64,000 nucleotides of DNA from contig BPHJ01000001.1 in the NCBI GenBank assembly GCA_026003475.1, positions 1,425,189 through 1,489,188 on the forward strand, written 5' to 3'. This document shows positions 1-64,000 of the stretch, piece by piece (position 1 is the stretch's first letter; each line of letters begins with the position of its first letter). Both the position numbers and the translations under genes were made by a program. The DNA comes from Candidatus Kapaibacterium sp. (GTDB lineage Bacteria; Bacteroidota; Ignavibacteria; Kapaibacteriales; NICIL-2). Under the pieces are notes generated by a model that searched no databases, was not told where the DNA came from, and saw only the letters and a list, made by a program, of their open reading frames with translations.

Positions 1-36
1 CGTTTCTCCATCACCAAAACGGTAAAAACCAAATGA
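1..36 (+). CDS. 3' end of an upstream polysaccharide-operon gene (partial)
   Basis: Frame 1 is open from the left edge and ends RFSITKTVKTK-stop, with TGA at 34-36. The stop overlaps the ATG at 33 of the next gene as ATGA. All four later junctions of this operon have the same overlap, which is the reason for calling this short piece real. Only 11 codons are visible, so no function can be given. From its neighbours it is probably a glycan biosynthesis gene. Confidence 0.5.
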   Translation, partial: RFSITKTVKTK

Positions 37-407
37 TTTTTCTCCCACCTCCCAATAGCATTGGCATTGTTCTTGCAGTGCTCCAGAAGAGAACGTTCCA
101 CCATCGCACGGATGCAATGGCACGGATGCTTACGACCGAAACACTCGGTGCACTCATTGATAAACTCGCTATAGTCAATCTCAAGCTTTGGCATTGCCAA
201 GAGCTCCTCTACGGAACTGCAGATACCCCTCCCGAACAACGCTCCGAACTCGAAGAGAAGAATCGCTCCCTCCTCCAACAGCGCCACCGACTCATCGAAA
301 CCATTGACCAATGGATCGAACAAGCAACCACCGATCCATCCGACATGCTCATCACAAGCCCACAGAATAAGCTCTACGGTCGTTTCCGTACGGATACCCA
401 GCTATGA
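33..407 (+). CDS. small helical protein of a glycosyltransferase operon (DUF4254-like?)
   Basis: A 124-aa protein, predicted mostly alpha-helical and soluble. The recognisable core is LGALIDKLAIVNLKLWHCQE, followed by a charged helix (EEKNRSLLQQRHRLIETIDQ). The same layout, a hydrophobic helix with N(L/I)(K/R)(L/M)WH and then a ...R..LI..ID helix, occurs in the next gene, so the two are tandem paralogues. Small helical proteins of DUF4254 type are encoded beside GT9 glycosyltransferases in Bacteroidota, and this resembles them, but I am not certain of the family. The start at 33 is chosen because it makes an ATGA overlap with the upstream stop; ATG at 117 is the alternative and would drop a poorly conserved N-terminus. 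Function unknown; the context suggests a partner of the glycan enzymes downstream. Confidence 0.75.
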   Translation: MIFLPPPNSIGIVLAVLQKRTFHHRTDAMARMLTTETLGALIDKLAIVNLKLWHCQELLYGTADTPPEQRSELEEKNRSLLQQRHRLIETIDQWIEQATTDPSDMLITSPQNKLYGRFRTDTQL

Positions 408-721
408 CTCGCACAGTGGACATTCGGCACGATAGGCTCGGACCGCGCACCTTCGGTGAAATGATTGATGCACTCATCATCATGAACATTCGCATGTGGC
501 ATGCGCAGGAGCTCTTTTTCGACCTCGACAAGCTCTATGCCTTACCCCATGACCAGGTGCTGCCCCTCCTGACGGAAACAACTCGGCTCAATCTGCTTCG
601 CAACCAAGCTATGGACGGTATTGATGCACTGCTGGCCACTCACGTGGAGCGGCGATTTCCTCGGCGAGATGCTCAGCACCAGCAACCGCAAACAACCGAC
701 ATTATCTGGGAACCAGTATGA
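404..721 (+). CDS. second small helical protein, paralogue of the preceding gene
   Basis: A 105-aa protein starting in an ATGA overlap with the gene before it and ending in another with the aminotransferase gene. Residues FGEMIDALIIMNIRMWHAQE align with the IDKLAIVNLKLWHCQE segment of its neighbour. They are followed by a helix with ETTRLNLLRNQAMDGIDALL, matching the neighbour's ...RHRLIETIDQWI. The paired, diverged copies suggest a heterodimer or two related adaptors. There are no catalytic motifs, signal peptide or membrane segments. It may belong to the same DUF4254-like group. The function is unknown; the tight coupling to the sugar aminotransferase and GT9 genes suggests a role in glycan assembly. 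Confidence 0.75.
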   Translation: MTRTVDIRHDRLGPRTFGEMIDALIIMNIRMWHAQELFFDLDKLYALPHDQVLPLLTETTRLNLLRNQAMDGIDALLATHVERRFPRRDAQHQQPQTTDIIWEPV

Positions 722-1878
722 GTCAGAACATTCGCATCCCGGTCTATCAACCATGGCTCTGTGGCAACGAGGAACGCTACGTACTCGATTGCCTCCGCTC
801 GAATTGGATTTCCAGCAAGGGTGCCTACATCACCGCATTCGAAGATCGTTTCGCTGCAACCGTTGGCGTGCGTCATGCCATCAGCGTCTGCAACGGTACT
901 GTTGCACTCCACGTTGCGTTGGCAGCGCTCGGCATTGGTCCAGGCGACGAAGTCATCGTCCCAACGTTTACCTACATCGCTCCAGTCAATGCGATTGTGT
1001 ACTGTGGTGCCACGCCGGTCTTCGTTGATTCCGATCCTCACACCTGGCAACTCGACCCAACCGACGTGTATCGCCGCATCACTTCACGAACAAAAGCAAT
1101 TCTTGCCGTTCATCTTTATGGTCAGCCCGCAGAGATGGACGCGCTTAGCTCGCTTGCACGGGAGCATGGCTTATTCTTGGTGGAAGATTGTGCCGAAGCT
1201 TTCGGCGCTCGCTACCGTGGCAACCACGTCGGCACATTCGGCGACATCGCAACGTTTTCCTTCTACGGCAACAAAACAATCACCACCGGCGAAGGTGGTA
1301 TGGTTGTCACCAGCGACGACATGCTTGCCGAGCGCGTCCATCGCCTCAAAGGGCAAGGCTTAGCACCCTACCGCGAATACTGGCATGATATCGTTGGATA
1401 CAACTACCGTATGACCAACATTGCTGCCGCTATAGGACTTGCTCAACTGGAAAACGCCGAACTCTTTCTCACCCGCAAACGTGCGATTGCCAAGTGTTAC
1501 CGTCAATTGCTTGCGGATACGCCGCTCGAATTCCAGCACGAAGCACCGAACACGGAACACTCCTGGTGGATGGTCTCGGTGCTAACCCCTACCGCACACG
1601 ACCGTGACATCCTTCGTTCCGAGCTTCGGCGCGCTGGCATCGAAACTCGCCCAACGTTCTATCCTGTCCATACAATGCCGATGTATTCCCAGCGCTACGA
1701 ACGCCACCGTATCGCGGAATCGCTTGGACTGCGAGGAATCAACTTGCCCAGCTACCCAGCGCTGGGCGACGACCAAATCGAAGAAATCTGCCACATCATT
1801 GGCAACGTCGCGGCACGTTTTCCAAGCGAACCCGAACAACATCATCCCAGGTCACCTATTCCAGCACCGATGCAATGA
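718..1878 (+). CDS. DegT/DnrJ/EryC1/StrS-family sugar aminotransferase
   Basis: A PLP-dependent aminotransferase of 386 aa, normal length for the family, which transaminates keto-sugar nucleotides to make amino sugars for surface polysaccharides. Visible family features are the N-terminal IRIPVYQPWLCGNEERYVLD, the cofactor-binding SVCNGTVALHVALAALGIGP, the DEVIVPTFTYIAPVNAI segment, VEDCAEAFGARYRG with the Asp that contacts the pyridine ring, and the Schiff-base lysine in SFYGNKTITTGEGGM. The C-terminal region ETRPTFYPVHTMPMY is also typical. It sits between two small helical proteins and the methyltransferase/GT9 fusion with 4-bp overlaps on both sides, so it is translated as part of one glycan operon. 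The exact sugar substrate cannot be read from the sequence. Confidence 0.93.
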   Translation: MSQNIRIPVYQPWLCGNEERYVLDCLRSNWISSKGAYITAFEDRFAATVGVRHAISVCNGTVALHVALAALGIGPGDEVIVPTFTYIAPVNAIVYCGATPVFVDSDPHTWQLDPTDVYRRITSRTKAILAVHLYGQPAEMDALSSLAREHGLFLVEDCAEAFGARYRGNHVGTFGDIATFSFYGNKTITTGEGGMVVTSDDMLAERVHRLKGQGLAPYREYWHDIVGYNYRMTNIAAAIGLAQLENAELFLTRKRAIAKCYRQLLADTPLEFQHEAPNTEHSWWMVSVLTPTAHDRDILRSELRRAGIETRPTFYPVHTMPMYSQRYERHRIAESLGLRGINLPSYPALGDDQIEEICHIIGNVAARFPSEPEQHHPRSPIPAPMQ

Positions 1879-4800
1879 ACCACCTCCCGTGCAGAGTCTG
1901 CGGCGAAGCGGCAACATTCCTCTTTTCCGCAACGGTACTCAGCAAGCATGCAGTCGCCTACTACCAGTGCTCGCGGTGTGCGGCTGTTCAAACCGAAGAA
2001 CCCTACTGGCTCGACGAAGCATACCGCCAGCCAATTGGCGATCAAGACACATGGCAAATCGAGCGGAGCCTGTATGCTACGGTACTCGTTGAATCGGTGC
2101 TGCCACTCCTTCCTTCCAGGTCCGGACGCGTTGTTGACTACGGCGCCGGCTATGGCATGCTGGTTCGCCTGCTGCGGAATCGGGGCATCGAAGCATACTG
2201 GTCCGACCGTTTCGCAGAGAACCTGTTTGCCAGAGAGCACTGCTGGCAAGGAGGCAACGCGGACCTTGTCACCTGCTTCGAGGTTGCAGAACACTTCGTC
2301 CATCCGATAGAAGAATTCGAACGCATGTTCTCCATCGCTCCCGCGGTGCTCTTCTCGACGGTACTCATTCCAACACCACCACCGCCACCTGATGAGTGGG
2401 ACTACTACGCGCTGCATGGCGGGCAGCATGTCACGCTCTACTCAATCGAAACTCTGCGTTACCTTGCTGCCCGGTTTGATACCTACCTCTACAGCAACCG
2501 CGTCAATTTCCACCTGTTCAGTAAACAACCCTTGGAGGTTGGTACTCTTTCGACGCTCGGTGCATGGCAATCCGTGGTGCATCGGATCGAGAAAACCTTC
2601 GCGCCTGCATTGGGGCGTCCATCATTGGAATCCATCCCACCGCAAAAGCCGGAACGCGTTCGCTCGCCCCATATTGGCATTGCAATCTTCCACGGCTTAG
2701 GCGACATCCTCAATGCGACAATCATCGCACGGCAGCTCAAAACCGATTACCCGAATGCCCATCTGGTCTGGTTCACTGCCGAACGCTATGCGTTTGCTCT
2801 GGACAACAACCCCGATATTGATGAGCTGGTCGCACTTCCCGGCGATCCGCGCGCACTGGATGCACAGATTGATCAATTGCGTGCATCCCGAGATTGGGCT
2901 GAATTTGTTGTGCCAGCCCCCTACTTGGCTTACGAGAAATTGCCTGGCGGTGATTTGACCGAACTCATGCTCGCAACCTATGGTGGCAAGCTGACCGTTC
3001 CGCTCCGACCGGTGATGCAACTGACCCAGGAGGAGGTCGAAAGGGCGCGCACGTGGTGGGCTCAGCTACCATCCGATCGCCCGCGTATTCTGGTCGAAAC
3101 CGAGTTTTTCTCGTCCCAATCCCCGTGGGACATCTCCTTTGCGCGCGACATGATCGCCGCACTGCGCCCGCTCCAGCCCGTGTTCGTGTTCACAGCAAAG
3201 AACCGTCCGCCCTACTTGGATGAGCTTGCAGCAGACTACGCTGACATCGTCTGGTGTGACCTTCCGTTTCGGTTGAACGCCGAGCTCTACAACTGTTGCG
3301 ACGCGTTCATTGGTGTATGCTCGGCCATATCGTGTCTATCGAATTCGACATGGTGTCGGGAGGACATCCCGCATATCGAGGTGGTAAGCGGTCCACACTG
3401 GAGCACCTGGCACTTTCGGCATCACCTGCGGCGTCGCATTGCCTTCGATCGTGTCAAATTCTCGCACGCGCTCGAATGGCTTGCGCAGCTTCTTGCTTGT
3501 AGCTCGGAGGCCAGCACTATTGTATCCGAAGAATCCTTGCTGGCCCTCTACACGCATCGAGTCGAGGGCAAGTATCACTGGCTTTCACCGGTCCTGCTTC
3601 CACACTCTCTAACCGCAGCAAGCCAGCAGGACGCAATGCGTGCGATTACACGAGTGCTCGGCGATCTTGAACCATTTTACCTGTGCTATGGTGGCATTGG
3701 TGATTTCTTGCTTGCCCTCAGCTCGGCGCTCGACGGGGAGGATCCCATCACTGTCGTTGCCTATCCCAATTCTATTGCTGCTGCGCAAGCTTTCTTTGAT
3801 GCACTCCCACAGGTTACCAAGGTGTACCTCATACCCCGGCACTCGGATCCAATGGAACAGTACATCGCCGGTATGTATCTGCGCGCAGTTGCGCATCGCC
3901 TCCCCAATTGCCGCGGACGGGGCGTCACGCCTCCAGCTCGAGAAGATGACTTCTGGCAACCAGGTCTCGACATTATCCAAACCTGTGGGGTCAGCCTTTA
4001 TCCCCAATGGGTAAAACGGTACAAGACCACACAGATTGAGCAGCCGCAAATCGTGATAGCACCAAAGGGAAGCACCTGTGGGATGTTCCGTAGCAAGCGA
4101 AACATTATCCCGCCGCAGTACTGGAAGCCGCTTCTGTCTCTCTTTCGCGAACATGGGATTCGTCCGATCATCATCGGCACACCCGAAGAAGCTTGTGCTT
4201 ATCCGAGTGACCAGTGGGCTCGCGATGAACGCAGCTATTCGTTCGAGCAACAATTCCGCATCCTCGCCAGTGCCGACCTTGTCATCGCCGCCGACTCGTG
4301 GCATAAAACGTTCGCGGCAATGGCAGGCATACCCACGATTGTCTTCGAACCGCTCGGCAATCATGACTTAGCCTTTTGGCGCGATCCTTCCCAATCAGCG
4401 TTCATCGATCCATGGGAGAACATTCGCCTTGTTCGGACTTGGGAACAAGCTGTAACCGCCATTACCGAAGCATTAGCACAACGGACAGCGCTCACGTGGA
4501 ACAAGGTGCCCACGCCTCGACCGATCGAATACCACCGTCGAACAAATTCGAACCACCCGCTCACGAGCCTCCATCCCATTTTCTGGGAGCGTCCCTATGC
4601 AGATGCAGAGCGCGTACTCATCCGCTTGCCCGATGCTGTCGGGGATACACTCATGATGACCGCGATTACTGCAGCCCTCCGGCGGGCATACCCACACCTG
4701 GAATTGACCATCGCCGGCGGTGCATTCGCAGCAGATATTTTCCGCGACAATCCCGACGTCAGCCGATGCATCATCGCTGATTCGTGCGAGGATCTTCGCC

Positions 4801-5699
4801 AGGAGGCCACCGCTGATGTTATTGTGGACTACCGCTTCCTTATTGACCAGCTCCCCGAATACTATGGCATTCTGCCGATGATGGACATCTTAGCAAATGT
4901 CGCTGGCATTCGCTTGCCGAGCAAACGCATCCAGTACTACATGAGCGACGACGAGCGCCACTGGGCTACTGAACAACTCTCTGGCGAACAAGCCATTCTT
5001 GCTGTGCATCTGAATACTGCCAAGGATCCCGTCCGCTCCTATCCCCATGCACAGGAGCTTCTGACGGCACTGCTCCAATCAGCCGACGATACCACGCTTC
5101 TGTGGCTTGGTTCTGCTCCAGCACCAATCCGCTCCGAACGCATTCTCGACTGCGCACGAAACAACTATTCCCTTCGGCAGCAAATTGCCCTCATCGAGCG
5201 TGCGACAGCAGCCGTGGTCATTGATAGCGCCTTTTACCACGTTGCACACAACGTGTGGCAGAAACCAACGCTGCTGCTGGCAGGACCAACCAGCCAGTAC
5301 CTCATCGGCGATTACACTGCTGCACCGCTCTATACCCTTCGCGCCAGCACGTGCAATACCTGTTATTGGTACCAGCACCGATGCAAACGTACTTGTATGG
5401 CAAACCTCTCGCCATCCATGGTGGCAACGGCCGCAGCACAGCTTCTACACCGTGTCCGTGCTGGAACAGCGCTCCGACTACCACCGCCCAAGCGTTCAGT
5501 GCTTCGCTGCACGTGGGACCACCTGCAACGGCACTACTTCACTGCATGCATGCAACAATGGGCACGCGGTGGGCTGGTCAGCATTACCATCGTTCCTGGT
5601 GATCGGCTTCCCCACTATGCCGACCAGTGGAATGGCATCACCCTCGGCGAGCAAACATCTGAACCTGTTGTTTCACTTCACACCATATTCCACCCATGA
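1875..5699 (+). CDS. methyltransferase fused to three tandem GT9-like glycosyltransferase domains
   Basis: An unusual 1274-aa fusion. Residues 1-220 form a class I SAM methyltransferase. It has an N-terminal four-Cys knuckle (C6, C9, C32, C35), a SAM loop VVDYGAGYGMLVRLL (86-100) and motif LVTCFEVAEHFVHP (131-144). Three heptosyltransferase/GT9-like units follow. Unit 1 (about 265-545) starts IGIAIFHGLGDILNATIIAR. Unit 2 (about 595-870) starts FYLCYGGIGDFLLALSSAL and includes IVIAPKGS and ADLVIAADSWHKTFAAMAGI. Unit 3 (about 912-1190) starts VLIRLPDAVGDTLMMTAI and includes AAVVIDSAFYHVAHNVWQKP. Near the end is a Cys cluster (CNTCYWYQHRCKRTC). GT9 enzymes normally have one such unit of about 350 aa. 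There are no membrane segments, so it is cytoplasmic. Both ends overlap neighbours by 4 bp. Probable role: assembly and methyl decoration of an O-antigen or similar glycan. Confidence 0.88.
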   Translation: MNHLPCRVCGEAATFLFSATVLSKHAVAYYQCSRCAAVQTEEPYWLDEAYRQPIGDQDTWQIERSLYATVLVESVLPLLPSRSGRVVDYGAGYGMLVRLLRNRGIEAYWSDRFAENLFAREHCWQGGNADLVTCFEVAEHFVHPIEEFERMFSIAPAVLFSTVLIPTPPPPPDEWDYYALHGGQHVTLYSIETLRYLAARFDTYLYSNRVNFHLFSKQPLEVGTLSTLGAWQSVVHRIEKTFAPALGRPSLESIPPQKPERVRSPHIGIAIFHGLGDILNATIIARQLKTDYPNAHLVWFTAERYAFALDNNPDIDELVALPGDPRALDAQIDQLRASRDWAEFVVPAPYLAYEKLPGGDLTELMLATYGGKLTVPLRPVMQLTQEEVERARTWWAQLPSDRPRILVETEFFSSQSPWDISFARDMIAALRPLQPVFVFTAKNRPPYLDELAADYADIVWCDLPFRLNAELYNCCDAFIGVCSAISCLSNSTWCREDIPHIEVVSGPHWSTWHFRHHLRRRIAFDRVKFSHALEWLAQLLACSSEASTIVSEESLLALYTHRVEGKYHWLSPVLLPHSLTAASQQDAMRAITRVLGDLEPFYLCYGGIGDFLLALSSALDGEDPITVVAYPNSIAAAQAFFDALPQVTKVYLIPRHSDPMEQYIAGMYLRAVAHRLPNCRGRGVTPPAREDDFWQPGLDIIQTCGVSLYPQWVKRYKTTQIEQPQIVIAPKGSTCGMFRSKRNIIPPQYWKPLLSLFREHGIRPIIIGTPEEACAYPSDQWARDERSYSFEQQFRILASADLVIAADSWHKTFAAMAGIPTIVFEPLGNHDLAFWRDPSQSAFIDPWENIRLVRTWEQAVTAITEALAQRTALTWNKVPTPRPIEYHRRTNSNHPLTSLHPIFWERPYADAERVLIRLPDAVGDTLMMTAITAALRRAYPHLELTIAGGAFAADIFRDNPDVSRCIIADSCEDLRQEATADVIVDYRFLIDQLPEYYGILPMMDILANVAGIRLPSKRIQYYMSDDERHWATEQLSGEQAILAVHLNTAKDPVRSYPHAQELLTALLQSADDTTLLWLGSAPAPIRSERILDCARNNYSLRQQIALIERATAAVVIDSAFYHVAHNVWQKPTLLLAGPTSQYLIGDYTAAPLYTLRASTCNTCYWYQHRCKRTCMANLSPSMVATAAAQLLHRVRAGTALRLPPPKRSVLRCTWDHLQRHYFTACMQQWARGGLVSITIVPGDRLPHYADQWNGITLGEQTSEPVVSLHTIFHP

Positions 5700-6562
5700 C
5701 ACGACCAATGACACAGACAGAAACTGTTCCCTGCCCCTATTGCCGAAGCACCAATGCAATTCCAGTGCGACAATGCGCCGACATTGTCCAATGCACCGAT
5801 TGCCAAACTGTGTACCTTCGGACTCGGCTAACAACCCAGGCGCTCTATGCGCTCTATCAGCACTATGCGCACGAAGGCTCCCATATGCGACTGCCAGCAA
5901 CGCCAGAGGAAATTGCTTCGTCGGGTTTGCGACGTACCGAATTCGTTGCTGAAGCACTGGAATTTGTCACACCCGGCGGTATCTGGTTGGATGTTGGTTG
6001 CGGTTGGGGAGCGATGCTCGATCACGTGCGTGAGCGTGGATTTGTTCCTCGTGGCATCGAACTGACCCGCTCCTGCGTTGACTTTGCCACAATGGTGCTC
6101 GGCATCCCAGTTTCTAACAGCGACCTGCTCGAATCGGCAATTCCGCCCGAATCCTGCTCGGTGATTTCGATGGTGCACGTACTCGAACACCTGACCCAGC
6201 CAGCAGAAGCACTTCGGAAAGTGCATGTAACGCTGAATAGTGGCGGGCTCTACGCGGGAATTGTGCCCAACTTCGACTCCCTCTGCTCGGAGCTCCTCAT
6301 GGATGGATGGGCATGGCTCGATCCACACTACCACTACGTCCATTACACACCATCCACGCTGCGAGCTCATTTGCAAGCCGCCGGTTTCGACGTGCTCCGC
6401 ATCTACACTGCAACAGGCGACTATGGCGCAGACGTTGTGCTGGGTTACATCAAAAGCGTTGTGCACCAGCTTCCGGAATCAGTCCGCTACGAAGACCTTT
6501 TACGCGCCGTTGAAGCCGATGGCCGAGGCGAGGAAATTCGATTCTTCGCGCGGAAGCGATAA
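5696..6562 (+). CDS. class I SAM-dependent methyltransferase with N-terminal zinc-ribbon-like motif
   Basis: A 288-aa protein. The N-terminus has two CxxC pairs (CPYC and CTDC) like those that precede the methyltransferase domain of the upstream fusion. The SAM-binding loop is GIWLDVGCGWGAMLDHVRER, followed by the acidic-loop region GIELTRSCVDFA and the methyltransferase-11/23 motif SVISMVHVLEHLTQPAEALR, then GGLYAGIVPNFDSL. This pattern is typical of sugar or glycan methyltransferases in polysaccharide clusters. It is the last gene of the operon and starts inside the fusion gene's stop (ATGA). It ends 6 bp from the convergent xth gene. The acceptor is unknown. Confidence 0.9.
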   Translation: MTRPMTQTETVPCPYCRSTNAIPVRQCADIVQCTDCQTVYLRTRLTTQALYALYQHYAHEGSHMRLPATPEEIASSGLRRTEFVAEALEFVTPGGIWLDVGCGWGAMLDHVRERGFVPRGIELTRSCVDFATMVLGIPVSNSDLLESAIPPESCSVISMVHVLEHLTQPAEALRKVHVTLNSGGLYAGIVPNFDSLCSELLMDGWAWLDPHYHYVHYTPSTLRAHLQAAGFDVLRIYTATGDYGADVVLGYIKSVVHQLPESVRYEDLLRAVEADGRGEEIRFFARKR

Positions 6563-6568
6563 CGACGC

Positions 6569-7390
6569 TTACCCGTCGAGTACAGCGCGGTCGAGTTCAA
6601 CAACGGCCGGACAGTGGTCGCTACCGAGAACGTGGGGTTGGAGATAGGCTGCGCGCACAAAGGGGAGCAGCTTTTCGTCCACCAGATGGTAGTCAATACG
6701 CCAGCCGATGTTGCGCTCGCGAGCGCCGCGTCGTTGGCTCCACCATGTGTAGTGTCCTCCATCGGGAACGAAGTGGCGGAACACGTCCACAAGTCCTGTT
6801 GCCAGCAGTTGGTCAAATGCAGCGCGTTCCTCGGGAAGGAAGCCGCTCGTCTGCGTGTTCTCCTTTGGTCGGGCAAGGTCGCGTTCGGTATGCGCTGTGT
6901 TGAAATCCCCGCTGAGGATAACCGCCCGCCCCTGCCGGCGTAGCTGTTGCACGGTTGCTATGAGAGCGCGGTAGAAATCGAGTTTGAAACGGAGACGCTC
7001 GACTTTCTCCGGTGCGTGACGCGCATCATCGGGACTGTACCCTTTGGGACAATAGAGGCTCACCAGCGTGAGCTTTCCACGATCAGCTCGGAGAAAGCGC
7101 CCTTCCCGATCGAAACGCTCGATCCCCATGCCAACAGTCACTGTGTCGAACCCGATGCAGCTCATGATGGCAACGCCGCTATAGCCCTTGCGCATCGAGG
7201 CCGGAGCGAAATACTGGTGATAGTCTTGCGGCGGCTGCATGCTCGAATCGAGTTCTGCAGGATGAACCCGAATCTCCTGCAGGCAGAGAACGTCAGGTTG
7301 TTCCTCGCCGATGTACTGCCGCAGCCCTTTGCGATACGCCGAGCGCAGTCCGTTGACGTTCCACGTAACAATCTTGAGCCGACGACTCAA
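6569..7390 (-). CDS. xth: exodeoxyribonuclease III (AP endonuclease, EEP superfamily)
   Basis: A 273-aa enzyme, close to the usual 268 aa, acting in base excision repair as a 3'-5' exonuclease and apurinic/apyrimidinic endonuclease. All core motifs are present: LKIVTWNVNGLRSAYRKG (metal-binding Asn), DVLCLQEIRV (metal-binding Glu), the LVSLYCPKGYSPDD segment, ILSGDFNTAHTERDL (catalytic Asp and Asn), WRIDYHLV and the terminal GSDHCPAVVEL (catalytic Asp-His). The ATG overlaps the stop of the ybdK-like gene by 4 bp, so the two are probably cotranscribed from upstream of 8643. Confidence 0.95.
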   Translation of the reverse strand: MSRRLKIVTWNVNGLRSAYRKGLRQYIGEEQPDVLCLQEIRVHPAELDSSMQPPQDYHQYFAPASMRKGYSGVAIMSCIGFDTVTVGMGIERFDREGRFLRADRGKLTLVSLYCPKGYSPDDARHAPEKVERLRFKLDFYRALIATVQQLRRQGRAVILSGDFNTAHTERDLARPKENTQTSGFLPEERAAFDQLLATGLVDVFRHFVPDGGHYTWWSQRRGARERNIGWRIDYHLVDEKLLPFVRAAYLQPHVLGSDHCPAVVELDRAVLDG

Positions 7391-8643
7391 AGCAGATCCT
7401 CTGGCTTTGTCAAGGACTGCATTTTCTCCTTCACTGCTTCTGCCGATGGCGGGTGCAGCGCTGTCGCGATGTATGGCTCGACATCCTGCGTCAGGCCGAT
7501 CATTGTTTCCTGGTGAATGTAGCGTGCGACCGTCTCCATGGAATTGGTTTCGCGCCAGACGCGAAGCTGTCGCTGCGCCCCAGAGCCCATCTCAAGGATC
7601 TGGTAGATGTACTCGATATACCGCCGCGTGCCAAGCTCATCAACGACGTCATCAACAAATTCGATCAACTCCCGAATCAAGTCGGGAGCGGGAAGTTCCT
7701 TTTGCTTGCCGAAGTCAATGAGTTTGCCCTCTAATCCATACCGAACGGCACGCCATTTATTCTCGACAAGCAGTATCCGTGGGTACACGCGGAAGGTAAG
7801 GTTTTGCTCGAAGAGCTTGTAGAGTTTTGCAACGATCGCTTGAATGAGTGCAGCGATGGCAATGGTTTCATCTACTCGCATGGGGAGATCACAGACCCGA
7901 ATTTCCAACGTTGGGAATTTCGGGTGTGGGCGCACATCCCACCAAATTTTTTTGGGATTATCAATGCAGCCCGTTCGCATGAGGATATCCACGTAGCTTT
8001 CGAACTGCGCCCAACTGCTGAAGTAGTCAGGAATCCCCGTGCGCGGGAAACGCTCGAACAGCTTCGAACGGTACGACATCAACCCTGTGTCCATCCCCAT
8101 CCAGAACGGCGAATTGGTCGAGATGCAAAGGATATGCGGCAAAAAGTACCGGATCACGTTCATGATCTGGATTTGCGTCTCGCGGTTCTCGATGCCGATG
8201 TGGACGTGCATGCCAAATATCAGCAGTGACCGCGCCAGAAGCTGCATATCGCGAACGACGTTTTGGTAGTGTTCGTCGGGATAAATTGGCTGGTCTTGCC
8301 ACCGCGCAAAGGGGTGGGTTGATGCAGCACCGATGAGCAGATTATTCTGCCTTGCGATGTGTGCGATAATCGAGCGGATCTTGACAATTTCGAAGTGTGC
8401 TTCTTGGATGGTACGGCAAACACCCGTTCCGATTTCGAGCATCGAGCCATGCATTTCAGGTTTGACGTGCTCGTGCAGAACGATGCGCCCTTTGGAGATG
8501 AGTTCCATGTCAATGTGCGACCGCAAATCGAACGTCTGCGGATCGAGCACCATGTACTCCTCCTCAATACCGACCGTGAGCGAAGGTGGAGTGCTCGGAT
8601 TTGAGGCATTCAAGTTCGCCGTGAACGCATCGGTTGCTCTCAT
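7387..8643 (-). CDS. YbdK-type carboxylate-amine ligase (glutamate-cysteine ligase family 2)
   Basis: A 418-aa protein of the GCS2 family, ATP-dependent enzymes joining a carboxylate to an amine; E. coli YbdK has weak gamma-glutamylcysteine synthetase activity. The diagnostic N-terminal motif TVGIEEEYMVLDPQTFDL carries the metal/ATP-binding Glu residues. Further features are HGSMLEIGTGVCRTIQEAH, LLIFGMHVHIGIENRE (family signature HVHxG) and KIWWDVRPHPKFPTLEIRVCD. It is somewhat longer than E. coli YbdK (372 aa). Its substrate is unknown. It is cotranscribed with xth (ATGA overlap). A promoter-like TAAATTCGC lies about 27 bp upstream. Confidence 0.88.
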   Translation of the reverse strand: MRATDAFTANLNASNPSTPPSLTVGIEEEYMVLDPQTFDLRSHIDMELISKGRIVLHEHVKPEMHGSMLEIGTGVCRTIQEAHFEIVKIRSIIAHIARQNNLLIGAASTHPFARWQDQPIYPDEHYQNVVRDMQLLARSLLIFGMHVHIGIENRETQIQIMNVIRYFLPHILCISTNSPFWMGMDTGLMSYRSKLFERFPRTGIPDYFSSWAQFESYVDILMRTGCIDNPKKIWWDVRPHPKFPTLEIRVCDLPMRVDETIAIAALIQAIVAKLYKLFEQNLTFRVYPRILLVENKWRAVRYGLEGKLIDFGKQKELPAPDLIRELIEFVDDVVDELGTRRYIEYIYQILEMGSGAQRQLRVWRETNSMETVARYIHQETMIGLTQDVEPYIATALHPPSAEAVKEKMQSLTKPEDLL

Positions 8644-8669
8644 GGGTATGCCATTGGAAGTGCCTATGG

Positions 8670-8677
8670 CGAATTTA
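8670..8677 (-). promoter_or_regulatory. possible -7 element for ybdK-xth
   Basis: On the minus strand this reads TAAATTCG followed by C, one mismatch from the TAnnTTTGC element found at other starts in this window. It lies about 27 nt upstream of the ATG at 8643, in the 69-bp gap after accC. No convincing -33 element is visible. Confidence 0.3.
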
Positions 8678-8712
8678 CAGCACCGCTTCCGCTCGTGGTG
8701 CAGATAGGGGAA

Positions 8713-10062
8713 TTATTGCGCAAGTGGTTGCCAGCCCTTCGTGTCAAGATACTTGGTATCGAAGTGACCAGCGATGAAGTCGGGATTGTGCATCATCGCT
8801 TGGTGAAAGGGGATCGTTGTATGAATGCCTTCGACGATGAACTCATCGAGGGCACGGCGCATCTTGGCAATTGCCTCTTGGCGACTCGGTGCAAAGGTGA
8901 TGAGCTTGGCAATCATGGAGTCGTAGTAGGGTGGAATGGTGTAGCCCTGGTAAATGTGCGAATCAATGCGCACTCCATGCCCACCGGGGAAATGCAATGA
9001 TGTGATCTTGCCTGGGGATGGCCGCCATCCTTTGGTTGGATCTTCGGCGTTGATCCGACATTCGATCGCATGCACGATTGGATCATGCTCGCGGACGCTG
9101 AGCCGCTCGCCCATCGCGACAAGCAACTGTTCCTTGATGAGATCAACCCCCAGCGATTGTTCCGTAACCGGATGTTCGACTTGGATACGGGTGTTCATCT
9201 CCATGAAGTAGAAATTGCGGTGCTTGTCCACGAGAAACTCGATCGTCCCAGCACCGACGTATCCAACGGCAGCAGCACCACGCTTGGCTGCCTCGCCCAT
9301 CGTTGCGCGTAGTTCGGGCGTCATGATCGGCGAGGGAGCTTCTTCGATGAGCTTTTGATGCCGTCGCTGGATTGAACACTCCCGCTCGTTGAGGTGGACA
9401 ACGTTGCCGTGCTGATCGCCGAACACTTGGAACTCAATATGCCGTGGTTCTTCCAGGAACTTTTCGATGTACACGTCGGGATTCCCAAAGGCTGCATCGG
9501 CTTCGTTGCGGGCAGTGATGAAGGCTTGTTCGAGCTCAGCTTCCGTTTCCACATAGCGCATACCCTTTCCGCCACCACCAGCGACTGCTTTGAGCATGAC
9601 TGGATAGCCGACCTCCCGCGCAATTGCCATTGCTTGGCCAGGACTCGACACAACACCTTCGCTACCGGGAATAACCGGAACGCCTGCAGCACGCATCGTT
9701 TCTTTGGCAACGGACTTGTTCCCCATCGCGGCGATTTGTTCTGGCGTCGGACCGATGAAGGTGATGCCATGGTCGCGACAAATCTCGGCGAACGTCTCGT
9801 TCTCTGCCAAGAAACCATAGCCGGGGTGGATTGCATCGGCATTGGTTACTTCGGCAGCCGCGATGATATGGGGAATCTTCAGGTACGATTCTTTACTCGG
9901 CGGCGGGCCGATACATACTGCTTCATCGGCAAAGCGGACATGCAAGGAAGTTTCATCGGCCTTGGAATAAACAGCCACGGTCTTGATGCCAAGCTCCTTG
10001 CAAGCGCGAATAATCCGGAGCGCAATCTCACCGCGATTGGCCACGAGAACTTTACGGAACAT
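8713..10062 (-). CDS. accC: acetyl-CoA carboxylase biotin carboxylase subunit
   Basis: A 449-aa enzyme of normal length that carboxylates the biotin on AccB using ATP and bicarbonate, the first half-reaction of malonyl-CoA synthesis. The sequence opens [20 protein letters not shown] and has the [13 protein letters not shown] segment, the ATP-grasp glycine-rich loop [16 protein letters not shown], the catalytic region RDCSIQRR-type (here [19 protein letters not shown]), [18 protein letters not shown] with metal-binding Glu, and [14 protein letters not shown] near the end. It directly follows accB (46-bp gap) in the conserved efp-accB-accC order. The carboxyltransferase genes are not in the window. 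Confidence 0.97.
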
Positions 10063-10108
10063 CGTTCCTCCATCGAAAAGGGAACTGTTTCTGGCGAAGC
10101 ATCAGCGA

Positions 10109-10600
10109 TCAATCGAGCGCGATCTCGAATAACGGCTGGTTGTATTCAACCGCCTCTCCGTTCTCTACCAGCACCTTGACGACCGTGCCGCTGACATCGC
10201 TTTCGATTTCGTTCATCAGCTTCATTGCCTCGACAATGCAGAGGGTCTGACCGGGTGCGACGTGATCCCCAACCTTGACAAATGGTTCGGCATCAGGTGC
10301 TGGCGCACGGTAGAACGTCCCCACAATCGGCGAGACGATAGTATGCGTCTTGGCGCTGGCTGCAGGTGCTGCGGGTGCTGCATCGGGGGTGGATTGTCCG
10401 CCGTCGGTGGGTGGGGGCGAGACTACCGGCGCAGGCGGAATCGCTTGCGACACAAGCATCGGTGCCATCACGGGCGATGCATTGTTCGTCCCCAGATGGC
10501 GGGCTAAGTGAACGGTGATTCCTTCCTCCTCAATGGTAAGTTCGGTTAGGGTTGAATCATCGAAGAGCTTCACCAATCGACGAAGGTAGTTCAGGTCCAT
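10109..10600 (-). CDS. accB: acetyl-CoA carboxylase biotin carboxyl carrier protein
   Basis: A 163-aa carrier protein. The N-terminal helix [20 protein letters not shown] is the standard BCCP start, so ATG 10600 is preferred over the TTG at 10639; an AGAGAAG run sits just upstream. A Pro/Ala-rich flexible linker follows (about residues 60-85). The C-terminal biotinyl domain contains [20 protein letters not shown] and the biotinylation site [10 protein letters not shown], with Leu where E. coli has Met after the lysine. It lies between efp and accC and is probably cotranscribed with both. Confidence 0.96.
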
Positions 10601-10648
10601 CGTCTTCTCTGTGAACCGTAGTTGAACGTACTGCTGCAAGATACAACG

Positions 10649-11212
10649 CTATTCCTTTACCCGCTCGACGTATTCCCCGGTGCGGGTGTCCACGCGGATC
10701 AGATCGCCGGTGTTGACAAAAAGCGGCACATCAATGGTCGCTCCTGTTTCCAAGCGTGCTGGCTTGAGCACATTCGAGGTTGTATCGCCTTTGAAGCCTG
10801 GTTCGGTGTACTCAACACGCACGACCACATGCGGTGGAAGCTCGACCGATAGCACGGTATCGCCCTCGAACATCAACTCCACATCCTGTCCCTCCTTGAG
10901 GAAACGAGCCGCGTCACCGACAACGCTCCCATCAACGGGAATTTGTTCGTAGGTCTCCTGCTCCATAAACACGTACACTTCCCCATCGCGGTAGAGGAAC
11001 TGATATGGGCGACGTTCGACACGCACAAGGTCGATTTCTTCGCCGGAGCGGAACCGATTTTCGAGCAGCTTACCGCTCCGCACTATCCGCATCTTGACCT
11101 GGTAGAATGCCCGCAGATTCCCGGGCGTGCGGTGCTCCGATTCGAGGACCTGGCAGAGTTCGCCATTGAAGCGGATAAAAATGCCGGGACGAAGGTCCGA
11201 TGTTGTTGCCAT
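10649..11212 (-). CDS. efp: translation elongation factor P
   Basis: A 187-aa three-domain EF-P that relieves ribosome stalling at polyproline. It begins MATTSDLRPGIFIRFNGELC; an in-frame upstream ATG at 11236 is less likely because the family starts at this motif. The domain I loop reads EHRTPGNLRAFYQ: the residue after PG, which is Lys34 in E. coli and Arg in Pseudomonas-type EF-P, is Asn here, as I recall from Chlorobi sequences. The C-terminal signature VNTGDLIRVDTRTGEYVERV is intact. There are 48 bp between its stop and the accB start. Its promoter is not obvious; a terminator for tRNA-Cys lies just upstream. Confidence 0.96.
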   Translation of the reverse strand: MATTSDLRPGIFIRFNGELCQVLESEHRTPGNLRAFYQVKMRIVRSGKLLENRFRSGEEIDLVRVERRPYQFLYRDGEVYVFMEQETYEQIPVDGSVVGDAARFLKEGQDVELMFEGDTVLSVELPPHVVVRVEYTEPGFKGDTTSNVLKPARLETGATIDVPLFVNTGDLIRVDTRTGEYVERVKE

Positions 11213-11241
11213 GAGAATTACTGGGAAGTACGACACACCGT

Positions 11242-11269
11242 AAAAAACGCGGCTCGATTTCTGCCGCGT
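11242..11269 (-). terminator. Rho-independent terminator of tRNA-Cys
   Basis: On the minus strand a 7-bp stem ACGCGGC/GCCGCGT with a 9-nt loop is followed directly by a run of six to seven T. It begins 7 nt after the tRNA-Cys 3' end and about 30 nt before the efp ATG, so it separates the tRNA from efp or attenuates readthrough into it. Confidence 0.75.
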
Positions 11270-11276
11270 CGTTCCG

Positions 11277-11347
11277 AGGTCCCGGGCGGAATCGAACCGC
11301 CGTACGAGGTTTTGCAGACCTCTGCATAGCCACTATGCTACGGGACC
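11277..11347 (-). tRNA. tRNA-Cys (GCA)
   Basis: The minus strand folds as a 71-nt cloverleaf. The acceptor pair is GGTCCCG/CGGGACC with discriminator U, the expected identity base for tRNA-Cys. The anticodon stem GAGGT/ACCTC closes the loop CTGCAAA with anticodon GCA. The T arm is CGGCGGTTCGATTCCGCC-like. CCA is not encoded. A -7-like box ends only 8 nt upstream of the 5' end, and a terminator follows. Confidence 0.95.
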
Positions 11348-11355
11348 GGACGCTG

Positions 11356-11363
11356 CAAAAATA
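11356..11363 (-). promoter_or_regulatory. -7 promoter element of tRNA-Cys
   Basis: Minus strand TATTTTTG followed by CAG matches TAnnTTTGC exactly. With 8 nt to the tRNA 5' end, transcription would begin at or within a base or two of the mature tRNA. No clear -33 box is visible. Confidence 0.6.
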
Positions 11364-11394
11364 CGGTGAGCTGCACGCATGCAGAGGGAACGGC

Positions 11395-12450
11395 CTACTG
11401 TAAGAGTCCGTTTTCGTCCTCGCTGACCGTGACGAACTCTTGATCAACAAAGGGACAAGCAACAAAATGGGTTGGGCTGTGCTGCTGGAGTTCAGGCGTA
11501 AAGTGGGCGCATTCGGTGCGTGCGATGGGACACCGCGTCCGAAAGCTGCAACCGCTTGGCTTGTTGATCGGTGTAGGAATATCTCCATCGAGCACGATAC
11601 GCTTCTTGCCGCGTTTGCGCGGATCACTGACGGGCACCGCGCTGAGAAGAGCTTGCGTATAGGGATGCTTTGGCGAAAAGTACACCTCGTCTCGGGTGCC
11701 GATTTCGACGATGTTGCCCAAGTACATCACAGCAATTCGGTGGGAGATATGATATACCACCGATAGATCATGGGCAATAAACAGATACGCAATGCCGAAC
11801 TCGTGGCGCAAGTCTTCCATCAGGTTGATCACCTGCGCTTGGACCGATACATCGAGTGCCGAAACCGGCTCATCGCAAATGATCAAGTCTGGATTCGTAG
11901 CCAGTGCACGCGCTATACCGATACGTTGGCGCTGCCCACCGCTGAATTCATGGGGATAACGTTCGGCGTACTCCGGCTGCAGGCCCACTTTCTCCAAAAG
12001 CCATTCGACGCGCTCTTCCCGCTCGCGGCGGCTCAGGTGCGAAAAGTGCAAATCCAACGGCTCGCGGACAATCTCCCGTACCGAGAGTCGGCTATTGAGA
12101 GAAGAATACGGGTCCTGAAAGATCATCGCAATCTGCTTTCGGTAGGATATCATCTTCTTGGTCGAAAGCCGCAGCAGGTCAACCGGCTTGGTGCTATTGG
12201 GATAGAACATTGCACTCCCGCCGATGAACACATCGGGGGAAACGTAGCGCAGCACGTTGACAAGCGCCCGACCGACGGTCGTTTTACCGCAACCGGACTC
12301 GCCAACAAGCCCGAGCGTTTCACCGCGCTGAATCGAAAAGGAAACCCCATCAACTGCCTTGACCTCTGCAACCCGGCGCTGGAGAATGCCGGCATAGACG
12401 GGAAAATGCACCCGCAAATCGCGAACATCGAGGAGAACGTTTTCGCTCAT
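11395..12450 (-). CDS. oligopeptide ABC transporter ATP-binding protein (OppF/DppF type)
   Basis: A 351-aa ATPase that powers peptide import as partner of the OppD-like subunit. Walker A is GLVGESGCGKTTVG, the Q-loop is MIFQDPYSSLN, the ABC signature is FSGGQRQRIGIARAL, and Walker B is LIICDEPVSALDVSVQAQ. The H-loop is FIAHDLSVVYHIS. The C-terminal oligopeptide-transporter extension GCSFRTRCPIARTECA carries the four-Cys region common in OppD/F. It is the last gene of the yej/opp operon, starting 3 bp after the preceding stop. Confidence 0.94.
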   Translation of the reverse strand: MSENVLLDVRDLRVHFPVYAGILQRRVAEVKAVDGVSFSIQRGETLGLVGESGCGKTTVGRALVNVLRYVSPDVFIGGSAMFYPNSTKPVDLLRLSTKKMISYRKQIAMIFQDPYSSLNSRLSVREIVREPLDLHFSHLSRREREERVEWLLEKVGLQPEYAERYPHEFSGGQRQRIGIARALATNPDLIICDEPVSALDVSVQAQVINLMEDLRHEFGIAYLFIAHDLSVVYHISHRIAVMYLGNIVEIGTRDEVYFSPKHPYTQALLSAVPVSDPRKRGKKRIVLDGDIPTPINKPSGCSFRTRCPIARTECAHFTPELQQHSPTHFVACPFVDQEFVTVSEDENGLLQ

Positions 12451-12453
12451 AGC

Positions 12454-13491
12454 TTAGACCGACTCTGCAAGTGGTTGACCATCGAGAATGCGAGGATGCG
12501 TAAGCTGCGTTTCGACCAAGTGGCAGCGGACGAAGTGATCGGTTGTGATCTCGACCAGTGGGGGCTCGTCGGTAAAACAGCGTTCCACCGCTTTCGGGCA
12601 GCGCGTACAAAACTTACACCCTCGCGGTAGGTTCATGATGCTCGGTACATTCCCGGGAATTGCTACCAGCCGCTTGCCGCGATACTCCGGCAACTCCGGT
12701 CGGGGAATGGATTGGAGCAAGCCCTGGGTGTAGGGGTGCAGGGGATTACCGAACAATTCAAACACATCAGCAATTTCCTGCACCTTACCTCCATACATGA
12801 CCATCACACGGTGGCACATTTCGGCAACGACCGCCAGATTGTGGGTGATCAAGATAATGGCGGCATCACTCCGCTGCGATTTGAGCTCCACCATCAGGTC
12901 GAGGATCTGCGCCTGAATGGTGACATCGAGTGCGGTCGTTGGCTCATCGGCAATCAGGATGCTTGGATTACATGCCAGAGCAATCGCGATCATCACGCGC
13001 TGGCGCATCCCTCCGGAGAATTGATGCGGATAATCGCCGAGCCGCCGCTCAGCATCCGGGATACCAACCTGGGTGAGCAATTCAGCTGCACGGTCGAGCG
13101 CATCACGTTCGGAAAGCCCTTCGTGCGCTTGGAGCACTTCGGCAATCTGCATCCCGATGGTGAACACCGGATTGAGCGAGGTCATCGGCTCCTGGAAAAC
13201 CATCGCGATTTCTTTCCCGCGGATGCGGTACATGTCGCTATAGTCCAGCGCTGTTAGGTCCTGTCCCTTGAACAGCACCTGTCCTCCAATAATCCGACCG
13301 GGCGGATCCGGAATCAACTTCATGATGGACAGCGCCGTCACCGATTTTCCCGAACCCGACTCGCCGACAATACCGAACACTTCGCCGGGATAAACCTCGA
13401 AGCTGACGCCATCAACGGCTGGCGCCCAACGTCCTTCGATATTGAAATGCGTCCGAAGGCTTTGAACCTGTAGCAAGGGTTGTCGTTCCAT
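12454..13491 (-). CDS. oligopeptide ABC transporter ATP-binding protein (OppD/DppD type)
   Basis: A 345-aa ATPase of the same importer. It has Walker [17 protein letters not shown]-loop [14 protein letters not shown], signature [15 protein letters not shown], Walker [18 protein letters not shown] and H-loop [12 protein letters not shown]. The C-terminal [14 protein letters not shown] cluster is the OppD/F extension. The start at 13491 ([17 protein letters not shown]) is chosen because an earlier in-frame start would overlap the permease gene and add non-homologous residues. It pairs with the following OppF-like ATPase. Classical YejF carries both ATPase halves in one chain, so here the ATPase is split. 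Confidence 0.94.
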
Positions 13492-13528
13492 TCCGCAGTG
13501 TGTTGCGTCAGTTAGACCATAATTGCGC

Positions 13529-14689
13529 CTACCGCAGCCGGCTGAACGTTTTGGGGTCGAACGCTTCGCGGACTGCCTCGCCGATGAAGACAACCAGCAT
13601 CAGCGTCACAAACAGTGCACCCAGCGGGACCAGAACCAGCCACCAATAGCCGCTGGTAAGATTTTCCATCCCGATGCTAACCATTTCACCCCAGCTTGGG
13701 GTCGGTGGCGCCAGCCCAAAACCCAAAAAGTCCAAGCTAACCAGCGCTCCAATATCACCAACGATTGCAAACGGGAAGAACGTAATGATCGGCACAAGGG
13801 AATTCGGCAGAATATGCCGCAGCAGTACGCGCCGAGTCGGCACACCGATCGAAATCGCTGCTGCAGTGTAGTCGCGGGTTTTCTCGCGGTAGAACTGTGC
13901 ACGCATTTGCTGCGCAATGCCCAACCACGAGAACAGAACCAACAGCAGTACCAACACAAAAAAGCTCGGGCGAACAATCGAAACAACAATAATGATCAAA
14001 AACAGAAACGGTAGCGAACCCCAAATCTCCATGAATCGCTGCATCAGCAAATCAAACCACCGTCCGAAATAGCCCATGACTGCCCCAAGCGGCACGCCGA
14101 TCAGGTACGAGAGCGTCGCCACCAGTAGGGCAAACGAGAAGGAAATTTGGAAGCCATACGCCATGCGAGCGAACACATCCCGCCCGCGATCGTCGGTGCC
14201 AAAGAGGTGCACATCGCCAAATTCGGTGCGCGAGAGTGGCGGCGCGAATGGTTCGTTGCCCTCGACGGAAATATCCTCGATCGGACCGAATGGGTATGGC
14301 GGCATGATGACGTAGTTGCCCTTCCCCTCTGCTTGGTACTGCCGCTTGAGTGCGCGATAATCGCACTCGCTTTTATTGCCCACCTGCCCAAGTTCTTCGC
14401 CGGAAAGAAACGGTGTTCCGCCGAGCTGCCCAACAAGAGGAAGGTCGAGCAAGTCACGCACTGCTGGGAAGTAGGTTCGGCCGTTGTAGTGCACAACCAG
14501 TGCTCGGTTGTTGACCAGCAACGGTAGGAAAAACGAGAGCACATAGGCGCCAACCAGCAGCAACAGTGAGTAGTAGCCACGTCCGAACGATCGGAATTTT
14601 CGCCACCGTCGCTGCTGAATGGAAAGAACCTCACCACCTGATGCTGCACCGTTCGGTGCTGATTCGGTTGCTGTCTCGACGTGTGCCAT
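13529..14689 (-). CDS. peptide ABC transporter permease, YejE/OppC type
   Basis: A 386-aa inner-membrane permease. The first membrane helix (about 35-57) is followed by a large periplasmic insert (about 60-160) with VVHYNGRTYFPAVRDLL and VIMPPYPFGPIED, an arrangement I recognise from YejE rather than ordinary OppC/DppC. The conserved core begins HLFGTDDRGRDVFARMAYG and has five further helices, with the EAA-type loop YTAAAISIGVPTRRVLLRHI that contacts the ATPases. The C-terminus FIGEAVREAFDPKTFSR is typical of OppC. It follows the YejB-like permease by 5 bp. Confidence 0.92.
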   Translation of the reverse strand: MAHVETATESAPNGAASGGEVLSIQQRRWRKFRSFGRGYYSLLLLVGAYVLSFFLPLLVNNRALVVHYNGRTYFPAVRDLLDLPLVGQLGGTPFLSGEELGQVGNKSECDYRALKRQYQAEGKGNYVIMPPYPFGPIEDISVEGNEPFAPPLSRTEFGDVHLFGTDDRGRDVFARMAYGFQISFSFALLVATLSYLIGVPLGAVMGYFGRWFDLLMQRFMEIWGSLPFLFLIIIVVSIVRPSFFVLVLLLVLFSWLGIAQQMRAQFYREKTRDYTAAAISIGVPTRRVLLRHILPNSLVPIITFFPFAIVGDIGALVSLDFLGFGLAPPTPSWGEMVSIGMENLTSGYWWLVLVPLGALFVTLMLVVFIGEAVREAFDPKTFSRLR

Positions 14690-14694
14690 AGCCG

Positions 14695-15930
14695 TTACTT
14701 GAAGCGAATCCGTGGATCAATAACTGCCAATGCTAAATCCGAGAGAATCGAGCCTATGAGCGATACGACGACGCTGATCACCGTAAAGGCGAACACAATC
14801 GGGTAGTCGCGCGCGACGAGCGCTTCGAACGAGAGCTGCCCGATGCCTTGGATATCGAAGACACGCTCGATGAGATACGAACCCGCAAAGAAAATTCCAA
14901 TGACGTATCCAATGTTCGCTGTGATTGGGATAATCGAATTGCGCATAGCGTGCAACCAAATGACCCGTTGTTCACGAATGCCTTTGGCGAATGCAGTGCG
15001 GATGTAGTCCGACGATAACGTATCAATGAGCGAGTTCTTCATGAGCATCGTTAGCAGGGCAAAGCTCCCCGCTGTGTACGCAATCGTTGGAAGCACGAAG
15101 TGATACGCTCGATCCCAAATTTTTTCGAAGAACGTGAGCTCAGCGTAGAGCGGATCCTCGAAACCTCCCAGTGGGAAGATCGGGAAAAACCGATCTGTTG
15201 CCAGCAGCACCAGCAGAACGGCGCCAATGGCCCAGCCTGGAATCGAGTAGGTCATGAACACCGCGCTCGAGGTTGCAAAGTCGAACGGCGTATTATGTCG
15301 CAACGCCTTCTGCACCCCCAGATAGACGCTGATTGCATAGCTGAGCACGAAACTGATGATGCCGAATTGAATCGAAACGGGCAACCGTTCGGCGATGAGC
15401 TCCATGACCGGTTTGCGGAAGCGATAGGAACGCCCAAAATCACCGGTGAAGATGCCGCTATAGGCTTCGCGATAGACGCGGTATCGAATAGCACCCGTTT
15501 CGGGGTCATTCTCTTGTCGCCACTGCCAATTTCCCACTGGTTTGGATGGATCGTCGGCATTGCGAAGGGCAAAGCTCTTCCCCATCGGGACCAAGATCAG
15601 CCGTTCGTTGTCTCCCACAAGGCGCGGTTTGCCTGGAGTAATGCGGTAGGACTTAGCCTCGCGCTTCATCACACCCAACCAAATCAGGTAGCGCTGCCAG
15701 ATGGGTTTATCAAAACCGTAAAAGCGCTTGAGTTCCTCAATCGCATCTTTGGGTAATGCCTGCTCACCGACAAGCCCAGCACCGGCAGTCTCGCCGCCAC
15801 GCTTGAGCGCTTGAATTTGCTGCTCCAGCGGCCCACCTGGTGCCAACTGCACTACCAGAAAGACGACAAACGTGCTTCCCAAAAACGTCGGGATCGTCAG
15901 CAGCAGGCGTCGAACAAAATACTCGACCAT
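14695..15930 (-). CDS. peptide ABC transporter permease, YejB/OppB type
   Basis: A 411-aa inner-membrane permease. It begins MVEYFVRRLLLTIPTFLGS (ATG 15930; a GTG one codon earlier is possible) with the family motif FLVVQLAPGGPLEQ. A long periplasmic insert (about 60-165) precedes the DFGRSYRFRKPVMELI segment, a feature of YejB-like proteins. Then come the helices and the EAA-type loop FAKGIREQRVIWLHAMRNS, ending LSDLALAVIDPRIRFK. It lies between the binding protein and the YejE-like permease in the same operon. Confidence 0.92.
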   Translation of the reverse strand: MVEYFVRRLLLTIPTFLGSTFVVFLVVQLAPGGPLEQQIQALKRGGETAGAGLVGEQALPKDAIEELKRFYGFDKPIWQRYLIWLGVMKREAKSYRITPGKPRLVGDNERLILVPMGKSFALRNADDPSKPVGNWQWRQENDPETGAIRYRVYREAYSGIFTGDFGRSYRFRKPVMELIAERLPVSIQFGIISFVLSYAISVYLGVQKALRHNTPFDFATSSAVFMTYSIPGWAIGAVLLVLLATDRFFPIFPLGGFEDPLYAELTFFEKIWDRAYHFVLPTIAYTAGSFALLTMLMKNSLIDTLSSDYIRTAFAKGIREQRVIWLHAMRNSIIPITANIGYVIGIFFAGSYLIERVFDIQGIGQLSFEALVARDYPIVFAFTVISVVVSLIGSILSDLALAVIDPRIRFK

Positions 15931-15960
15931 CACACAAAGGTTATCGGTGGAACTTGTGCA

Positions 15961-17934
15961 TCAGAATTCAAAAGCAAAGCGCCGATCGCGTTCGGCCAGC
16001 TCTTTCCAGTAGCGGATCTCCTGAATACCTTTCGGTCCGCCGAGGTCCTCGTGACGTTGCACCGCGCGACGTAGCCGATCGGCTTTTTCCGGATCGTACC
16101 ACCATGTTCCTGCAATCGTGGCATAGATGTAGCTCAGTTGCGTGTACCGTGGAAGCACATACTCCGGCATACCGAACTTGTCCCAATATGCAATGCGAAT
16201 CCCACGCGGAATCCACGAGTACACGTTGAACCACATCGTCGCACAGATACTGTCAATGGCGCGAATGATGCGCACCTGGTCGCGAAACGCAAATGCGGTA
16301 TCGTAGGCACTAATGAGCGCATCAATGTCTTTGCTCTTGACGCCTTGGATGTTGTTGTTGTCGGGTTTGTCGGCTAAATCGGAACGAAGAGAGGTTTCGG
16401 GATTGGGCACCAGCAAGCCCGAATAGCCGAAGTAGAAGATGCTGAAATTCCGTGCATCAATGTTCTTGATGAGCGTAATCCAGTCCTCGTACTTGAGCTG
16501 AAGGTCAATACCCGCTTTGCGAAGCTCTTGTTGGTAGGGAGTGATGTACCGAGCCACGGGCGGTTGAATGGACATTTCAATGCGGAAGGGCTGACCATTT
16601 TTCATGCGGATGCCTTCCTGATTACGCTTATCCCACCCGGCTTCATCGAGGAGGCGATTGGCAAGCTCAGGATTGTATCGCACCTGTGGGATATTCGGAT
16701 TGGCATAGACTTGCCCTGGATACTGCGTGTCGTAGGGTTCGTATTCACCAAACAGGAGTTTCTGAATGATCTGCTCGCGCGGGAAAAGGTATGCAAAGGC
16801 TTTGCGGACGCGGATGTCGTTGAACGGTGGCTTGCGCATGTTGAACGCAATACCACCAGTACCCACCGGACCATCGGTATAGACACGAGCACGCCGTATC
16901 CAGCCCAGCCGGATTGCATCGCTGGTTGTATCGCCAAGCCATTTGAGGGTGGTTGCCATGTTGTAGCGGAACACGTCGGCTTGCCCCTTCTTGAAGCGCT
17001 CGTACTCGACGATGGGATTGTCGGTGACGATCTCGTACACGATGCGATCGAAGTTGCCTGAATAGCGGGCAGTTGGGTAATCTTTAGCCCAATAATCATC
17101 GCGCCGCGTCAGGACATATCGCTTGCCAAGCTTGACATCCTGTTCGAGGACAATGTATTCACCGCTACCCGAGGGCATGTTGTAGTTGAACCGATCGAGG
17201 AATTCATCGCCCGTCAGATTGCCAATCTCGGCAGCACAAAGAATTTGCATGCTGGCGGCAAAGTAGAGAAAGTTCCGAAAGTTCAACGTTTTGCATCGGA
17301 CACGCACCAGGTATTTGCTGAGCACTTCGGGTTCCTCGTACTTGCTGAAGACGACCTGGAGTGCCGGTTCCAAAATCGTCTCGTCCACCAGCAGTCGCCA
17401 CGTTGCGCGCACATCCTCGGCCGTTACCGGCAACCCATTCGAAAAGCGTGCATTCGGATCAATCCGGAATGTGAAGGTCATCTTGTCCTCGCTAATCTTC
17501 CAGTGCGAAGCCAGAGCTGGTATGTACTCCCGTGTGACTGGATGCGTCGAAAGAAGCGCCTCGTACACAAAGTTGTTGATCTCGGTATTGTACACCGTGC
17601 TGCTGTTCTGCCCAATTGGGCGGAAGGTTGCGGGGAATTGGTTTGCGATGATGTGAATTTCTCCACCCGTTCGCGCTCGCGGGTCGCCAAAGTACTTCAT
17701 TTCGTCGGCTGAGGGAACATAGGTGCTAAAGCCAAGCTTGTCGGCAATGAGCTCGAAGCCAGCGCCGCCCAACGTATCCGGCACCGATGGATCAGCACCA
17801 GGTGGAACGGTGTATTTCTTCCACAGGTACGTCTTGCCCGACATGCTCGGCGCCGACACTGCCCGTTTGCTCGATGGACAACCCAGAAACACAAACGCAA
17901 TCGCTACACCTGCAGCGACGAGAGCACGTTGCAT
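15961..17934 (-). CDS. YejA/OppA-type extracellular solute-binding lipoprotein
   Basis: A 657-aa family-5 solute-binding protein. The start at 17934 (MQRALVAAGVAIAFVFLGC) gives a short signal peptide with lipobox FLGC, so it is probably a lipoprotein in the periplasm. Recognisable SBP5 features are the DPNARFSNGLPVTAEDVRAT motif and SGSGEYIVLEQDVK. The block YWAKDYPTARYSGNFDRIVY followed by YERFKKGQADVFRYN resembles YejA in particular. It is the first gene of a five-gene importer operon (binding protein, two permeases, two ATPases). Ligand: probably oligopeptides. Confidence 0.92.
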   Translation of the reverse strand: MQRALVAAGVAIAFVFLGCPSSKRAVSAPSMSGKTYLWKKYTVPPGADPSVPDTLGGAGFELIADKLGFSTYVPSADEMKYFGDPRARTGGEIHIIANQFPATFRPIGQNSSTVYNTEINNFVYEALLSTHPVTREYIPALASHWKISEDKMTFTFRIDPNARFSNGLPVTAEDVRATWRLLVDETILEPALQVVFSKYEEPEVLSKYLVRVRCKTLNFRNFLYFAASMQILCAAEIGNLTGDEFLDRFNYNMPSGSGEYIVLEQDVKLGKRYVLTRRDDYWAKDYPTARYSGNFDRIVYEIVTDNPIVEYERFKKGQADVFRYNMATTLKWLGDTTSDAIRLGWIRRARVYTDGPVGTGGIAFNMRKPPFNDIRVRKAFAYLFPREQIIQKLLFGEYEPYDTQYPGQVYANPNIPQVRYNPELANRLLDEAGWDKRNQEGIRMKNGQPFRIEMSIQPPVARYITPYQQELRKAGIDLQLKYEDWITLIKNIDARNFSIFYFGYSGLLVPNPETSLRSDLADKPDNNNIQGVKSKDIDALISAYDTAFAFRDQVRIIRAIDSICATMWFNVYSWIPRGIRIAYWDKFGMPEYVLPRYTQLSYIYATIAGTWWYDPEKADRLRRAVQRHEDLGGPKGIQEIRYWKELAERDRRFAFEF

Positions 17935-17970
17935 AGTCACACGTAAAAACAGTCCAGAGAACTCAGGGCG

Positions 17971-17978
17971 TGAAAATA
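17971..17978 (-). promoter_or_regulatory. weak -7-like element upstream of the peptide importer
   Basis: Minus strand TATTTTCA matches six of eight positions of the TAnnTTTG element used elsewhere and lies 37 nt upstream of the ATG at 17934, a spacing like that of pckA and sucD. It sits in the 202-bp divergent region shared with the flavin reductase gene. Confidence 0.25.
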
Positions 17979-18078
17979 GGAAACCTCGCCAGAAAATCGT
18001 CCGCATATTCCCACGAATGCTGGGGAACACCATGCAGGACACTCGAGACGGAGCAGTTCTGTCCTCTGCGGGCGAATC

Positions 18079-18086
18079 TAATTTTG
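18079..18086 (+). promoter_or_regulatory. -7 promoter element of the flavin reductase gene
   Basis: TAATTTTG followed by CAC matches TAnnTTTGC exactly and lies 50 nt upstream of the ATG at 18137. This favours that start over the in-frame ATG at 18032, which would be upstream of the promoter. Confidence 0.5.
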
Positions 18087-18136
18087 CACCGCCGCATCGA
18101 ACCCGCGGTGTGTTCAACCACAACTCGTTCGAACGC

Positions 18137-19078
18137 ATGATTAGCTACGACCCAGCTACGATTGCCCATCCTCAACTGCATGGTATCCTGCTCAGTGGCG
18201 TTGCTCCCCGACCGATTGCGTTTGTTGCATCGCGCTCCACGGAAGGTGCGGTCAACCTTGCGCCATTTAGTTTTTTCAATGCCTTTGCCTCGAAGCCACC
18301 GGTTGTTGCCATTGGTCCAGCGGTCAGCGTGCGTTCCGGCAAGGTCAAGGATACCTGGCGTAATATTCTCGACACTGGCGAATGCACGATCAGCGCTGTT
18401 ACCTACGGCATTCTCCACCAGATGAACCTGGCAGCAGCCGAGTATCCTCATGGCACCGACGAATTCGTCAAAGCGGGCTTGACCAAAGCAGAAGCGGCAA
18501 CTGTCGGCGTTCCTTACGTGGCTGAATCCCCCTTCGCCATGGAATGCCGCCTGATCGAGAATATCGAACTGTTTCGCGAAGAAGGCGGCAACGGGAATCT
18601 GATGCTGCTCCGCGTGCACCGCATACACGTCAAGGAATCGGTGCTCACCGATGGGAAAATTGATCCGCGGAAAATGGATCTGGTCGCTCGGATGGGGTAT
18701 CACTGGTACGCTCGCGTTACCCCGGACGTGTGTTTCGAATTACCACAACCGGGCCCAAAGTGCGGGATTGGACTCGATGCGTTGCCCGAACCGATCCGGA
18801 GTTCACCCATCCTGACAGGAAACGAGCTTGGTTTGCTTGCCTCGGTGCTCAGCATGCCGCAGCGCGATCCGACGTTTGCCCAACCTCAGACCACAGCAGA
18901 TTTGCTCGAGCATGAATTGATCACAGGCAATGCGCGCGGTGCCCTGGATGCAGCACTCCGGCAGGGTTCGCCATCGGTCTGGACGCTACACCGCATCGCT
19001 CAAGCATTCCTGCGCCAAGGCGATGTCGCCAGCGCCTGGCAGACGCTGTATCTTGCACATCCGACAATTGCCCCGTAA
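18137..19078 (+). CDS. flavin reductase family protein with C-terminal extension
   Basis: A 313-aa protein. Residues 1-210 form an FMN-binding split barrel of the flavin reductase-like family: HGILLSGVAPRPIAFVASRS, VNLAPFSFFNAFASKPPVVA and GECTISAVTYGILHQMN are typical. The final 100 residues, including GNARGALDAALRQGSPSVWT and FLRQGDVASAWQTLY, look helical and TPR-like and are not part of the usual reductase. No electron-transfer partner is adjacent, so the physiological substrate is unknown. The start at 18137 fits both the family N-terminus and the promoter position. It is divergent from the peptide importer. Confidence 0.87.
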   Translation: MISYDPATIAHPQLHGILLSGVAPRPIAFVASRSTEGAVNLAPFSFFNAFASKPPVVAIGPAVSVRSGKVKDTWRNILDTGECTISAVTYGILHQMNLAAAEYPHGTDEFVKAGLTKAEAATVGVPYVAESPFAMECRLIENIELFREEGGNGNLMLLRVHRIHVKESVLTDGKIDPRKMDLVARMGYHWYARVTPDVCFELPQPGPKCGIGLDALPEPIRSSPILTGNELGLLASVLSMPQRDPTFAQPQTTADLLEHELITGNARGALDAALRQGSPSVWTLHRIAQAFLRQGDVASAWQTLYLAHPTIAP

Positions 19079-19133
19079 CATTCGAAGTATCGCTGCGTAT
19101 GCAGCACAGTAACGAACTATCATTCCGCAGCTA

Positions 19134-19829
19134 ATGCAGCGCTCGTCGTGGCTTGGTTTGATCTTGATTGCAGTCGGTACGATCTTCCTGCTCCATGCCG
19201 TTGGAATACTTCCGGAGCCAGGGTGGATAGTCAACTGGTGGCCGCTGCTTTTGATCGCCGCTGGAACGCGGATCATCCTGCGGAAACCAGACAACCTCAC
19301 AGGGGGACTGCTGGTGATTGCGCTGGGGTGTTTGCTCCTTGCAGACAATGTCATCGAAGGATTCGATTTCTGGGTTGCCGCTGTGCCCGTTCTGCTCATC
19401 GTCCTTGGCATCGGTATCATCCTGCGACCAGCGCGCCCTAAGGGAGTGCACCATACCGTTTCGGTTGCATTCGGCGGTCGCGAAGGTACCCTCACCGATG
19501 AACTCATCAACGCAACGGCACTGCTGGGCGGCATTCACTATACCGTGACGTCACAGCGCTTTCGGGGAGGCTCGGTGCAAACAATCTTCGGTGGCATCGA
19601 ATTGGATTTTCGTCCCGCACAGATGGCAGCAATGGAGGCATCGCTCGACGTCGAAACAATCTTTGGTGGTGTCGAAATTATCGTTCCTTCAGACTGGTCA
19701 GTCCTGGTCGAAGGCACACCCCTATTCGGCGGCATTGAAAGCAAGGTGTATCCTCGACCGACAACCGAGACTACCCCATTGTTGCGCATTCGGGCGACGG
19801 TAATCTTCGGAGGCATTTCGATCCGCTGA
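19134..19829 (+). CDS. LiaF/YvqF-like membrane protein (DUF5668 plus LiaF C-terminal domain)
   Basis: A 231-aa protein with four membrane helices in the first 100 residues (roughly 6-24, 33-50, 56-73 and 78-96) and a soluble beta-rich C-terminal domain. The C-terminal domain repeats a GGI motif: TIFGGIELDF, TIFGGVEIIVP, LFGGIESKVYP and VIFGGISIR. This is the LiaF (YvqF) domain, which in Bacillus restrains the LiaRS cell-envelope stress response. Here it precedes an ECF sigma factor and an anti-sigma-like gene on the same strand (58-bp gap), so a role in envelope-stress signalling is a reasonable inference, not shown. Confidence 0.85.
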   Translation: MQRSSWLGLILIAVGTIFLLHAVGILPEPGWIVNWWPLLLIAAGTRIILRKPDNLTGGLLVIALGCLLLADNVIEGFDFWVAAVPVLLIVLGIGIILRPARPKGVHHTVSVAFGGREGTLTDELINATALLGGIHYTVTSQRFRGGSVQTIFGGIELDFRPAQMAAMEASLDVETIFGGVEIIVPSDWSVLVEGTPLFGGIESKVYPRPTTETTPLLRIRATVIFGGISIR

Positions 19830-19887
19830 ATCAAATTCGCCCGCAAGCCGTTACTGCATGCGGTAGGACTGGCAGCTTCGCGAGGCC

Positions 19888-20487
19888 ATGGATCGAGACT
19901 ACGCACTGTTGGGCGACGGTGAACTCTACAGCCTGCTGACCCAACGGCAACACCGAGAACGCGCCTTTGCAGAAATTTACCGACGCTACAGCCATCGGGT
20001 TTTTGTCTATTGCCGCAAGATTCTCCAGAACACCAACGATGCAGAAGATGCCTTCCAGGACACCTTCCTGAAATTCCTCGATAGTGCCTCGGCCAGCCGT
20101 CAGATGACCAATCTCCCCGGCTACCTGCTAACGATCGCACGCAATTGCTGCATGGACATCCTCAACAAGCGGAGCCCGCACGTCGAACTGGTCGAAGAAC
20201 TCCATGGCGCATCCAACGACCACACGGTCGAACAAGACGAGCTCAACCACCTCATCACCATGGCGCTCGAGCTTTTGCCTCTCCACTGGCGCGAAGCCAT
20301 CGTACTCCAGCTCTACGCCGACATGAGCTACCAGGACATTGCCCACGTACTCGAAGTGCCCGTGACGACTGTCCGCAATTGGATTTGCCGCGGAAAACAG
20401 CGCCTGCGGGAAATCCTCCAGCCGTACTTCGATGAACACGATGTTGAATCCCCCGATAGCAGCAATGGAACAGTTGACCAATCGTGA
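19888..20487 (+). CDS. ECF-type RNA polymerase sigma factor
   Basis: A 199-aa sigma-70 family protein of ECF size. Region 2 spans FAEIYRRYSHRVFVYCRKIL through NDAEDAFQDTFLKFL (core-binding and -10 recognition), with LPGYLLTIARNCCMDILNKR after it. Region 4 has MALELLPLHWREAIVLQLYA, the helix-turn-helix MSYQDIAHVLEVPVTTVRNW and RGKQRLREIL. Its 3' end overlaps the 5' end of the anti-sigma-like gene, as expected for a sigma/anti-sigma pair. Target promoters are unknown. Confidence 0.94.
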   Translation: MDRDYALLGDGELYSLLTQRQHRERAFAEIYRRYSHRVFVYCRKILQNTNDAEDAFQDTFLKFLDSASASRQMTNLPGYLLTIARNCCMDILNKRSPHVELVEELHGASNDHTVEQDELNHLITMALELLPLHWREAIVLQLYADMSYQDIAHVLEVPVTTVRNWICRGKQRLREILQPYFDEHDVESPDSSNGTVDQS

Positions 20488-21637
20488 TCGCATTGACCTG
20501 TTCCTCGATGGTGCATTGCCAGCCGAAGAACGACCAGCCCTGTTTGCCGCACTGGCGTCGAGCGACGAACTTCAAGCGGAATTTTACCAAGCCTACACCA
20601 TCCGCATTGCTGCGCTTGGCCAGGCACAACACTTAGTCCCACCGCCGGCACTCACTGCTCGCATTTTAGCATCAGCGGCACCTCCGCAACCGGTAGCAAG
20701 CATTGCCAAGAGCCTCTGGCACAGCATCGCCGCACGCACGACGGTGGCTGTGGTCGGTGCGATTGTGATTGGATTTGTTACCGGTCGTCTTACTGCACCA
20801 CTTCCGGTCGAGCAGCATTCGGTCCAGTCAGCCTTCCGCTCAGCTCCAATCCACTCAAGCCCGATCCCTTCGGCAACAGTCGCTGCGCCACAAGCGGCGC
20901 CACGGAATTGGTCACACACACCATCCCGCGTTCCCGCAGCTCCAGTCACTGGGTCACCACTGGATACAGCATTGCATGCCGACGCATCCCGAGCATCGCC
21001 GATCACGCTCAGCACAGCCGAGCAGCTCCCCACACTCTTGGCGCGTCACAGTATGCTCGCCCCTCGAGCACCATCCATCGGTTCATCACCGCTACGCAAT
21101 ACCGCCCCGCTCTTCGAGACCTACACCGAAGCAGAGCAGACCAATCAGTTTGTCTTCGGCATTCGCCGAACAAGCACCGTCATGCTGCGCCAAGCCCAGC
21201 TTGTTCAACCAATCGCGAGCACACCGCTTGCTAATACGATTGCTTCGATCGAGTACCGACAGCGAAATGTGGGGATTGTCATCCAAGCTGGGCAGGAGCA
21301 ATTCCCGATTTTCCAGGTGCATCAATCCCCCACCGGAGTGCAATCCTACGTGCTCGAACAACAACTCTGGTGGATTGGTGCTGGTATGCGCGTCTATCTG
21401 CCACGGAGCGACGACAATCTCCTGCTCAGTTCGTTCCGTCCCGTTGCAGGCATCCTGCTGGGAACAAGTGCATATGGCGTGCTTGGGCGTGCAGAAATTG
21501 GAATAGTGTGGGAGTTACTTCCCCACGTAGGGGTTCAATGTTTGCTCGAAGGAATGGTGCATTCGCACGGCATCGGCTCGCAATGGGAGCACGCGGAAAA
21601 ACTCAGTGCAAGCATCGGATTAGCTGTTCGGTTCTGA
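20465..21637 (+). CDS. anti-sigma-like protein with single TM and C-terminal beta-barrel-like domain (dual-membrane-spanning candidate)
   Basis: A 390-aa protein. Numbering is from ATG 20465, which overlaps the sigma gene by 23 bp; ATG 20432 is also possible. Residues 1-85 are an anti-sigma-like cytoplasmic domain: DRIDLFLDGALPAEERPALF, then SSDELQAEFYQAYTIRI. There is one membrane helix (TTVAVVGAIVIGFVTG, 92-107), then an Ala/Pro/Ser/His-rich linker (108-225). The last 165 residues show alternating beta strands (ANTIASIEYRQRNVGIVIQA, LWWIGAGMRVYLP, RAEIGIVWELLPHVGVQCL) and end SASIGLAVRF, with the terminal Phe typical of outer-membrane barrels. This layout matches the dual membrane-spanning anti-sigma factors described in Bacteroides. 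It converges with the NFACT gene, and the 3' ends overlap by 18 bp. Confidence 0.75.
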   Translation: MEQLTNRDRIDLFLDGALPAEERPALFAALASSDELQAEFYQAYTIRIAALGQAQHLVPPPALTARILASAAPPQPVASIAKSLWHSIAARTTVAVVGAIVIGFVTGRLTAPLPVEQHSVQSAFRSAPIHSSPIPSATVAAPQAAPRNWSHTPSRVPAAPVTGSPLDTALHADASRASPITLSTAEQLPTLLARHSMLAPRAPSIGSSPLRNTAPLFETYTEAEQTNQFVFGIRRTSTVMLRQAQLVQPIASTPLANTIASIEYRQRNVGIVIQAGQEQFPIFQVHQSPTGVQSYVLEQQLWWIGAGMRVYLPRSDDNLLLSSFRPVAGILLGTSAYGVLGRAEIGIVWELLPHVGVQCLLEGMVHSHGIGSQWEHAEKLSASIGLAVRF

Positions 21638-23251
21638 TGGTGACCGCGGCTCGACGAAGACAACAGACTCACGGAGCAACGCCACAGCACCGGGTCCAGC
21701 CGCTTTGGGCTTGCGGACATACTTACGCTGCGTCCAGGAGACCGGAACATAGGAAGCCGTGCGTGCAGCCGAATAGTAGGCGACAATCGCTGCGGCGTGC
21801 TCAATGACCGCAGGTGGTGGTAGTTTGCGCGCTGGGAGTGGGATGACACCATGGGCTCCCTCGACACCGCGTGCATGCAGCCACAGATCATGCGGCCTGG
21901 CAATGCGGAATGTCAACTCGTCGTTACTTCGGGCATCCTTGCCGATGAGCAACCAGTATCCTCCCGGAAGTGCAACCGTGCGCAATCGCGATCGAGTCCA
22001 ATCGGAAAGCGGGCGCTGCTGCACTGGTTCTGGCTGCTTCGGATAGCATTGCTGCTCGATGGATTCGATCTGCTGGAGTGTCGCTGCGGACTGCACTTGC
22101 TCCATCGCAGCCTCGAGCGCAGCTTTTCGCGTTTCCAATTGATGCCGACGTTCCCGTGCGCGTTCTGCACCGCGACGCATCTTCCGTGCTTGGGCAAAGT
22201 AGCGTTCTGCATTGTCGAGCACGGTGCGAGCAGGGTCGAGAGGAATAACCTGCTGCTGGCCATCCCAGCCAGTTACGCTCAGTTCTTCGAATCCTCGGTG
22301 ATGGCGCTGCGGGTGTGAAATGAGCAGATGTCCCCATTGCTCATAGCGCTCCGCAGCAGGTGCATCGGCAATCGTAGCCTCCAGCTCCGGGAGTGCATTG
22401 GCAATATGGCGTAGCTCGGTTGCAATGCGCTGCGCAAGATGGCGGCGGGCACAATCGAGCGTCCACGCACGGTAGAGCGACCGTACACGCCGCAGGATGC
22501 CTTCCTCCACTGTTGGAACGTGCTCGTAGCGCCAATCGTCACCGCTTGGTGGACAGAGGAAGAACTGCTCCCGCTCGCCCTGGTGGGCAATCACTGGGTG
22601 CGGTGCAGTGATCAGTTGATGGCGATACTTCTGGGCCAGCTTGATGATGCGCTCCCTATCGGCGGAGTCGAAGCTACCCCATGCGGCTGTTGGCTCGACG
22701 TTGTGCAACTGGCAGAAATCCTGTGCATACGGTTGGGCAAGAAGCAACCGACTCCGTTCGAGCACTGCAGCTACGCTCATCTCCTCTGCGCACTCCAACG
22801 GCTCTGGCAGCGTAACTGGCGGTGGCTCCCATCGCGCGCCAATGCTCAGACCAGCCATCGGTCGGAGCGACGCAATCACAACACCATCATCACGCCGACG
22901 CACCACACAGTTCGCCCATGCCCCAGGGATCGCAACGACGACCAGCTCGACATCATCGAGAACGAAGGTAACAACACGATTGGCATCGGCAATTGTACTA
23001 TCCTCGATCGGTTTCATCGCAAGCATCGCGAAAACGTGATCGCGTTGGCGTGGTGGGTCTGAACGCCGAACGTAGAGTGTCCCGATTGGCTGTTGCGGAG
23101 CATGAATAACGGCAAGCCTCCCTGCATGCGTTTCAAGGGAGAACCACACTTGACCGCCATTGGTCCGGGCGCATTCAACCAGCACAGCGCCACGTATCTC
23201 CGATCGGAGCTGCTCGATGAGTGCAGCAAGTGTAGTCCAATGGCGGATCAT
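21620..23251 (-). CDS. NFACT family protein (RqcH/FbpA-like)
   Basis: A 543-aa NFACT protein. Relatives (bacterial RqcH, eukaryotic Rqc2) bind the large ribosomal subunit and add C-terminal alanine tails to stalled nascent chains. The N-terminal NFACT-N region includes GAVLVECARTNGGQVWFSLE. A central coiled-coil lies around ARKMRRGAERARERRHQLE. The C-terminal NFACT-R domain (DUF814) contains FRIARPHDLWLHARGVEGAH, PPAVIEHAAAIVAYYSAAR and VPVSWTQRKYVRKPKAAGPG. At the position I align with the Asp-Arg motif of B. subtilis RqcH the sequence reads NR (ADANRVVTFVL). The start at 23251 overlaps the upstream stop by 4 bp. Quality-control activity is inferred only. Confidence 0.88.
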   Translation of the reverse strand: MIRHWTTLAALIEQLRSEIRGAVLVECARTNGGQVWFSLETHAGRLAVIHAPQQPIGTLYVRRSDPPRQRDHVFAMLAMKPIEDSTIADANRVVTFVLDDVELVVVAIPGAWANCVVRRRDDGVVIASLRPMAGLSIGARWEPPPVTLPEPLECAEEMSVAAVLERSRLLLAQPYAQDFCQLHNVEPTAAWGSFDSADRERIIKLAQKYRHQLITAPHPVIAHQGEREQFFLCPPSGDDWRYEHVPTVEEGILRRVRSLYRAWTLDCARRHLAQRIATELRHIANALPELEATIADAPAAERYEQWGHLLISHPQRHHRGFEELSVTGWDGQQQVIPLDPARTVLDNAERYFAQARKMRRGAERARERRHQLETRKAALEAAMEQVQSAATLQQIESIEQQCYPKQPEPVQQRPLSDWTRSRLRTVALPGGYWLLIGKDARSNDELTFRIARPHDLWLHARGVEGAHGVIPLPARKLPPPAVIEHAAAIVAYYSAARTASYVPVSWTQRKYVRKPKAAGPGAVALLRESVVFVEPRSPSEPNS

Positions 23252-26064
23252 CGTCCGGGCAACCGAACGCGTTCGGGTGGGACCAACGTTGTGCAGGGAA
23301 GATATGCCAGAAGTTGCTTGATTTCTTGAGCGAGCGCCGGATTGGATTCCCGCATCGCCAGCGCTGCAAGCTTGCACTGCAACGGCGAACCAGCAAGGGC
23401 ACGGTAGCAAGTCGCACGGACTGCCGGTGGCTGCTGGAGTATTGCACGCTCTAAGTCCTGCCACTGGGTAGCAAAGGTGCTGCCTGAAGAATCCAGCGCA
23501 GCAAGACAGAGCGCCACCGACCGACGAGGAACATCACCGGGTGCATCGCGGAGGAGTGCCGCCAATGTCGCAGGATGCCATGCATCGCTCTGGCGGAGAC
23601 CGAGCACCGCACTTGTTCGCACGATCGAAGAAGTGTCGCGCAGGAAACGCAGCAACTGCGAGCGTGCTGCCATGCCCTCCACTGCTGCAAGTGCAAACGC
23701 TGCACGTGCACGCACCCATGCATGTTCATCTTGCACAAGCGACGGTAAGCGTTGACTCGAGCGGCGGAATTTGCCTTCGCCGATTTGTTGTGCTGCCGCC
23801 GAACGAATACGCCAATCGGGATGCCGAAGGTAGGTGGCAACAGAATCTGCAAGCAGTTCGACGCGACATTTCCCGATCGCCCATAGGCAGAACAGCGTCG
23901 TACTGTTCTGCTTCGATCGGAGTGAATCGGCAAGGAGCTGTGTGACAGCAACGGAATCCTTCCTAAAGAGGCGAGGAATGATATCCTCCAACGCTAAGCG
24001 CTCGCGCGGATAGGTGGTCCCAAGCTTGGTTGCAAGGAAACCGAGTGCTGCGGCGCCACGTTCGACGATTGCAGAACGTGCCGGCGCGACCAAATACTGG
24101 TACTTCTGCGGCGCAGTGCTGGCAAGGACAAACAAACTATCGAATGAACCAGGAAGCACCAGTTGCGCTACCGGTGGTCGTTCCGATGCTGTGGTGCTGC
24201 TGAGACTGTCGTCTCCTTTATCGAACGCAATACCGAAGGTGGATTTGATGAGTGATGTACCGTTACCACGCACCAGCGCATACCGATCCTGGCCACCACC
24301 ATCGGCAAAGATGCCAACCATCGGTAAGCCACGGCGCAAGTCAGAAAATCCACGTGTGTTATTCTCGTTCCGAGCAACGTAGCAATCGTCGCCGTGCCGG
24401 TCAACGAAGATGCTGACAGCATTGGCATTGCCACCACCTTGCGAGAGCGATTCTGCGCAGTATGCATCGTCGCCCATCGAATCGAGGAGCAGACCAACGC
24501 CGACATCGTGACCGCATCCTTGCGAGACGCCTCGAGCAGCGTAGATATCGTTGCCGCTTCGGTCCCAGAGAAATCCATGCGCAAAGTGGATACCTGCTCC
24601 CTGTGCATACTGGTATGCCAGGTACCGATCTTCCCCTTCGCGATCATCGAGCAGACCAATTCCGAACCAGTAGGCTGTTCCCTGTCCGTAGATATCGCTG
24701 GTGTACACATCGTTACCAGCACGATCGCTGAGCAAGGCGATACCACCGCTGGCAATCGGACGGTAGCCAAGCGCTGCACCCTGGGTGAACGCCAAGTAAT
24801 GCGAATCATAGCGGAGCACATCAACGAACGGACTGGCAGTTGTGTAGTGATCATTTCCGCTCTCATCGCAGAGGATAGCGACGCCACGGGTTGCCGCAAA
24901 TGCTTGTCCATGGGCATAGGCCGTGTACTGATCGTTCCCGGCGTGGTCAAGCAATGCCCCGATTCCGAATGCAGCAGCAGCTTGCGTGCAAACACCGCCG
25001 CTGTAGGAATCGCTTCCCTGCCAATCCCGCACGATACCGAAACCCCACAGACCGCTTCCGAGCGAGAAGTTTCCTCCACGGTAGATGTCGTCGCCAGCAA
25101 GGTCGGCAAGGATACCGCAACCAGCAATACCAGCACCGAGAGTGTAATCCCCGCCCACGTAGAGGTCGTTGCCAGCAAGATCAATGATTACCTGCACACC
25201 ACGGCTGAACGCACGCTCCTTGGTTGTCGTTAGAAAGTACGCATCGTTGCCACCAACATCGAAGATGAACACATAGTCGCCGCGATAGACGTTGTCTTCC
25301 GGGCCACCGATCGCACAACGACCAAGTGGGGTTTCCCATTCGATGGTACGAATGCTATCGCGAAGCAATCGGTGGGCATCGCGTGTGCGTTCAAGCGTGG
25401 TCACGATCTGAGCATACAGCTTGAGTGCTTCGTTGAGCAGAGGGCCAAGGTCAACAAGGTGTGCTTGCTCGAAGTAGAGCCTTGCAATCGAATCGCTCCG
25501 CAACTCGGCAGCCTTGAGTTGGTAAGGATCAGCGTGCTCATCCTCAGCTGAGAGCAACCAGAGTGAATCACTCTGCGCAAAGAGAACAGGATGAGTGCGC
25601 AGCAGTTTCCTGGTGTTGTTGCTGGCATGCAGGAATGCAGCCACGGGAGCAAGGTATTGCTGGACGATGCTCTGATACACCAGCGATGTTCGCAGCAGCA
25701 GCGAATCCGGTTGTCGCATTGGAAAGTAGGTCCAGCCATCGGATGTCGCCACACTCGTGGTAGGTTGATACCCACATTCTTGCACCAACGATGCAAGTGC
25801 GGCAGCATCGTCGGCTGTCCGAAGTTTATCGGCGTAGCGATTGAAGCGTTCTGCGGCATCAACAAGCGCAAAGGGATCAGCAAAGACGCGCTCAACTGCC
25901 CCGAGACGATGCTTGTCTCGACTTGTCATGTCGCTGGGCAAAGCAAGATCGCTCCACCGCATGCCAAGCCGTTCTAACGCTTGATCAACAAGTTCCCGCG
26001 CTGACTGTGCGGTCGCGCATGTTGTTCCTATCACCAGCAATAGAAGCACAAGCGGTCTCATCAC
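23248..26064 (-). CDS. exported GxDxY-repeat solenoid protein with C-terminal HEAT repeats
   Basis: A 938-aa protein with a clear signal peptide (MMRPLVLLLLVIGTTCATAQ). After a helical N-terminal region (about 25-240), residues 271-596 hold twelve G-(N/D/S/E)-D-x-Y units, such as AGNDLY, AGDDIY, SGNDHY, EGEDRY and MGDDAY. They are spaced 26-27 residues apart, each followed by a G-rich strand like GAGIAGCGILADL or FGIGLLDD. A 47-residue gap separates the first six from the rest. This predicts a regular beta solenoid. Residues about 690-920 are HEAT-like helical repeats (PDWRIRSAAAQQIGEGKF, EHAWVRARAAFALAAVEG, SSIVRTSAVLGLRQSD). No enzyme motif is seen and the function is unknown. It starts directly after ribD and overlaps the NFACT gene by 4 bp. 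Confidence 0.85.
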   Translation of the reverse strand: MMRPLVLLLLVIGTTCATAQSARELVDQALERLGMRWSDLALPSDMTSRDKHRLGAVERVFADPFALVDAAERFNRYADKLRTADDAAALASLVQECGYQPTTSVATSDGWTYFPMRQPDSLLLRTSLVYQSIVQQYLAPVAAFLHASNNTRKLLRTHPVLFAQSDSLWLLSAEDEHADPYQLKAAELRSDSIARLYFEQAHLVDLGPLLNEALKLYAQIVTTLERTRDAHRLLRDSIRTIEWETPLGRCAIGGPEDNVYRGDYVFIFDVGGNDAYFLTTTKERAFSRGVQVIIDLAGNDLYVGGDYTLGAGIAGCGILADLAGDDIYRGGNFSLGSGLWGFGIVRDWQGSDSYSGGVCTQAAAAFGIGALLDHAGNDQYTAYAHGQAFAATRGVAILCDESGNDHYTTASPFVDVLRYDSHYLAFTQGAALGYRPIASGGIALLSDRAGNDVYTSDIYGQGTAYWFGIGLLDDREGEDRYLAYQYAQGAGIHFAHGFLWDRSGNDIYAARGVSQGCGHDVGVGLLLDSMGDDAYCAESLSQGGGNANAVSIFVDRHGDDCYVARNENNTRGFSDLRRGLPMVGIFADGGGQDRYALVRGNGTSLIKSTFGIAFDKGDDSLSSTTASERPPVAQLVLPGSFDSLFVLASTAPQKYQYLVAPARSAIVERGAAALGFLATKLGTTYPRERLALEDIIPRLFRKDSVAVTQLLADSLRSKQNSTTLFCLWAIGKCRVELLADSVATYLRHPDWRIRSAAAQQIGEGKFRRSSQRLPSLVQDEHAWVRARAAFALAAVEGMAARSQLLRFLRDTSSIVRTSAVLGLRQSDAWHPATLAALLRDAPGDVPRRSVALCLAALDSSGSTFATQWQDLERAILQQPPAVRATCYRALAGSPLQCKLAALAMRESNPALAQEIKQLLAYLPCTTLVPPERVRLPGR
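24277..25254 (-). repeat. coding repeat array, twelve GxDxY units of about 78-81 bp
   Basis: At protein level twelve GxDxY motifs fall at residues 271, 297, 323, 349, 375, 402, 449, 476, 503, 530, 557 and 591 of the 938-aa gene product. The units are diverged at DNA level, which points to an old, selected array rather than a recent tandem duplication. Confidence 0.8.
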
Positions 26065-27201
26065 CTATGCACTCGAGCGTTGGGGGAACAACACAATATG
26101 CAGGTCATCGCCGGCACGACTGATTGCATGGTAGTGCCACCGCGGAGCAGCGCTGAGGGACTCAACTGCAAGCCGGCCAAATGCGCCAATCCCTGCTCCC
26201 AGCAGCATCGGCGCAACAAACAGGTGCAACTCATCCAACAACCCATCGGCAACACACCCCGAGAGCACTTCTTGTCCACCTTCAACCAGAACAGAACTCA
26301 CCAGTAACTCCTCGCCAAGCACATCGAACACCGCAGCCAGTGATAGGCGTCCTTTCTCATCGAGCGGAACAGGAAGAACCATCACACCGCGTCGTTTGAG
26401 CAGTTCCGCGGTGGAAGTTACAGCTGCTTGTGGCGAGGTGCAGACAACAGTCCGCATGCGGTGCGAGTCGGAAAACACGCGATGCGTGGGGGCAAGCCGA
26501 AGATGCGTGTCAAGCACAATTCGCCGTGGCATCTTTCCGCGTACCAAGCGCGGGCCCAAGTGCGGATCATCTCGTTGAACAGTTCCGCGCCCAACCAACA
26601 CCGCATCAACTTCTGCTCGGAGGGCATGGCTGCGGCGACGGGACTCTTCGCCGCTGATCCAGACAGACGCACCATCACGCGTAGCAATACATCCATCGAG
26701 CGAAATTGCTGCCTTCCCGATCACGTATGGCTTGCCTGTTGTGACATGCTTGACAAAGAAGCGGTTGAGCCACCAGCATTCTTGCTCTCGAACGCCGACG
26801 GTCACCTCGATGCCGGCTTGCTGGAGCTTTTCAAGGCCACCGCCTGCTGCTGGGTTGGGATCGCGCATTCCAATCACCACCCGCCGGATACCGCGCTCCG
26901 GATCGAGCGTGCCGTCTGGGCGGCGTTTGGTTGCAATGATTGCGTCGGTGCAGGGCGGTTGTTTACCATGGTGAGCACACGGCTCAAGCGTAACGACAAG
27001 CGTTGCCCCATCGAGTGACGAGCGAGCGCTGGTGAGCGCATGAACTTCTGCATGCATTCCCCCGAAGTGATCGTGCCACCCTTCGGCAATGATCTCTCCA
27101 TCGCGAAGGATCACACATCCCACCCGGGGATTGGGGCTAACCTTGCCAGTGCCACGCAGGGCCAGCTCGAGCGCCCTCCCCATCGCCTGATACTCCGTCA
27201 T
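26065..27201 (-). CDS. ribD: bifunctional diaminohydroxyphosphoribosylaminopyrimidine deaminase / 5-amino-6-(5-phosphoribosylamino)uracil reductase
   Basis: A 378-aa riboflavin-pathway enzyme. The N-terminal deaminase has the zinc site HAEVHAL and LEPCAHHGKQPPCTDAI, and the substrate motif KVSPNPRVGCVILRDGEII. The C-terminal reductase begins around residue 150 (GKPYVIGKAAISLDGCIATR) with SGEESRRRSHALRAEVDAVL, VGRGTVQRDDP and SSVLVEGGQEVLSG. The ATG overlaps the stop of the upstream lipoprotein gene by 4 bp, and the downstream solenoid gene starts immediately after its stop. Other rib genes are not in the window. Confidence 0.96.
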   Translation of the reverse strand: MTEYQAMGRALELALRGTGKVSPNPRVGCVILRDGEIIAEGWHDHFGGMHAEVHALTSARSSLDGATLVVTLEPCAHHGKQPPCTDAIIATKRRPDGTLDPERGIRRVVIGMRDPNPAAGGGLEKLQQAGIEVTVGVREQECWWLNRFFVKHVTTGKPYVIGKAAISLDGCIATRDGASVWISGEESRRRSHALRAEVDAVLVGRGTVQRDDPHLGPRLVRGKMPRRIVLDTHLRLAPTHRVFSDSHRMRTVVCTSPQAAVTSTAELLKRRGVMVLPVPLDEKGRLSLAAVFDVLGEELLVSSVLVEGGQEVLSGCVADGLLDELHLFVAPMLLGAGIGAFGRLAVESLSAAPRWHYHAISRAGDDLHIVLFPQRSSA

Positions 27202-28046
27202 CGCGCTCTACCCTGCCAATCGAATGACACGCGGGCTGTGTACGGATACGGCTTTGCAACAAGCGACAGTACCGCTGTATAGCGCCCTGGTGGGAGTATG
27301 TCCCCAGCATTGTCGTAGCCGAGCCACTCGAACGTGTAGCGCTTGAACTCACCTGCAATGCGTGGTTCGACCGGATAGATTGCTTGCAGGTAATCGATCC
27401 CGTGGTTGCTACTAAATCGAAGGTTACCATTCTGATCGAAAATCTCCACGCGGAAGCGCTCACTGGTGGGATGGTAATCTTCGCCAAAACCGCGGTGCCG
27501 CTGTGCCAGTAGAGCAAACGTAATGCTCGAATCAGTCTGCTCGTCAATAAATGGTGTCACGGTCACGAAAGGCTTGATTGAGTCCGGTGGTAAATGGAAG
27601 GCCGTATCTACTGCAATCGCATATTGCTGGTGTTGCAGCGTCGTCGCTTCAAAGATGCAGCGTACCGAATCCAAGGGCAGTCCCAGTGGATTCGACCACC
27701 GGCCATAGCCTTCGGTGGTAATGGTGTCGATTTTCTCCCGAAGACCACTGCTCCCATTGACAAGCGGCAAATACAGGAGCGTATCGAACCTGGCACGCCC
27801 GCGGAGCTGCAATCGTACCCGCAACGTATCAATGCTGAATACAAAGTGGTGGAGTGGCGATGTGGTGTCGCGGAGAGTGGCAAACTGAACCTCGACGTTG
27901 AGACCACCGCGCATGAATTGAACGTTCGTTGACGGCAGCACAGGTGGTCGAGGAATAGCAACCGACGGTGGCGGTGGCGGCGCTGCACTGCGACAGCCCG
28001 CAATCACTACAACCACAATCGTACCGATAACTCGCGTGAGCTCCAT
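27198..28046 (-). CDS. lipoprotein with BsuPI-like domain
   Basis: A 282-aa protein. The start at 28046 (MELTRVIGTIVVVVIAGC) gives a lipoprotein signal with lipobox VIAGC and is followed by a Pro-rich stretch. The last 100 residues, with FRVEIFDQNGNLRFSSNHG, RYTFEWLGYDNAGDILPPGR and YTAVLSLVAKPYP, match the layout of the BsuPI intracellular proteinase inhibitor domain (PF12690 type), an Ig-like fold often found in secreted proteins of this group. An upstream Ig-like half (about 50-150) may be a second copy. The function is unknown. It is cotranscribed with ribD (ATGA overlap), and its promoter lies at the terminator of rplY. Confidence 0.75.
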   Translation of the reverse strand: MELTRVIGTIVVVVIAGCRSAAPPPPPSVAIPRPPVLPSTNVQFMRGGLNVEVQFATLRDTTSPLHHFVFSIDTLRVRLQLRGRARFDTLLYLPLVNGSSGLREKIDTITTEGYGRWSNPLGLPLDSVRCIFEATTLQHQQYAIAVDTAFHLPPDSIKPFVTVTPFIDEQTDSSITFALLAQRHRGFGEDYHPTSERFRVEIFDQNGNLRFSSNHGIDYLQAIYPVEPRIAGEFKRYTFEWLGYDNAGDILPPGRYTAVLSLVAKPYPYTARVSFDWQGRAR

Positions 28047-28073
28047 TGGATATCCTCGAACACAACAACGTTC

Positions 28074-28081
28074 AAAAATGC
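28074..28081 (-). promoter_or_regulatory. -7-like element upstream of the BsuPI lipoprotein-ribD operon
   Basis: Minus strand CATTTTTG, 28 nt before the ATG at 28046, one mismatch from TAnnTTTG. The same T-run serves as the tail of the rplY terminator, so stop and restart signals are superimposed. Confidence 0.45.
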
Positions 28082-28112
28082 AACAGGGAGCAACCAGTGG
28101 TCTGCTCCCTGT
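28074..28112 (-). terminator. Rho-independent terminator after rplY
   Basis: On the minus strand a perfect 10-bp stem ACAGGGAGCA/TGCTCCCTGT with a 10-nt loop is followed by TGCATTTTTG. It lies about 24 nt downstream of the rplY stop. Confidence 0.7.
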
Positions 28113-28135
28113 CACCTGCAATGGCAGTGCAGCCT

Positions 28136-28771
28136 TTATTCCTGTTCAGCTTTCTTGCCTTTTTGTGCCACCAACTCCGGTTCAGTTGGCTGCGATAGTT
28201 CCGTTGCTGTTTCCTCCGCAACACGCTTGGCAATGACAGCGGCAATGGCAACTTCCGGTGGATGACGGAAGGTTACACCAGGCATCTGAATATCACCAAC
28301 GTGGATAGATTGCCCAATGCGTAGAGCGGAAACATCCACTTCGATGTGTTCCGGTAGATCCGCTGGCTTACAGACAACCGTCAGCTTGTGTAGGAGCTGT
28401 TCGAGCATTCCGCCTTGCTCATGAACGCCGACTGGTGTTCCGACCAGATGCACTGGCACTTCGAATTCGATGGTTCGATCAGCACTGATGCCGTAGAGAT
28501 CGAAATGCACGATAGCATCGCTGACCGGATCGAACGAGACATCCTTGAGGATGCACTCATAGGGGGTCGGATGCCCTTCGATTTCCAGCCGCACAACATG
28601 CGACTCGCTGGTATAGACCAGCCGACTTAGCGCCAACGACTTGACAGCAATAGGAATCGGCTCGGTACCAGGCGTGTAGAAGATGCCGGGCACCAATCCG
28701 GTGCGGCGAAGTTGCTTGGCTTGTTGTTTTCCAGTCGGGCGCTTGACCGCGCTCACAACAAATTCACTCAT
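28136..28771 (-). CDS. rplY: 50S ribosomal protein L25/TL5 (Ctc form)
   Basis: A 211-aa long-form L25 that binds 5S rRNA. The N-terminal L25 domain opens EFVVSAVKRPTGKQQAKQLR and GLVPGIFYTPGTEPIPIAVK, with the FDPVSDAIVHFDLYGISAD segment. The C-terminal TL5 beta domain follows (VPVHLVGTPVGVHEQGGMLE, LPEHIEVDVSALRIGQSIHV). The acidic tail ending GKKAEQE is usual for the family. It follows prs by 23 bp, a common neighbour pair (prs-rplY, often with pth), but pth is not next to it here; a terminator follows instead. Confidence 0.95.
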   Translation of the reverse strand: MSEFVVSAVKRPTGKQQAKQLRRTGLVPGIFYTPGTEPIPIAVKSLALSRLVYTSESHVVRLEIEGHPTPYECILKDVSFDPVSDAIVHFDLYGISADRTIEFEVPVHLVGTPVGVHEQGGMLEQLLHKLTVVCKPADLPEHIEVDVSALRIGQSIHVGDIQMPGVTFRHPPEVAIAAVIAKRVAEETATELSQPTEPELVAQKGKKAEQE

Positions 28772-28794
28772 GGGTCTTGCCTTGTGACAGTGTT

Positions 28795-29787
28795 TTACCG
28801 AATGATGTCGAAGAGGGATGAGATGGATTCGTTTCGATGCGTTCGTAAAATAGCTTCCGCCAGCATGGTCGCCACCGAGACAACCCGAACTTTCGGCGAT
28901 GGACGCCGCAGCGGTATGGTATCGGTCACATAGACGCGCTCAATGTCGGCGCAGGATTCGATTGCCTCGAGCGCATGGCCGGAAAACACCGCATGCGTAC
29001 AGGCGCCGATAATGGTCCGTGCGCCGTGAGCTTTGAGCGTGCGCGCGCACGTGACGAACGTTCCGCCGGTATCCACCAAATCATCGACAATAACGACGTC
29101 CTTGCCCTCAACATCGCCAATGACGGTCATTACCTCGCTCACATTTGGTGCGGGGCGGCGCTTATCCACAAGCACTAAGTCGGCATTGAGCCGTTTGGCA
29201 TAGGCTCGGGCAGTTTTTGCTCCGCCAACATCAGGAGATGCCACCGCCAGATTATCGAGCGCTTCTTCCTCGAGTACCGGTAGCAGAACCCGCGACGCGT
29301 AGAGGTGATCGAGCGGAATATCAAAAAATCCCTGAAGCTGTGGCGTGTGCAAGTCAATCGTGATAACGCGGTCGGCACCAGCGACGGTGAGCAAATTCGC
29401 CACCAGTTTTGCGCTGATTGACACTCGCGGTTGGTCCTTGCGGTCCTGCCGCGCATAGCCGAAGTAGGGTATGACCGCAGTAATCCGCGATGCCGAGGCT
29501 CGCCGTGCAGCATCCACCAAGATCAACAGCTCCATCAGATTATCCGCTGGCGCGTAGGTGGATTGAATGATGAACAGATCCACCCCGCGAATATTCTCCT
29601 CGTACTTGACCCATATCTCGCCGTCGCTGAAATTGCGGATAGTCACGCCGGCTAACTCAAGCCCAGCAGCCTGGGCGACGTGTTGCGCCAGCACTGGATG
29701 CGAGCGTCCAGCAACAATCTTGATTTCTGACGGGACAATCCCCTCGTGCAGGGGATGCAGCGCAGATGCAACAGATGGCTGGCTCAT
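28795..29787 (-). CDS. prs: ribose-phosphate pyrophosphokinase (PRPP synthetase)
   Basis: A 330-aa class I PRPP synthetase making PRPP from ribose 5-phosphate and ATP for nucleotide, His and Trp synthesis. Motifs: IKIVAGRSHPVLAQHVAQ, FSDGEIWVKYEENIRG, SRITAVIPYFGYARQDRKDQ (ATP site), TIDLHTPQLQGFFDIPLDHL, the flexible loop DKRRPAPNVSEV and the PRPP loop VIVDDLVDTGGTFV. The start at 29787 is used because the longer frame runs back through tRNA-Gln. The gene begins 53 bp after that tRNA and probably shares its promoter. Confidence 0.96.
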   Translation of the reverse strand: MSQPSVASALHPLHEGIVPSEIKIVAGRSHPVLAQHVAQAAGLELAGVTIRNFSDGEIWVKYEENIRGVDLFIIQSTYAPADNLMELLILVDAARRASASRITAVIPYFGYARQDRKDQPRVSISAKLVANLLTVAGADRVITIDLHTPQLQGFFDIPLDHLYASRVLLPVLEEEALDNLAVASPDVGGAKTARAYAKRLNADLVLVDKRRPAPNVSEVMTVIGDVEGKDVVIVDDLVDTGGTFVTCARTLKAHGARTIIGACTHAVFSGHALEAIESCADIERVYVTDTIPLRRPSPKVRVVSVATMLAEAILRTHRNESISSLFDIIR

Positions 29788-29840
29788 GGGCACAGGACGT
29801 GGGAGAACATGTGTGCTGGCATAGCCAGCATGGTGTGTTG

Positions 29841-29912
29841 CTGGGGCGGCTGGATTCGAACCAACGAATGGCGGATCCAAAGTCCGCTGCCTTGCCACTT
29901 GGCGACGCCCCA
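29841..29912 (-). tRNA. tRNA-Gln (UUG)
   Basis: The minus strand forms a 72-nt cloverleaf. The acceptor is TGGGGCG/CGCCCCA with discriminator G, and position 1 is the U1 typical of tRNA-Gln. The anticodon stem GCGGA/TCCGC encloses CTTTGGA with anticodon TTG. CCA is not encoded. It lies just upstream of prs. Confidence 0.95.
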
Positions 29913-29941
29913 ACCAATGTTGTTCCACCAACGGTGGGCCG

Positions 29942-29949
29942 CAAATATA
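29942..29949 (-). promoter_or_regulatory. -7 promoter element of tRNA-Gln-prs-rplY
   Basis: Minus strand TATATTTG followed by CGG matches TAnnTTTGC exactly. It is 30 nt upstream of the tRNA 5' end, in the short gap after the DUF2520 gene. Confidence 0.6.
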
Positions 29950-29973
29950 CGACGCACACCGGGTACACCTCTG

Positions 29974-30888
29974 TTACATCGGCTGTGGTATGTAGCGCAC
30001 GAGCACTCTCAAAAGCGCGTCTTCATGGAGGGTATCTTGTGCCATTGCTAACGCAAAAAACACGTACTGTCGCAGCAGCATCGGGTAGGGCTGCAAGGCC
30101 GCCAAATGTCGCTCGATCGTTTCAACATCGGCACGAACAACTGGACCAGTTCGCTCAGGCGTTTGATGCGAAGCAATCGCACCAAGAGCGTTCTCGAGAG
30201 TAGCTCGAAGGATCGGAGGGAGAAACAGCGCTGGTGGAATACCGACGGTCTCCGCTGCCTGCATAGCGGTACGAATAGATTCAGTCACAACATTCGACGC
30301 CAGCACTGCTGTCAGGTGGTAAATCGCTTTTTGCTCTGCAGTGATTCGGTGGAGTCGGTAGGGAATGCCACCAGCGTGACGGACGAGCTGCTCAACCACC
30401 GGCAGCACTGCAGCATTCCCCTCGATACCCCACACCGCACCGAAGAGCCACGACGGCTCTGGCGTTGGGATCATCGTGAAAGGATGGGCAGATGCCGTCC
30501 CTGCTCCAAACATCTCAACGGCAGCAAGCTCCGATGCCAGACGAGCCCCCGAAAGATGCAGCACAATTTTGCCGGACAATGCTTCCCCAAAGTGACGAGC
30601 AAGTGCAGTAGCGGCCTCGGCAATTGCTCGATCGGGTACTGCCACGACCACAATGTCGGGCAGAACGGCGATCTCGCTCAGTGTCCCGACGATGGGAACA
30701 GATGGTAGTTGTTGCCGACGTTCGGTGCGTTTCGATGGTGAGCGCGCCACAATCCATGCGAGCACAGATGGTATCGCAGCAGCCAATGCACCGCCTGCTC
30801 GACCACCACCGATGATTCCCACCCGATACGGAAACGCCGATTGCACCGGTGGCAGACGCTGGAGCATTTCCTCAGACGACACAAGCAT
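29974..30888 (-). CDS. Rossmann-fold DUF2520 protein (NADP-dependent oxidoreductase-like)
   Basis: A 304-aa protein. The N-terminal dinucleotide-binding fold starts FPYRVGIIGGGRAGGALAAA (GxGxxG-type loop) with PDIVVVAVPDRAIAEAA. The C-terminal DUF2520 helical domain has GTASAHPFTMIPTPEPSWLF, EQKAIYHLTAVLASNVVTES and GPVVRADVETIERHLAAL. Family members resemble ketopantoate or pyrroline-carboxylate reductases but lack an assigned reaction. The ATG at 30888 shares one base with the cysS stop (TGATG). It is the last gene of the GAF-rnr-cysS run. Confidence 0.88.
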   Translation of the reverse strand: MLVSSEEMLQRLPPVQSAFPYRVGIIGGGRAGGALAAAIPSVLAWIVARSPSKRTERRQQLPSVPIVGTLSEIAVLPDIVVVAVPDRAIAEAATALARHFGEALSGKIVLHLSGARLASELAAVEMFGAGTASAHPFTMIPTPEPSWLFGAVWGIEGNAAVLPVVEQLVRHAGGIPYRLHRITAEQKAIYHLTAVLASNVVTESIRTAMQAAETVGIPPALFLPPILRATLENALGAIASHQTPERTGPVVRADVETIERHLAALQPYPMLLRQYVFFALAMAQDTLHEDALLRVLVRYIPQPM

Positions 30889-32342
30889 CACTCCTCCACG
30901 GGAACAAGGTCATATCCATCACTTCGATCGCGCACGGCGAATCCCTCTTGAGCAATCTGCTGTCGGAGCTGGTCAGCACGAGCAAAGTCGCGCTGCAACC
31001 GAGCTTCCCACCGCTCCTGGGCAAGTTGACGCACACGCTCTGGCACAACCACTAGTGGACGAGGCGCAATCTCCCAGACGCCAACGATACTGTTGAGCTG
31101 CTCGAAAAATTCGAGCAACGCCCGCTGGGCTGATGGCTCCAACTCTACTGCTGGATGCTCACCAATGAACGTAAACAGTGCTGCCAATGCTTTCGGTGTA
31201 TGAAGGTTGTCGGCAAGCTCGGCAAAGACCTGTTGGCGAAGCTTCTCGACGTCGCAGCTCCGACGGCCACTCTGTTCCTGAAGCTGGTAGATGTACTCCT
31301 GCACGCGCCGGCGGGCACGGCGTGCTGCTGCAACACCATCGAACGTGAAGTTGTACACCGACTGATAGTGTGCACCGAGCATTGCATATCGCACATCGAG
31401 CGGATCAAGACCACGCTCGAGAAGATCGGCAAGCGTGTAGAAATTCCCCAACGACTTACTCATCTTCTGTCCTTCGACCTCGAGAAATTCGTTGTGCACC
31501 CAGAACCGTGCTGTCGAGCAGCCATATCCTGCAGCGCTCTGGGCGATTTCATCCTCGTGATGCGGAAAGCGCAAGTCCACACCACCAGTGTGAATATCGA
31601 ACGGCAGTCCCAGCAGCTCATGCCCCATCGCCGAGCACTCAATATGCCATCCGGGACGACCCGGCAACACCTGATCGCCAAGAACCAGATCCCACCACGG
31701 TTCGCCCTCCTTTCGCGCCTTCCATAGCACGAAGTCGGAGACTTCTTCGCGCTCGTACTGATCAGCATCAATACGTGCGCCAGAGACAAAATGCTCTAAG
31801 TCCACAGCAAAGAGCAGCCCGTAGGGATGCTCGCGTATCCACGCAGAAAGGTCGAAATACACGCTCCCACCAGCAACGTAAGCATAGCCATTGCGCCAGA
31901 TTCGCTCGATGAGTTCCATCATCGCTGGAATGTACTCGGTTGCGCGCGGCATTGCGAAGAGGTCCTCCCGCCGAATCCCGATAGCAGCAATGTCGTGGAG
32001 AAAGACCTGCTCATAGTAGCGGGTGAGGCGTCGCAAATTCTCGTGGGGATCAGCAGTTTGTGCACCCATGACGTCTGCTTTCCATGCCGCACTGCCAGGC
32101 TGGCTATCGCGAATGGTTTTGTCGTCAATGTCGGTGATGTTCATCACCCATCGCACCTGATACCCACCAACAATACGCAACACTCGCTGGAGAATATCCG
32201 CACACAGGAATGCGCGAAGATTGCCGATGTGCACATGGTTGTACACCGTTGGCCCGCATGAGTACATGCGAACGCATCCGGCTTCGACGGGCTCGAATTG
32301 CTCAATGGTGCGCGAAAGCGTGTTGTACAGTCGGATTTCCAT
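30888..32342 (-). CDS. cysS: cysteinyl-tRNA synthetase
   Basis: A 484-aa class I synthetase charging tRNA-Cys. The HIGH-type motif is in SCGPTVYNHVHIGNLRAF, with the zinc-binding Cys just before it. Other zinc-site regions are PGWHIECSAMG and FPHHEDEIAQS. The KMSKS loop is EGQKMSKSLGNF. The C-terminal anticodon-binding helices include ARRVQEYIYQL and LQRDFARADQLRQQI. The start at 32342 (MEIRLYNTLSR) is the family start; GTG 32345 and TTG 32354 are alternatives, the latter overlapping the rnr stop. Confidence 0.96.
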   Translation of the reverse strand: MEIRLYNTLSRTIEQFEPVEAGCVRMYSCGPTVYNHVHIGNLRAFLCADILQRVLRIVGGYQVRWVMNITDIDDKTIRDSQPGSAAWKADVMGAQTADPHENLRRLTRYYEQVFLHDIAAIGIRREDLFAMPRATEYIPAMMELIERIWRNGYAYVAGGSVYFDLSAWIREHPYGLLFAVDLEHFVSGARIDADQYEREEVSDFVLWKARKEGEPWWDLVLGDQVLPGRPGWHIECSAMGHELLGLPFDIHTGGVDLRFPHHEDEIAQSAAGYGCSTARFWVHNEFLEVEGQKMSKSLGNFYTLADLLERGLDPLDVRYAMLGAHYQSVYNFTFDGVAAARRARRRVQEYIYQLQEQSGRRSCDVEKLRQQVFAELADNLHTPKALAALFTFIGEHPAVELEPSAQRALLEFFEQLNSIVGVWEIAPRPLVVVPERVRQLAQERWEARLQRDFARADQLRQQIAQEGFAVRDRSDGYDLVPVEE

Positions 32343-32350
32343 CACGTGCT

Positions 32351-34501
32351 TCAATGGGTTGGAGGACCAACATAGCGAAAATCAATTTGGCGGCGTCCGA
32401 TGTGCACCTGTTCCAGACGGACACGTATCCGTTTGCCCAACTGGAACAGTTCACCGTGGTGTCGCCCCACGAGGGCATAGCGTTCCTGATCGAACAGGTA
32501 GCGATCCCGCGGTAACCACCGCACCGGACAGAGTCCTTCGGCAAAGATGTCGTCGCAGAGTACAAAAACACCGAACTCGGCCACGCCGGTGATCGTCGCA
32601 TTGAACTCAGCGCTCTCATAGGCGCGAGCGAGCAGAATTTGCGCCACCTTTTGGGATGCACGCTCGGCTTCGACAGCAGTGCGTTCGCGTTCGGAACAGT
32701 GCTCGGCAATGGGATCAAGCCGATCGCGATGGTAGGCAATCCGCTGCGCCGAGGGTTTGCCCAGCGCATACTCTTTGAGCAACCGGTGCACGACAAGGTC
32801 TGGATACCGGCGAATTGGCGAGGTAAAGTGGGTGTAGTCTCGGAAGCCCAAACCGTAGTGTCCGATGTTGGTACTCGAATAATGTGCCTTCGCCATCGAG
32901 CGAAGCAACACCATGTTCACCACCGCTGCTTCAGGACGTTCGGACACCTGCTCGAGGATTCGGTTGATGTCGAAGGCGCTGAGCTGCGTCCGATTCGGTG
33001 GCACCTCAATCCCAAGGGTCTGCACAAAGGCAATCGCCATCCGCAACTTTTCTGCATCGGGCTGATCATGGACGCGATAGAGGAACGGCAGTCCACCCCG
33101 TACGCGCCATGTTTTCGCAAGAGCAGTAACGTGTTCGGTCACACACCGATTGGCTGCGAGCATACATTCCTCGACTAAACGGGTAGCGTTCGTCGAGCCC
33201 TTCAGGTAAGCGCGGACAGGATTTCCCAACTGGTCGAGCTCGAAGCGCAGTTCCATCGTCGAAAAATCAATGCCCCCACTGGCGAAGCGGCGCTGCCGCA
33301 GCGTGGTCGCCAGCTTCTGGAGCGCTTGGAGCAGTTCGGCATGATCACCTTCGCCACGGCTCAGGATGTGGTCAACCTCTTCGTAGGTAAACCGGCGCTT
33401 ACTACAAATCGTGCTTTCGGTGATCTGGTATCCAACTCGAGTCCCGTCGGGAGCAAATTCCATGAGCACCGAAAAAGCGCAGCGATCTTTGCCCGGTACA
33501 AGGGAGCAAATGTCGTTGGAAAGCTGTTCCGGAAGCATCGGGACAACACCGCTGACTAAGTACACGCTCGTTGCGCGTTCGAGTGCTTCGCGATCGAGCG
33601 GAGAATCGGCGGGAACATAGGCACTGACGTCGGCAATGTGGACACCAAGCTGCAGGTTCCCATTCGGAAGGTGCGTGAGCGAGAGCGCATCGTCGAAATC
33701 TTTTGCATCCGGTGGATCAATCGTCACAATTTCCCACGAGCGAAAATCGTGGCGCATGCCGCTTGTTATGGGCTGCGTTGCCATTGTGCGCGCAACGACT
33801 ATCGCTGGCTCCGGAAAGGAGCGCGGGAGCTGAAACTCGCGGTAGATGCTCTCAAACTCGGACCACGCACTGCCACTCCGGCCAATGACGTCGGTGATGA
33901 TGACTTGCGGGTTCTGTTGGGGAGAATCCCATCGGAGTAACCGCGCGATGACTTTGTCGCCCGGTTTCGCACTGCCCAAATGGTCAGCAGCAACGAGGAA
34001 GTCGAACGGATACACCGCTTCATCGGGGACAACGAAATAGAAGCTGCCATCGTACTGGAGCGTGCCGGAGATCGGAGCCTGGCTTCGTTCGAGGATGCGG
34101 ACAATCTCGCCACGGGGTTGCTTGCGTGGTGGTGTTGGTAACAATCGCACCTCGACGATATCCCCATGCAATGCTGTCCCCGCGTAGCGGCGACGCACGT
34201 GAATCCGTGGGAGCTTTTTGTCAGCAGTCTCGACGTAGCTTGCACCGTCGGCTTCGACGACGAAGCGACCGCGGAAGAATGTATGCTCGGTTCCTGCCAG
34301 TGCAAAACGGCGGCGGCGTGAACGGACCAGCACGCCCTCCTCGACAAGCTCAAGCACCGTCTCGCGCAACGATTCATACGCTGGTGATTCCGACGAGACC
34401 CCAAAGGCTGCAGCAATATCATGGAGAAGCAACGCTTGGCCGTGTTTAACAAAGAGTTCAAGCACCTTCCGGCGGAGGTCGTCGGTCGAGGTCATAGCCA
34501 T
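32351..34501 (-). CDS. rnr: ribonuclease R (RNB/VacB family 3'-5' exoribonuclease)
   Basis: A 716-aa exoribonuclease that degrades structured RNA. An N-terminal winged-helix region (LRRKVLELFVKHGQALLLHD) and two cold-shock OB domains (about 75-215) precede the RNB catalytic domain. RNB carries the four-Asp cluster in IDPPDAKDFDDALSL, then GVHIADVSAYVPADSPLDRE, HYGLGFRDYTHFTSPIRRYP and DLVVHRLL. A C-terminal S1 domain (ITGVAEFGVFVLCDDIFAEG) follows; the basic tail seen in enterobacterial RNase R is short. It begins 9 bp after the GAF/GGDEF gene and is followed by cysS. Confidence 0.95.
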   Translation of the reverse strand: MAMTSTDDLRRKVLELFVKHGQALLLHDIAAAFGVSSESPAYESLRETVLELVEEGVLVRSRRRRFALAGTEHTFFRGRFVVEADGASYVETADKKLPRIHVRRRYAGTALHGDIVEVRLLPTPPRKQPRGEIVRILERSQAPISGTLQYDGSFYFVVPDEAVYPFDFLVAADHLGSAKPGDKVIARLLRWDSPQQNPQVIITDVIGRSGSAWSEFESIYREFQLPRSFPEPAIVVARTMATQPITSGMRHDFRSWEIVTIDPPDAKDFDDALSLTHLPNGNLQLGVHIADVSAYVPADSPLDREALERATSVYLVSGVVPMLPEQLSNDICSLVPGKDRCAFSVLMEFAPDGTRVGYQITESTICSKRRFTYEEVDHILSRGEGDHAELLQALQKLATTLRQRRFASGGIDFSTMELRFELDQLGNPVRAYLKGSTNATRLVEECMLAANRCVTEHVTALAKTWRVRGGLPFLYRVHDQPDAEKLRMAIAFVQTLGIEVPPNRTQLSAFDINRILEQVSERPEAAVVNMVLLRSMAKAHYSSTNIGHYGLGFRDYTHFTSPIRRYPDLVVHRLLKEYALGKPSAQRIAYHRDRLDPIAEHCSERERTAVEAERASQKVAQILLARAYESAEFNATITGVAEFGVFVLCDDIFAEGLCPVRWLPRDRYLFDQERYALVGRHHGELFQLGKRIRVRLEQVHIGRRQIDFRYVGPPTH

Positions 34502-34510
34502 ACGGGGGTG

Positions 34511-36595
34511 TTAGGTGTACAAAACAACGGCATTGGTGCGGCGCACCGCTTGGTGAAGTGCAGTGCGTGCGTGTTCAAGTGCCTGTTCAACGGTTTCCGT
34601 TCCCTTGACAGTCGCAAGTCCTACGCTTATGGTCACCACCACGGTTCGTCCCTCGATAGCGATTGGAGTGCTGGCAATTTTCTTCCGGATGTGTTCGACC
34701 AGCGACCGCGCTCGATCCTCGGAGAGTGCCACTAGTCCAAGGCCGATTGTTCCGTCCTCGTCGAACCGACCGATGAGATGATATGGCTTGAGTTGCGAGC
34801 GGATGATCGCGATAACATGTTCCTGGACTGTTTGCCGGATCAGTGGTTGTTGGTCGAGCGCGCGGTAGCGGTCGAGTTGAATCAACCCAATCGCCAACGT
34901 CTCCCCTGTATCGCGGCACCGTGCCAGCTCTTCCTCCAGACGGCGAGTGAATGCACCACTGTTGTAGGCTTGTGTTGTTGGATCGAGCAGCGCTTGGTGA
35001 CGAACCCGATGCCCCAGAACCAATTGAGCAATGAGCATCCCCGCTTGCTCACCAACGATTTCTAACGCCGCGATGTCTTGGGGACTTGTTCGACCGCGGA
35101 CGGATTCGACAAAGAGCGCGCCAAAATTTTCGCTCGGTGTACGCAATGGAACGGCAATGAAGTAGCCCTCATCGGTGGATTGCTCATGCTGCCAGTAGCG
35201 CCGTTGCACCGACTGACAGTGTTGACAGTGGACTGTGACACCCTCGAATATCGTCCGGGCAATCGCCGTGCCCTCCAGTTCAATACTGGTGCCTGGTTGT
35301 GGCAGTTCATCGCCTCTTGCTGCAGCGACCTCCCAGCAGTTCCGCTCTGTCGAGAACAAGACAACTCCTGCACCTTTGGCTTCAATGAGCGTGAGCGCTG
35401 CGTGTACGAGCGCCTGCGCAATATCGCCGATGCTGCAATCGGGACGCTGGAGCAATCGGCGGAAGTGGACAATTGTTTCGAGCGTTCGCGCATTCTGTTG
35501 CAGGTCGTACTTTGCGGTGTAGCTTTGGACGAGCATCGAGATTAACCGCGCGGACTGCCCCAAGATGGCGATGGTCTGCTCATCGTAGGCATCGTTCTCG
35601 GCCGAATCTACCGACAGGACACCGACAACCGTGCGGTAGAGAAAGATCGGCACACCCGCAAACGATTTTGCACCCGTCGCTTGGTAGTAGTACGGCAATA
35701 GATCGCACTCGGCGCTCTGCTGAATGTCGCACACAATTTGTGCTTGTGCATCGGTTGCAATGTGTGAGATGATGTCTTCTCCGAGCGGGAATTTTCGCTG
35801 GGTGCGGATCGAGTCGGCAACATCGCTGATGGACGCTTCAAAAATCAACTCTGCTCGATCGGCATTGTACCAGAAGAACGTCACCGTCCGTGCATTCATC
35901 GTCGAACGCAGGACGTTCATCACGCCTTTGATGATGTGCCCGAACTCCCGCCGTGGTTCGGCTGCATCCTCTTCGAAGCCTTCCTCGATCAGCGTAGCAA
36001 GCGAGAGCTGAACATGACGAATCTTCGGCGCTGACGGGTTAGGTGGAGACACGGCAGGAGATTGCCCATTCGAAGGAGCAGGTTCTGTCGGCGGTGCCAC
36101 TTCTGATGCACGTGAACTCCGACGCACAATGCGAACGGACGAAATATCATCGCCGTGTTCGCTTGTATCGGTTGTGCCTACAGGTGGTGCCTCCCGACGT
36201 TCCGTTCGACGATTCGATGGTGGTGCGACAGACTCGGTGCGAACAGGCGGTGTTGGCTGTTCCTGGTCGTCGGTGTCACCGTTGAAACTGGAGGCATAGT
36301 CATCAAACACAATCCGCTTTGTTCCATCGGTACTGGTGCGTACCTGACTTCGGAGTTCCAGCTTCTGCGTTGCATTCGGTGGTCTCCAGGACACTTTCTC
36401 CCGCATCCGTGCCGAGACGTTGATCACAAGGAATACTCCTGCCAGCAGCACCAGGCATGCCCCAATTAAACGAATGGGGGTTTCATCGAGAAAAACCAAA
36501 ACAAACAATCCCAGCACAATGCCGATGATGTACACTGCATCGGTTGGCGCAAGGTACTGAGTCCATCGGGTCGTTGTGATCGAACGTGCGCACAT
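34511..36595 (-). CDS. membrane protein with two GAF domains and a degenerate GGDEF domain
   Basis: A 694-aa protein. Two membrane helices lie near the N-terminus (VYIIGIVLGLFVLVFL and LIGACLVLLAGVFLVI), then a polar, Pro-rich linker. GAF 1 includes VTFFWYNADRAELIFEASIS and AKSFAGVPIFLYRTVVGVLS. GAF 2 includes GAGVVLFSTERNCWEVAAAR and a CQHC pair. The C-terminal 170 residues follow the GGDEF fold (LLDPTTQAYNSGAFTRRLEE ... VVVTISVGLATVKGTETVEQ). The signature loop, however, reads GRFDEDGTIGLGL instead of RxGGDEF, so diguanylate cyclase activity is unlikely; it may sense or bind nucleotide. Start 36595 is chosen because the -7 box at 36667 lies inside the longer frame. Cotranscribed with rnr. 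Confidence 0.83.
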   Translation of the reverse strand: MCARSITTTRWTQYLAPTDAVYIIGIVLGLFVLVFLDETPIRLIGACLVLLAGVFLVINVSARMREKVSWRPPNATQKLELRSQVRTSTDGTKRIVFDDYASSFNGDTDDQEQPTPPVRTESVAPPSNRRTERREAPPVGTTDTSEHGDDISSVRIVRRSSRASEVAPPTEPAPSNGQSPAVSPPNPSAPKIRHVQLSLATLIEEGFEEDAAEPRREFGHIIKGVMNVLRSTMNARTVTFFWYNADRAELIFEASISDVADSIRTQRKFPLGEDIISHIATDAQAQIVCDIQQSAECDLLPYYYQATGAKSFAGVPIFLYRTVVGVLSVDSAENDAYDEQTIAILGQSARLISMLVQSYTAKYDLQQNARTLETIVHFRRLLQRPDCSIGDIAQALVHAALTLIEAKGAGVVLFSTERNCWEVAAARGDELPQPGTSIELEGTAIARTIFEGVTVHCQHCQSVQRRYWQHEQSTDEGYFIAVPLRTPSENFGALFVESVRGRTSPQDIAALEIVGEQAGMLIAQLVLGHRVRHQALLDPTTQAYNSGAFTRRLEEELARCRDTGETLAIGLIQLDRYRALDQQPLIRQTVQEHVIAIIRSQLKPYHLIGRFDEDGTIGLGLVALSEDRARSLVEHIRKKIASTPIAIEGRTVVVTISVGLATVKGTETVEQALEHARTALHQAVRRTNAVVLYT

Positions 36596-36666
36596 GCGCT
36601 CAAACGAAGTGGCATCGTGAATGGAAAGAGCGAGCGGCCGTATGCTCGCATGGACCTGCTGCGCTA

Positions 36667-36674
36667 CAAATATA
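36667..36674 (-). promoter_or_regulatory. -7 promoter element of the GAF/GGDEF-rnr-cysS operon
   Basis: Minus strand TATATTTG followed by TAG matches TAnnTTTG exactly, with T instead of C next. It lies 72 nt upstream of the ATG at 36595. Confidence 0.5.
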
Positions 36675-36716
36675 CGTCTGCTGAGCAACGGTTCAGCAGT
36701 AACACTCCATGGGATT

Positions 36717-36775
36717 TCGGGAAAGCATCTCTCCCGATTTGCCTACGGTCATCGGGGTCTCATGTCTGCCGATGA
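36717..36775. other. two inverted repeats in the intergenic region
   Basis: TCGGGA (36717-36722) pairs with TCCCGA (36732-36737), and TCATCGG (36749-36755) pairs with CCGATGA (36769-36775). Neither has a T-run. They lie between the stop of the exported hypothetical gene and the promoter of the GAF/GGDEF operon, so they may stabilise a 3' end or be protein-binding sites. The rest of this roughly 200-bp gap holds no convincing gene. Confidence 0.35.
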
Positions 36776-36794
36776 TTGCTCCCCGCGATAGGAA

Positions 36795-37778
36795 TCAGTA
36801 GTCGTACTGCCCCCGCAGTGTCCACACCGTATGCGAGCGAATATGTTGCTGAAAAACTTCGTTCCGCACACGGCAGGTTACCAGCGCACTAAGAATGCTC
36901 GATGCGGATTCGATGAACCCAGCTTTATGCACATCGACCCTATGGATACAGGAAGCACTTCCCCCCGTGATGTCAACAAAACGTCCGATGTTATACAACT
37001 TGAGTGCTTCCAGCTTGGGCTGCAAGCTGTCACACCGCGTCTCGAGCACGAAGACCGGACCTCGCTGTTCGACAATGCGTGTTTTGGCTGACGCATCACG
37101 GAATTCGATACCATCAGCAAGACACACAAACGGCTTGGTCCACACAGAATCGAGCGCAACACGTCCCGCAGGAAGCGCCCCCTTCTGTGGATCGGCATAC
37201 TGCGCTAACACCGGCAAGCTGATATTTCGCAACCAGACAAATTGCTGCACCGAATCGAACGATGAAACCTTCTCGGCTCCCTCGGTAACGTAGGAACGGA
37301 GCCAATCGAGCATGTCTCCTTCGATGGTGGCAACGTCCCAATAGGGCGAATACTCCATGCGAAACTGACGATTGACCGGCACGACTGCAGCAACAAAATC
37401 GGGAAATTGCAAGGGCATCTGGTCGCCAGGTTTGTAGCTGATGGTATTGCCACCGCTGGAAAAGCTATAGGCGAGCGAATCAATCGTCACCTGCACACTG
37501 GCCACACCATTGTGCGGTGATTCGACGGCTTCCAACGATAGGTAGTAGGTTACGGTCCGCCGATAGTCGAGCGTCGAGCTATCGCTATAGACACGGTGAA
37601 CGTCGGTGGTGTCGTGGTAAACGTAGGAAAACAGCCGTCCTACCGGAAAGTGGAGAAACAGCGAGATTGTTTCTCTGCTCGTACCTTGGGGCGAGGATGC
37701 ACGTTCACCACGAACACCGTCCTGCGCGAAGGCAACAAGTCCACACAGGAGCATCAGCACTACACGTGAAGCAGTCAT
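36795..37778 (-). CDS. exported hypothetical protein
   Basis: A 327-aa protein. The start at 37778 (MTASRVVLMLLCGLVAFAQ) gives a good signal peptide. The mature part is beta-rich: SYVYHDTTDVHRVYSDSST, TYYLSLEAVESPHNGVASVQ, then YSFSSGGNTISYKPGDQMPL. I do not recognise a family with confidence; the opening resembles periplasmic proteins that follow a value through time-stamped or unit tests in Bacteroidota, but no function can be given. There are no catalytic motifs or sorting domain. A -7-like box lies 33 nt upstream, so it is probably transcribed on its own. Confidence 0.7.
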   Translation of the reverse strand: MTASRVVLMLLCGLVAFAQDGVRGERASSPQGTSRETISLFLHFPVGRLFSYVYHDTTDVHRVYSDSSTLDYRRTVTYYLSLEAVESPHNGVASVQVTIDSLAYSFSSGGNTISYKPGDQMPLQFPDFVAAVVPVNRQFRMEYSPYWDVATIEGDMLDWLRSYVTEGAEKVSSFDSVQQFVWLRNISLPVLAQYADPQKGALPAGRVALDSVWTKPFVCLADGIEFRDASAKTRIVEQRGPVFVLETRCDSLQPKLEALKLYNIGRFVDITGGSASCIHRVDVHKAGFIESASSILSALVTCRVRNEVFQQHIRSHTVWTLRGQYDY

Positions 37779-37810
37779 CACGTTCGGTAATGAAAAAGGG
37801 TCACTTGCTA

Positions 37811-37818
37811 CAAATATG
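37811..37818 (-). promoter_or_regulatory. -7-like element of the exported hypothetical gene
   Basis: Minus strand CATATTTG followed by TAG, the same octamer as at the fni promoter. It lies 33 nt upstream of the ATG at 37778 and downstream of the NUDIX stop. Confidence 0.4.
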
Positions 37819-37831
37819 CAGCGCAACCGAC

Positions 37832-38374
37832 TCAGCCGACGGCACCGTGGGTCACGTACAACGTCCATGCTGCCAGCGTTTGACCATCCCAGATTTCGCG
37901 CGAAGCAATACGGCTGGCAATATCTTCTCGGCTTAGGAACACAACCTCCGTCTGCTCGGCTGGATTATCGGCTTTCGTCGCAGCCGACAATCCGAGTGCG
38001 AGAAAGACGCTGCATCGCTCATCGGTGATGCCGTTGATTGGGTTGAAATCACCAATGTCGATCAGCTCCGACGCACGGAAGCCGGTCTCCTCTTGCAATT
38101 CGCGGTGTGCTTGATCCATCGGGGTAGTAGCCTCGGGGATACCACCGCCCGGGAACTCGAGACTTTCGCGTTGCCACAGATACCGAAACTGCCGAACCAT
38201 CAGGATACGTCCATCCTCGAGGATAGGAACGATCATCACCGAGCCACGAGAGTGAACGTAGTAGTAAGGACGCTCGCTCCCATCATCGAGCCGATAGGTA
38301 TCGAGCCGGTATTCCCAGTAGGGGTTGACATCGAGCACCTGCGTCTGGGTGCGCTGGAGCCGAGGCAGTGTCAT
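37832..38374 (-). CDS. NUDIX hydrolase, ADP-ribose pyrophosphatase type
   Basis: A 180-aa NUDIX protein that probably hydrolyses ADP-ribose or a similar nucleoside diphosphate. The strand RGSVMIVPILEDGRILMVRQ leads into the box GGGIPEATTPMDQAHRELQE, then ETGF. The core REL.EE.G is intact; the earlier Gly-Glu of the consensus box reads Ala-Thr, with a Glu two residues before. INGITDERCSVFLALGL is typical of the ADPRP subfamily. Its ATG abuts the ndk stop, so it belongs to the sucD-ndk operon. Confidence 0.88.
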   Translation of the reverse strand: MTLPRLQRTQTQVLDVNPYWEYRLDTYRLDDGSERPYYYVHSRGSVMIVPILEDGRILMVRQFRYLWQRESLEFPGGGIPEATTPMDQAHRELQEETGFRASELIDIGDFNPINGITDERCSVFLALGLSAATKADNPAEQTEVVFLSREDIASRIASREIWDGQTLAAWTLYVTHGAVG

Positions 38375-38794
38375 TTATCCGACCAATTCAGATTCAGCAA
38401 AGAAGAAGGCGATCTCGGTTCGTGCATTTTCGGGTGAGTCGGAGCCGTGGATTGCGTTTTCCCCTTTGGAGCGAGCGAAGCGTTTGCGGATGGTGCCTTC
38501 GGCGGCTTCTGCAGGATCGGTCGCGCCGATGAGCGTTCGGAAATCGGCGACAGCGTTGTCTTTTTCGAGCACCATCGGAATTACTGGCCCGCTGCTCATG
38601 AAGCGCACCAGTTCTGCATAGAACGGGCGCTCGCGGTGGACGGCATAAAAAGTGCCAGCTTGTTCCGGCGATAAACGGACAAGCTTCATCCCAACGATTC
38701 GAAAACCTGCGCGTTGGATCTGCGCAATAATTTCTCCTGCGACCCCAGCACCGACGGCGTCGGGCTTGATGATCGCTAATGTGCGTTCTGCCAT
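38375..38794 (-). CDS. ndk: nucleoside diphosphate kinase
   Basis: A 139-aa enzyme, normal length, transferring phosphate between nucleoside di- and triphosphates through a phospho-histidine. It begins [20 protein letters not shown], has the nucleotide-binding [19 protein letters not shown] and [20 protein letters not shown], and the catalytic-His motif [13 protein letters not shown]. The start at 38794 is the family start; the longer open frame upstream is inside sucD. It lies 4 bp after sucD. Confidence 0.97.
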
Positions 38795-38798
38795 TGAA

Positions 38799-39800
38799 TC
38801 AGGACTTGGGTTTGTTGGACTTTCGAGAGGTAGTTTTTTTGGCGGATGTTTTGGAAACCGATTTTGTTGCTGCTTTCTTCGGTGCGCTTGGCTTTTTCGG
38901 CAAAACGCCCAGGACGTCAGCAACAGCACGTCCGATATGAGCGGGAGATTCAACCACATGCACACCGGCGCTGCGGAGCGCAGCGAATTTGGCGTCGGCA
39001 GTACCCTTTCCACCGCTAATGATTGCACCGGCGTGTCCCATGCGGCGTCCGGGTGGTGCAGTTCGTCCGGCAATGTAGGCTACGACCGGCTTACGAACGT
39101 GTGCAGCGATGTACTCGGCTGCTTCCTCCTCAGCGGTGCCCCCAATTTCACCGATGAGAACGATTGCCTGCGTTTGGGGATCGTTGTTGAACAATTCAAT
39201 GGCGTCCACAAAGCGTGTTCCGACGATGGGGTCGCCGCCAATACCAATACACGTGCTCTGCCCAATACCAAGCGACGTGAGCTGCCACACAGCTTCATAG
39301 GTCAAGGTGCCAGAACGCGAGACGACACCAACTGGACCCGGTGTTGCGATGAATCCTGGCATAATCCCGATCTTGCACTCACCCGGAGTGAGCAATCCCG
39401 GGCAGTTAGGACCAACCAACCGCGACCGGGAACCGCGGAGCGCTGCCCACACTGTGCGCATGTCGCGAACGGGAATGCCTTCCGTAATCGCGACGATAAG
39501 CGGTACTTCCGCTTCGATTGCTTCCAAGATCGCGTCCGCCGCAACAGGGGCCGGAACGAAGATACACGTCGCAGTTGCTCCTGTCTCCTCGACTGCCTGG
39601 CGAACGGTGTCGTAGACTGGCACGTCGCGTCCAAACAGGTCGCTGTTTTTGCCCGCATACATGGTGCCACCCTTGCCGGGAGTAACACCAGCAACAACGT
39701 TCGTGCCGTAGGCAATCATTTGTGAGGTATGGAAGGTACCTTCCGATCCAGTAATGCCTTGTACAAGAAGACGCGTTTGGCGATTGCAGAGAATACTCAT
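38799..39800 (-). CDS. sucD: succinyl-CoA ligase (ADP/GDP-forming) alpha subunit with lysine-rich C-terminal tail
   Basis: A 333-aa TCA-cycle enzyme subunit. The CoA-binding Rossmann region has [33 protein letters not shown] and [17 protein letters not shown]. The phospho-histidine site is [18 protein letters not shown]. Ordinary SucD ends near residue 300. Here a further roughly 33 residues rich in Lys, Ser, Thr and Ala follow ([16 protein letters not shown] ... NKPKS), resembling a histone H1-like tail. The start at 39800 follows the TAACTTTGC promoter by about 40 nt. The beta subunit gene sucC is not in the window. First gene of a sucD-ndk-NUDIX operon. Confidence 0.95.
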
Positions 39801-39840
39801 CGAGCCACAGAAATATCGTGTGCAATCAATCAACGGGCCG

Positions 39841-39848
39841 CAAAGTTA
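39841..39848 (-). promoter_or_regulatory. -7 promoter element of sucD
   Basis: Minus strand TAACTTTG followed by CGG, an exact TAnnTTTGC match 40 nt upstream of the sucD ATG. An inverted repeat GCTCTC/GAGAGC (39856-39871) lies just upstream and could be an operator. Confidence 0.6.
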
Positions 39849-40048
39849 CGGCAAGGCTCTCTTTGGAGAGCTTCAGATCACGATCAGCAGACCACTTGTG
39901 CCCTGCTTTCCGCAGCAGTGACGGGGCGCATACCACTATGTGGGAGCACTTGCCCTTACCGCAACTACCACAGGCAATGCTGTGCTTGCAGGCATGATCA
40001 ATTCTGCAGTTCTTGCCTCGAAGAGAGCTCGCTGCCAATTCCCCCGGG
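39849..40048. other. about 200 bp without a supported gene
   Basis: This lies between the NlpC/P60 terminator and the sucD promoter. It contains the 6-bp inverted repeat GCTCTC-TTTG-GAGAGC at 39856-39871. A Cys-rich open frame on the minus strand has only a TTG start, placed in the terminator T-run, and I do not accept it as a gene. A small RNA cannot be excluded, but I see no recognisable one. Confidence 0.4.
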
Positions 40049-40079
40049 AAAAAAAACAATTCCGTTCGATGGAGAACGG
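40049..40079 (-). terminator. Rho-independent terminator after the NlpC/P60 gene
   Basis: On the minus strand the stem CCGTTC/GAACGG with loop TCCATC is followed by AATTG and eight T. It lies about 35 nt downstream of the NlpC/P60 stop. Confidence 0.7.
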
Positions 40080-40114
40080 TTGTGCTGCGTTGTCCACCCC
40101 ATGCCGGTGGAATG

Positions 40115-40873
40115 CTACTTTGCTTCCGAACGTAGTGCCAGATGCTGCAAATCAGCCAGCGTCAGTCGGCGTCCACCGATGAACCGCTTGCGGTAGTAAC
40201 TGCTCTCGAGCGAAGAGATCGTCACCCCGTAGCGGGAGCTGGCATGCGCAAAGAGATTGTCACCCAAGTAAATCCCCACATGCGAAACCCAGGCATGGTT
40301 GCGCGTATGGAAAAACACCAAATCGCCAAACTGGAGATCAGCGGCCTGTTCCACTGGTTGCCCGTAAGCATATTGTTCCTGGGCAGTCCGGGGCAGCAGT
40401 GCACCAGCGCAGACTCGGAAGAGCGTCTGCATGAATGCCGAGCAATCAATGCCAGTAGTAGCGTTTCCTCCAAAGCGGTAGGGGCGCCCGAGCCATTCCA
40501 TGACAAAATCCATCACAGCGCGTTGGGATAATCCCGATGGCAATGTCTCTCCTTCGAGGAATGCCATCCACAACGCACGCACTGTTTCGATATCCACGGG
40601 AACATCATCCTCGCGAGCGACCTCGTCGGCATCGTCGCCATCGAGGACAGCAGATGTTGTATCCGACGATAGCCCGGCAAGCTGCTGCAGACTTGGCGAT
40701 GCCTGGGTTGAAAGCAGTTCCATGGCTAATCGCTTTCCTTCGTGGGTACGCTGCGCGCGAGCTGTCGTACGTCGTTTTGTCCCTTTCTTTTTGCCGCCAA
40801 TGGCCTGAACCGATTCAGGGAGAGCAAAGAAAAAACAAGCACCAACAAGGAAGCATGCAAGAAATGTTCGCAT
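40115..40873 (-). CDS. exported NlpC/P60 family cysteine peptidase (cell-wall hydrolase)
   Basis: A 252-aa protein. The start at 40873 (MRTFLACFLVGACFFFALPE) has a good Shine-Dalgarno (GGAGGA, 7 nt spacing) and gives a signal peptide. A basic Lys/Arg-rich stretch follows (GGKKKGTKRRTTARAQR), then an acidic segment. The catalytic domain (about 120-252) has C144 in GIDCSAFMQTLF, QFGDLVFFHTRN, H198 in VSHVGIYLGDN and H210 in LFAHASS, the Cys-His-His set of D,L-endopeptidases. It probably trims peptidoglycan peptides in the periplasm. A terminator follows. Confidence 0.92.
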   Translation of the reverse strand: MRTFLACFLVGACFFFALPESVQAIGGKKKGTKRRTTARAQRTHEGKRLAMELLSTQASPSLQQLAGLSSDTTSAVLDGDDADEVAREDDVPVDIETVRALWMAFLEGETLPSGLSQRAVMDFVMEWLGRPYRFGGNATTGIDCSAFMQTLFRVCAGALLPRTAQEQYAYGQPVEQAADLQFGDLVFFHTRNHAWVSHVGIYLGDNLFAHASSRYGVTISSLESSYYRKRFIGGRRLTLADLQHLALRSEAK

Positions 40874-41005
40874 GCGCAAGTCCTCCGACAATGAAACAAT
40901 CACTGTTCTTGGTCGCGACCAGCGCTGGGCTTGGTCACGTGTTACCGGCTCACCGCGCCACCATCCCGGAAGAGGAGGCGCTACGGCAGCCGTAACAACA
41001 GGCGG

Positions 41006-42721
41006 TTAGTGCAGTCGCAATCGCACCCGTTCGAGCACTAACCGATCGAGCGGGTCCACCGTCAACCCCTCGACGAACGGGTGCACCAGCCGTACGATGC
41101 GTCCGTGGTAGAGAAAAACCCACGGTGCATCGCCAACGACGATGCGTTCGATTTGCGCCCAGTATCGCCGCTGGACAGAATCAGCCATCCGTGCGGTGGC
41201 TTCGGCATAGAGTCGGTCCAGCAGCCGATTGCGGTATCGCGTGGTGTTGGGTCCACGCGGGGCGGTATTGCTACTGACAAAGAGCGCAAGGAAATTTTCT
41301 GGGTCCGGATAGTCGGCGATCCAGCTTGTTCGCCACAGCGCCAGTTCACCATTGCGAACCACCGCCAGCAGGCGTGGAAACTCGACCTGCTGAAGCTCAA
41401 CGCGAACGCCGATTTCTGCCCACTGCTGTTGAACAGCTTCAGCAACCGAGAGCGTTCGACTGGCGGTGCTCAAGAACAGCCGCAGGATCGGCAATCCACG
41501 ACCGTCAGGGTATCCAGCTTCGGCAAGTAAGCGTCGAGCACGGTCGGGATCGTATGCATAGCATGGCTGCTGATCCTCCGCCAACGAAGGCGGAAGCACG
41601 CCGCGTGCCGGTAACGCCGTTCCGTGCAGAACGTACCGAATGATCCGCTCGCGGTCAATGGCGTAGTTGAGCGCTTGACGGAGCGCACGCGACCGCGCCA
41701 ACGGGCTTGCTTGCGCGCCTTCCAGCGTGGTATCGAGCAAAATGCCGTAGTACTCGGTACTCAGTGCTGGCGCCGCTAACAGGCGAAATCGCTTCTGGTA
41801 CACTGGGGACAGCTTCCCGTCCGGCGTGAGCACAACCGCAGCAAACGCTGGATCGAGCCCATTGAGCAACGAAAATGATCGGCGCCGAAATTCGGCAAAT
41901 TCCGTCCGCTGATCCCGAATGAACCGGATTCGGACGTGGCGAAGATACGGAAGTCGCTGCCCATTTTCATCCAAACGCCAGTAGTGGTCATTCCGTTCGA
42001 AGACCATCTCCCGATCGACGAACCACCAGCCGAACCGGAACGGACCAGTCCCCACTGGATGCGCACCGAAGCGATCGCCGTAGTATTCGACTGCTTCGCG
42101 CGGGACTACCCACGCATACGGCATGGCAAGCAACGCCAAAAACGGACCAAAAGGCTTGGTCAGCTCGAATTCGATGACCGTATCACTGAGCACGTGGATA
42201 CCAGCGCAATGCTGGTCGAGTTTTCCCTGCTTGGTTGCCTGGTGATACGGGCGTGCTCCAACGATACGGTCGAGGAACACCCACAATCCGGGCGAGCGCG
42301 TTCGTGCGTCCAGGATGCGTTCGATGGAGTAGCGAACATCCTCCGCCGTGCATCGGCGCGTTCGCCGCTCGCCAAAACATGAGTCTGCATGAAACCACAC
42401 ATCTGATCGGAGCACAAAGCGCCAGCGGCGCAGGGAGTGATCCACGCTCCACGTCCGCGCAAGAGCAGGAACAATGTGCAGGGCGGAGTCGAACTCGACC
42501 AAACCGTTGAACAACTGCATTCCTGCCCACCACGCGGCTTGGTAGCTTGCTTGTGCTGGATCGAGTGATGCTATGCCACCAGGTTCGTTATAGCAAAACT
42601 CGTCGGACTCAACACGCGTGGCTGTCTGCCGACCGCAGGCACTAAGAGCCCAGGCCAGCACGAACACTGGTAGCACTGCTGCCAAGTCCAAGCGCAGGTG
42701 CCGGCAGGGGGTCCTGTTCAT
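41006..42721 (-). CDS. ABC transporter substrate-binding lipoprotein, SBP family 5 (orphan)
   Basis: A 571-aa peptide-binding protein. The start at 42721 gives MNRTPCRHLRLDLAAV followed by a hydrophobic helix and lipobox ALSAC. SBP5 features are GGIASLDPAQASYQAAWWAG, QLFNGLVEFDSALHIVPALA, the CTAEDVRYSIERIL motif, PVGTGPFRFGWWF and VERNDHYW-type (FERNDHYWRLDENGQ). The C-terminus has WRTSWIADYPDPENFLALF. It is more like OppA/DppA/HbpA than the YejA-type protein of the importer operon. No permease or ATPase is adjacent. It follows pckA by 48 bp and may share its transcript. Confidence 0.9.
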   Translation of the reverse strand: MNRTPCRHLRLDLAAVLPVFVLAWALSACGRQTATRVESDEFCYNEPGGIASLDPAQASYQAAWWAGMQLFNGLVEFDSALHIVPALARTWSVDHSLRRWRFVLRSDVWFHADSCFGERRTRRCTAEDVRYSIERILDARTRSPGLWVFLDRIVGARPYHQATKQGKLDQHCAGIHVLSDTVIEFELTKPFGPFLALLAMPYAWVVPREAVEYYGDRFGAHPVGTGPFRFGWWFVDREMVFERNDHYWRLDENGQRLPYLRHVRIRFIRDQRTEFAEFRRRSFSLLNGLDPAFAAVVLTPDGKLSPVYQKRFRLLAAPALSTEYYGILLDTTLEGAQASPLARSRALRQALNYAIDRERIIRYVLHGTALPARGVLPPSLAEDQQPCYAYDPDRARRLLAEAGYPDGRGLPILRLFLSTASRTLSVAEAVQQQWAEIGVRVELQQVEFPRLLAVVRNGELALWRTSWIADYPDPENFLALFVSSNTAPRGPNTTRYRNRLLDRLYAEATARMADSVQRRYWAQIERIVVGDAPWVFLYHGRIVRLVHPFVEGLTVDPLDRLVLERVRLRLH

Positions 42722-42769
42722 ACGTTGTCTGGACACTGCTCGGTACTCCCCCGCTCGACATCGCTGCGA

Positions 42770-44374
42770 TCAGAGCACTGCGGTTACCTTGAGCACGTCA
42801 CGCACCTCGGGCTCGACGTTACCGGCAAACTGCTCAAAATTTTGTTCGAAAAGTGCGACAAGGTATCGCGCTTTGTCCTCGTAGGCATTGGGGTCTGCCC
42901 ACGTTGCACGCGGATTGAGAATACTCTCGGGAACGCCCTCGCATCGCGTCGGGATCGAAAGCCCGAAATACGGTTCGGTGACAAATTCGACGTTATCAAG
43001 TGCGCCTGTGAGCGCCGCACGCAGCAGAGCACGGGTATAGGCGATTTTCATCCGACTCCCAACGCCGTACGGTCCGCCGCTCCAGCCCGTATTGACCAGC
43101 CACACGGTTGCATTGTGCTTGAGCATCCGTTCGCGAAGCATGTTCGCATAGACCGAGGGATGGTGTACCATGAACGGTGCACCAAAGCAGGTCGAAAACG
43201 TCGCTGTGGGTTCCTTGACGCCTGCTTCGGTTCCCGCCACGCGAGCAGTATAGCCCGACAGGAAGTGGTACATTGCCTGCTGCGGCGTTAGTCGTGCAAT
43301 CGGCGGCATCACGCCAAAGGAGTCGCAGGTCAGAAAGAAAATGTTGGTTGGGTGGCCAGCTTTGTTGTCCGAAACGATGTTCGGTAACATCACACGCTTG
43401 TACGACGCGCGGGTATTTTCGGTGATGGTTTGATCGGCCAGGTCAATCCGGCGCGTCTGTGGATCGTAGACGACGTTTTCGAGTATCGTCCCGAACGTCC
43501 GCGTCATTTGGAAAATAAGTGGTTCCGACTCAGCACTCAAATTGATCACCTTCGCATAGCAACCACCTTCGAAGTTGAAGATGCCTTCATCGCTCCAGCC
43601 GTGTTCGTCATCACCGATGAGCGGACGTTCTGGGTCTGTTGAAAGGGTTGTCTTGCCCGTGCCCGACAGTCCAAAAAAGAGCGCGACATCACCACGAGAG
43701 CCGACGTTGGCCGAACAGTGCATCGGAAAAACACCCCGCAATGGCAGCAGGTAATTCATCAGTGTGAACACCGACTTTTTGATTTCCCCAGCATAGTGCG
43801 TTCCTCCAATCAACACCAAGCGCTGCTCGAAGCTGAGCAGAATGAATTTGTGCGATGCAGTTCCATCCACATCCGGCTGCGCGTGAAAATTGGGGACGTG
43901 GATAATTGTAAAGTCCGGTACGAAGGCTCTCAGTTCTTCATCACTTGGTTCGATGAACATGTTCTGGGCAAACAGGCTATGCCAGGCATGTTCGGTAATC
44001 ACACGAACCCCGTAGCGATAGCGTTCGTCGGCACCAACCCAGCAGTCGTGGACGTACACGTCGCGCCCTTGGAGGTAGGCGAACACTCGCTGTTTGACGC
44101 GATCGAATGCCGCTGGTGCGAAGGGGCGGTTGACTTTTCCCCACCAAACGTGATCTTTCGAGGATGCTTCTTCGACGATGAATTTATCGTTTGCACTTCT
44201 GCCCGTATTCGGGGCGGTCATGCAGAGCAGCGCACCGTGTTCGGAAATTTCCGCCTCCCCCAGAATGACCGCGTGCTCATAGAGCTCTGCTGCCGAAGCG
44301 TTACGGTTGATTTCACCCAGCCCAATGAGTCCAAGGTTGGCAAGGTCCGAGCGGAGTGCATCGGAGGCTATCAT
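42770..44374 (-). CDS. pckA: phosphoenolpyruvate carboxykinase (ATP)
   Basis: A 534-aa enzyme of normal length converting oxaloacetate and ATP to PEP and CO2 in gluconeogenesis. Motifs: VRVITEHAWHSLFAQNMFI, LIGGTHYAGEIKKSVFTLMN, the kinase-1a loop FFGLSGTGKTTLSTDPERPL, the metal-binding LIGDDEHGWSDEGIFNFEGG and VWLVNTGWSGGPYGVGSRM. The start at 44374 (MIASDALRSDLANLG) is chosen because a -7 box lies 37 nt upstream, inside the longer frame. It is divergent from fni across an 79-bp region. Confidence 0.97.
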   Translation of the reverse strand: MIASDALRSDLANLGLIGLGEINRNASAAELYEHAVILGEAEISEHGALLCMTAPNTGRSANDKFIVEEASSKDHVWWGKVNRPFAPAAFDRVKQRVFAYLQGRDVYVHDCWVGADERYRYGVRVITEHAWHSLFAQNMFIEPSDEELRAFVPDFTIIHVPNFHAQPDVDGTASHKFILLSFEQRLVLIGGTHYAGEIKKSVFTLMNYLLPLRGVFPMHCSANVGSRGDVALFFGLSGTGKTTLSTDPERPLIGDDEHGWSDEGIFNFEGGCYAKVINLSAESEPLIFQMTRTFGTILENVVYDPQTRRIDLADQTITENTRASYKRVMLPNIVSDNKAGHPTNIFFLTCDSFGVMPPIARLTPQQAMYHFLSGYTARVAGTEAGVKEPTATFSTCFGAPFMVHHPSVYANMLRERMLKHNATVWLVNTGWSGGPYGVGSRMKIAYTRALLRAALTGALDNVEFVTEPYFGLSIPTRCEGVPESILNPRATWADPNAYEDKARYLVALFEQNFEQFAGNVEPEVRDVLKVTAVL

Positions 44375-44401
44375 GTGATGGCATGCAAAAAGTGAAACAC
44401 A

Positions 44402-44429
44402 TTGGCGCTGCAAACTTACAGCATATTTG
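44402..44429 (+). promoter_or_regulatory. promoter of fni (TTG-N17-CATATTTG)
   Basis: TTG at 44402-44404, a 17-bp spacer, then CATATTTG (44422-44429) followed by CAG. The -7 octamer has one mismatch from TAnnTTTG. This is the one site where a -33-like TTG sits at proper spacing. It overlaps the divergent pckA promoter, so the two may compete. Confidence 0.5.
44411..44418 (-). promoter_or_regulatory. -7 promoter element of pckA
   Basis: Minus strand TAAGTTTG followed by CAG, an exact TAnnTTTGC match 37 nt upstream of the pckA ATG. Confidence 0.6.
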
Positions 44430-44453
44430 CAGTCACGTCATGCCAAGACTACC

Positions 44454-45524
44454 ATGAACGACTCCATGCACACCTCCTCGCGGAAAGAAGAACACGTGCG
44501 GCTCTGCACTGAACGTGACGTCCGCTTCCGCCAGAAAACAACAGGATTCGAGCGCTACGAATTCGACTACGTTGCTCTCCCGGAACTGGACTTCGACGAA
44601 ATCGAAACGCAAACAACATTCCTCGGACGCACACTCCGTCTGCCACTGATTGTATCGTCCATGACTGGCGGGTATGCTGGAGCTGAGGCGATCAATGCAG
44701 CACTTGCTGAATGCTGCCAGCATCACCGTATAGCGCTGGGAGTGGGTTCAATGCGGCAACTGCTCGAATCGGATGCGCACTTGCAGAGCTTCCGCATTGC
44801 TCGCGATCGAGCACCAGACATTCCACTGGTTGCCAATATTGGTGCAACACAACTGGTGCAGGGAGTTCGCCTGCAGGACATCCAACGCCTTGTGTCTCTG
44901 CTGGATGCCGACGCAGTGGCAATCCATCTGAATCCACTCCAGGAATTGCTGCAACCAGAGGGCACGCCACGATTTCGTGGTGTGCTCGATGCCATTGCAG
45001 CAGTGGTCGAGCAGTGCTCCGTTCCGGTCCTTGTCAAGGAAGTTGGTGCTGGACTGTCTGGACGCGTCGCAGTATCGCTGCTTGTTGCTGGCGTTCGGAT
45101 TCTCGACGTCGCTGGTGCCGGGGGAACAAGCTGGGCAGGAGTTGAACTACTGCGAGCAGCACCCGACGGCACCAACCATCCTTTGGCAGAACTCTGGGAC
45201 TGCGGGATACCGACAGCTGACGCTCTTGCTGAGGTCCATGCTTTGCGCTCGCAGTACCACTTCACTCTGATTGCATCCGGCGGCATACGGAGTGGTTTTG
45301 ATGCTGCCAAAGCACTGGCACTCGGAGCCGACCTGGTGGGCATTGCACGTCCGCTCTTGCAAGCATACCAGCGCGGCGGAAGGACAGAGCTGGATCGCTT
45401 TCTTGCAGACTGGGAACTGCAACTGCGCGCAGCACTGTTTGTTTGCGGTTGCCAAAACCTTTCGGCACTCAATGCTTCATGTCTACGAGTGCGGACCTGT
45501 GACCATCGTGATGACAGCAAATGA
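44454..45524 (+). CDS. fni: type 2 isopentenyl-diphosphate delta-isomerase (FMN-dependent)
   Basis: A 356-aa enzyme interconverting IPP and DMAPP with reduced FMN. Motifs: FDYVALPELDFDEIETQTTF, PLIVSSMTGGYAGAEAINAA (phosphate-binding), ALGVGSMRQLLE, AIHLNPLQELLQPEGTPRFR with the catalytic Gln and metal-binding Glu, VPVLVKEVGAGLSGRVAVSL, AGAGGTSWAGVELLRA and ASGGIRSGFDAAKALALGAD. The start at 44454 is the first ATG after the promoter. Its stop overlaps the ATG of the polyprenyl synthase gene (ATGA), linking isomerisation with chain elongation. Confidence 0.95.
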   Translation: MNDSMHTSSRKEEHVRLCTERDVRFRQKTTGFERYEFDYVALPELDFDEIETQTTFLGRTLRLPLIVSSMTGGYAGAEAINAALAECCQHHRIALGVGSMRQLLESDAHLQSFRIARDRAPDIPLVANIGATQLVQGVRLQDIQRLVSLLDADAVAIHLNPLQELLQPEGTPRFRGVLDAIAAVVEQCSVPVLVKEVGAGLSGRVAVSLLVAGVRILDVAGAGGTSWAGVELLRAAPDGTNHPLAELWDCGIPTADALAEVHALRSQYHFTLIASGGIRSGFDAAKALALGADLVGIARPLLQAYQRGGRTELDRFLADWELQLRAALFVCGCQNLSALNASCLRVRTCDHRDDSK

Positions 45525-46492
45525 AAAATCGTTACCTCGAGCAGATTGAGCAGAAAATAGCCGATGCGCTCAGCAATGCCCACCTCCCACCTGTTCTCGG
45601 CACACCCATCGCCTACGCACTCCAGAGCGGTGGGAAGCGATTGCGTCCCCTGATCACCATGCTCGCAGCCGATGCCTGTGGAAGCACCGAGGATGCAACA
45701 CCTGCCGCAGCAGCAATTGAAATTCTGCACAATTTTACCCTTGTCCACGACGACATCATGGACCGCTCCCCCCTCCGCCGGGGCAAGCCAACGGTCTTCA
45801 CTCAATGGGACGAAGCAACCGCAATCTTGGCGGGGGATACGATGATGGGCATTGCTTACGCGATGCTGAGCTCGTACTATTCACCCCCCATTTGTCAGCG
45901 GCTCGTGGCGGCATTCTCGACAGCGTTTGTGGAAATATGCATCGGACAGGCAGAAGACTTGGCGTTTCGGAGTACTCCGACTGTTTCGATGGATGACTAC
46001 TTGGGGATGATTTCCCGAAAAACTGCCCGGCTCTTTGCAACCGCTGCCGTCGCTGGTGGCATCGTCGCAATGGCAGACCAGGCAACGCAACAAGCACTCG
46101 ACACCATCGGCACTGCCATCGGTATTGCATTTCAGGTGCAAGATGACATGCTAGACCTATTCGGCACGCCAGAGTTCGGTAAACAGCGTGGACAAGACCT
46201 TCGCGAGGGGAAGAAAACCTATCCCATTCTCTGCGCGGTCGCCTCGACGCGCGATAACGATGACCGTGTCGTTTTAGAGCGTTACCTGGCAGGTACCGGG
46301 ATCAACTCCGACGAAGACATCGAACACATTGCGGCTATCTGCCGTCGGGCTGGTGTCCTCCAGCAAGCACAAGCAACGATCAATCACTACATCGAGCAGG
46401 CACAGGCAATACTGACTGCTGCACTTCCCCCAACACCAGCCCGAGCAGAGCTTATCACCATCGCCGATACAACCCGAACGCGACAACTGTAG
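45521..46492 (+). CDS. trans-polyprenyl diphosphate synthase
   Basis: A 323-aa isoprenoid chain-elongation enzyme. Both aspartate-rich metal sites are intact: LVHDDIMDRSPLRRGKPT (DDxxD) and AFQVQDDMLDLFGTPEFGKQ. Also present are LQSGGKRLRPLITMLAADA and DLREGKKTYPILCAV. Length fits the long-chain (octaprenyl/heptaprenyl or geranylgeranyl) group; two residues before the first DDxxD is Val, and product length cannot be read safely. It is translationally coupled to fni and followed by a strong terminator. It probably supplies the menaquinone side chain. Confidence 0.93.
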   Translation: MKNRYLEQIEQKIADALSNAHLPPVLGTPIAYALQSGGKRLRPLITMLAADACGSTEDATPAAAAIEILHNFTLVHDDIMDRSPLRRGKPTVFTQWDEATAILAGDTMMGIAYAMLSSYYSPPICQRLVAAFSTAFVEICIGQAEDLAFRSTPTVSMDDYLGMISRKTARLFATAAVAGGIVAMADQATQQALDTIGTAIGIAFQVQDDMLDLFGTPEFGKQRGQDLREGKKTYPILCAVASTRDNDDRVVLERYLAGTGINSDEDIEHIAAICRRAGVLQQAQATINHYIEQAQAILTAALPPTPARAELITIADTTRTRQL

Positions 46493-46529
46493 GTACGCTG
46501 GCTAAATCCATTCAACGGCAACAACAAAA

Positions 46530-46565
46530 ACACGCTCCCCATAGCAGGGAGCGTGTCCGTTTTTG
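46530..46565. terminator. bidirectional Rho-independent terminator
   Basis: A perfect 10-bp stem ACACGCTCCC/GGGAGCGTGT with a 7-nt loop, flanked by AAAAA on the left and CCGTTTTT on the right. It ends the polyprenyl synthase gene on the plus strand and the sigma factor gene on the minus strand. Confidence 0.85.
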
Positions 46566-46593
46566 CGTAGTTCTCTGAGCAGTACGACGCGTC

Positions 46594-47340
46594 CTACTGC
46601 TCTGCAAATTCTGCTTCCCAATCTTCGGTGCTGGTTTCGCTCTCTTGGGCGTTGAGCATATCGTAGAGGTAGCCAAGTTTTTTGCGCAGATGCAGGACCG
46701 CATACCGCTTTCGCGCGAGCAGTGTATTGATGTTGACGCCTGTTGCTTCGCTCATTTCACGAAACGACACACCTTCGAATTCGTTTTTCTCGAACACCTC
46801 GCGTTGCTCAGGCGGAAGCTCGGCAAGTCCTTTCTGAATTTCTTCCCAGATGGTTTTGCGCAGTAACTCGGTGTCGGGGGAGTAACTTTCGTCGGCGATG
46901 AAGTTCTCGAACGACTCGATGCCGTCGTCAATTTGTGCTGGTGTCAGCATGTCGGAGAAGGCATCGGTTTTCTTCTTGCGGTACGAATCAATGATCCGAT
47001 TTCGCACAGCAGTAAAGACCCACGACGCGACATTCTCGATCGGCTTATCGAGCGTTTGCGCCGCAGCAAGGACGTTGGCGAAGACATCCTGCAGGATATC
47101 CTCGGCTTCTTCTTGCGTCTTGACCCGCTGACGGATGAAACCGAGCAGCTTTTTCCGGTCAGTGCGGTAGAGTTGTTCCAGTTGCATTGCCAGGTCCATA
47201 GCCGGCTCCATGAGTTGAGTTGTGGCACTTCCAGTTACGCGCTCCGATGAGCGCAAACGAGTCAGCAATTGGTCATGCCACCTATCTCCATTGGTTGGTT
47301 GAACTTCAACTTCATTGGTAATAACACAGTGCTGTTCCAT
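46594..47340 (-). CDS. sigma-70 family RNA polymerase sigma factor (ECF type)
   Basis: A 248-aa sigma factor. Region 2 includes LEQLYRTDRKKLLGFIRQRV, QEEAEDILQDVFANVL and VASWVFTAVRNRIIDSYRKK. Region 4 has GLAELPPEQREVFEKNEFEG and the helix-turn-helix VSFREMSEATGVNINTLLAR, then KRYAVLHLRKKL. The C-terminus is acidic (QESETSTEDWEAEFAEQ). The start is uncertain: ATG 47340 gives a long N-terminal extension, while ATG 47211 starts close to region 2. No anti-sigma gene is adjacent; the next gene is hutU, transcribed towards it. Confidence 0.9.
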   Translation of the reverse strand: MEQHCVITNEVEVQPTNGDRWHDQLLTRLRSSERVTGSATTQLMEPAMDLAMQLEQLYRTDRKKLLGFIRQRVKTQEEAEDILQDVFANVLAAAQTLDKPIENVASWVFTAVRNRIIDSYRKKKTDAFSDMLTPAQIDDGIESFENFIADESYSPDTELLRKTIWEEIQKGLAELPPEQREVFEKNEFEGVSFREMSEATGVNINTLLARKRYAVLHLRKKLGYLYDMLNAQESETSTEDWEAEFAEQ

Positions 47341-47381
47341 TTTGTTTCGTCGTTGTTGTCGGTCGCACACAATTCCACGAG

Positions 47382-47389
47382 CAAAACTG
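47382..47389 (-). promoter_or_regulatory. -7-like element of the sigma factor gene
   Basis: Minus strand CAGTTTTG followed by CTC, one mismatch from TAnnTTTG and 42 nt upstream of the ATG at 47340. Its position gives mild support to that start. Confidence 0.35.
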
Positions 47390-47440
47390 TGCCACGACGA
47401 TCTCTTGCTCTTGGTTCGGCCACTTAGACACAGCTACCTG

Positions 47441-49141
<1,701 letters not shown>

Positions 49142-49148
49142 GGGGGCA

Positions 49149-49499
49149 TTACTCGACAGTTGATGTATCGTCACTTCGAAGCGATTCTGCAATTTGCCGG
49201 AGCATGTGCCAGGGATAAATGCCCGTGTCGTGGCCATCTGCCCAACGTGCACGCACCCCGTAGTTCCCGACAGGCTCGAGTGCAACAAGCTCGTTCATAC
49301 CTGGGGTCAACTGCTGGAGCGGGAGCAGAACTGTTGTGCCGAAGACTTGTTCACCCTTGCAGTATGCACAGGGGCACAGCCGACGCAACTGTTCCAGTGG
49401 TATCAGCGCAGAAAATCCATCACCCCATGCAAGACGGAGTGTTGTCGAATCGTGCCGTTCGATGACTGTCGGGATAAGCGCTGCAACGTTGCTATGCAT
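49149..49499 (-). CDS. DUF971 domain protein
   Basis: A 116-aa protein consisting of one DUF971 domain (the N-terminal domain of gamma-butyrobetaine hydroxylase-like proteins; linked in some proteins to Fe-S assembly factors). The signature is [20 protein letters not shown] followed by [11 protein letters not shown], with a CxCxxC metal-binding motif, and [20 protein letters not shown] with WHMLRQI. The start at 49499 leaves the divergent promoter region free. It lies directly upstream of hutU. A specific role is not established. Confidence 0.88.
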
Positions 49500-49545
49500 T
49501 CTTCGCGCCGGACCGGCGCCGATACTGTCAGAGACACTCACACTG

Positions 49546-49553
49546 CAAAAATC
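49546..49553 (-). promoter_or_regulatory. -7-like element of DUF971-hutU
   Basis: Minus strand GATTTTTG followed by CAG, one mismatch from TAnnTTTGC, 47 nt upstream of the DUF971 ATG. A TTG lies 14 bp further upstream. It abuts the plus-strand element for yjbQ. Confidence 0.4.
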
Positions 49554-49554
49554 G

Positions 49555-49562
49555 TAAATTTC
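49555..49562 (+). promoter_or_regulatory. -7-like element of the yjbQ-comF operon
   Basis: TAAATTTC followed by CAC, one mismatch from TAnnTTTG, 47 nt upstream of the ATG at 49609. Confidence 0.35.
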
Positions 49563-49608
49563 CACCCCAATTCGAGCACAGATCACGACACGTGAGCGTT
49601 CACGGGCA

Positions 49609-50034
49609 ATGGATATTTTCCAGCGTACAATCCATCTGGAAGGGTTCGGGCAGGGCATCCACTGCATCACCGACCACATCACCGGCCAACTTCCAGAGCT
49701 TGAGCAGTACCGCTGTGGTCTGGTGCATCTGTTCCTCCAGCACACCAGCGCAGCATTAACACTCGGTGAGAATACCGACCCCGATGTTCGCGCCGATCTG
49801 GTCGAACATCTTCAGCGGCTCATTCCGGATGACCTTCGATTGTATCGTCACCGCATCGAGGGCGCCGACGATGCTTCTTCCCACATCAAGAGCGCCGTCA
49901 TCGGTGCAAGTCTGGCGCTGCCCTTTGCCGATGGTCGTCTGCTCCTGGGAACGTGGCAGGGCATTTACCTGTGCGAATTTCGTACTGGCCGACACCGCAG
50001 AAGTATCATTGCCACGATAATCGGTGCGCGATGA
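49609..50034 (+). CDS. YjbQ family protein (UPF0047)
   Basis: A 141-aa protein of the YjbQ/UPF0047 family; E. coli YjbQ has weak thiamin phosphate synthase activity. The family signatures are clear: GLVHLFLQHTSAALTLGEN (with the conserved His) and DASSHIKSAVIGASLALPFA, then GTWQGIYLCEFRTGRHRRSI with the conserved WQGI/E segment. Length is normal. Its TGA overlaps the ATG of the comF-like gene (ATGA). Confidence 0.94.
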   Translation: MDIFQRTIHLEGFGQGIHCITDHITGQLPELEQYRCGLVHLFLQHTSAALTLGENTDPDVRADLVEHLQRLIPDDLRLYRHRIEGADDASSHIKSAVIGASLALPFADGRLLLGTWQGIYLCEFRTGRHRRSIIATIIGAR

Positions 50035-50771
50035 AGAATGCCGGCCTTCGGCTATTGCGGTATGTATCGGATGCCGCCGAATCCATGCTGGCGCTCTTGA
50101 TGCCCTGGCGATGCTTGATCTGCAGTGCGGTTCTTCCCTCCGACACGCTGTGGCACTATCTCTGCCAGCAATGTTTCGACCGTTTACAACCAGCACCACC
50201 ACCACCCGTCCTCGGCTCCATTGCCGATGAGCACCTCGACCCAGATGAACGCGCACTTTCTCACGTTATGGCACGGTGGAGTGCCCATCCTACCCAGCGG
50301 CCCGGACTGTTTGACCTCATCTATGCGCTCAAGTACTACGGCTACTGGCGCATTGGGGTCGAATTGGGCATTGAACTTGGGGCGGCAATCCACTTGTTAC
50401 GCGGCAGAGACTATGACGCGATTATCCCAGTTCCTATCCATCCTGCTCGGCGCCGAGAACGTGGCTACAATCAATCGGAAGCTATTGCTGAAGGTGTGCA
50501 ACACATCCTGCGCATTCCTCGCTGGACAGATGCTCTTCGCCGAACACGGTACACCCAGAGCCAAACAACACTGTCGGCTGCCGATCGTCGAACAAACACC
50601 CGCGGCGCATTCGGTGCCGGTACGATGGCCGATCGCCTGCGTGGTGCTCAATTGTTGATCGTCGACGACGTGTTCACCACAGGCTCGACACTCAACAGCG
50701 TTGCCCTTGCGGCACTTGAACACGGAGCAGCCAGCGTTGATGCTGCAACGCTTGTCGCAGCTGTCCAATAG
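50031..50771 (+). CDS. ComF family phosphoribosyltransferase-like protein
   Basis: A 246-aa ComF protein. An N-terminal zinc-ribbon (CLIC ... CQQC) is followed by the phosphoribosyltransferase fold: LKYYGYWRIGVELGIELGAA, IIPVPIHPARRRERGYNQSE and the PRPP-loop LLIVDDVFTTGSTLNSVALA. In naturally competent bacteria ComF is needed for DNA uptake or processing; whether this organism is competent is unknown. The start at 50031 overlaps the yjbQ stop by 4 bp. Confidence 0.92.
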   Translation: MKNAGLRLLRYVSDAAESMLALLMPWRCLICSAVLPSDTLWHYLCQQCFDRLQPAPPPPVLGSIADEHLDPDERALSHVMARWSAHPTQRPGLFDLIYALKYYGYWRIGVELGIELGAAIHLLRGRDYDAIIPVPIHPARRRERGYNQSEAIAEGVQHILRIPRWTDALRRTRYTQSQTTLSAADRRTNTRGAFGAGTMADRLRGAQLLIVDDVFTTGSTLNSVALAALEHGAASVDAATLVAAVQ

Positions 50772-50797
50772 CCCACCACCATCAGACAGGAACACCG

Positions 50798-52183
50798 ATG
50801 CAACGATTGCTTACCTTCTGCCTTGTCGTGTGTAGCTGCACGGCGCAAGTTTTGTTGCCCTACCCGCTCGATACCCCAGGCGACGGCATCCCACCAGAGG
50901 TGTACCGTGGGCGTCGAGCTCAACTGCTCAGTGCCCACACCGAGCGATCGGTTATCCTCCTATTGAGTGCAGATGTACGCAATCGGCAGAACGACGTTGA
51001 TTACGAATACCGCCAGAACTCGAACCTGCTCTACGTGACCGGTTGCACTGAACCGCGATGCGCATTGCTCTTGGTCCCAGGCGGTATTCGGTGGCACGAC
51101 TCGATAGTCAACGAGGTGTTTTTCATTCCTCCACGCGATCCGGAACGCGAGGTCTGGAGCGGCGTACAGATGGGCCCAGACGAAGCCGAGCGCATTCTGC
51201 AAATCCGTCCGACGTTGGCGTATGCATCCTTGCCTGCGGTGCTCGATTCGGTGTTAGCAGGCAAAGACACGCTCTACATTGCCTCCGGTCTTCCGACGCC
51301 ATCGGTACTACTTCCCATTTGGGGAACTCGAATTGACGTGGAACGGCTCCTGCGCGATTCGCTCCAGAAGCGCTATCCCAACCTTGTTGTGCGGACCTCA
51401 CTCCGGACGCTTGCTGCAATGCGCCAGCACAAAGACACCCACGAAGTGCGCCTCCTTCGGCGTGCGATCGAGATCACGCTCGATGCGTTCGAAGCAACCA
51501 TGCGGGCAGCGCGGCCTGGAATGAATGAATACGAACTCGAAGCACTCATGGAATACCACTTCCGCCGAGCTGGCGCCGAGGACGTCGGTTATCCAAGCAT
51601 TGTCGGCAGTGGATACAACAGTTGCATCCTGCACTACCAAAAAAATCGCCGCACCACACAGGTGGGCGACCTTGTGCTTGCTGACTGTGGCGCCGAATAC
51701 CATGGCTACACTGCCGACATCACGCGCACCTTTCCGATCAGTGGCCGTTTTACACCCGAGCAGCGAGCGCTCTATCTGCTCGTGCTCGAAGCCCAAGACT
51801 CTGCCATCGCAGCAGCCCAGGTCGGTGCACCGTTTCGAGCAACTCACCGCGCTGCTGAGTCTGTGATCGCTCGCGGGCTGATGGAGCTTGGCATTATCTC
51901 GTCTCCGGCCGAAGTTCGCCGCTATTTCATGCATGGCACTTCGCACTACCTTGGGCTTGATGTCCATGATGCAGGCACCTACGGACCGCTTAGCGACGGC
52001 ACCGTCATCACCGTCGAACCAGGCATCTACATTCCGCCGGGCAGTCCCTGCCCCGAACGCTGGTGGAATATCGGCATTCGCATCGAGGACGACATCTTGG
52101 TAACCGAGCGCGGCCCCATCAACCTTTCAGCACGACTTGCACGCCACCCCGACGCTATCGAAGTCTTGATGCAATCGCGGTGA
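50798..52183 (+). CDS. exported Xaa-Pro aminopeptidase-like M24B metallopeptidase
   Basis: A 461-aa protein. The first 16 residues (MQRLLTFCLVVCSCTA) look like a signal peptide, with a possible lipobox, so it acts outside the cytoplasm, unlike most PepP. The aminopeptidase P N-domain (VDYEYRQNSNLLYVTGCTEP) is followed by the pita-bread fold. All five metal ligands are visible: Asp in VLADCGAEYHG, Asp in YTADITRTFP, His in MHGTSHYLGLDVHDAG, Glu in ITVEPGIYIP and Glu in GIRIEDDILV. Probable role: trimming X-Pro peptides in the periplasm, which would suit a peptide-importing cell. Confidence 0.92.
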   Translation: MQRLLTFCLVVCSCTAQVLLPYPLDTPGDGIPPEVYRGRRAQLLSAHTERSVILLLSADVRNRQNDVDYEYRQNSNLLYVTGCTEPRCALLLVPGGIRWHDSIVNEVFFIPPRDPEREVWSGVQMGPDEAERILQIRPTLAYASLPAVLDSVLAGKDTLYIASGLPTPSVLLPIWGTRIDVERLLRDSLQKRYPNLVVRTSLRTLAAMRQHKDTHEVRLLRRAIEITLDAFEATMRAARPGMNEYELEALMEYHFRRAGAEDVGYPSIVGSGYNSCILHYQKNRRTTQVGDLVLADCGAEYHGYTADITRTFPISGRFTPEQRALYLLVLEAQDSAIAAAQVGAPFRATHRAAESVIARGLMELGIISSPAEVRRYFMHGTSHYLGLDVHDAGTYGPLSDGTVITVEPGIYIPPGSPCPERWWNIGIRIEDDILVTERGPINLSARLARHPDAIEVLMQSR

Positions 52184-52241
52184 CTGAAGTCGACGCTGAA
52201 GTACATTTTCAAGCACAGAATTGATAGCTCCCGTGTCTTGG

Positions 52242-53624
52242 TCAGTGCTTCTGCTGGCGCTGCTGCAGCAGAGAAATCACGTGATGGAGGATGTGCTCCG
52301 CGCACACACGCTTTGGCGATGGCTGGTAGGCGTGTCGCACCACGCTCTCCCCTTCGATGATGGCTACCGTAATCGTATTGAGCTCACCTTCGAAACCACT
52401 ATTGGGTGCATCGAAGGCATTCAGAACTGCAATATCGCATCCCCGCGAGCGAAGCTTTTCGATGCCGTCATCGAGGTGCTGACTAGATTCGAGCGCAAAG
52501 CCGACCAACACGGCATCAGTACGCTTTGCGTTGCTGAGCTCAGCAAGGATATCCGGTGTGCGGACCAGTTCGATCGTAAGACGCTCCCCAAGTTGTTGCC
52601 GTTTGAGCTTGCCGTGTGCGGGCTCGGCAGGCGCATAGTCGGCGACAGCAGCAGCGGCAATCGCCACATCCCATTGACCGCGGTACTGCCGGACAGCGTC
52701 GAGCATCTGGTGAGCCGACTCGACACGAATGCATTCGATGCCTTCAGGTGACTCTACTGCGGTCGGACCACTAATCAGCACAACACGAGCACCGCGATCG
52801 CGGGATGCCTCTGCAAGCGCATACCCCATGCGCCCGGAGGAGCGGTTCGAAATAAAGCGCACGGAATCGAGCGCTTCTCGTGTCGGACCGGCGGTGATAA
52901 GAACGGTCTTCCCATCGAGCCGTCCATGAGTGCTTCCCTTGAGCTGGGCAAGTTCGATTTCTGCGGTCAGGCGATCGGCAGCAACTGCTTCAGCAAGTGG
53001 CATCGTCGAGCGCGAGAGTACTGCTTCGATGCGTGTATCCTTCGAGTTGGTGGCTGTCTGCTGGTGGCCACCGAGCGCGCGGTCAAGGTAGAGCAGTAAC
53101 GTTTCGGGTTCCGGTAACCGACCGACTCCCCACAACCCGCTTGCAAGCTCGCCTTCGTCGGGTGGAATCACAATTGCTCCGTCGCGTCGGAGCTGCTCTA
53201 CATTGCGTTGGGTGGCCGGATGCTCCCACATCGTCGTATCCATCGCGGGTGCAACCAGCAAGGGCACCGATCGCGGCAGCGCCAATGCCAATGCCCCCAC
53301 AATGGAATCACAAAGTCCTATCGCAAGCGAGGCAAGAAGATGCGCACTGCAGGGAGCCACCAGCATTGCATGCGCCCACTGTGCCCAGTGGATGTGCCAG
53401 GAACCACCCTGCTGAATTTTCTCATCGAACATATCGAGCGCAACAGGTTCCCCGGACAAGTTCCCCAACACCAACGGAGAGACAAACTGCCGTGCTGATG
53501 GTGTCATCGCAACGCGAACCTGCGCACCCAGCTGCCGCAATGCACGGACAAGCAACGGCGCCTTATAGGCTGCGATGCTACCGCTGACACCGAGGATGAT
53601 GTTTGTATTCTGAAGGTGTTCCAT
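52242..53624 (-). CDS. coaBC: bifunctional phosphopantothenoylcysteine decarboxylase / phosphopantothenate-cysteine ligase
   Basis: A 460-aa coenzyme A synthesis enzyme. The CoaC flavoprotein half begins NTNIILGVSGSIAAYKAPLL and contains LVAPAMDTTMWEHPATQRN and EGELASGLWGVGRLPEPE. The latter has Ser where E. coli has the catalytic Cys of ACG; I recall LASG as common in Bacteroidota. The CoaB half begins LDGKTVLITAGPTREALDSV with RFISNRSSGRMGYALAEA and ends VLNAFDAPNSGFEGELNTIT. The start at 53624 is the only ATG. It follows rpoZ, the usual arrangement, after a hairpin that may attenuate transcription. Confidence 0.95.
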   Translation of the reverse strand: MEHLQNTNIILGVSGSIAAYKAPLLVRALRQLGAQVRVAMTPSARQFVSPLVLGNLSGEPVALDMFDEKIQQGGSWHIHWAQWAHAMLVAPCSAHLLASLAIGLCDSIVGALALALPRSVPLLVAPAMDTTMWEHPATQRNVEQLRRDGAIVIPPDEGELASGLWGVGRLPEPETLLLYLDRALGGHQQTATNSKDTRIEAVLSRSTMPLAEAVAADRLTAEIELAQLKGSTHGRLDGKTVLITAGPTREALDSVRFISNRSSGRMGYALAEASRDRGARVVLISGPTAVESPEGIECIRVESAHQMLDAVRQYRGQWDVAIAAAAVADYAPAEPAHGKLKRQQLGERLTIELVRTPDILAELSNAKRTDAVLVGFALESSQHLDDGIEKLRSRGCDIAVLNAFDAPNSGFEGELNTITVAIIEGESVVRHAYQPSPKRVCAEHILHHVISLLQQRQQKH

Positions 53625-53630
53625 CAGTTG

Positions 53631-53672
53631 CAAAATAAGGTCCGCTGCCTACCCCGTGGATAGACAGCGGAC
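53631..53672 (-). terminator. hairpin between rpoZ and coaBC, possible attenuator or terminator-promoter
   Basis: Minus strand stem GTCCGCTG/CAGCGGAC (8 bp, extended inside by CTA/TAG) is followed by CTTATTTTGC. The T-rich tail ends 7 nt before the coaBC ATG and resembles the -7 element (TTATTTTGC, one mismatch), so the site may stop rpoZ transcription and restart at coaBC. Confidence 0.5.
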
Positions 53673-53697
53673 AGAGCAACGGTAGCGATGCGGGTGG

Positions 53698-53997
53698 TTA
53701 GTCGTTCGATTCTGTGTGCGGATACCACCAGCGAATTTTATCGTCCATCATTTCGCGCATTGCCAAAAAGGTCGGCTTGGGGATACGATCGAATTCTCGG
53801 CTGATGCGCAGTTTATCAAAGTTGGCAGTGCTGCCATCTTCTTCTTCGTCCTGCAAGTCGGCAATCCGAGCAAGGTACTGATTGCGAATTTGGTCGTTGA
53901 TCTGGCGTGCACGCAAGCCAAGCGCAACAATCGCTTCATAGAGCGAACCGTGCGCAGAGGCTTTCATCTTGACCTCGATCGGATTGACCAACTCCAT
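53698..53997 (-). CDS. rpoZ: DNA-directed RNA polymerase omega subunit
   Basis: A 99-aa protein matching the omega subunit as found in Bacteroidota. The key segment is GSLYEAIVALGLRARQINDQ, with RNQYLARIADLQDEEE after it. A C-terminal part (REFDRIPKPTFLAMREMMDD) is longer than in E. coli omega. The start may be 53997 (MELVNPIEVKM) or 54012 (MTVNHM). An exact TATTTTTGC box lies about 40-55 nt upstream. The gene is followed by coaBC as in many genomes, which supports the call. Confidence 0.87.
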   Translation of the reverse strand: MELVNPIEVKMKASAHGSLYEAIVALGLRARQINDQIRNQYLARIADLQDEEEDGSTANFDKLRISREFDRIPKPTFLAMREMMDDKIRWWYPHTESND

Positions 53998-54051
53998 GTG
54001 GTTGACCGTCATCGTGCGATACGGAGAATGTGGAACCAACACAACTGGATG

Positions 54052-54059
54052 CAAAAATA
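54052..54059 (-). promoter_or_regulatory. -7 promoter element of rpoZ
   Basis: Minus strand TATTTTTG followed by CAT, an exact TAnnTTTGC match, the same octamer as at tRNA-Cys. It lies 40 nt upstream of ATG 54012 and 55 nt upstream of ATG 53997. Confidence 0.6.
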
Positions 54060-54072
54060 CGCCAGCTTGAGC

Positions 54073-54888
54073 TTAGCGCTCTGTTTCCCGAACGAGCGAG
54101 AACATAAACAACCATGCTGCAACCCGTGTGTTACCGCTCGACGAGAGCGGGATCAGCGGTATGGCATACTGCACACCGGGACGCAATCGCCAGTGTTTGC
54201 TCAGCTCAATGCTCGATTCAACGCGAACGACTGCAGCAGCCTGAAAGCGCTCCAGTCCAACGATATCGCCATCACGCACAACGGTCGAAGTGCTGCCCCC
54301 AGCCATTTGGAGTGCTAGCACTTCTCCATTGGGTAAGCGAACGGTGTTCTGCACCAAGCTTTTGGTATGCTCAGCAGTACCGGCCAGGAGCGTACCCGCT
54401 TGCAGCCCTATGCTCAGCGCCAATACGTCGCGGGCAACAGGAACAATCCGCAGGTACGGCTGCCCCCATAGACCAAAGAGACGAAACCGCATCTGCTGAC
54501 GAAATTCGACAGGCACATTGCTGTATTGCTGCGTCCCATCGCTGGAAGTGAACGTGAGCAATTCTTGTTCGCGATACTGCAATAGCATGCTGGAGTAGTC
54601 TAGCCCAGCAGCAACGCCAAAACGGAACACTTGTGATTCCTCGGAGGGAAACTCGTACAAGACGCCAGCGGTGATACCGCTTCCGCTCCCACCCGAAAAC
54701 GGCGGGCAGTTGCACGTATCCTGGTACTGGCCTTGCTGCACCAGAATCGGGACACCAACCAGAACCCCCATGCGATCGGAAATGTTGATTTCGGGAGAAA
54801 TCGGTGTTGCCTTACCGCGGCTCGGTTCTTGTGCAGATAGACTGGCAATCGCAAGCAATGCCGCGCAGAGGATGCAAGTGCGCCTCAT
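54073..54888 (-). CDS. exported outer-membrane beta-barrel-like protein
   Basis: A 271-aa protein. The start at 54888 (MRRTCILCAALLAIASLSAQ) gives a signal peptide cleaved near LSAQ-EPS. The mature chain alternates strands and turns: MGVLVGVPILVQQGQ, a CNCPP pair, SGITAGVLYEFPSEESQVFR, FGVAAGLDYSSML, VLALSIGLQAGTLLAG and HWRLRPGVQYAIPLIP, ending VAAWLFMFSLVRETER. This is the style of small outer-membrane beta-barrel proteins common in Kapabacteria and Ignavibacteria. The barrel does not end in Phe or Trp, so the assignment is tentative. A -7-like box is only about 16 nt upstream. Confidence 0.72.
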   Translation of the reverse strand: MRRTCILCAALLAIASLSAQEPSRGKATPISPEINISDRMGVLVGVPILVQQGQYQDTCNCPPFSGGSGSGITAGVLYEFPSEESQVFRFGVAAGLDYSSMLLQYREQELLTFTSSDGTQQYSNVPVEFRQQMRFRLFGLWGQPYLRIVPVARDVLALSIGLQAGTLLAGTAEHTKSLVQNTVRLPNGEVLALQMAGGSTSTVVRDGDIVGLERFQAAAVVRVESSIELSKHWRLRPGVQYAIPLIPLSSSGNTRVAAWLFMFSLVRETER

Positions 54889-54903
54889 AGAATTCCATCT
54901 CCG

Positions 54904-54911
54904 CAAAAGTG
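54904..54911 (-). promoter_or_regulatory. -7-like element of the outer-membrane protein gene
   Basis: Minus strand CACTTTTG followed by CGGAGATGG, one mismatch from TAnnTTTGC. It is 16 nt upstream of the ATG at 54888, implying a very short leader. Confidence 0.4.
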
Positions 54912-55010
54912 ACGGTTATCCTCGTCGCTGCCTACCGATGCGCTTGGCAGGTACGATAGGCAACCTTGCACTGCCACGGCGCACCGTGGTTCGATACTTT
55001 CAGCGACTGG

Positions 55011-55018
55011 TTATTTTG
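55011..55018 (+). promoter_or_regulatory. -7-like element of the RsmB-like gene
   Basis: TTATTTTG followed by GC, one mismatch from TAnnTTTG. It ends 3 nt before ATG 55021, so translation more likely starts at ATG 55039 or 55051. Confidence 0.3.
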
Positions 55019-55038
55019 GCATGCAATCACAAGCCAGA

Positions 55039-56445
55039 ATGGAAGACGAGATGACCCCCGATCCATTGAATAGCCAGGTAACACCCGTACTTGTTGACCG
55101 TGTGCCGCTCTTTGAGCAGGAAGGTGTTCGCGGGGTTGCGGTCCGCAGCCTGCTCCGCATTGACAACACCTCCACCGCTGCTGAACGCATTGTACGCAAC
55201 GAACTGGAGGCACACCCCGAATGGAATGAATTCGACCGAGCACTCTACCAAGAGTTGGTGTTTGGGACACTCCGTTGGCGGGCAAAGCTCGACTGGGTGC
55301 TCACCGGTTTCTACCACGGCGAGTTTTCGAAATGTCTGCCAGCGGTTCAACAGGCATTGCGCGTGGCGCTCTACCAAATTCTGATGATCTCGAAAATTCC
55401 ACCTCAACAGGCGATCGACAGTACCGCCCGAATCATCGAGCGCACTCGGAACGCTGCGTATGCAACAACATTGGTGGGAATCCTGCGGGCAATTGCCCGA
55501 AACGTTGGCGGTATTCGCTACCCTCCACGTGATCAGCTTGCGTTCCACTTTTCCGTTGTGTATTCACACCCGCTGTGGCTTGTCGAGCGTTGGCTCGATC
55601 GCTACGGCGAAGAACTCACTGAACAAATGCTTGCAGCTAATCTGGAGCGACCGCCGATCTACCTTGCTGCTAACCGGTTGCGCATTGATGATAGAGCATT
55701 TCTCGAGTGGATTAGCAGCCACGCCATTCCCTTCGAAACGGTACCGAATGCATCCGGGATGGTTCGAATCAATCCCTTTGCCGATTACACCCATTTCGAA
55801 TGCTGGCAGCACGGACACTGTTACCTGAGCGATCCAATCTATGCACATGCTGCAGACCAATGGGCACAGCGAGCAGAAGGGCCAGTGCTCTACGCCAGTA
55901 CTCAACCGAGTAGAGCATTGCTCCCCATTTTGGAATGCGCCGAACGTGCGCGCCTTCCGGTGACAGTATGGACAGAACCTGTTCCCGTTTTACCGACATG
56001 GATCAAACACGAATGCACTCGCTTGGAGTGGCAACTTCCGGCTATCGTTTCCTCCGACGACCAGCAGACGTACAAGAGCATAATCATTGAGGCAGAATCC
56101 AGCGGAATTGGTCTCTGGCGTCGGAAACCCGAACGAAAATGGCGAACTGACTCGCTCGATATTCATCGAAGCGTTCGTCGGCTGATCCACCATCTCAACC
56201 AGTTGGTCCCCCGATTGGAGCCTGGTGGGACGCTTCTGTTGATTGTTGCTTCGACTGAGCCAGACGAAACCGACGCAGTGACAACATGGCTGTGTCGGAG
56301 CGATACGAGCATCAAGCTTGTGCCGTTCGGCGAACACACTCACGATGCCAGCGTGTACGGAAGACCGGACGGCACTCGCCAAACGCTGCCCCACACACAT
56401 CGCGGCGATAGCGTGTATGTTGCACTCTTCGAACGCATGCCATGA
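55039..56445 (+). CDS. RsmB-like protein with lost methyltransferase motifs (pseudoenzyme)
   Basis: A 468-aa protein with the layout of 16S rRNA m5C967 methyltransferase RsmB. It has an N-terminal NusB-like domain (about 30-165: FDRALYQELVFGTLRWRAKL, ALYQILMISKIPPQQAIDST), then a linker with HPLWLVERWLDRYG, and the C-terminal methyltransferase fold. The active-site signatures are gone: the SAM loop DxCAAPGGKT reads YASTQPSRA (285-293), DAPCSG reads EAESSG (351-356) although GIGLWRRKPERKW after it is kept, and STCS reads ASTEP (404-408). Both catalytic Cys are missing. The frame is intact over the full length, so this is not decay. It might bind RNA without modifying it. Its stop overlaps the next ATG (ATGA). 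Confidence 0.85.
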   Translation: MEDEMTPDPLNSQVTPVLVDRVPLFEQEGVRGVAVRSLLRIDNTSTAAERIVRNELEAHPEWNEFDRALYQELVFGTLRWRAKLDWVLTGFYHGEFSKCLPAVQQALRVALYQILMISKIPPQQAIDSTARIIERTRNAAYATTLVGILRAIARNVGGIRYPPRDQLAFHFSVVYSHPLWLVERWLDRYGEELTEQMLAANLERPPIYLAANRLRIDDRAFLEWISSHAIPFETVPNASGMVRINPFADYTHFECWQHGHCYLSDPIYAHAADQWAQRAEGPVLYASTQPSRALLPILECAERARLPVTVWTEPVPVLPTWIKHECTRLEWQLPAIVSSDDQQTYKSIIIEAESSGIGLWRRKPERKWRTDSLDIHRSVRRLIHHLNQLVPRLEPGGTLLLIVASTEPDETDAVTTWLCRSDTSIKLVPFGEHTHDASVYGRPDGTRQTLPHTHRGDSVYVALFERMP

Positions 56446-59060
56446 GAACGCTGGCGATTCTCATTGGCGCGGTTGTTGGGTGCCTGCATTGCAAAGAACA
56501 GTGGATAGAGACAAGCCCCCAACAGCGCTGGCAATGGGACGAGCGTCGCTTCGCCAATCCGCAGACGGGAATCATTCCACCCGATGCAGCAGAGCGCGAC
56601 CATCGGTTTGCAGAACAAGTGTTCCGCTCGGCGACGACGAAGCTGCCACGCATTGCTTCACCACTGGTCGAGCCGATCGGGCCGACAAACGTTGCTGGTC
56701 GTATTCGAGCATTCGCACTCGATCGCCGAGCACCCTCAGTGCTGATGTGCGGTGGTGTCACAGGTGGAATTTGGCGCAGCATTGATCGCGGCAGCTCCTG
56801 GGTTCGCATGACACCGCCGACCCTTGTGCCCCACGTTTCTTGCATCCTGCAGAGCAGTAGTGATCCAGACACCTGGTATGTCGGCACGGGTGAGGGTCTT
56901 TCGACGACGGAGCGGCGAACATCAACGCAACTGCGGACCATCGGCACCGGCAGCGGCATTTATCGCTCCACTGATAACGGCACTTCGTGGCACTCAATCA
57001 CACCGCCGGTAACAGCCCAACCGAACACCATCCCCGCACAAGCCTGGCAGATCGTCTGGAAACTTGCATCCCGTTCCGACGCTGGTAACGAGACCCTCTA
57101 CGCTGCATGCTATGGCGGCATCTACGCATGGGACGGCACTCGCTGGCGCTTAGAGCTTGGCGATACGACGGCACCGGCATTCTGCACTGAAATCGTTGGT
57201 GCTGGTGATCGGCTCTACGCCGCCATTGGCGCAACCGACGACGGCACGCCACCACAACAGTATGGCATCTTCGTTTGGACTGCCCAGGCTGGATGGCAGA
57301 ACATCACGCCTCCAGACTTCCCGACCGTTCGCCGGATTGTACTTGCTGTAGCACCGGATGGCCAGACACTCTACGCATTCACCCAACATCCCCAAGTCTG
57401 GAGTCAACGCTACCAAAGCTTTGCATCCCAACATACACTCTGGCGATACTCAGCCTCAGCGAACACGTGGGAGAACTGCTCCTTGTGGCTCAGCTCGCTG
57501 ATCAATCCCAGTAATTCGCCATTGAACACGCTTGCTGGCTACGCAATGGCATTGACGATACATCCACGTAATCCGAACGTCGTGTTCCTTGGCAGCACCG
57601 ATCTGTTCGCCTCACATGATGGCTGCCGCTCAATGAAGGTGCACTTGGGAGGGTATCCCTACACGATTGGGACACTGCACCCGGACATCCATGCCGTTGT
57701 TGTTGACCCATCCAATCCCAACCGGCTCTACGTTGCAACTGATGGTGGCATCTACTCGACAACGGACGCATTGACGACATCCGCACCGACATGGACACCA
57801 CTCAACAACGGGCTGACAACAACACAAGCCTACCACGTGGCGCTCGACCACGCGATGACCGACGATCGCTTGGTTATTGCCGGATTCCAAGACAATAGCT
57901 GCTGGTACACCCGAAGTGCCATTTATGGGGATGCATGGAGTTTTGCTTTCGGTGGTGATGGTTGCCGCGTTGTTGTCGGTGATGGTGCCTCGCTTGTGTT
58001 TGCCAGTTCGCAGTTTGGAGAGATCTATGCGCTCTCAGCCATTACCGGTCAATTGCTCCCTCTGCCACGACCACCGCAATCTGGTACAGCCTTCGTGACT
58101 GAGTTCGCCTACGATCCAAATTCTGGTCAACTTGTTTTAGCGCTCAACGACAAACTCTACCGGCTTGGTGCTGATCGCAGTGGATTCGACGCAGCATGGC
58201 GGCTTGCCTGTACATTGCCCGTGCCCGAGCTGATCACTGCCGTAGCCCTCACCGATAAGTGGGCAATCGTCGGCACTGCCGGTGGAACGCTCTACCGTTG
58301 CTCAATCACCGATGGAACGGTTACGCGCTTTCCGGTGAATTTCCCACCAGGAAGCTTCGTTGCCGCGATTGATATTGACCGCGCCAATGCGCAGCGGATG
58401 ATTGTGACAATTTCGAACTACACCGTGCCGAGCATCTTCGCAACGTGGAATGGTGGGAACACTTGGCAATCCGTGGGTGGATCGCTTGACCAAGAGAGCA
58501 CTACCGGCTGGGGACCATCGGTGCGAGTTGTTCGCGCTCTCTACCGCAATGGCAAGCGACTCTACATCGCCGGAACCAGCATCGGCGCATTTATCACCGA
58601 TTCCCTGCACACCGAAACACAATGGCAACCACTGGGACTACCAACACTGGGAACCCTTCCCGTCGAGGCAATTGATACACGCGCTGCTGATGGATGGACG
58701 GTCATTGGTACGCATGGTGGGGGTATCTTCGCGTGCACTCTCGACCCTACGTCAGCAGACACCGATCCCACACAGCTCCCCCGTTCATTTTTCGTCGAAC
58801 AGTGCAACCCTCAACCGGTCAACGAGGTTGCCATTATTCGGGTTCACATTCCACGTGCTGAAGGTACTGTAACCTGTGAATTGTTCGATATGCTCGGTCG
58901 GTCCCTCCTGGTTCGCACCCTGCCCGTAGTTAGTGCAGGGGTGCTCTCGATCATTTTGCCACCGACAGAGATTGCGAGACTTCCAGCAGGAACCTACTTC
59001 TACCGCGTTCAGTGGAAAGAGCACCAGGCAAGCGGTGCTTTTCTTCGGTCCGCTCCCTAA
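56442..59060 (+). CDS. secreted BNR/VPS10-like beta-propeller protein with T9SS sorting domain
   Basis: An 872-aa protein. The N-terminus MRTLAILIGAVVGCLHC is a signal peptide. Repeated glycosidase/sortilin-type (BNR) elements fill the middle: SVLMCGGVTGGIWRSIDRGS, YVGTGEGLSTTERR, GIYRSTDNGTSWHSITPP, LYVATDGGIYSTTDALTTSA and IFATWNGGNTWQSVGGS, consistent with one or two seven- or ten-blade propellers. The last 90 residues form a T9SS type A sorting domain (CNPQPVNEVAIIRVHIPRAE, CELFDMLGRSLLV, LPAGTYFYRVQWKE), so it is probably exported across the outer membrane and anchored or released. No catalytic site is recognised. It is coupled to the RsmB-like gene by a 4-bp overlap. Confidence 0.88.
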   Translation: MRTLAILIGAVVGCLHCKEQWIETSPQQRWQWDERRFANPQTGIIPPDAAERDHRFAEQVFRSATTKLPRIASPLVEPIGPTNVAGRIRAFALDRRAPSVLMCGGVTGGIWRSIDRGSSWVRMTPPTLVPHVSCILQSSSDPDTWYVGTGEGLSTTERRTSTQLRTIGTGSGIYRSTDNGTSWHSITPPVTAQPNTIPAQAWQIVWKLASRSDAGNETLYAACYGGIYAWDGTRWRLELGDTTAPAFCTEIVGAGDRLYAAIGATDDGTPPQQYGIFVWTAQAGWQNITPPDFPTVRRIVLAVAPDGQTLYAFTQHPQVWSQRYQSFASQHTLWRYSASANTWENCSLWLSSLINPSNSPLNTLAGYAMALTIHPRNPNVVFLGSTDLFASHDGCRSMKVHLGGYPYTIGTLHPDIHAVVVDPSNPNRLYVATDGGIYSTTDALTTSAPTWTPLNNGLTTTQAYHVALDHAMTDDRLVIAGFQDNSCWYTRSAIYGDAWSFAFGGDGCRVVVGDGASLVFASSQFGEIYALSAITGQLLPLPRPPQSGTAFVTEFAYDPNSGQLVLALNDKLYRLGADRSGFDAAWRLACTLPVPELITAVALTDKWAIVGTAGGTLYRCSITDGTVTRFPVNFPPGSFVAAIDIDRANAQRMIVTISNYTVPSIFATWNGGNTWQSVGGSLDQESTTGWGPSVRVVRALYRNGKRLYIAGTSIGAFITDSLHTETQWQPLGLPTLGTLPVEAIDTRAADGWTVIGTHGGGIFACTLDPTSADTDPTQLPRSFFVEQCNPQPVNEVAIIRVHIPRAEGTVTCELFDMLGRSLLVRTLPVVSAGVLSIILPPTEIARLPAGTYFYRVQWKEHQASGAFLRSAP

Positions 59061-59063
59061 CGC

Positions 59064-59089
59064 GTCGGGCGGACTTGCGTCCGCCCGAC
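59064..59089. terminator. perfect 11-bp hairpin between convergent genes
   Basis: GTCGGGCGGAC, loop TTGC, GTCCGCCCGAC. It lies 4 bp after the BNR gene stop and 17 bp from the degP-like stop. There is no T-run on either side, so it is either a T-less bidirectional terminator, an mRNA 3'-end stabiliser or a REP-like element. Confidence 0.5.
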
Positions 59090-59105
59090 ACGACACTTGC
59101 GTGCT

Positions 59106-60692
59106 TCAGTTTGCATTCGATGGAATTCGGATCGTTACAATTTGCGATCCTTGCTCGGATTTGACATCGAGCACAACCACCTCTCCCGCTTTTTTGCCAT
59201 TGATGATCCCCTGCAGTTGACTTGGCGTTTCGACTGGCTTACGGTCTGCCCGCACGATAACCGACCCAACACGCAACCCACGTCTGGATGCTGGGCTAAA
59301 CGGCTCGACTTTGGTCACTTCAACGCCGCTTTTCACATCGAGTTTATCCTTGAGTTCGGCACTCAGTGGTGCGACGGTAAAGCCGAGAAGATCCAGCGAT
59401 ACCGGCCCGGACTTCTCACTCCGCTCACCAAGTGATGGCTCGGAAGACACCTCGGTAGAGGCAACCGACCCATCGCGTGCCTCGAGACGAACAACTTTAG
59501 TAATCTCTTTCCGATCACGCCAAATGCGAAGCTTGACCTTCTCGCCAGGGCGTCGCTGGAGAACAAGGGTCTGCAATTCGCTTGGCGAGTTGACCGGCGT
59601 ACCGTCGAGATCCAGTATCACGTCTTCCCTTTGGAGACCGGCTTTCTCTGCAGGGGAATTTTTCAATATGTCCTGTACCATCACACCCTGGACCTTCGGT
59701 AGCCCAAGGCCTTGTGCATCGGTTTCATCCACAGCGCGAATAGTGACACCGATGTAGGCGCGGTTGACCTTGCCTTCGTTGATCAAGTCGAGCGCAACAA
59801 CCCGCACGATGTCCACCGGGATCGCGAAGCCATAGCCGGCATAGAAGCCTGTGCCTGATGCAATCGCTGTGTTGATACCGATGAGCGTCCCGTTGAGCGT
59901 AAACAGCCCACCGCCGCTATTGCCCGGATTGATCGCTGCGTCGGTTTGGATGTAGTTTTCGATTGCGAATCCACCACCATTGAGCCCCATGTTACTGCGC
60001 CCAACGGCACTGATTATTCCTGCCGTAACCGTCGAACGGAGACCAAGCGGATTGCCGATTGCAATGACCCATTCTCCGACTTTGATATCATCGCGACTGC
60101 CCAGGTATGCCGTCGGTAAATCGTGCGCATCAATCTTGATGACAGCGATATCGGTCAGGGAATCGCGTCCAATGAGCCGGGCGGTAAACTCGCGCTTGTC
60201 GCTCAAGGTTACCTTGATTCCATCAGGTTTTGCTCCAGCAACGACGTGGTTATTGGTGACTATGTATCCATCGCTGGTGATAATCACTCCCGATCCTTGC
60301 CCCAGTGGGCGTGATCGTGGACGCTGGTTTTGATCATTGCCTCGATCACGATTGCGGGGACCAAAGAAGAAGCCATCATCACCCCAAGGATCGAAAAAGC
60401 GAAAGAACTCATCCATCATCCGGTCGCTACTGGTTGCTTCCCCTATCGTTTCGATCGAAACGACCGTTGACGATACCGCATTCGCAGCAGCAACGAATGC
60501 ATCGTTGATCGCGCGAACATTATCGGGGACAGTAACAGGAGGCGCCTTCGCACCAAGATCACGAACGTTCTGACCAAACAGCTTTGCAACAGGAATGCTG
60601 GAAAAATTCGTAACCAGCAGAATGCCACCGATAGCACCAATGGCAACGAGTGCTCCAACTCGAAGGACTTTGCGCAACAATGCTGTGCTCAT
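59106..60692 (-). CDS. DegP/HtrA family periplasmic serine protease (Do)
   Basis: A 528-aa protease-chaperone. The start at 60692 (MSTALLRKVLRVGALVAIGA) gives an N-terminal membrane helix or signal. The catalytic triad is visible: His in DGYIVTNNHVVAGA, Asp in GRDSLTDIAVIKID, Ser in TDAAINPGNSGGGLFTLNG. Two PDZ domains follow (VQDILKNSPAEKAGLQREDV and EPFSPASRRGLRVGSVIVRA). A region rich in Asp/Arg/Asn (GPRNRDRGNDQNQRPRSRP) sits just before the protease core. A GGAGA ribosome-binding site lies 7 nt before the ATG. It degrades misfolded envelope proteins. Confidence 0.95.
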   Translation of the reverse strand: MSTALLRKVLRVGALVAIGAIGGILLVTNFSSIPVAKLFGQNVRDLGAKAPPVTVPDNVRAINDAFVAAANAVSSTVVSIETIGEATSSDRMMDEFFRFFDPWGDDGFFFGPRNRDRGNDQNQRPRSRPLGQGSGVIITSDGYIVTNNHVVAGAKPDGIKVTLSDKREFTARLIGRDSLTDIAVIKIDAHDLPTAYLGSRDDIKVGEWVIAIGNPLGLRSTVTAGIISAVGRSNMGLNGGGFAIENYIQTDAAINPGNSGGGLFTLNGTLIGINTAIASGTGFYAGYGFAIPVDIVRVVALDLINEGKVNRAYIGVTIRAVDETDAQGLGLPKVQGVMVQDILKNSPAEKAGLQREDVILDLDGTPVNSPSELQTLVLQRRPGEKVKLRIWRDRKEITKVVRLEARDGSVASTEVSSEPSLGERSEKSGPVSLDLLGFTVAPLSAELKDKLDVKSGVEVTKVEPFSPASRRGLRVGSVIVRADRKPVETPSQLQGIINGKKAGEVVVLDVKSEQGSQIVTIRIPSNAN

Positions 60693-60753
60693 CGTAGGTC
60701 TCCATAAAGTGAGTTGCGGTACAATAAACGAACGACAAACCAATTTAGTTGTG

Positions 60754-60796
60754 AAAAAAACACGCTGCCCCTACCACCAGTTGGGGTAGGGGCAGC
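60754..60796 (-). terminator. strong Rho-independent terminator after the giant T9SS cargo gene
   Basis: On the minus strand a 12-bp stem GCTGCCCCTACC/GGTAGGGGCAGC with a 9-nt loop is followed by GTG and seven T. It lies about 27 nt after the stop at 60823 and separates that gene from degP. Confidence 0.9.
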
Positions 60797-60822
60797 CCGC
60801 TGAACGCGCTCTCTGCGAGAGC

Positions 60823-63800
60823 TTACTTTTCGACGACGACTGGTACCGTTTCCGTGAATTGGCCGCTCTGCATACGGAGCAGGTACGAGCCGCTGGCAAT
60901 CCCATTGGGAACAAAGCGCACGGTGTACTCACCGGCTTTCAACGTACCGCGTACCAGCGTTGCGACCACCACGCCACTCGGATTGACCAACTCAAGCGTT
61001 GTTGGTGCTTCGTAGCCAACGCCGAAGTGAATGTCTGCTCCACTACCATCAACGGGATTTGGATTGACACGAATCGTGAAGGTCGTCGTCGAAATCCGGA
61101 CAAATCGCAGATTGAAGGCACAGATCGGATTGATCCGGAGCAACCCGTTCTGTGTTTGGATGACCACGCACTGGTCGTTGACGTCAACTGTTTCAAGCGT
61201 AATGGCGAAACCGCCGTCGGTTGGCAACGCTGCTGGCATCGAAGCAGTCAGCTCTACACCGAAGAGCTCGTCGCCCGGCTGGACGCGGAGCGGGGTTGTG
61301 CCATTGAGCGTCAGTTCGATGATACCGCGCATGGTAGCCTGATCGTAGCGAACCGAGGCATTCCCAACGGTCCACCCTGCGGCAGCAAGTGGGCCAAGCA
61401 CTTGCACCACTGGCACTCCGCCTTGGGTGACTGCTGCAAAGCCTGTTGCATCAAAAGTGATGCGCATGGTAAATTGTGTTACCGCACCCATCGTCACCGG
61501 CGCTCCCGCACGGAATCGAACAAGCTTCGGTGCAGACTCCGTCCCTTGCGGTACATCGAACAGCTCCGGAACGGTAACGAAGACCGTCGTTTGCTGCAAG
61601 CCATTCCCGCTAAGATCGCCCGTGAAGTTTTGATCGGTGATGTTGTTGATCTGGAGAACAATTTGTGCCGTTAGTGGACCGCCAACAACGGTTGGGGTGA
61701 AGGGCACCTGCAAGTCGTACGTGCCACCGACGGGAATTGCAGCGGGTATGGGAAGATTGGTCGGCGGAGCGAACATCGTTGGATTGGTCCCTTGGAATCG
61801 GATGAAGCGTAACTGGGTAATGGGAATGTCGCCAGTATTCGTTACGCGGACGGTGAGCGTCGTTGTGCTTCCAACACAGACATCTCCGGATGCTGGGGCA
61901 ATATTGATGCGCGCCACACCGCTGTAGGCACTCCCATTCCACACCGACTCTGCTTCCTCGAGAGCATCGCTGACGGTTCGGAGTGTAGCGGTGTTGGTGA
62001 CGTTTTGTCCTTGGGTAGCCACAAAGTACTCTGCATCGAAGACAATGCTTTGGCCAGGGAGCAACACCCGTGGGAGATTCAGCGCTGCTTTATCGAACGA
62101 GAAGTTTTCTGTGCCATAGGTACTGGGGATGTCGGAAATTGTCCCCGGTACCACAGGAACAAGGTCACGCAATGTGAGCGTGTCGGCGTATTGCCAATCC
62201 TGGCGACTCAAGTTTGTGACGGTCACCTGTTCAATGTCGGGTGATGTTCCCGATTCAATGGGGCCAAATGTGACGGTTGGCGTAATCGTGATACGAGGTG
62301 CTTTCCCAATGCCAGTAATCCGAGCGGTCCGCGGCTCACCGGTACTATTGTCGAAGCGGACAACCACTTCATGATTACCGGTTGCTGCTGGATTGAAGTA
62401 CACCAGAATCGGTCGCCCGACAACACTCGAGTAGGACTGTCCTGGTGGAATATCCACAACTGGAACTTGGTTGAGCGGTGGATCGAAGACGAATGCTTGT
62501 CCATTGCCATAGACGTCCTGGTCAATGGCGACACCTTGGAGCGTGACTGCTTGGGTTCCGTCATTGCGCGGGTCGAGCGAGGCAATCGTCTGCCAATCGG
62601 CAAGGTATGGATACGGTGTTACCGGATTGATGCGTTTTTCGCCAAAATCAAGCGGAGCAACGGTCAATCCTGGCTTGACGCCACGTCCACGCAAGTAAAT
62701 CACCGAATCAATACGGTTGGCGTCGCTGGAGAACGTGATCGTTGCGGTGTAGACTTGCTCAGCAGTTGGCGTGAAGGTTACTCGGAAATTACGGGAGTCA
62801 TTGCCACTGCCCTGTTCACTGAGTACAAGGGGAGCTGCCGGTGAAATCTGTCCGAGTGCGGCTTCGGCGACAAATGCCGGATCAGTCGGACCTTGGGCGC
62901 CGGTGATTGTCAGCTTCACCGTACCGCGACTAAAGACGGTAATCGTTCGCTGCGAGGGAGTTCCAACCCCAACATCTCCGAAATCAAGCGGACGCGCTAT
63001 GGGATGCGAGACATCAATGATTGGCTCACCGGTTTGCCCTACCACCAAGCGCCGATAGCGAAATACACAGTCATCACCAACCCCGATGGAATCCCGCACG
63101 ACGCCATCATTGGTTGCTGTGTAACGAATGGTAATCTCACGGCTTTCTTGCGGCTGGAGGTCAAACGGGATAGGGTTGTTGACAATCTCAAAAACACCCT
63201 GTCCACCATTCTTGAACTCCAGACGCGTCACCCGTATTGGCGCAGTACCTTCGTTGACAACATTGACCGTGCGGGTTGCGACATCCCCTTTGCGCATTAA
63301 TCCGAAGTCAACATCGCTCGGTTGGATAGTAATCCGACGCGTTTTGTACTCAACCACGATAACGGTATCATTGTTGGCGCGGTCGCGAAACACTACGTAT
63401 GCGATAGCATCTTCATCAGGGTTATCAACCGTAAGACGCCATCGCGTCGTACGGGTTTCGCCTGGAATGAAGGGATCATAATCGAGCGTGTAATTACGGC
63501 TGTTCACCGGATCGAGATAGATCATTGCTAAGTTGGAACGGATCGCATCGTCGTTGGGGTAGTCGGTTACGTCCGCATCGCCACCACTTTCGCCACTGAC
63601 AGTACCGTCACAGTTGACCACATAACGCGGACGTGGTGGGATGGTATCGGGTAGTTGTACTGCCAGCGCAGCACTCGTAGGATGCCCGTAGGAATCGTAG
63701 TTGCTCAAACCGTAGGAATACGCTGCGAACGGCTGACTGCACCGCAAACGATATGCACCATCGTTGATGCGGAGAACCTTCGCCGCATAGCGTTTCCCTT

Positions 63801-64000
63801 GATAGGTCATTGGAAATACGTCTCCCAACGTCGGACCAAAAACTGTAGCAACCGATCGCCAGACAACCTGTCCGCCACTGACCTCACCCCACTCCAAATC
63901 CTGTGGTATGGTATTCTGCTCCGTTAGCGGGTAAACCACAATCACATAGTTCTCCGAAAAATTGAAGATACCACCTCGAGCACCTGGGGTACAGAAGATA
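60823..64000 (-). CDS. giant secreted choice-of-anchor-D protein with T9SS sorting domain (5' end outside window)
   Basis: The frame is open from the right edge (reading IFCTPGARGGIFNFSENYVI) through at least 1058 codons, so the true start is beyond 64000; a GTG at 63945 is not a credible start. The visible part is a chain of Ig-like, choice-of-anchor-D (ASPM/HYDIN-like) domains: ITIQPSDVDFGLMRKGDVAT, RTVNVVNEGTAPIRVTRLEF, RPLDFGDVGVGTPSQRTI, GLTVAPLDFGEKRINP and TITPTVTFGPIESGTSPDIE. A cohesin-like segment is possible near QPGDELFGVELTASMP. The C-terminus is a T9SS type A sorting domain (TIRVNPNPVDGSGADIHFGV, LKAGEYTVRFVPNGIASGSY, VPVVVEK). It is a surface or released protein of unknown role, perhaps adhesive. 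Confidence 0.9.
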   Translation of the reverse strand, partial: IFCTPGARGGIFNFSENYVIVVYPLTEQNTIPQDLEWGEVSGGQVVWRSVATVFGPTLGDVFPMTYQGKRYAAKVLRINDGAYRLRCSQPFAAYSYGLSNYDSYGHPTSAALAVQLPDTIPPRPRYVVNCDGTVSGESGGDADVTDYPNDDAIRSNLAMIYLDPVNSRNYTLDYDPFIPGETRTTRWRLTVDNPDEDAIAYVVFRDRANNDTVIVVEYKTRRITIQPSDVDFGLMRKGDVATRTVNVVNEGTAPIRVTRLEFKNGGQGVFEIVNNPIPFDLQPQESREITIRYTATNDGVVRDSIGVGDDCVFRYRRLVVGQTGEPIIDVSHPIARPLDFGDVGVGTPSQRTITVFSRGTVKLTITGAQGPTDPAFVAEAALGQISPAAPLVLSEQGSGNDSRNFRVTFTPTAEQVYTATITFSSDANRIDSVIYLRGRGVKPGLTVAPLDFGEKRINPVTPYPYLADWQTIASLDPRNDGTQAVTLQGVAIDQDVYGNGQAFVFDPPLNQVPVVDIPPGQSYSSVVGRPILVYFNPAATGNHEVVVRFDNSTGEPRTARITGIGKAPRITITPTVTFGPIESGTSPDIEQVTVTNLSRQDWQYADTLTLRDLVPVVPGTISDIPSTYGTENFSFDKAALNLPRVLLPGQSIVFDAEYFVATQGQNVTNTATLRTVSDALEEAESVWNGSAYSGVARINIAPASGDVCVGSTTTLTVRVTNTGDIPITQLRFIRFQGTNPTMFAPPTNLPIPAAIPVGGTYDLQVPFTPTVVGGPLTAQIVLQINNITDQNFTGDLSGNGLQQTTVFVTVPELFDVPQGTESAPKLVRFRAGAPVTMGAVTQFTMRITFDATGFAAVTQGGVPVVQVLGPLAAAGWTVGNASVRYDQATMRGIIELTLNGTTPLRVQPGDELFGVELTASMPAALPTDGGFAITLETVDVNDQCVVIQTQNGLLRINPICAFNLRFVRISTTTFTIRVNPNPVDGSGADIHFGVGYEAPTTLELVNPSGVVVATLVRGTLKAGEYTVRFVPNGIASGSYLLRMQSGQFTETVPVVVEK

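Follow-up and report, generated by a model that had tools for sequence, protein, structure and literature searches.

We describe in Candidatus Kapaibacterium sp., assigned to Bacteroidota by NCBI, an ECF sigma factor gene followed by the gene of an anti-sigma-like protein, and we consider it probable that the two products form a sigma/anti-sigma switch in which the anti-sigma factor spans both membranes and frees the sigma factor when its C-terminal barrel is unassembled or disturbed. The pair is preceded by a gene for a LiaF-like membrane protein in the window, i.e. the whole stretch of 64,000 nucleotides analysed here.

19134 to 19829, + strand: LiaF-like membrane protein, 231 aa (Pfam LiaF-TM and LiaF-like_C), a genus-level companion of the pair
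19888 to 20487, + strand: putative cognate ECF sigma factor, 199 aa (Pfam), the 3' end of the gene overlapping the anti-sigma start
20465 to 21637, + strand: anti-sigma-like protein predicted to be dual membrane-spanning, 390 aa (ORF, homologue alignment, AlphaFold, order-wide homologues)

The sigma gene product matches Pfam Sigma70_r2 and Sigma70_r4_2 over their cut-offs. The frame of the anti-sigma-like gene is open from 20432, and we assign a length of 390 residues to its product because in the alignment its homologues start at the ATG of position 20465. Within a sample of the order, the ECF sigma gene lies directly 5' of the anti-sigma-like gene in 42 distinct full-length pairs, and sigma and anti-sigma distances are correlated (0.83, mirror-tree), a correlation such as common descent alone could produce. 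The initial annotation had read the gene after the ECF sigma gene as an anti-sigma-like segment, one membrane helix, a linker and a beta domain ending in Phe, and we find all of these parts in the following order. Elsewhere in the window, positions 23251-26064 on the - strand encode a 938-residue protein with many repeats of the G-x-D-x-Y type, by impression from the sequence, and C-terminal HEAT repeats.

20465 to 20680, + strand: N-terminal helical anti-sigma-like domain, residues 1-72 (NF052375, AlphaFold helices, kept in 42 pairs)
20732 to 20791, + strand: predicted inner-membrane helix, residues 90-109 (AlphaFold helix of low pLDDT, hydropathy, homologues)
20795 to 21136, + strand: predicted disordered Ala/Pro/Ser-rich periplasmic tether, residues 111-224 (pLDDT about 30, drift, length)
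21143 to 21634, + strand: predicted eight-strand outer-membrane-type beta-barrel, residues 227-390 (AlphaFold, VIA, face pattern)
21611 to 21634, + strand: C-terminal beta-signal-like motif SIGLAVRF, residues 383-390 (pattern count in homologues)

The protein belongs to a family that is distributed throughout the order. At a threshold of E 1e-6 or better, the family profile is matched in 61 of 61 Kapabacterial genomes and in all 27 of 27 genera with 1-22 matches per genome, some matches being fragments of a single gene or proteins limited to the N-terminal part. The architecture is beyond chance since full-length homologues reaching down to about 20% identity span the order. The window's own genome has two more full-length copies, each adjoining a sigma gene; beyond the order, further families of the class contain similar chains with weaker barrel matches. 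The architecture proposed in the initial annotation stands, but the locus is one member of a multi-copy, order-wide family and not a notable system by itself. An unusually large repertoire is found in one genome of 7.9 Mb (G022), having 22 family matches of which about 18 are full length.

The N-terminal domain forms four helices in the full-chain AlphaFold model (residues 6-14, 20-32, 34-56 and 61-71). The NCBIfam model NF052375, 'anti-sigma factor', matches residues 16-126 with an E-value of 4.8e-8 and 33 bits, which is below its curated cut-off of 100, and zf-HC2 and RseA_N give weak matches to the domain. Short anti-sigma-like proteins that lack a barrel and are encoded next to ECF sigma genes in other members of the phylum contain related domains, and RseA/RskA-like one-membrane anti-sigma factors likewise have an N-terminal anti-sigma domain but no barrel. 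Hydropathy reaches 1.95 at residues 88-106, suggesting one membrane helix, and the hydrophobic segment is kept in 42/42 full-length homologues. A sequence search of solved structures returned chance-level matches and no true relative of the anti-sigma-like protein.

The two-membrane anti-sigma architecture is already known from Bacteroides Dma. In the Bacteroides thetaiotaomicron systems Dma1/Dma2 with Das1/Das2, an anti-sigma domain, a helix, a disordered tether and a C-terminal barrel are encoded beside an ECF21 sigma gene (PMC13088901). A member of the Dma family would further be expected to bind and inhibit its sigma factor and to raise vesiculation when lost. As judged from sequence and structure prediction, the Kapabacterial protein fits this architecture in all four parts, i.e. 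an N-terminal putative sigma-binding domain, one helix, a long disordered tether and a C-terminal barrel, next to a neighbouring ECF sigma gene, so that the likeness to the dual membrane-spanning anti-sigma factors of Bacteroides claimed in the initial annotation holds part for part. The Kapabacterial family differs from Dma in its lineage, its longer N-terminal module and its multiplicity of up to 22 matches per genome. A further comparable system, likened here by description and not by sequence, is the envelope-stress sigma/anti-sigma pair M0N98_03761/03760 of Phocaeicola vulgatus, in which the anti-sigma gene likewise lies 3' of the sigma gene and a barrel in the outer membrane is predicted at the anti-sigma C-terminus (PMC9308784). 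The known inducer of the Phocaeicola pair is the antibacterial protein BcpT (PMC9308784).

Whether Kapabacterial and Bacteroidales proteins share one origin was approached with a set of 26 Bacteroidales Dma-type proteins, taken from a sample of the phylum and chosen by architecture and NigD linkage and not as named Dma1/2. The N-terminal modules of the two groups show no similarity by hhalign (probability about 0.1), with which deep homology is still compatible, and the barrel profiles give a short generic match only. The Bacteroidales module comprises just about 45-50 residues before the helix, and a Bacteroidales Dma-type protein used as query retrieved nothing significant from Kapabacteria and relatives. 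In the sigma tree, a grouping of the Kapabacterial sigma factors with the partners of the Bacteroidales Dma-type proteins in a single clade is neither supported nor rejected (p-AU 0.437). The lack of N-terminal similarity implies that independent assembly or very deep divergence may apply, and together with the sigma tree pointing neither way it leads us to call the proteins Dma-like, be they one family or two inventions. That the Kapabacterial protein is a true Dma orthologue diverged past sequence recognition, a reading concerning the origin and not the mechanism, draws on the same domain order and operon logic and on the sigma tree not rejecting one clade; set against the unmatched and differently sized N-terminal modules and the generic barrel match, we regard it as conceivable but somewhat doubtful. 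We give slightly less than even odds to a two-membrane anti-sigma factor having been invented more than once in the phylum: a classical anti-sigma domain and an outer-membrane barrel would have been joined in Kapabacteria independently of Dma, and the fusion would subsequently have expanded into a set of sensors spread over the whole lineage, up to about 20 of them in a genome, whose surface loops and promoters differ from group to group. The order-wide multi-copy spread and an anti-sigma module devoid of detectable similarity to Bacteroidales Dma are what is new here beyond the initial annotation.

The C-terminal domain is predicted by AlphaFold to form exactly eight strands between residues 227 and 389 in the full chain (nine aligned rows), the final residue being Phe390, and the same eight strands when modelled alone (mean pLDDT 86.4, pTM 0.80), the barrel model being built on 8 or 9 aligned rows. 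The top structural matches in VIA are NspA, OprF, OmpA and OmpW with Z 14-17. The two predictions, on the isolated domain and on the whole protein, had been proposed in the initial annotation, and both yielded an eight-strand barrel of the OmpA/NspA/OprF type; the structural outcomes it had named as contradicting its reading, no barrel or a soluble periplasmic fold, are not what AlphaFold and structural comparison returned. In an alignment of 21 diverse homologues, hydrophobic and polar faces alternate in most barrel strands, weakly in strand 4, and conserved charges (R234, E278, R309, R342, E362 and K379) lie on the polar face, position 362 being acidic in 21/21. The outer-membrane-protein beta-signal has the C-terminal consensus polar-x-G-x-x-hydrophobic-x-hydrophobic, and a beta-signal-like end of this pattern is present in 34 of 42 full-length homologues compared to 10.6% of ORFs of at least 150 residues in the homologue loci. 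The even strand count would place both barrel ends on the periplasmic side, as the tether to the inner membrane requires. Eight strands, a hydrophobic outside and a C-terminal targeting-like signal, as read from model and alignment, assign the domain to the OmpA-like barrels; the Kapabacterial barrel shares the predicted fold of OmpA, OprF and NspA, but is joined via an inner-membrane helix to a cytoplasmic regulator.

Soluble eight-strand barrels, the designed BB1 (6d0t) and PsbO, also align to the model, allowing a reading according to which the domain is a soluble periplasmic barrel sensor and the protein a conventional anti-sigma factor that crosses one membrane and binds a ligand through its periplasmic domain. 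We judge this improbable: the soluble barrels score lower (Z about 10-11) than the outer-membrane barrels, the hydrophobic outer face, the inner charges and the beta-signal-like C-terminus argue against it, and every homologue keeps a tether of 109 residues or more, which a domain residing in the periplasm would not need.

The last barrel hairpin contains the stretch VHSH..G..WEHAEKL (window positions 21542-21604, residues 360-380), which is invariant in all five genus members and was not seen in other groups of the family in the homologue alignment; residues 355-390 are 79% identical within the genus. The stretch is a possible candidate for a surface ligand or metal site, and a metal- or pH-sensing role would be speculation.

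The tether comprises 114 residues, among them 20 Ala, 17 Pro, 16 Ser and just 5 His, so that the length of about 115 residues and the Ala/Pro/Ser-richness given earlier for the linker are borne out and its being rich in His is not. It falls into a low-confidence region of the full-chain AlphaFold model (residues 71-224), and its length ranges from 109 to 200 aa across the 42 full-length homologues. Within the genus, the tether is 25% identical compared to 63% for the N-terminal domain and 63% for the barrel, suggesting that it is a spacer kept for length and not for sequence. A chain cut after synthesis into a free outer-membrane barrel and a separate inner-membrane anti-sigma factor, with no steady-state link between the two membranes, would suit a long, fast-drifting tether and a genome encoding an M50 site-2 protease, but is very unlikely in our view given that the tether alignment of the homologues shows no conserved cleavage-like motif and that the fusion is retained in 42/42 pairs, never being split into two genes.

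Two ECF-like promoters, one before the sigma gene and one before liaF, were identified on the basis of conserved patterns.

19827 to 19852, + strand: candidate ECF-like promoter P2 before the sigma gene, TGAATCA...CGTT
19075 to 19099, + strand: candidate ECF-like promoter P1 before liaF, GTAAC-N16-CGTA

ECF promoters have core elements AAC at -35 and CGT at -10. The P2 pattern GAATC-N16/17-CGTT is kept in 5/5 species while the spacer diverges and has one match in the window, 0.15 being expected. P1 has the same spacing in 4/4 species, one of them reading GCAAC. A second ECF-like type, GTAAC-N16-xGTT(A), is located about 37 bases 5' of the sigma start in most members of another family group, composed of paralogous pairs (loci L007, L013, L020, L027, L054, L055, L057 and L059). 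No promoters of the sigma-70 type were found within the locus. The ECF-like promoters suggest autoregulation of the sigma/anti-sigma pair. On the 5' side liaF is adjoined by a flavin reductase-like gene (18137-19075, + strand), the stop codon of which overlaps the -35-like element of P1.

In the search for a wider P2 regulon, TGAATCA-N15/16-CGTT matched a single further site of the genome, which is kept in three relatives and was rejected because it lies antisense inside a conserved coding gene. GTAAC-N16-CGTA has 9 matches in the window's genome versus 53 for the reversed control, making it about six-fold rarer, and since the liaF site alone is shared we do not claim a wider P1 regulon. All nine matches, P1 and eight others, are on one strand.

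The LiaF-like protein matches Pfam LiaF-TM (5.8e-17) and LiaF-like_C (8.6e-9), both over cut-off, and NCBIfam LiaF_C_term below its own cut-off. The gene adjoins the pair in 5/5 genus loci with flanking sequence and in none outside the window's genus; a LiaF-like gene is present before the pair as annotated initially, and the three-gene order is found within the genus but not elsewhere.

In the sigma/anti-sigma switch that we favor, residues 1-72 would, in the absence of stress, retain the ECF sigma factor on the cytoplasmic side of the inner membrane, the single helix would cross the inner membrane, the disordered tether of about 114 residues would cross the periplasm, and the C-terminal barrel would be placed in the outer membrane by the Omp85 machinery. 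A barrel that is unassembled or disturbed at the surface may expose the chain to proteolysis; the tether or the helix would probably be cut and an RseP-type M50 protease would free the cytoplasmic part together with the sigma factor, which may then transcribe its own operon, and in the window's genus also liaF, from the ECF-like promoters. The sequences themselves establish the order of genes and domains and the conservation of family and promoters, barrel fold and topology are predicted, and we infer outer-membrane insertion, sigma binding, proteolytic release and the disturbed barrel as the signal. Genes for Omp85 and an M50 site-2 protease are present, permitting but not proving this mechanism; to our knowledge M50 proteases are nearly universal, for which reason the M50 gene lends weak support to cleavage.

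Most envelope-stress systems pass outer-membrane signals via several proteins, while here one chain would link the cell surface to transcription. The family is present in every searched genome of an order dominated by uncultured members, has multiplied to many copies and carries another anti-sigma module. This suggests Dma being a more general design and no longer a peculiarity of Bacteroides, and the Kapabacterial copies would provide natural variants for finding out what the barrel senses.
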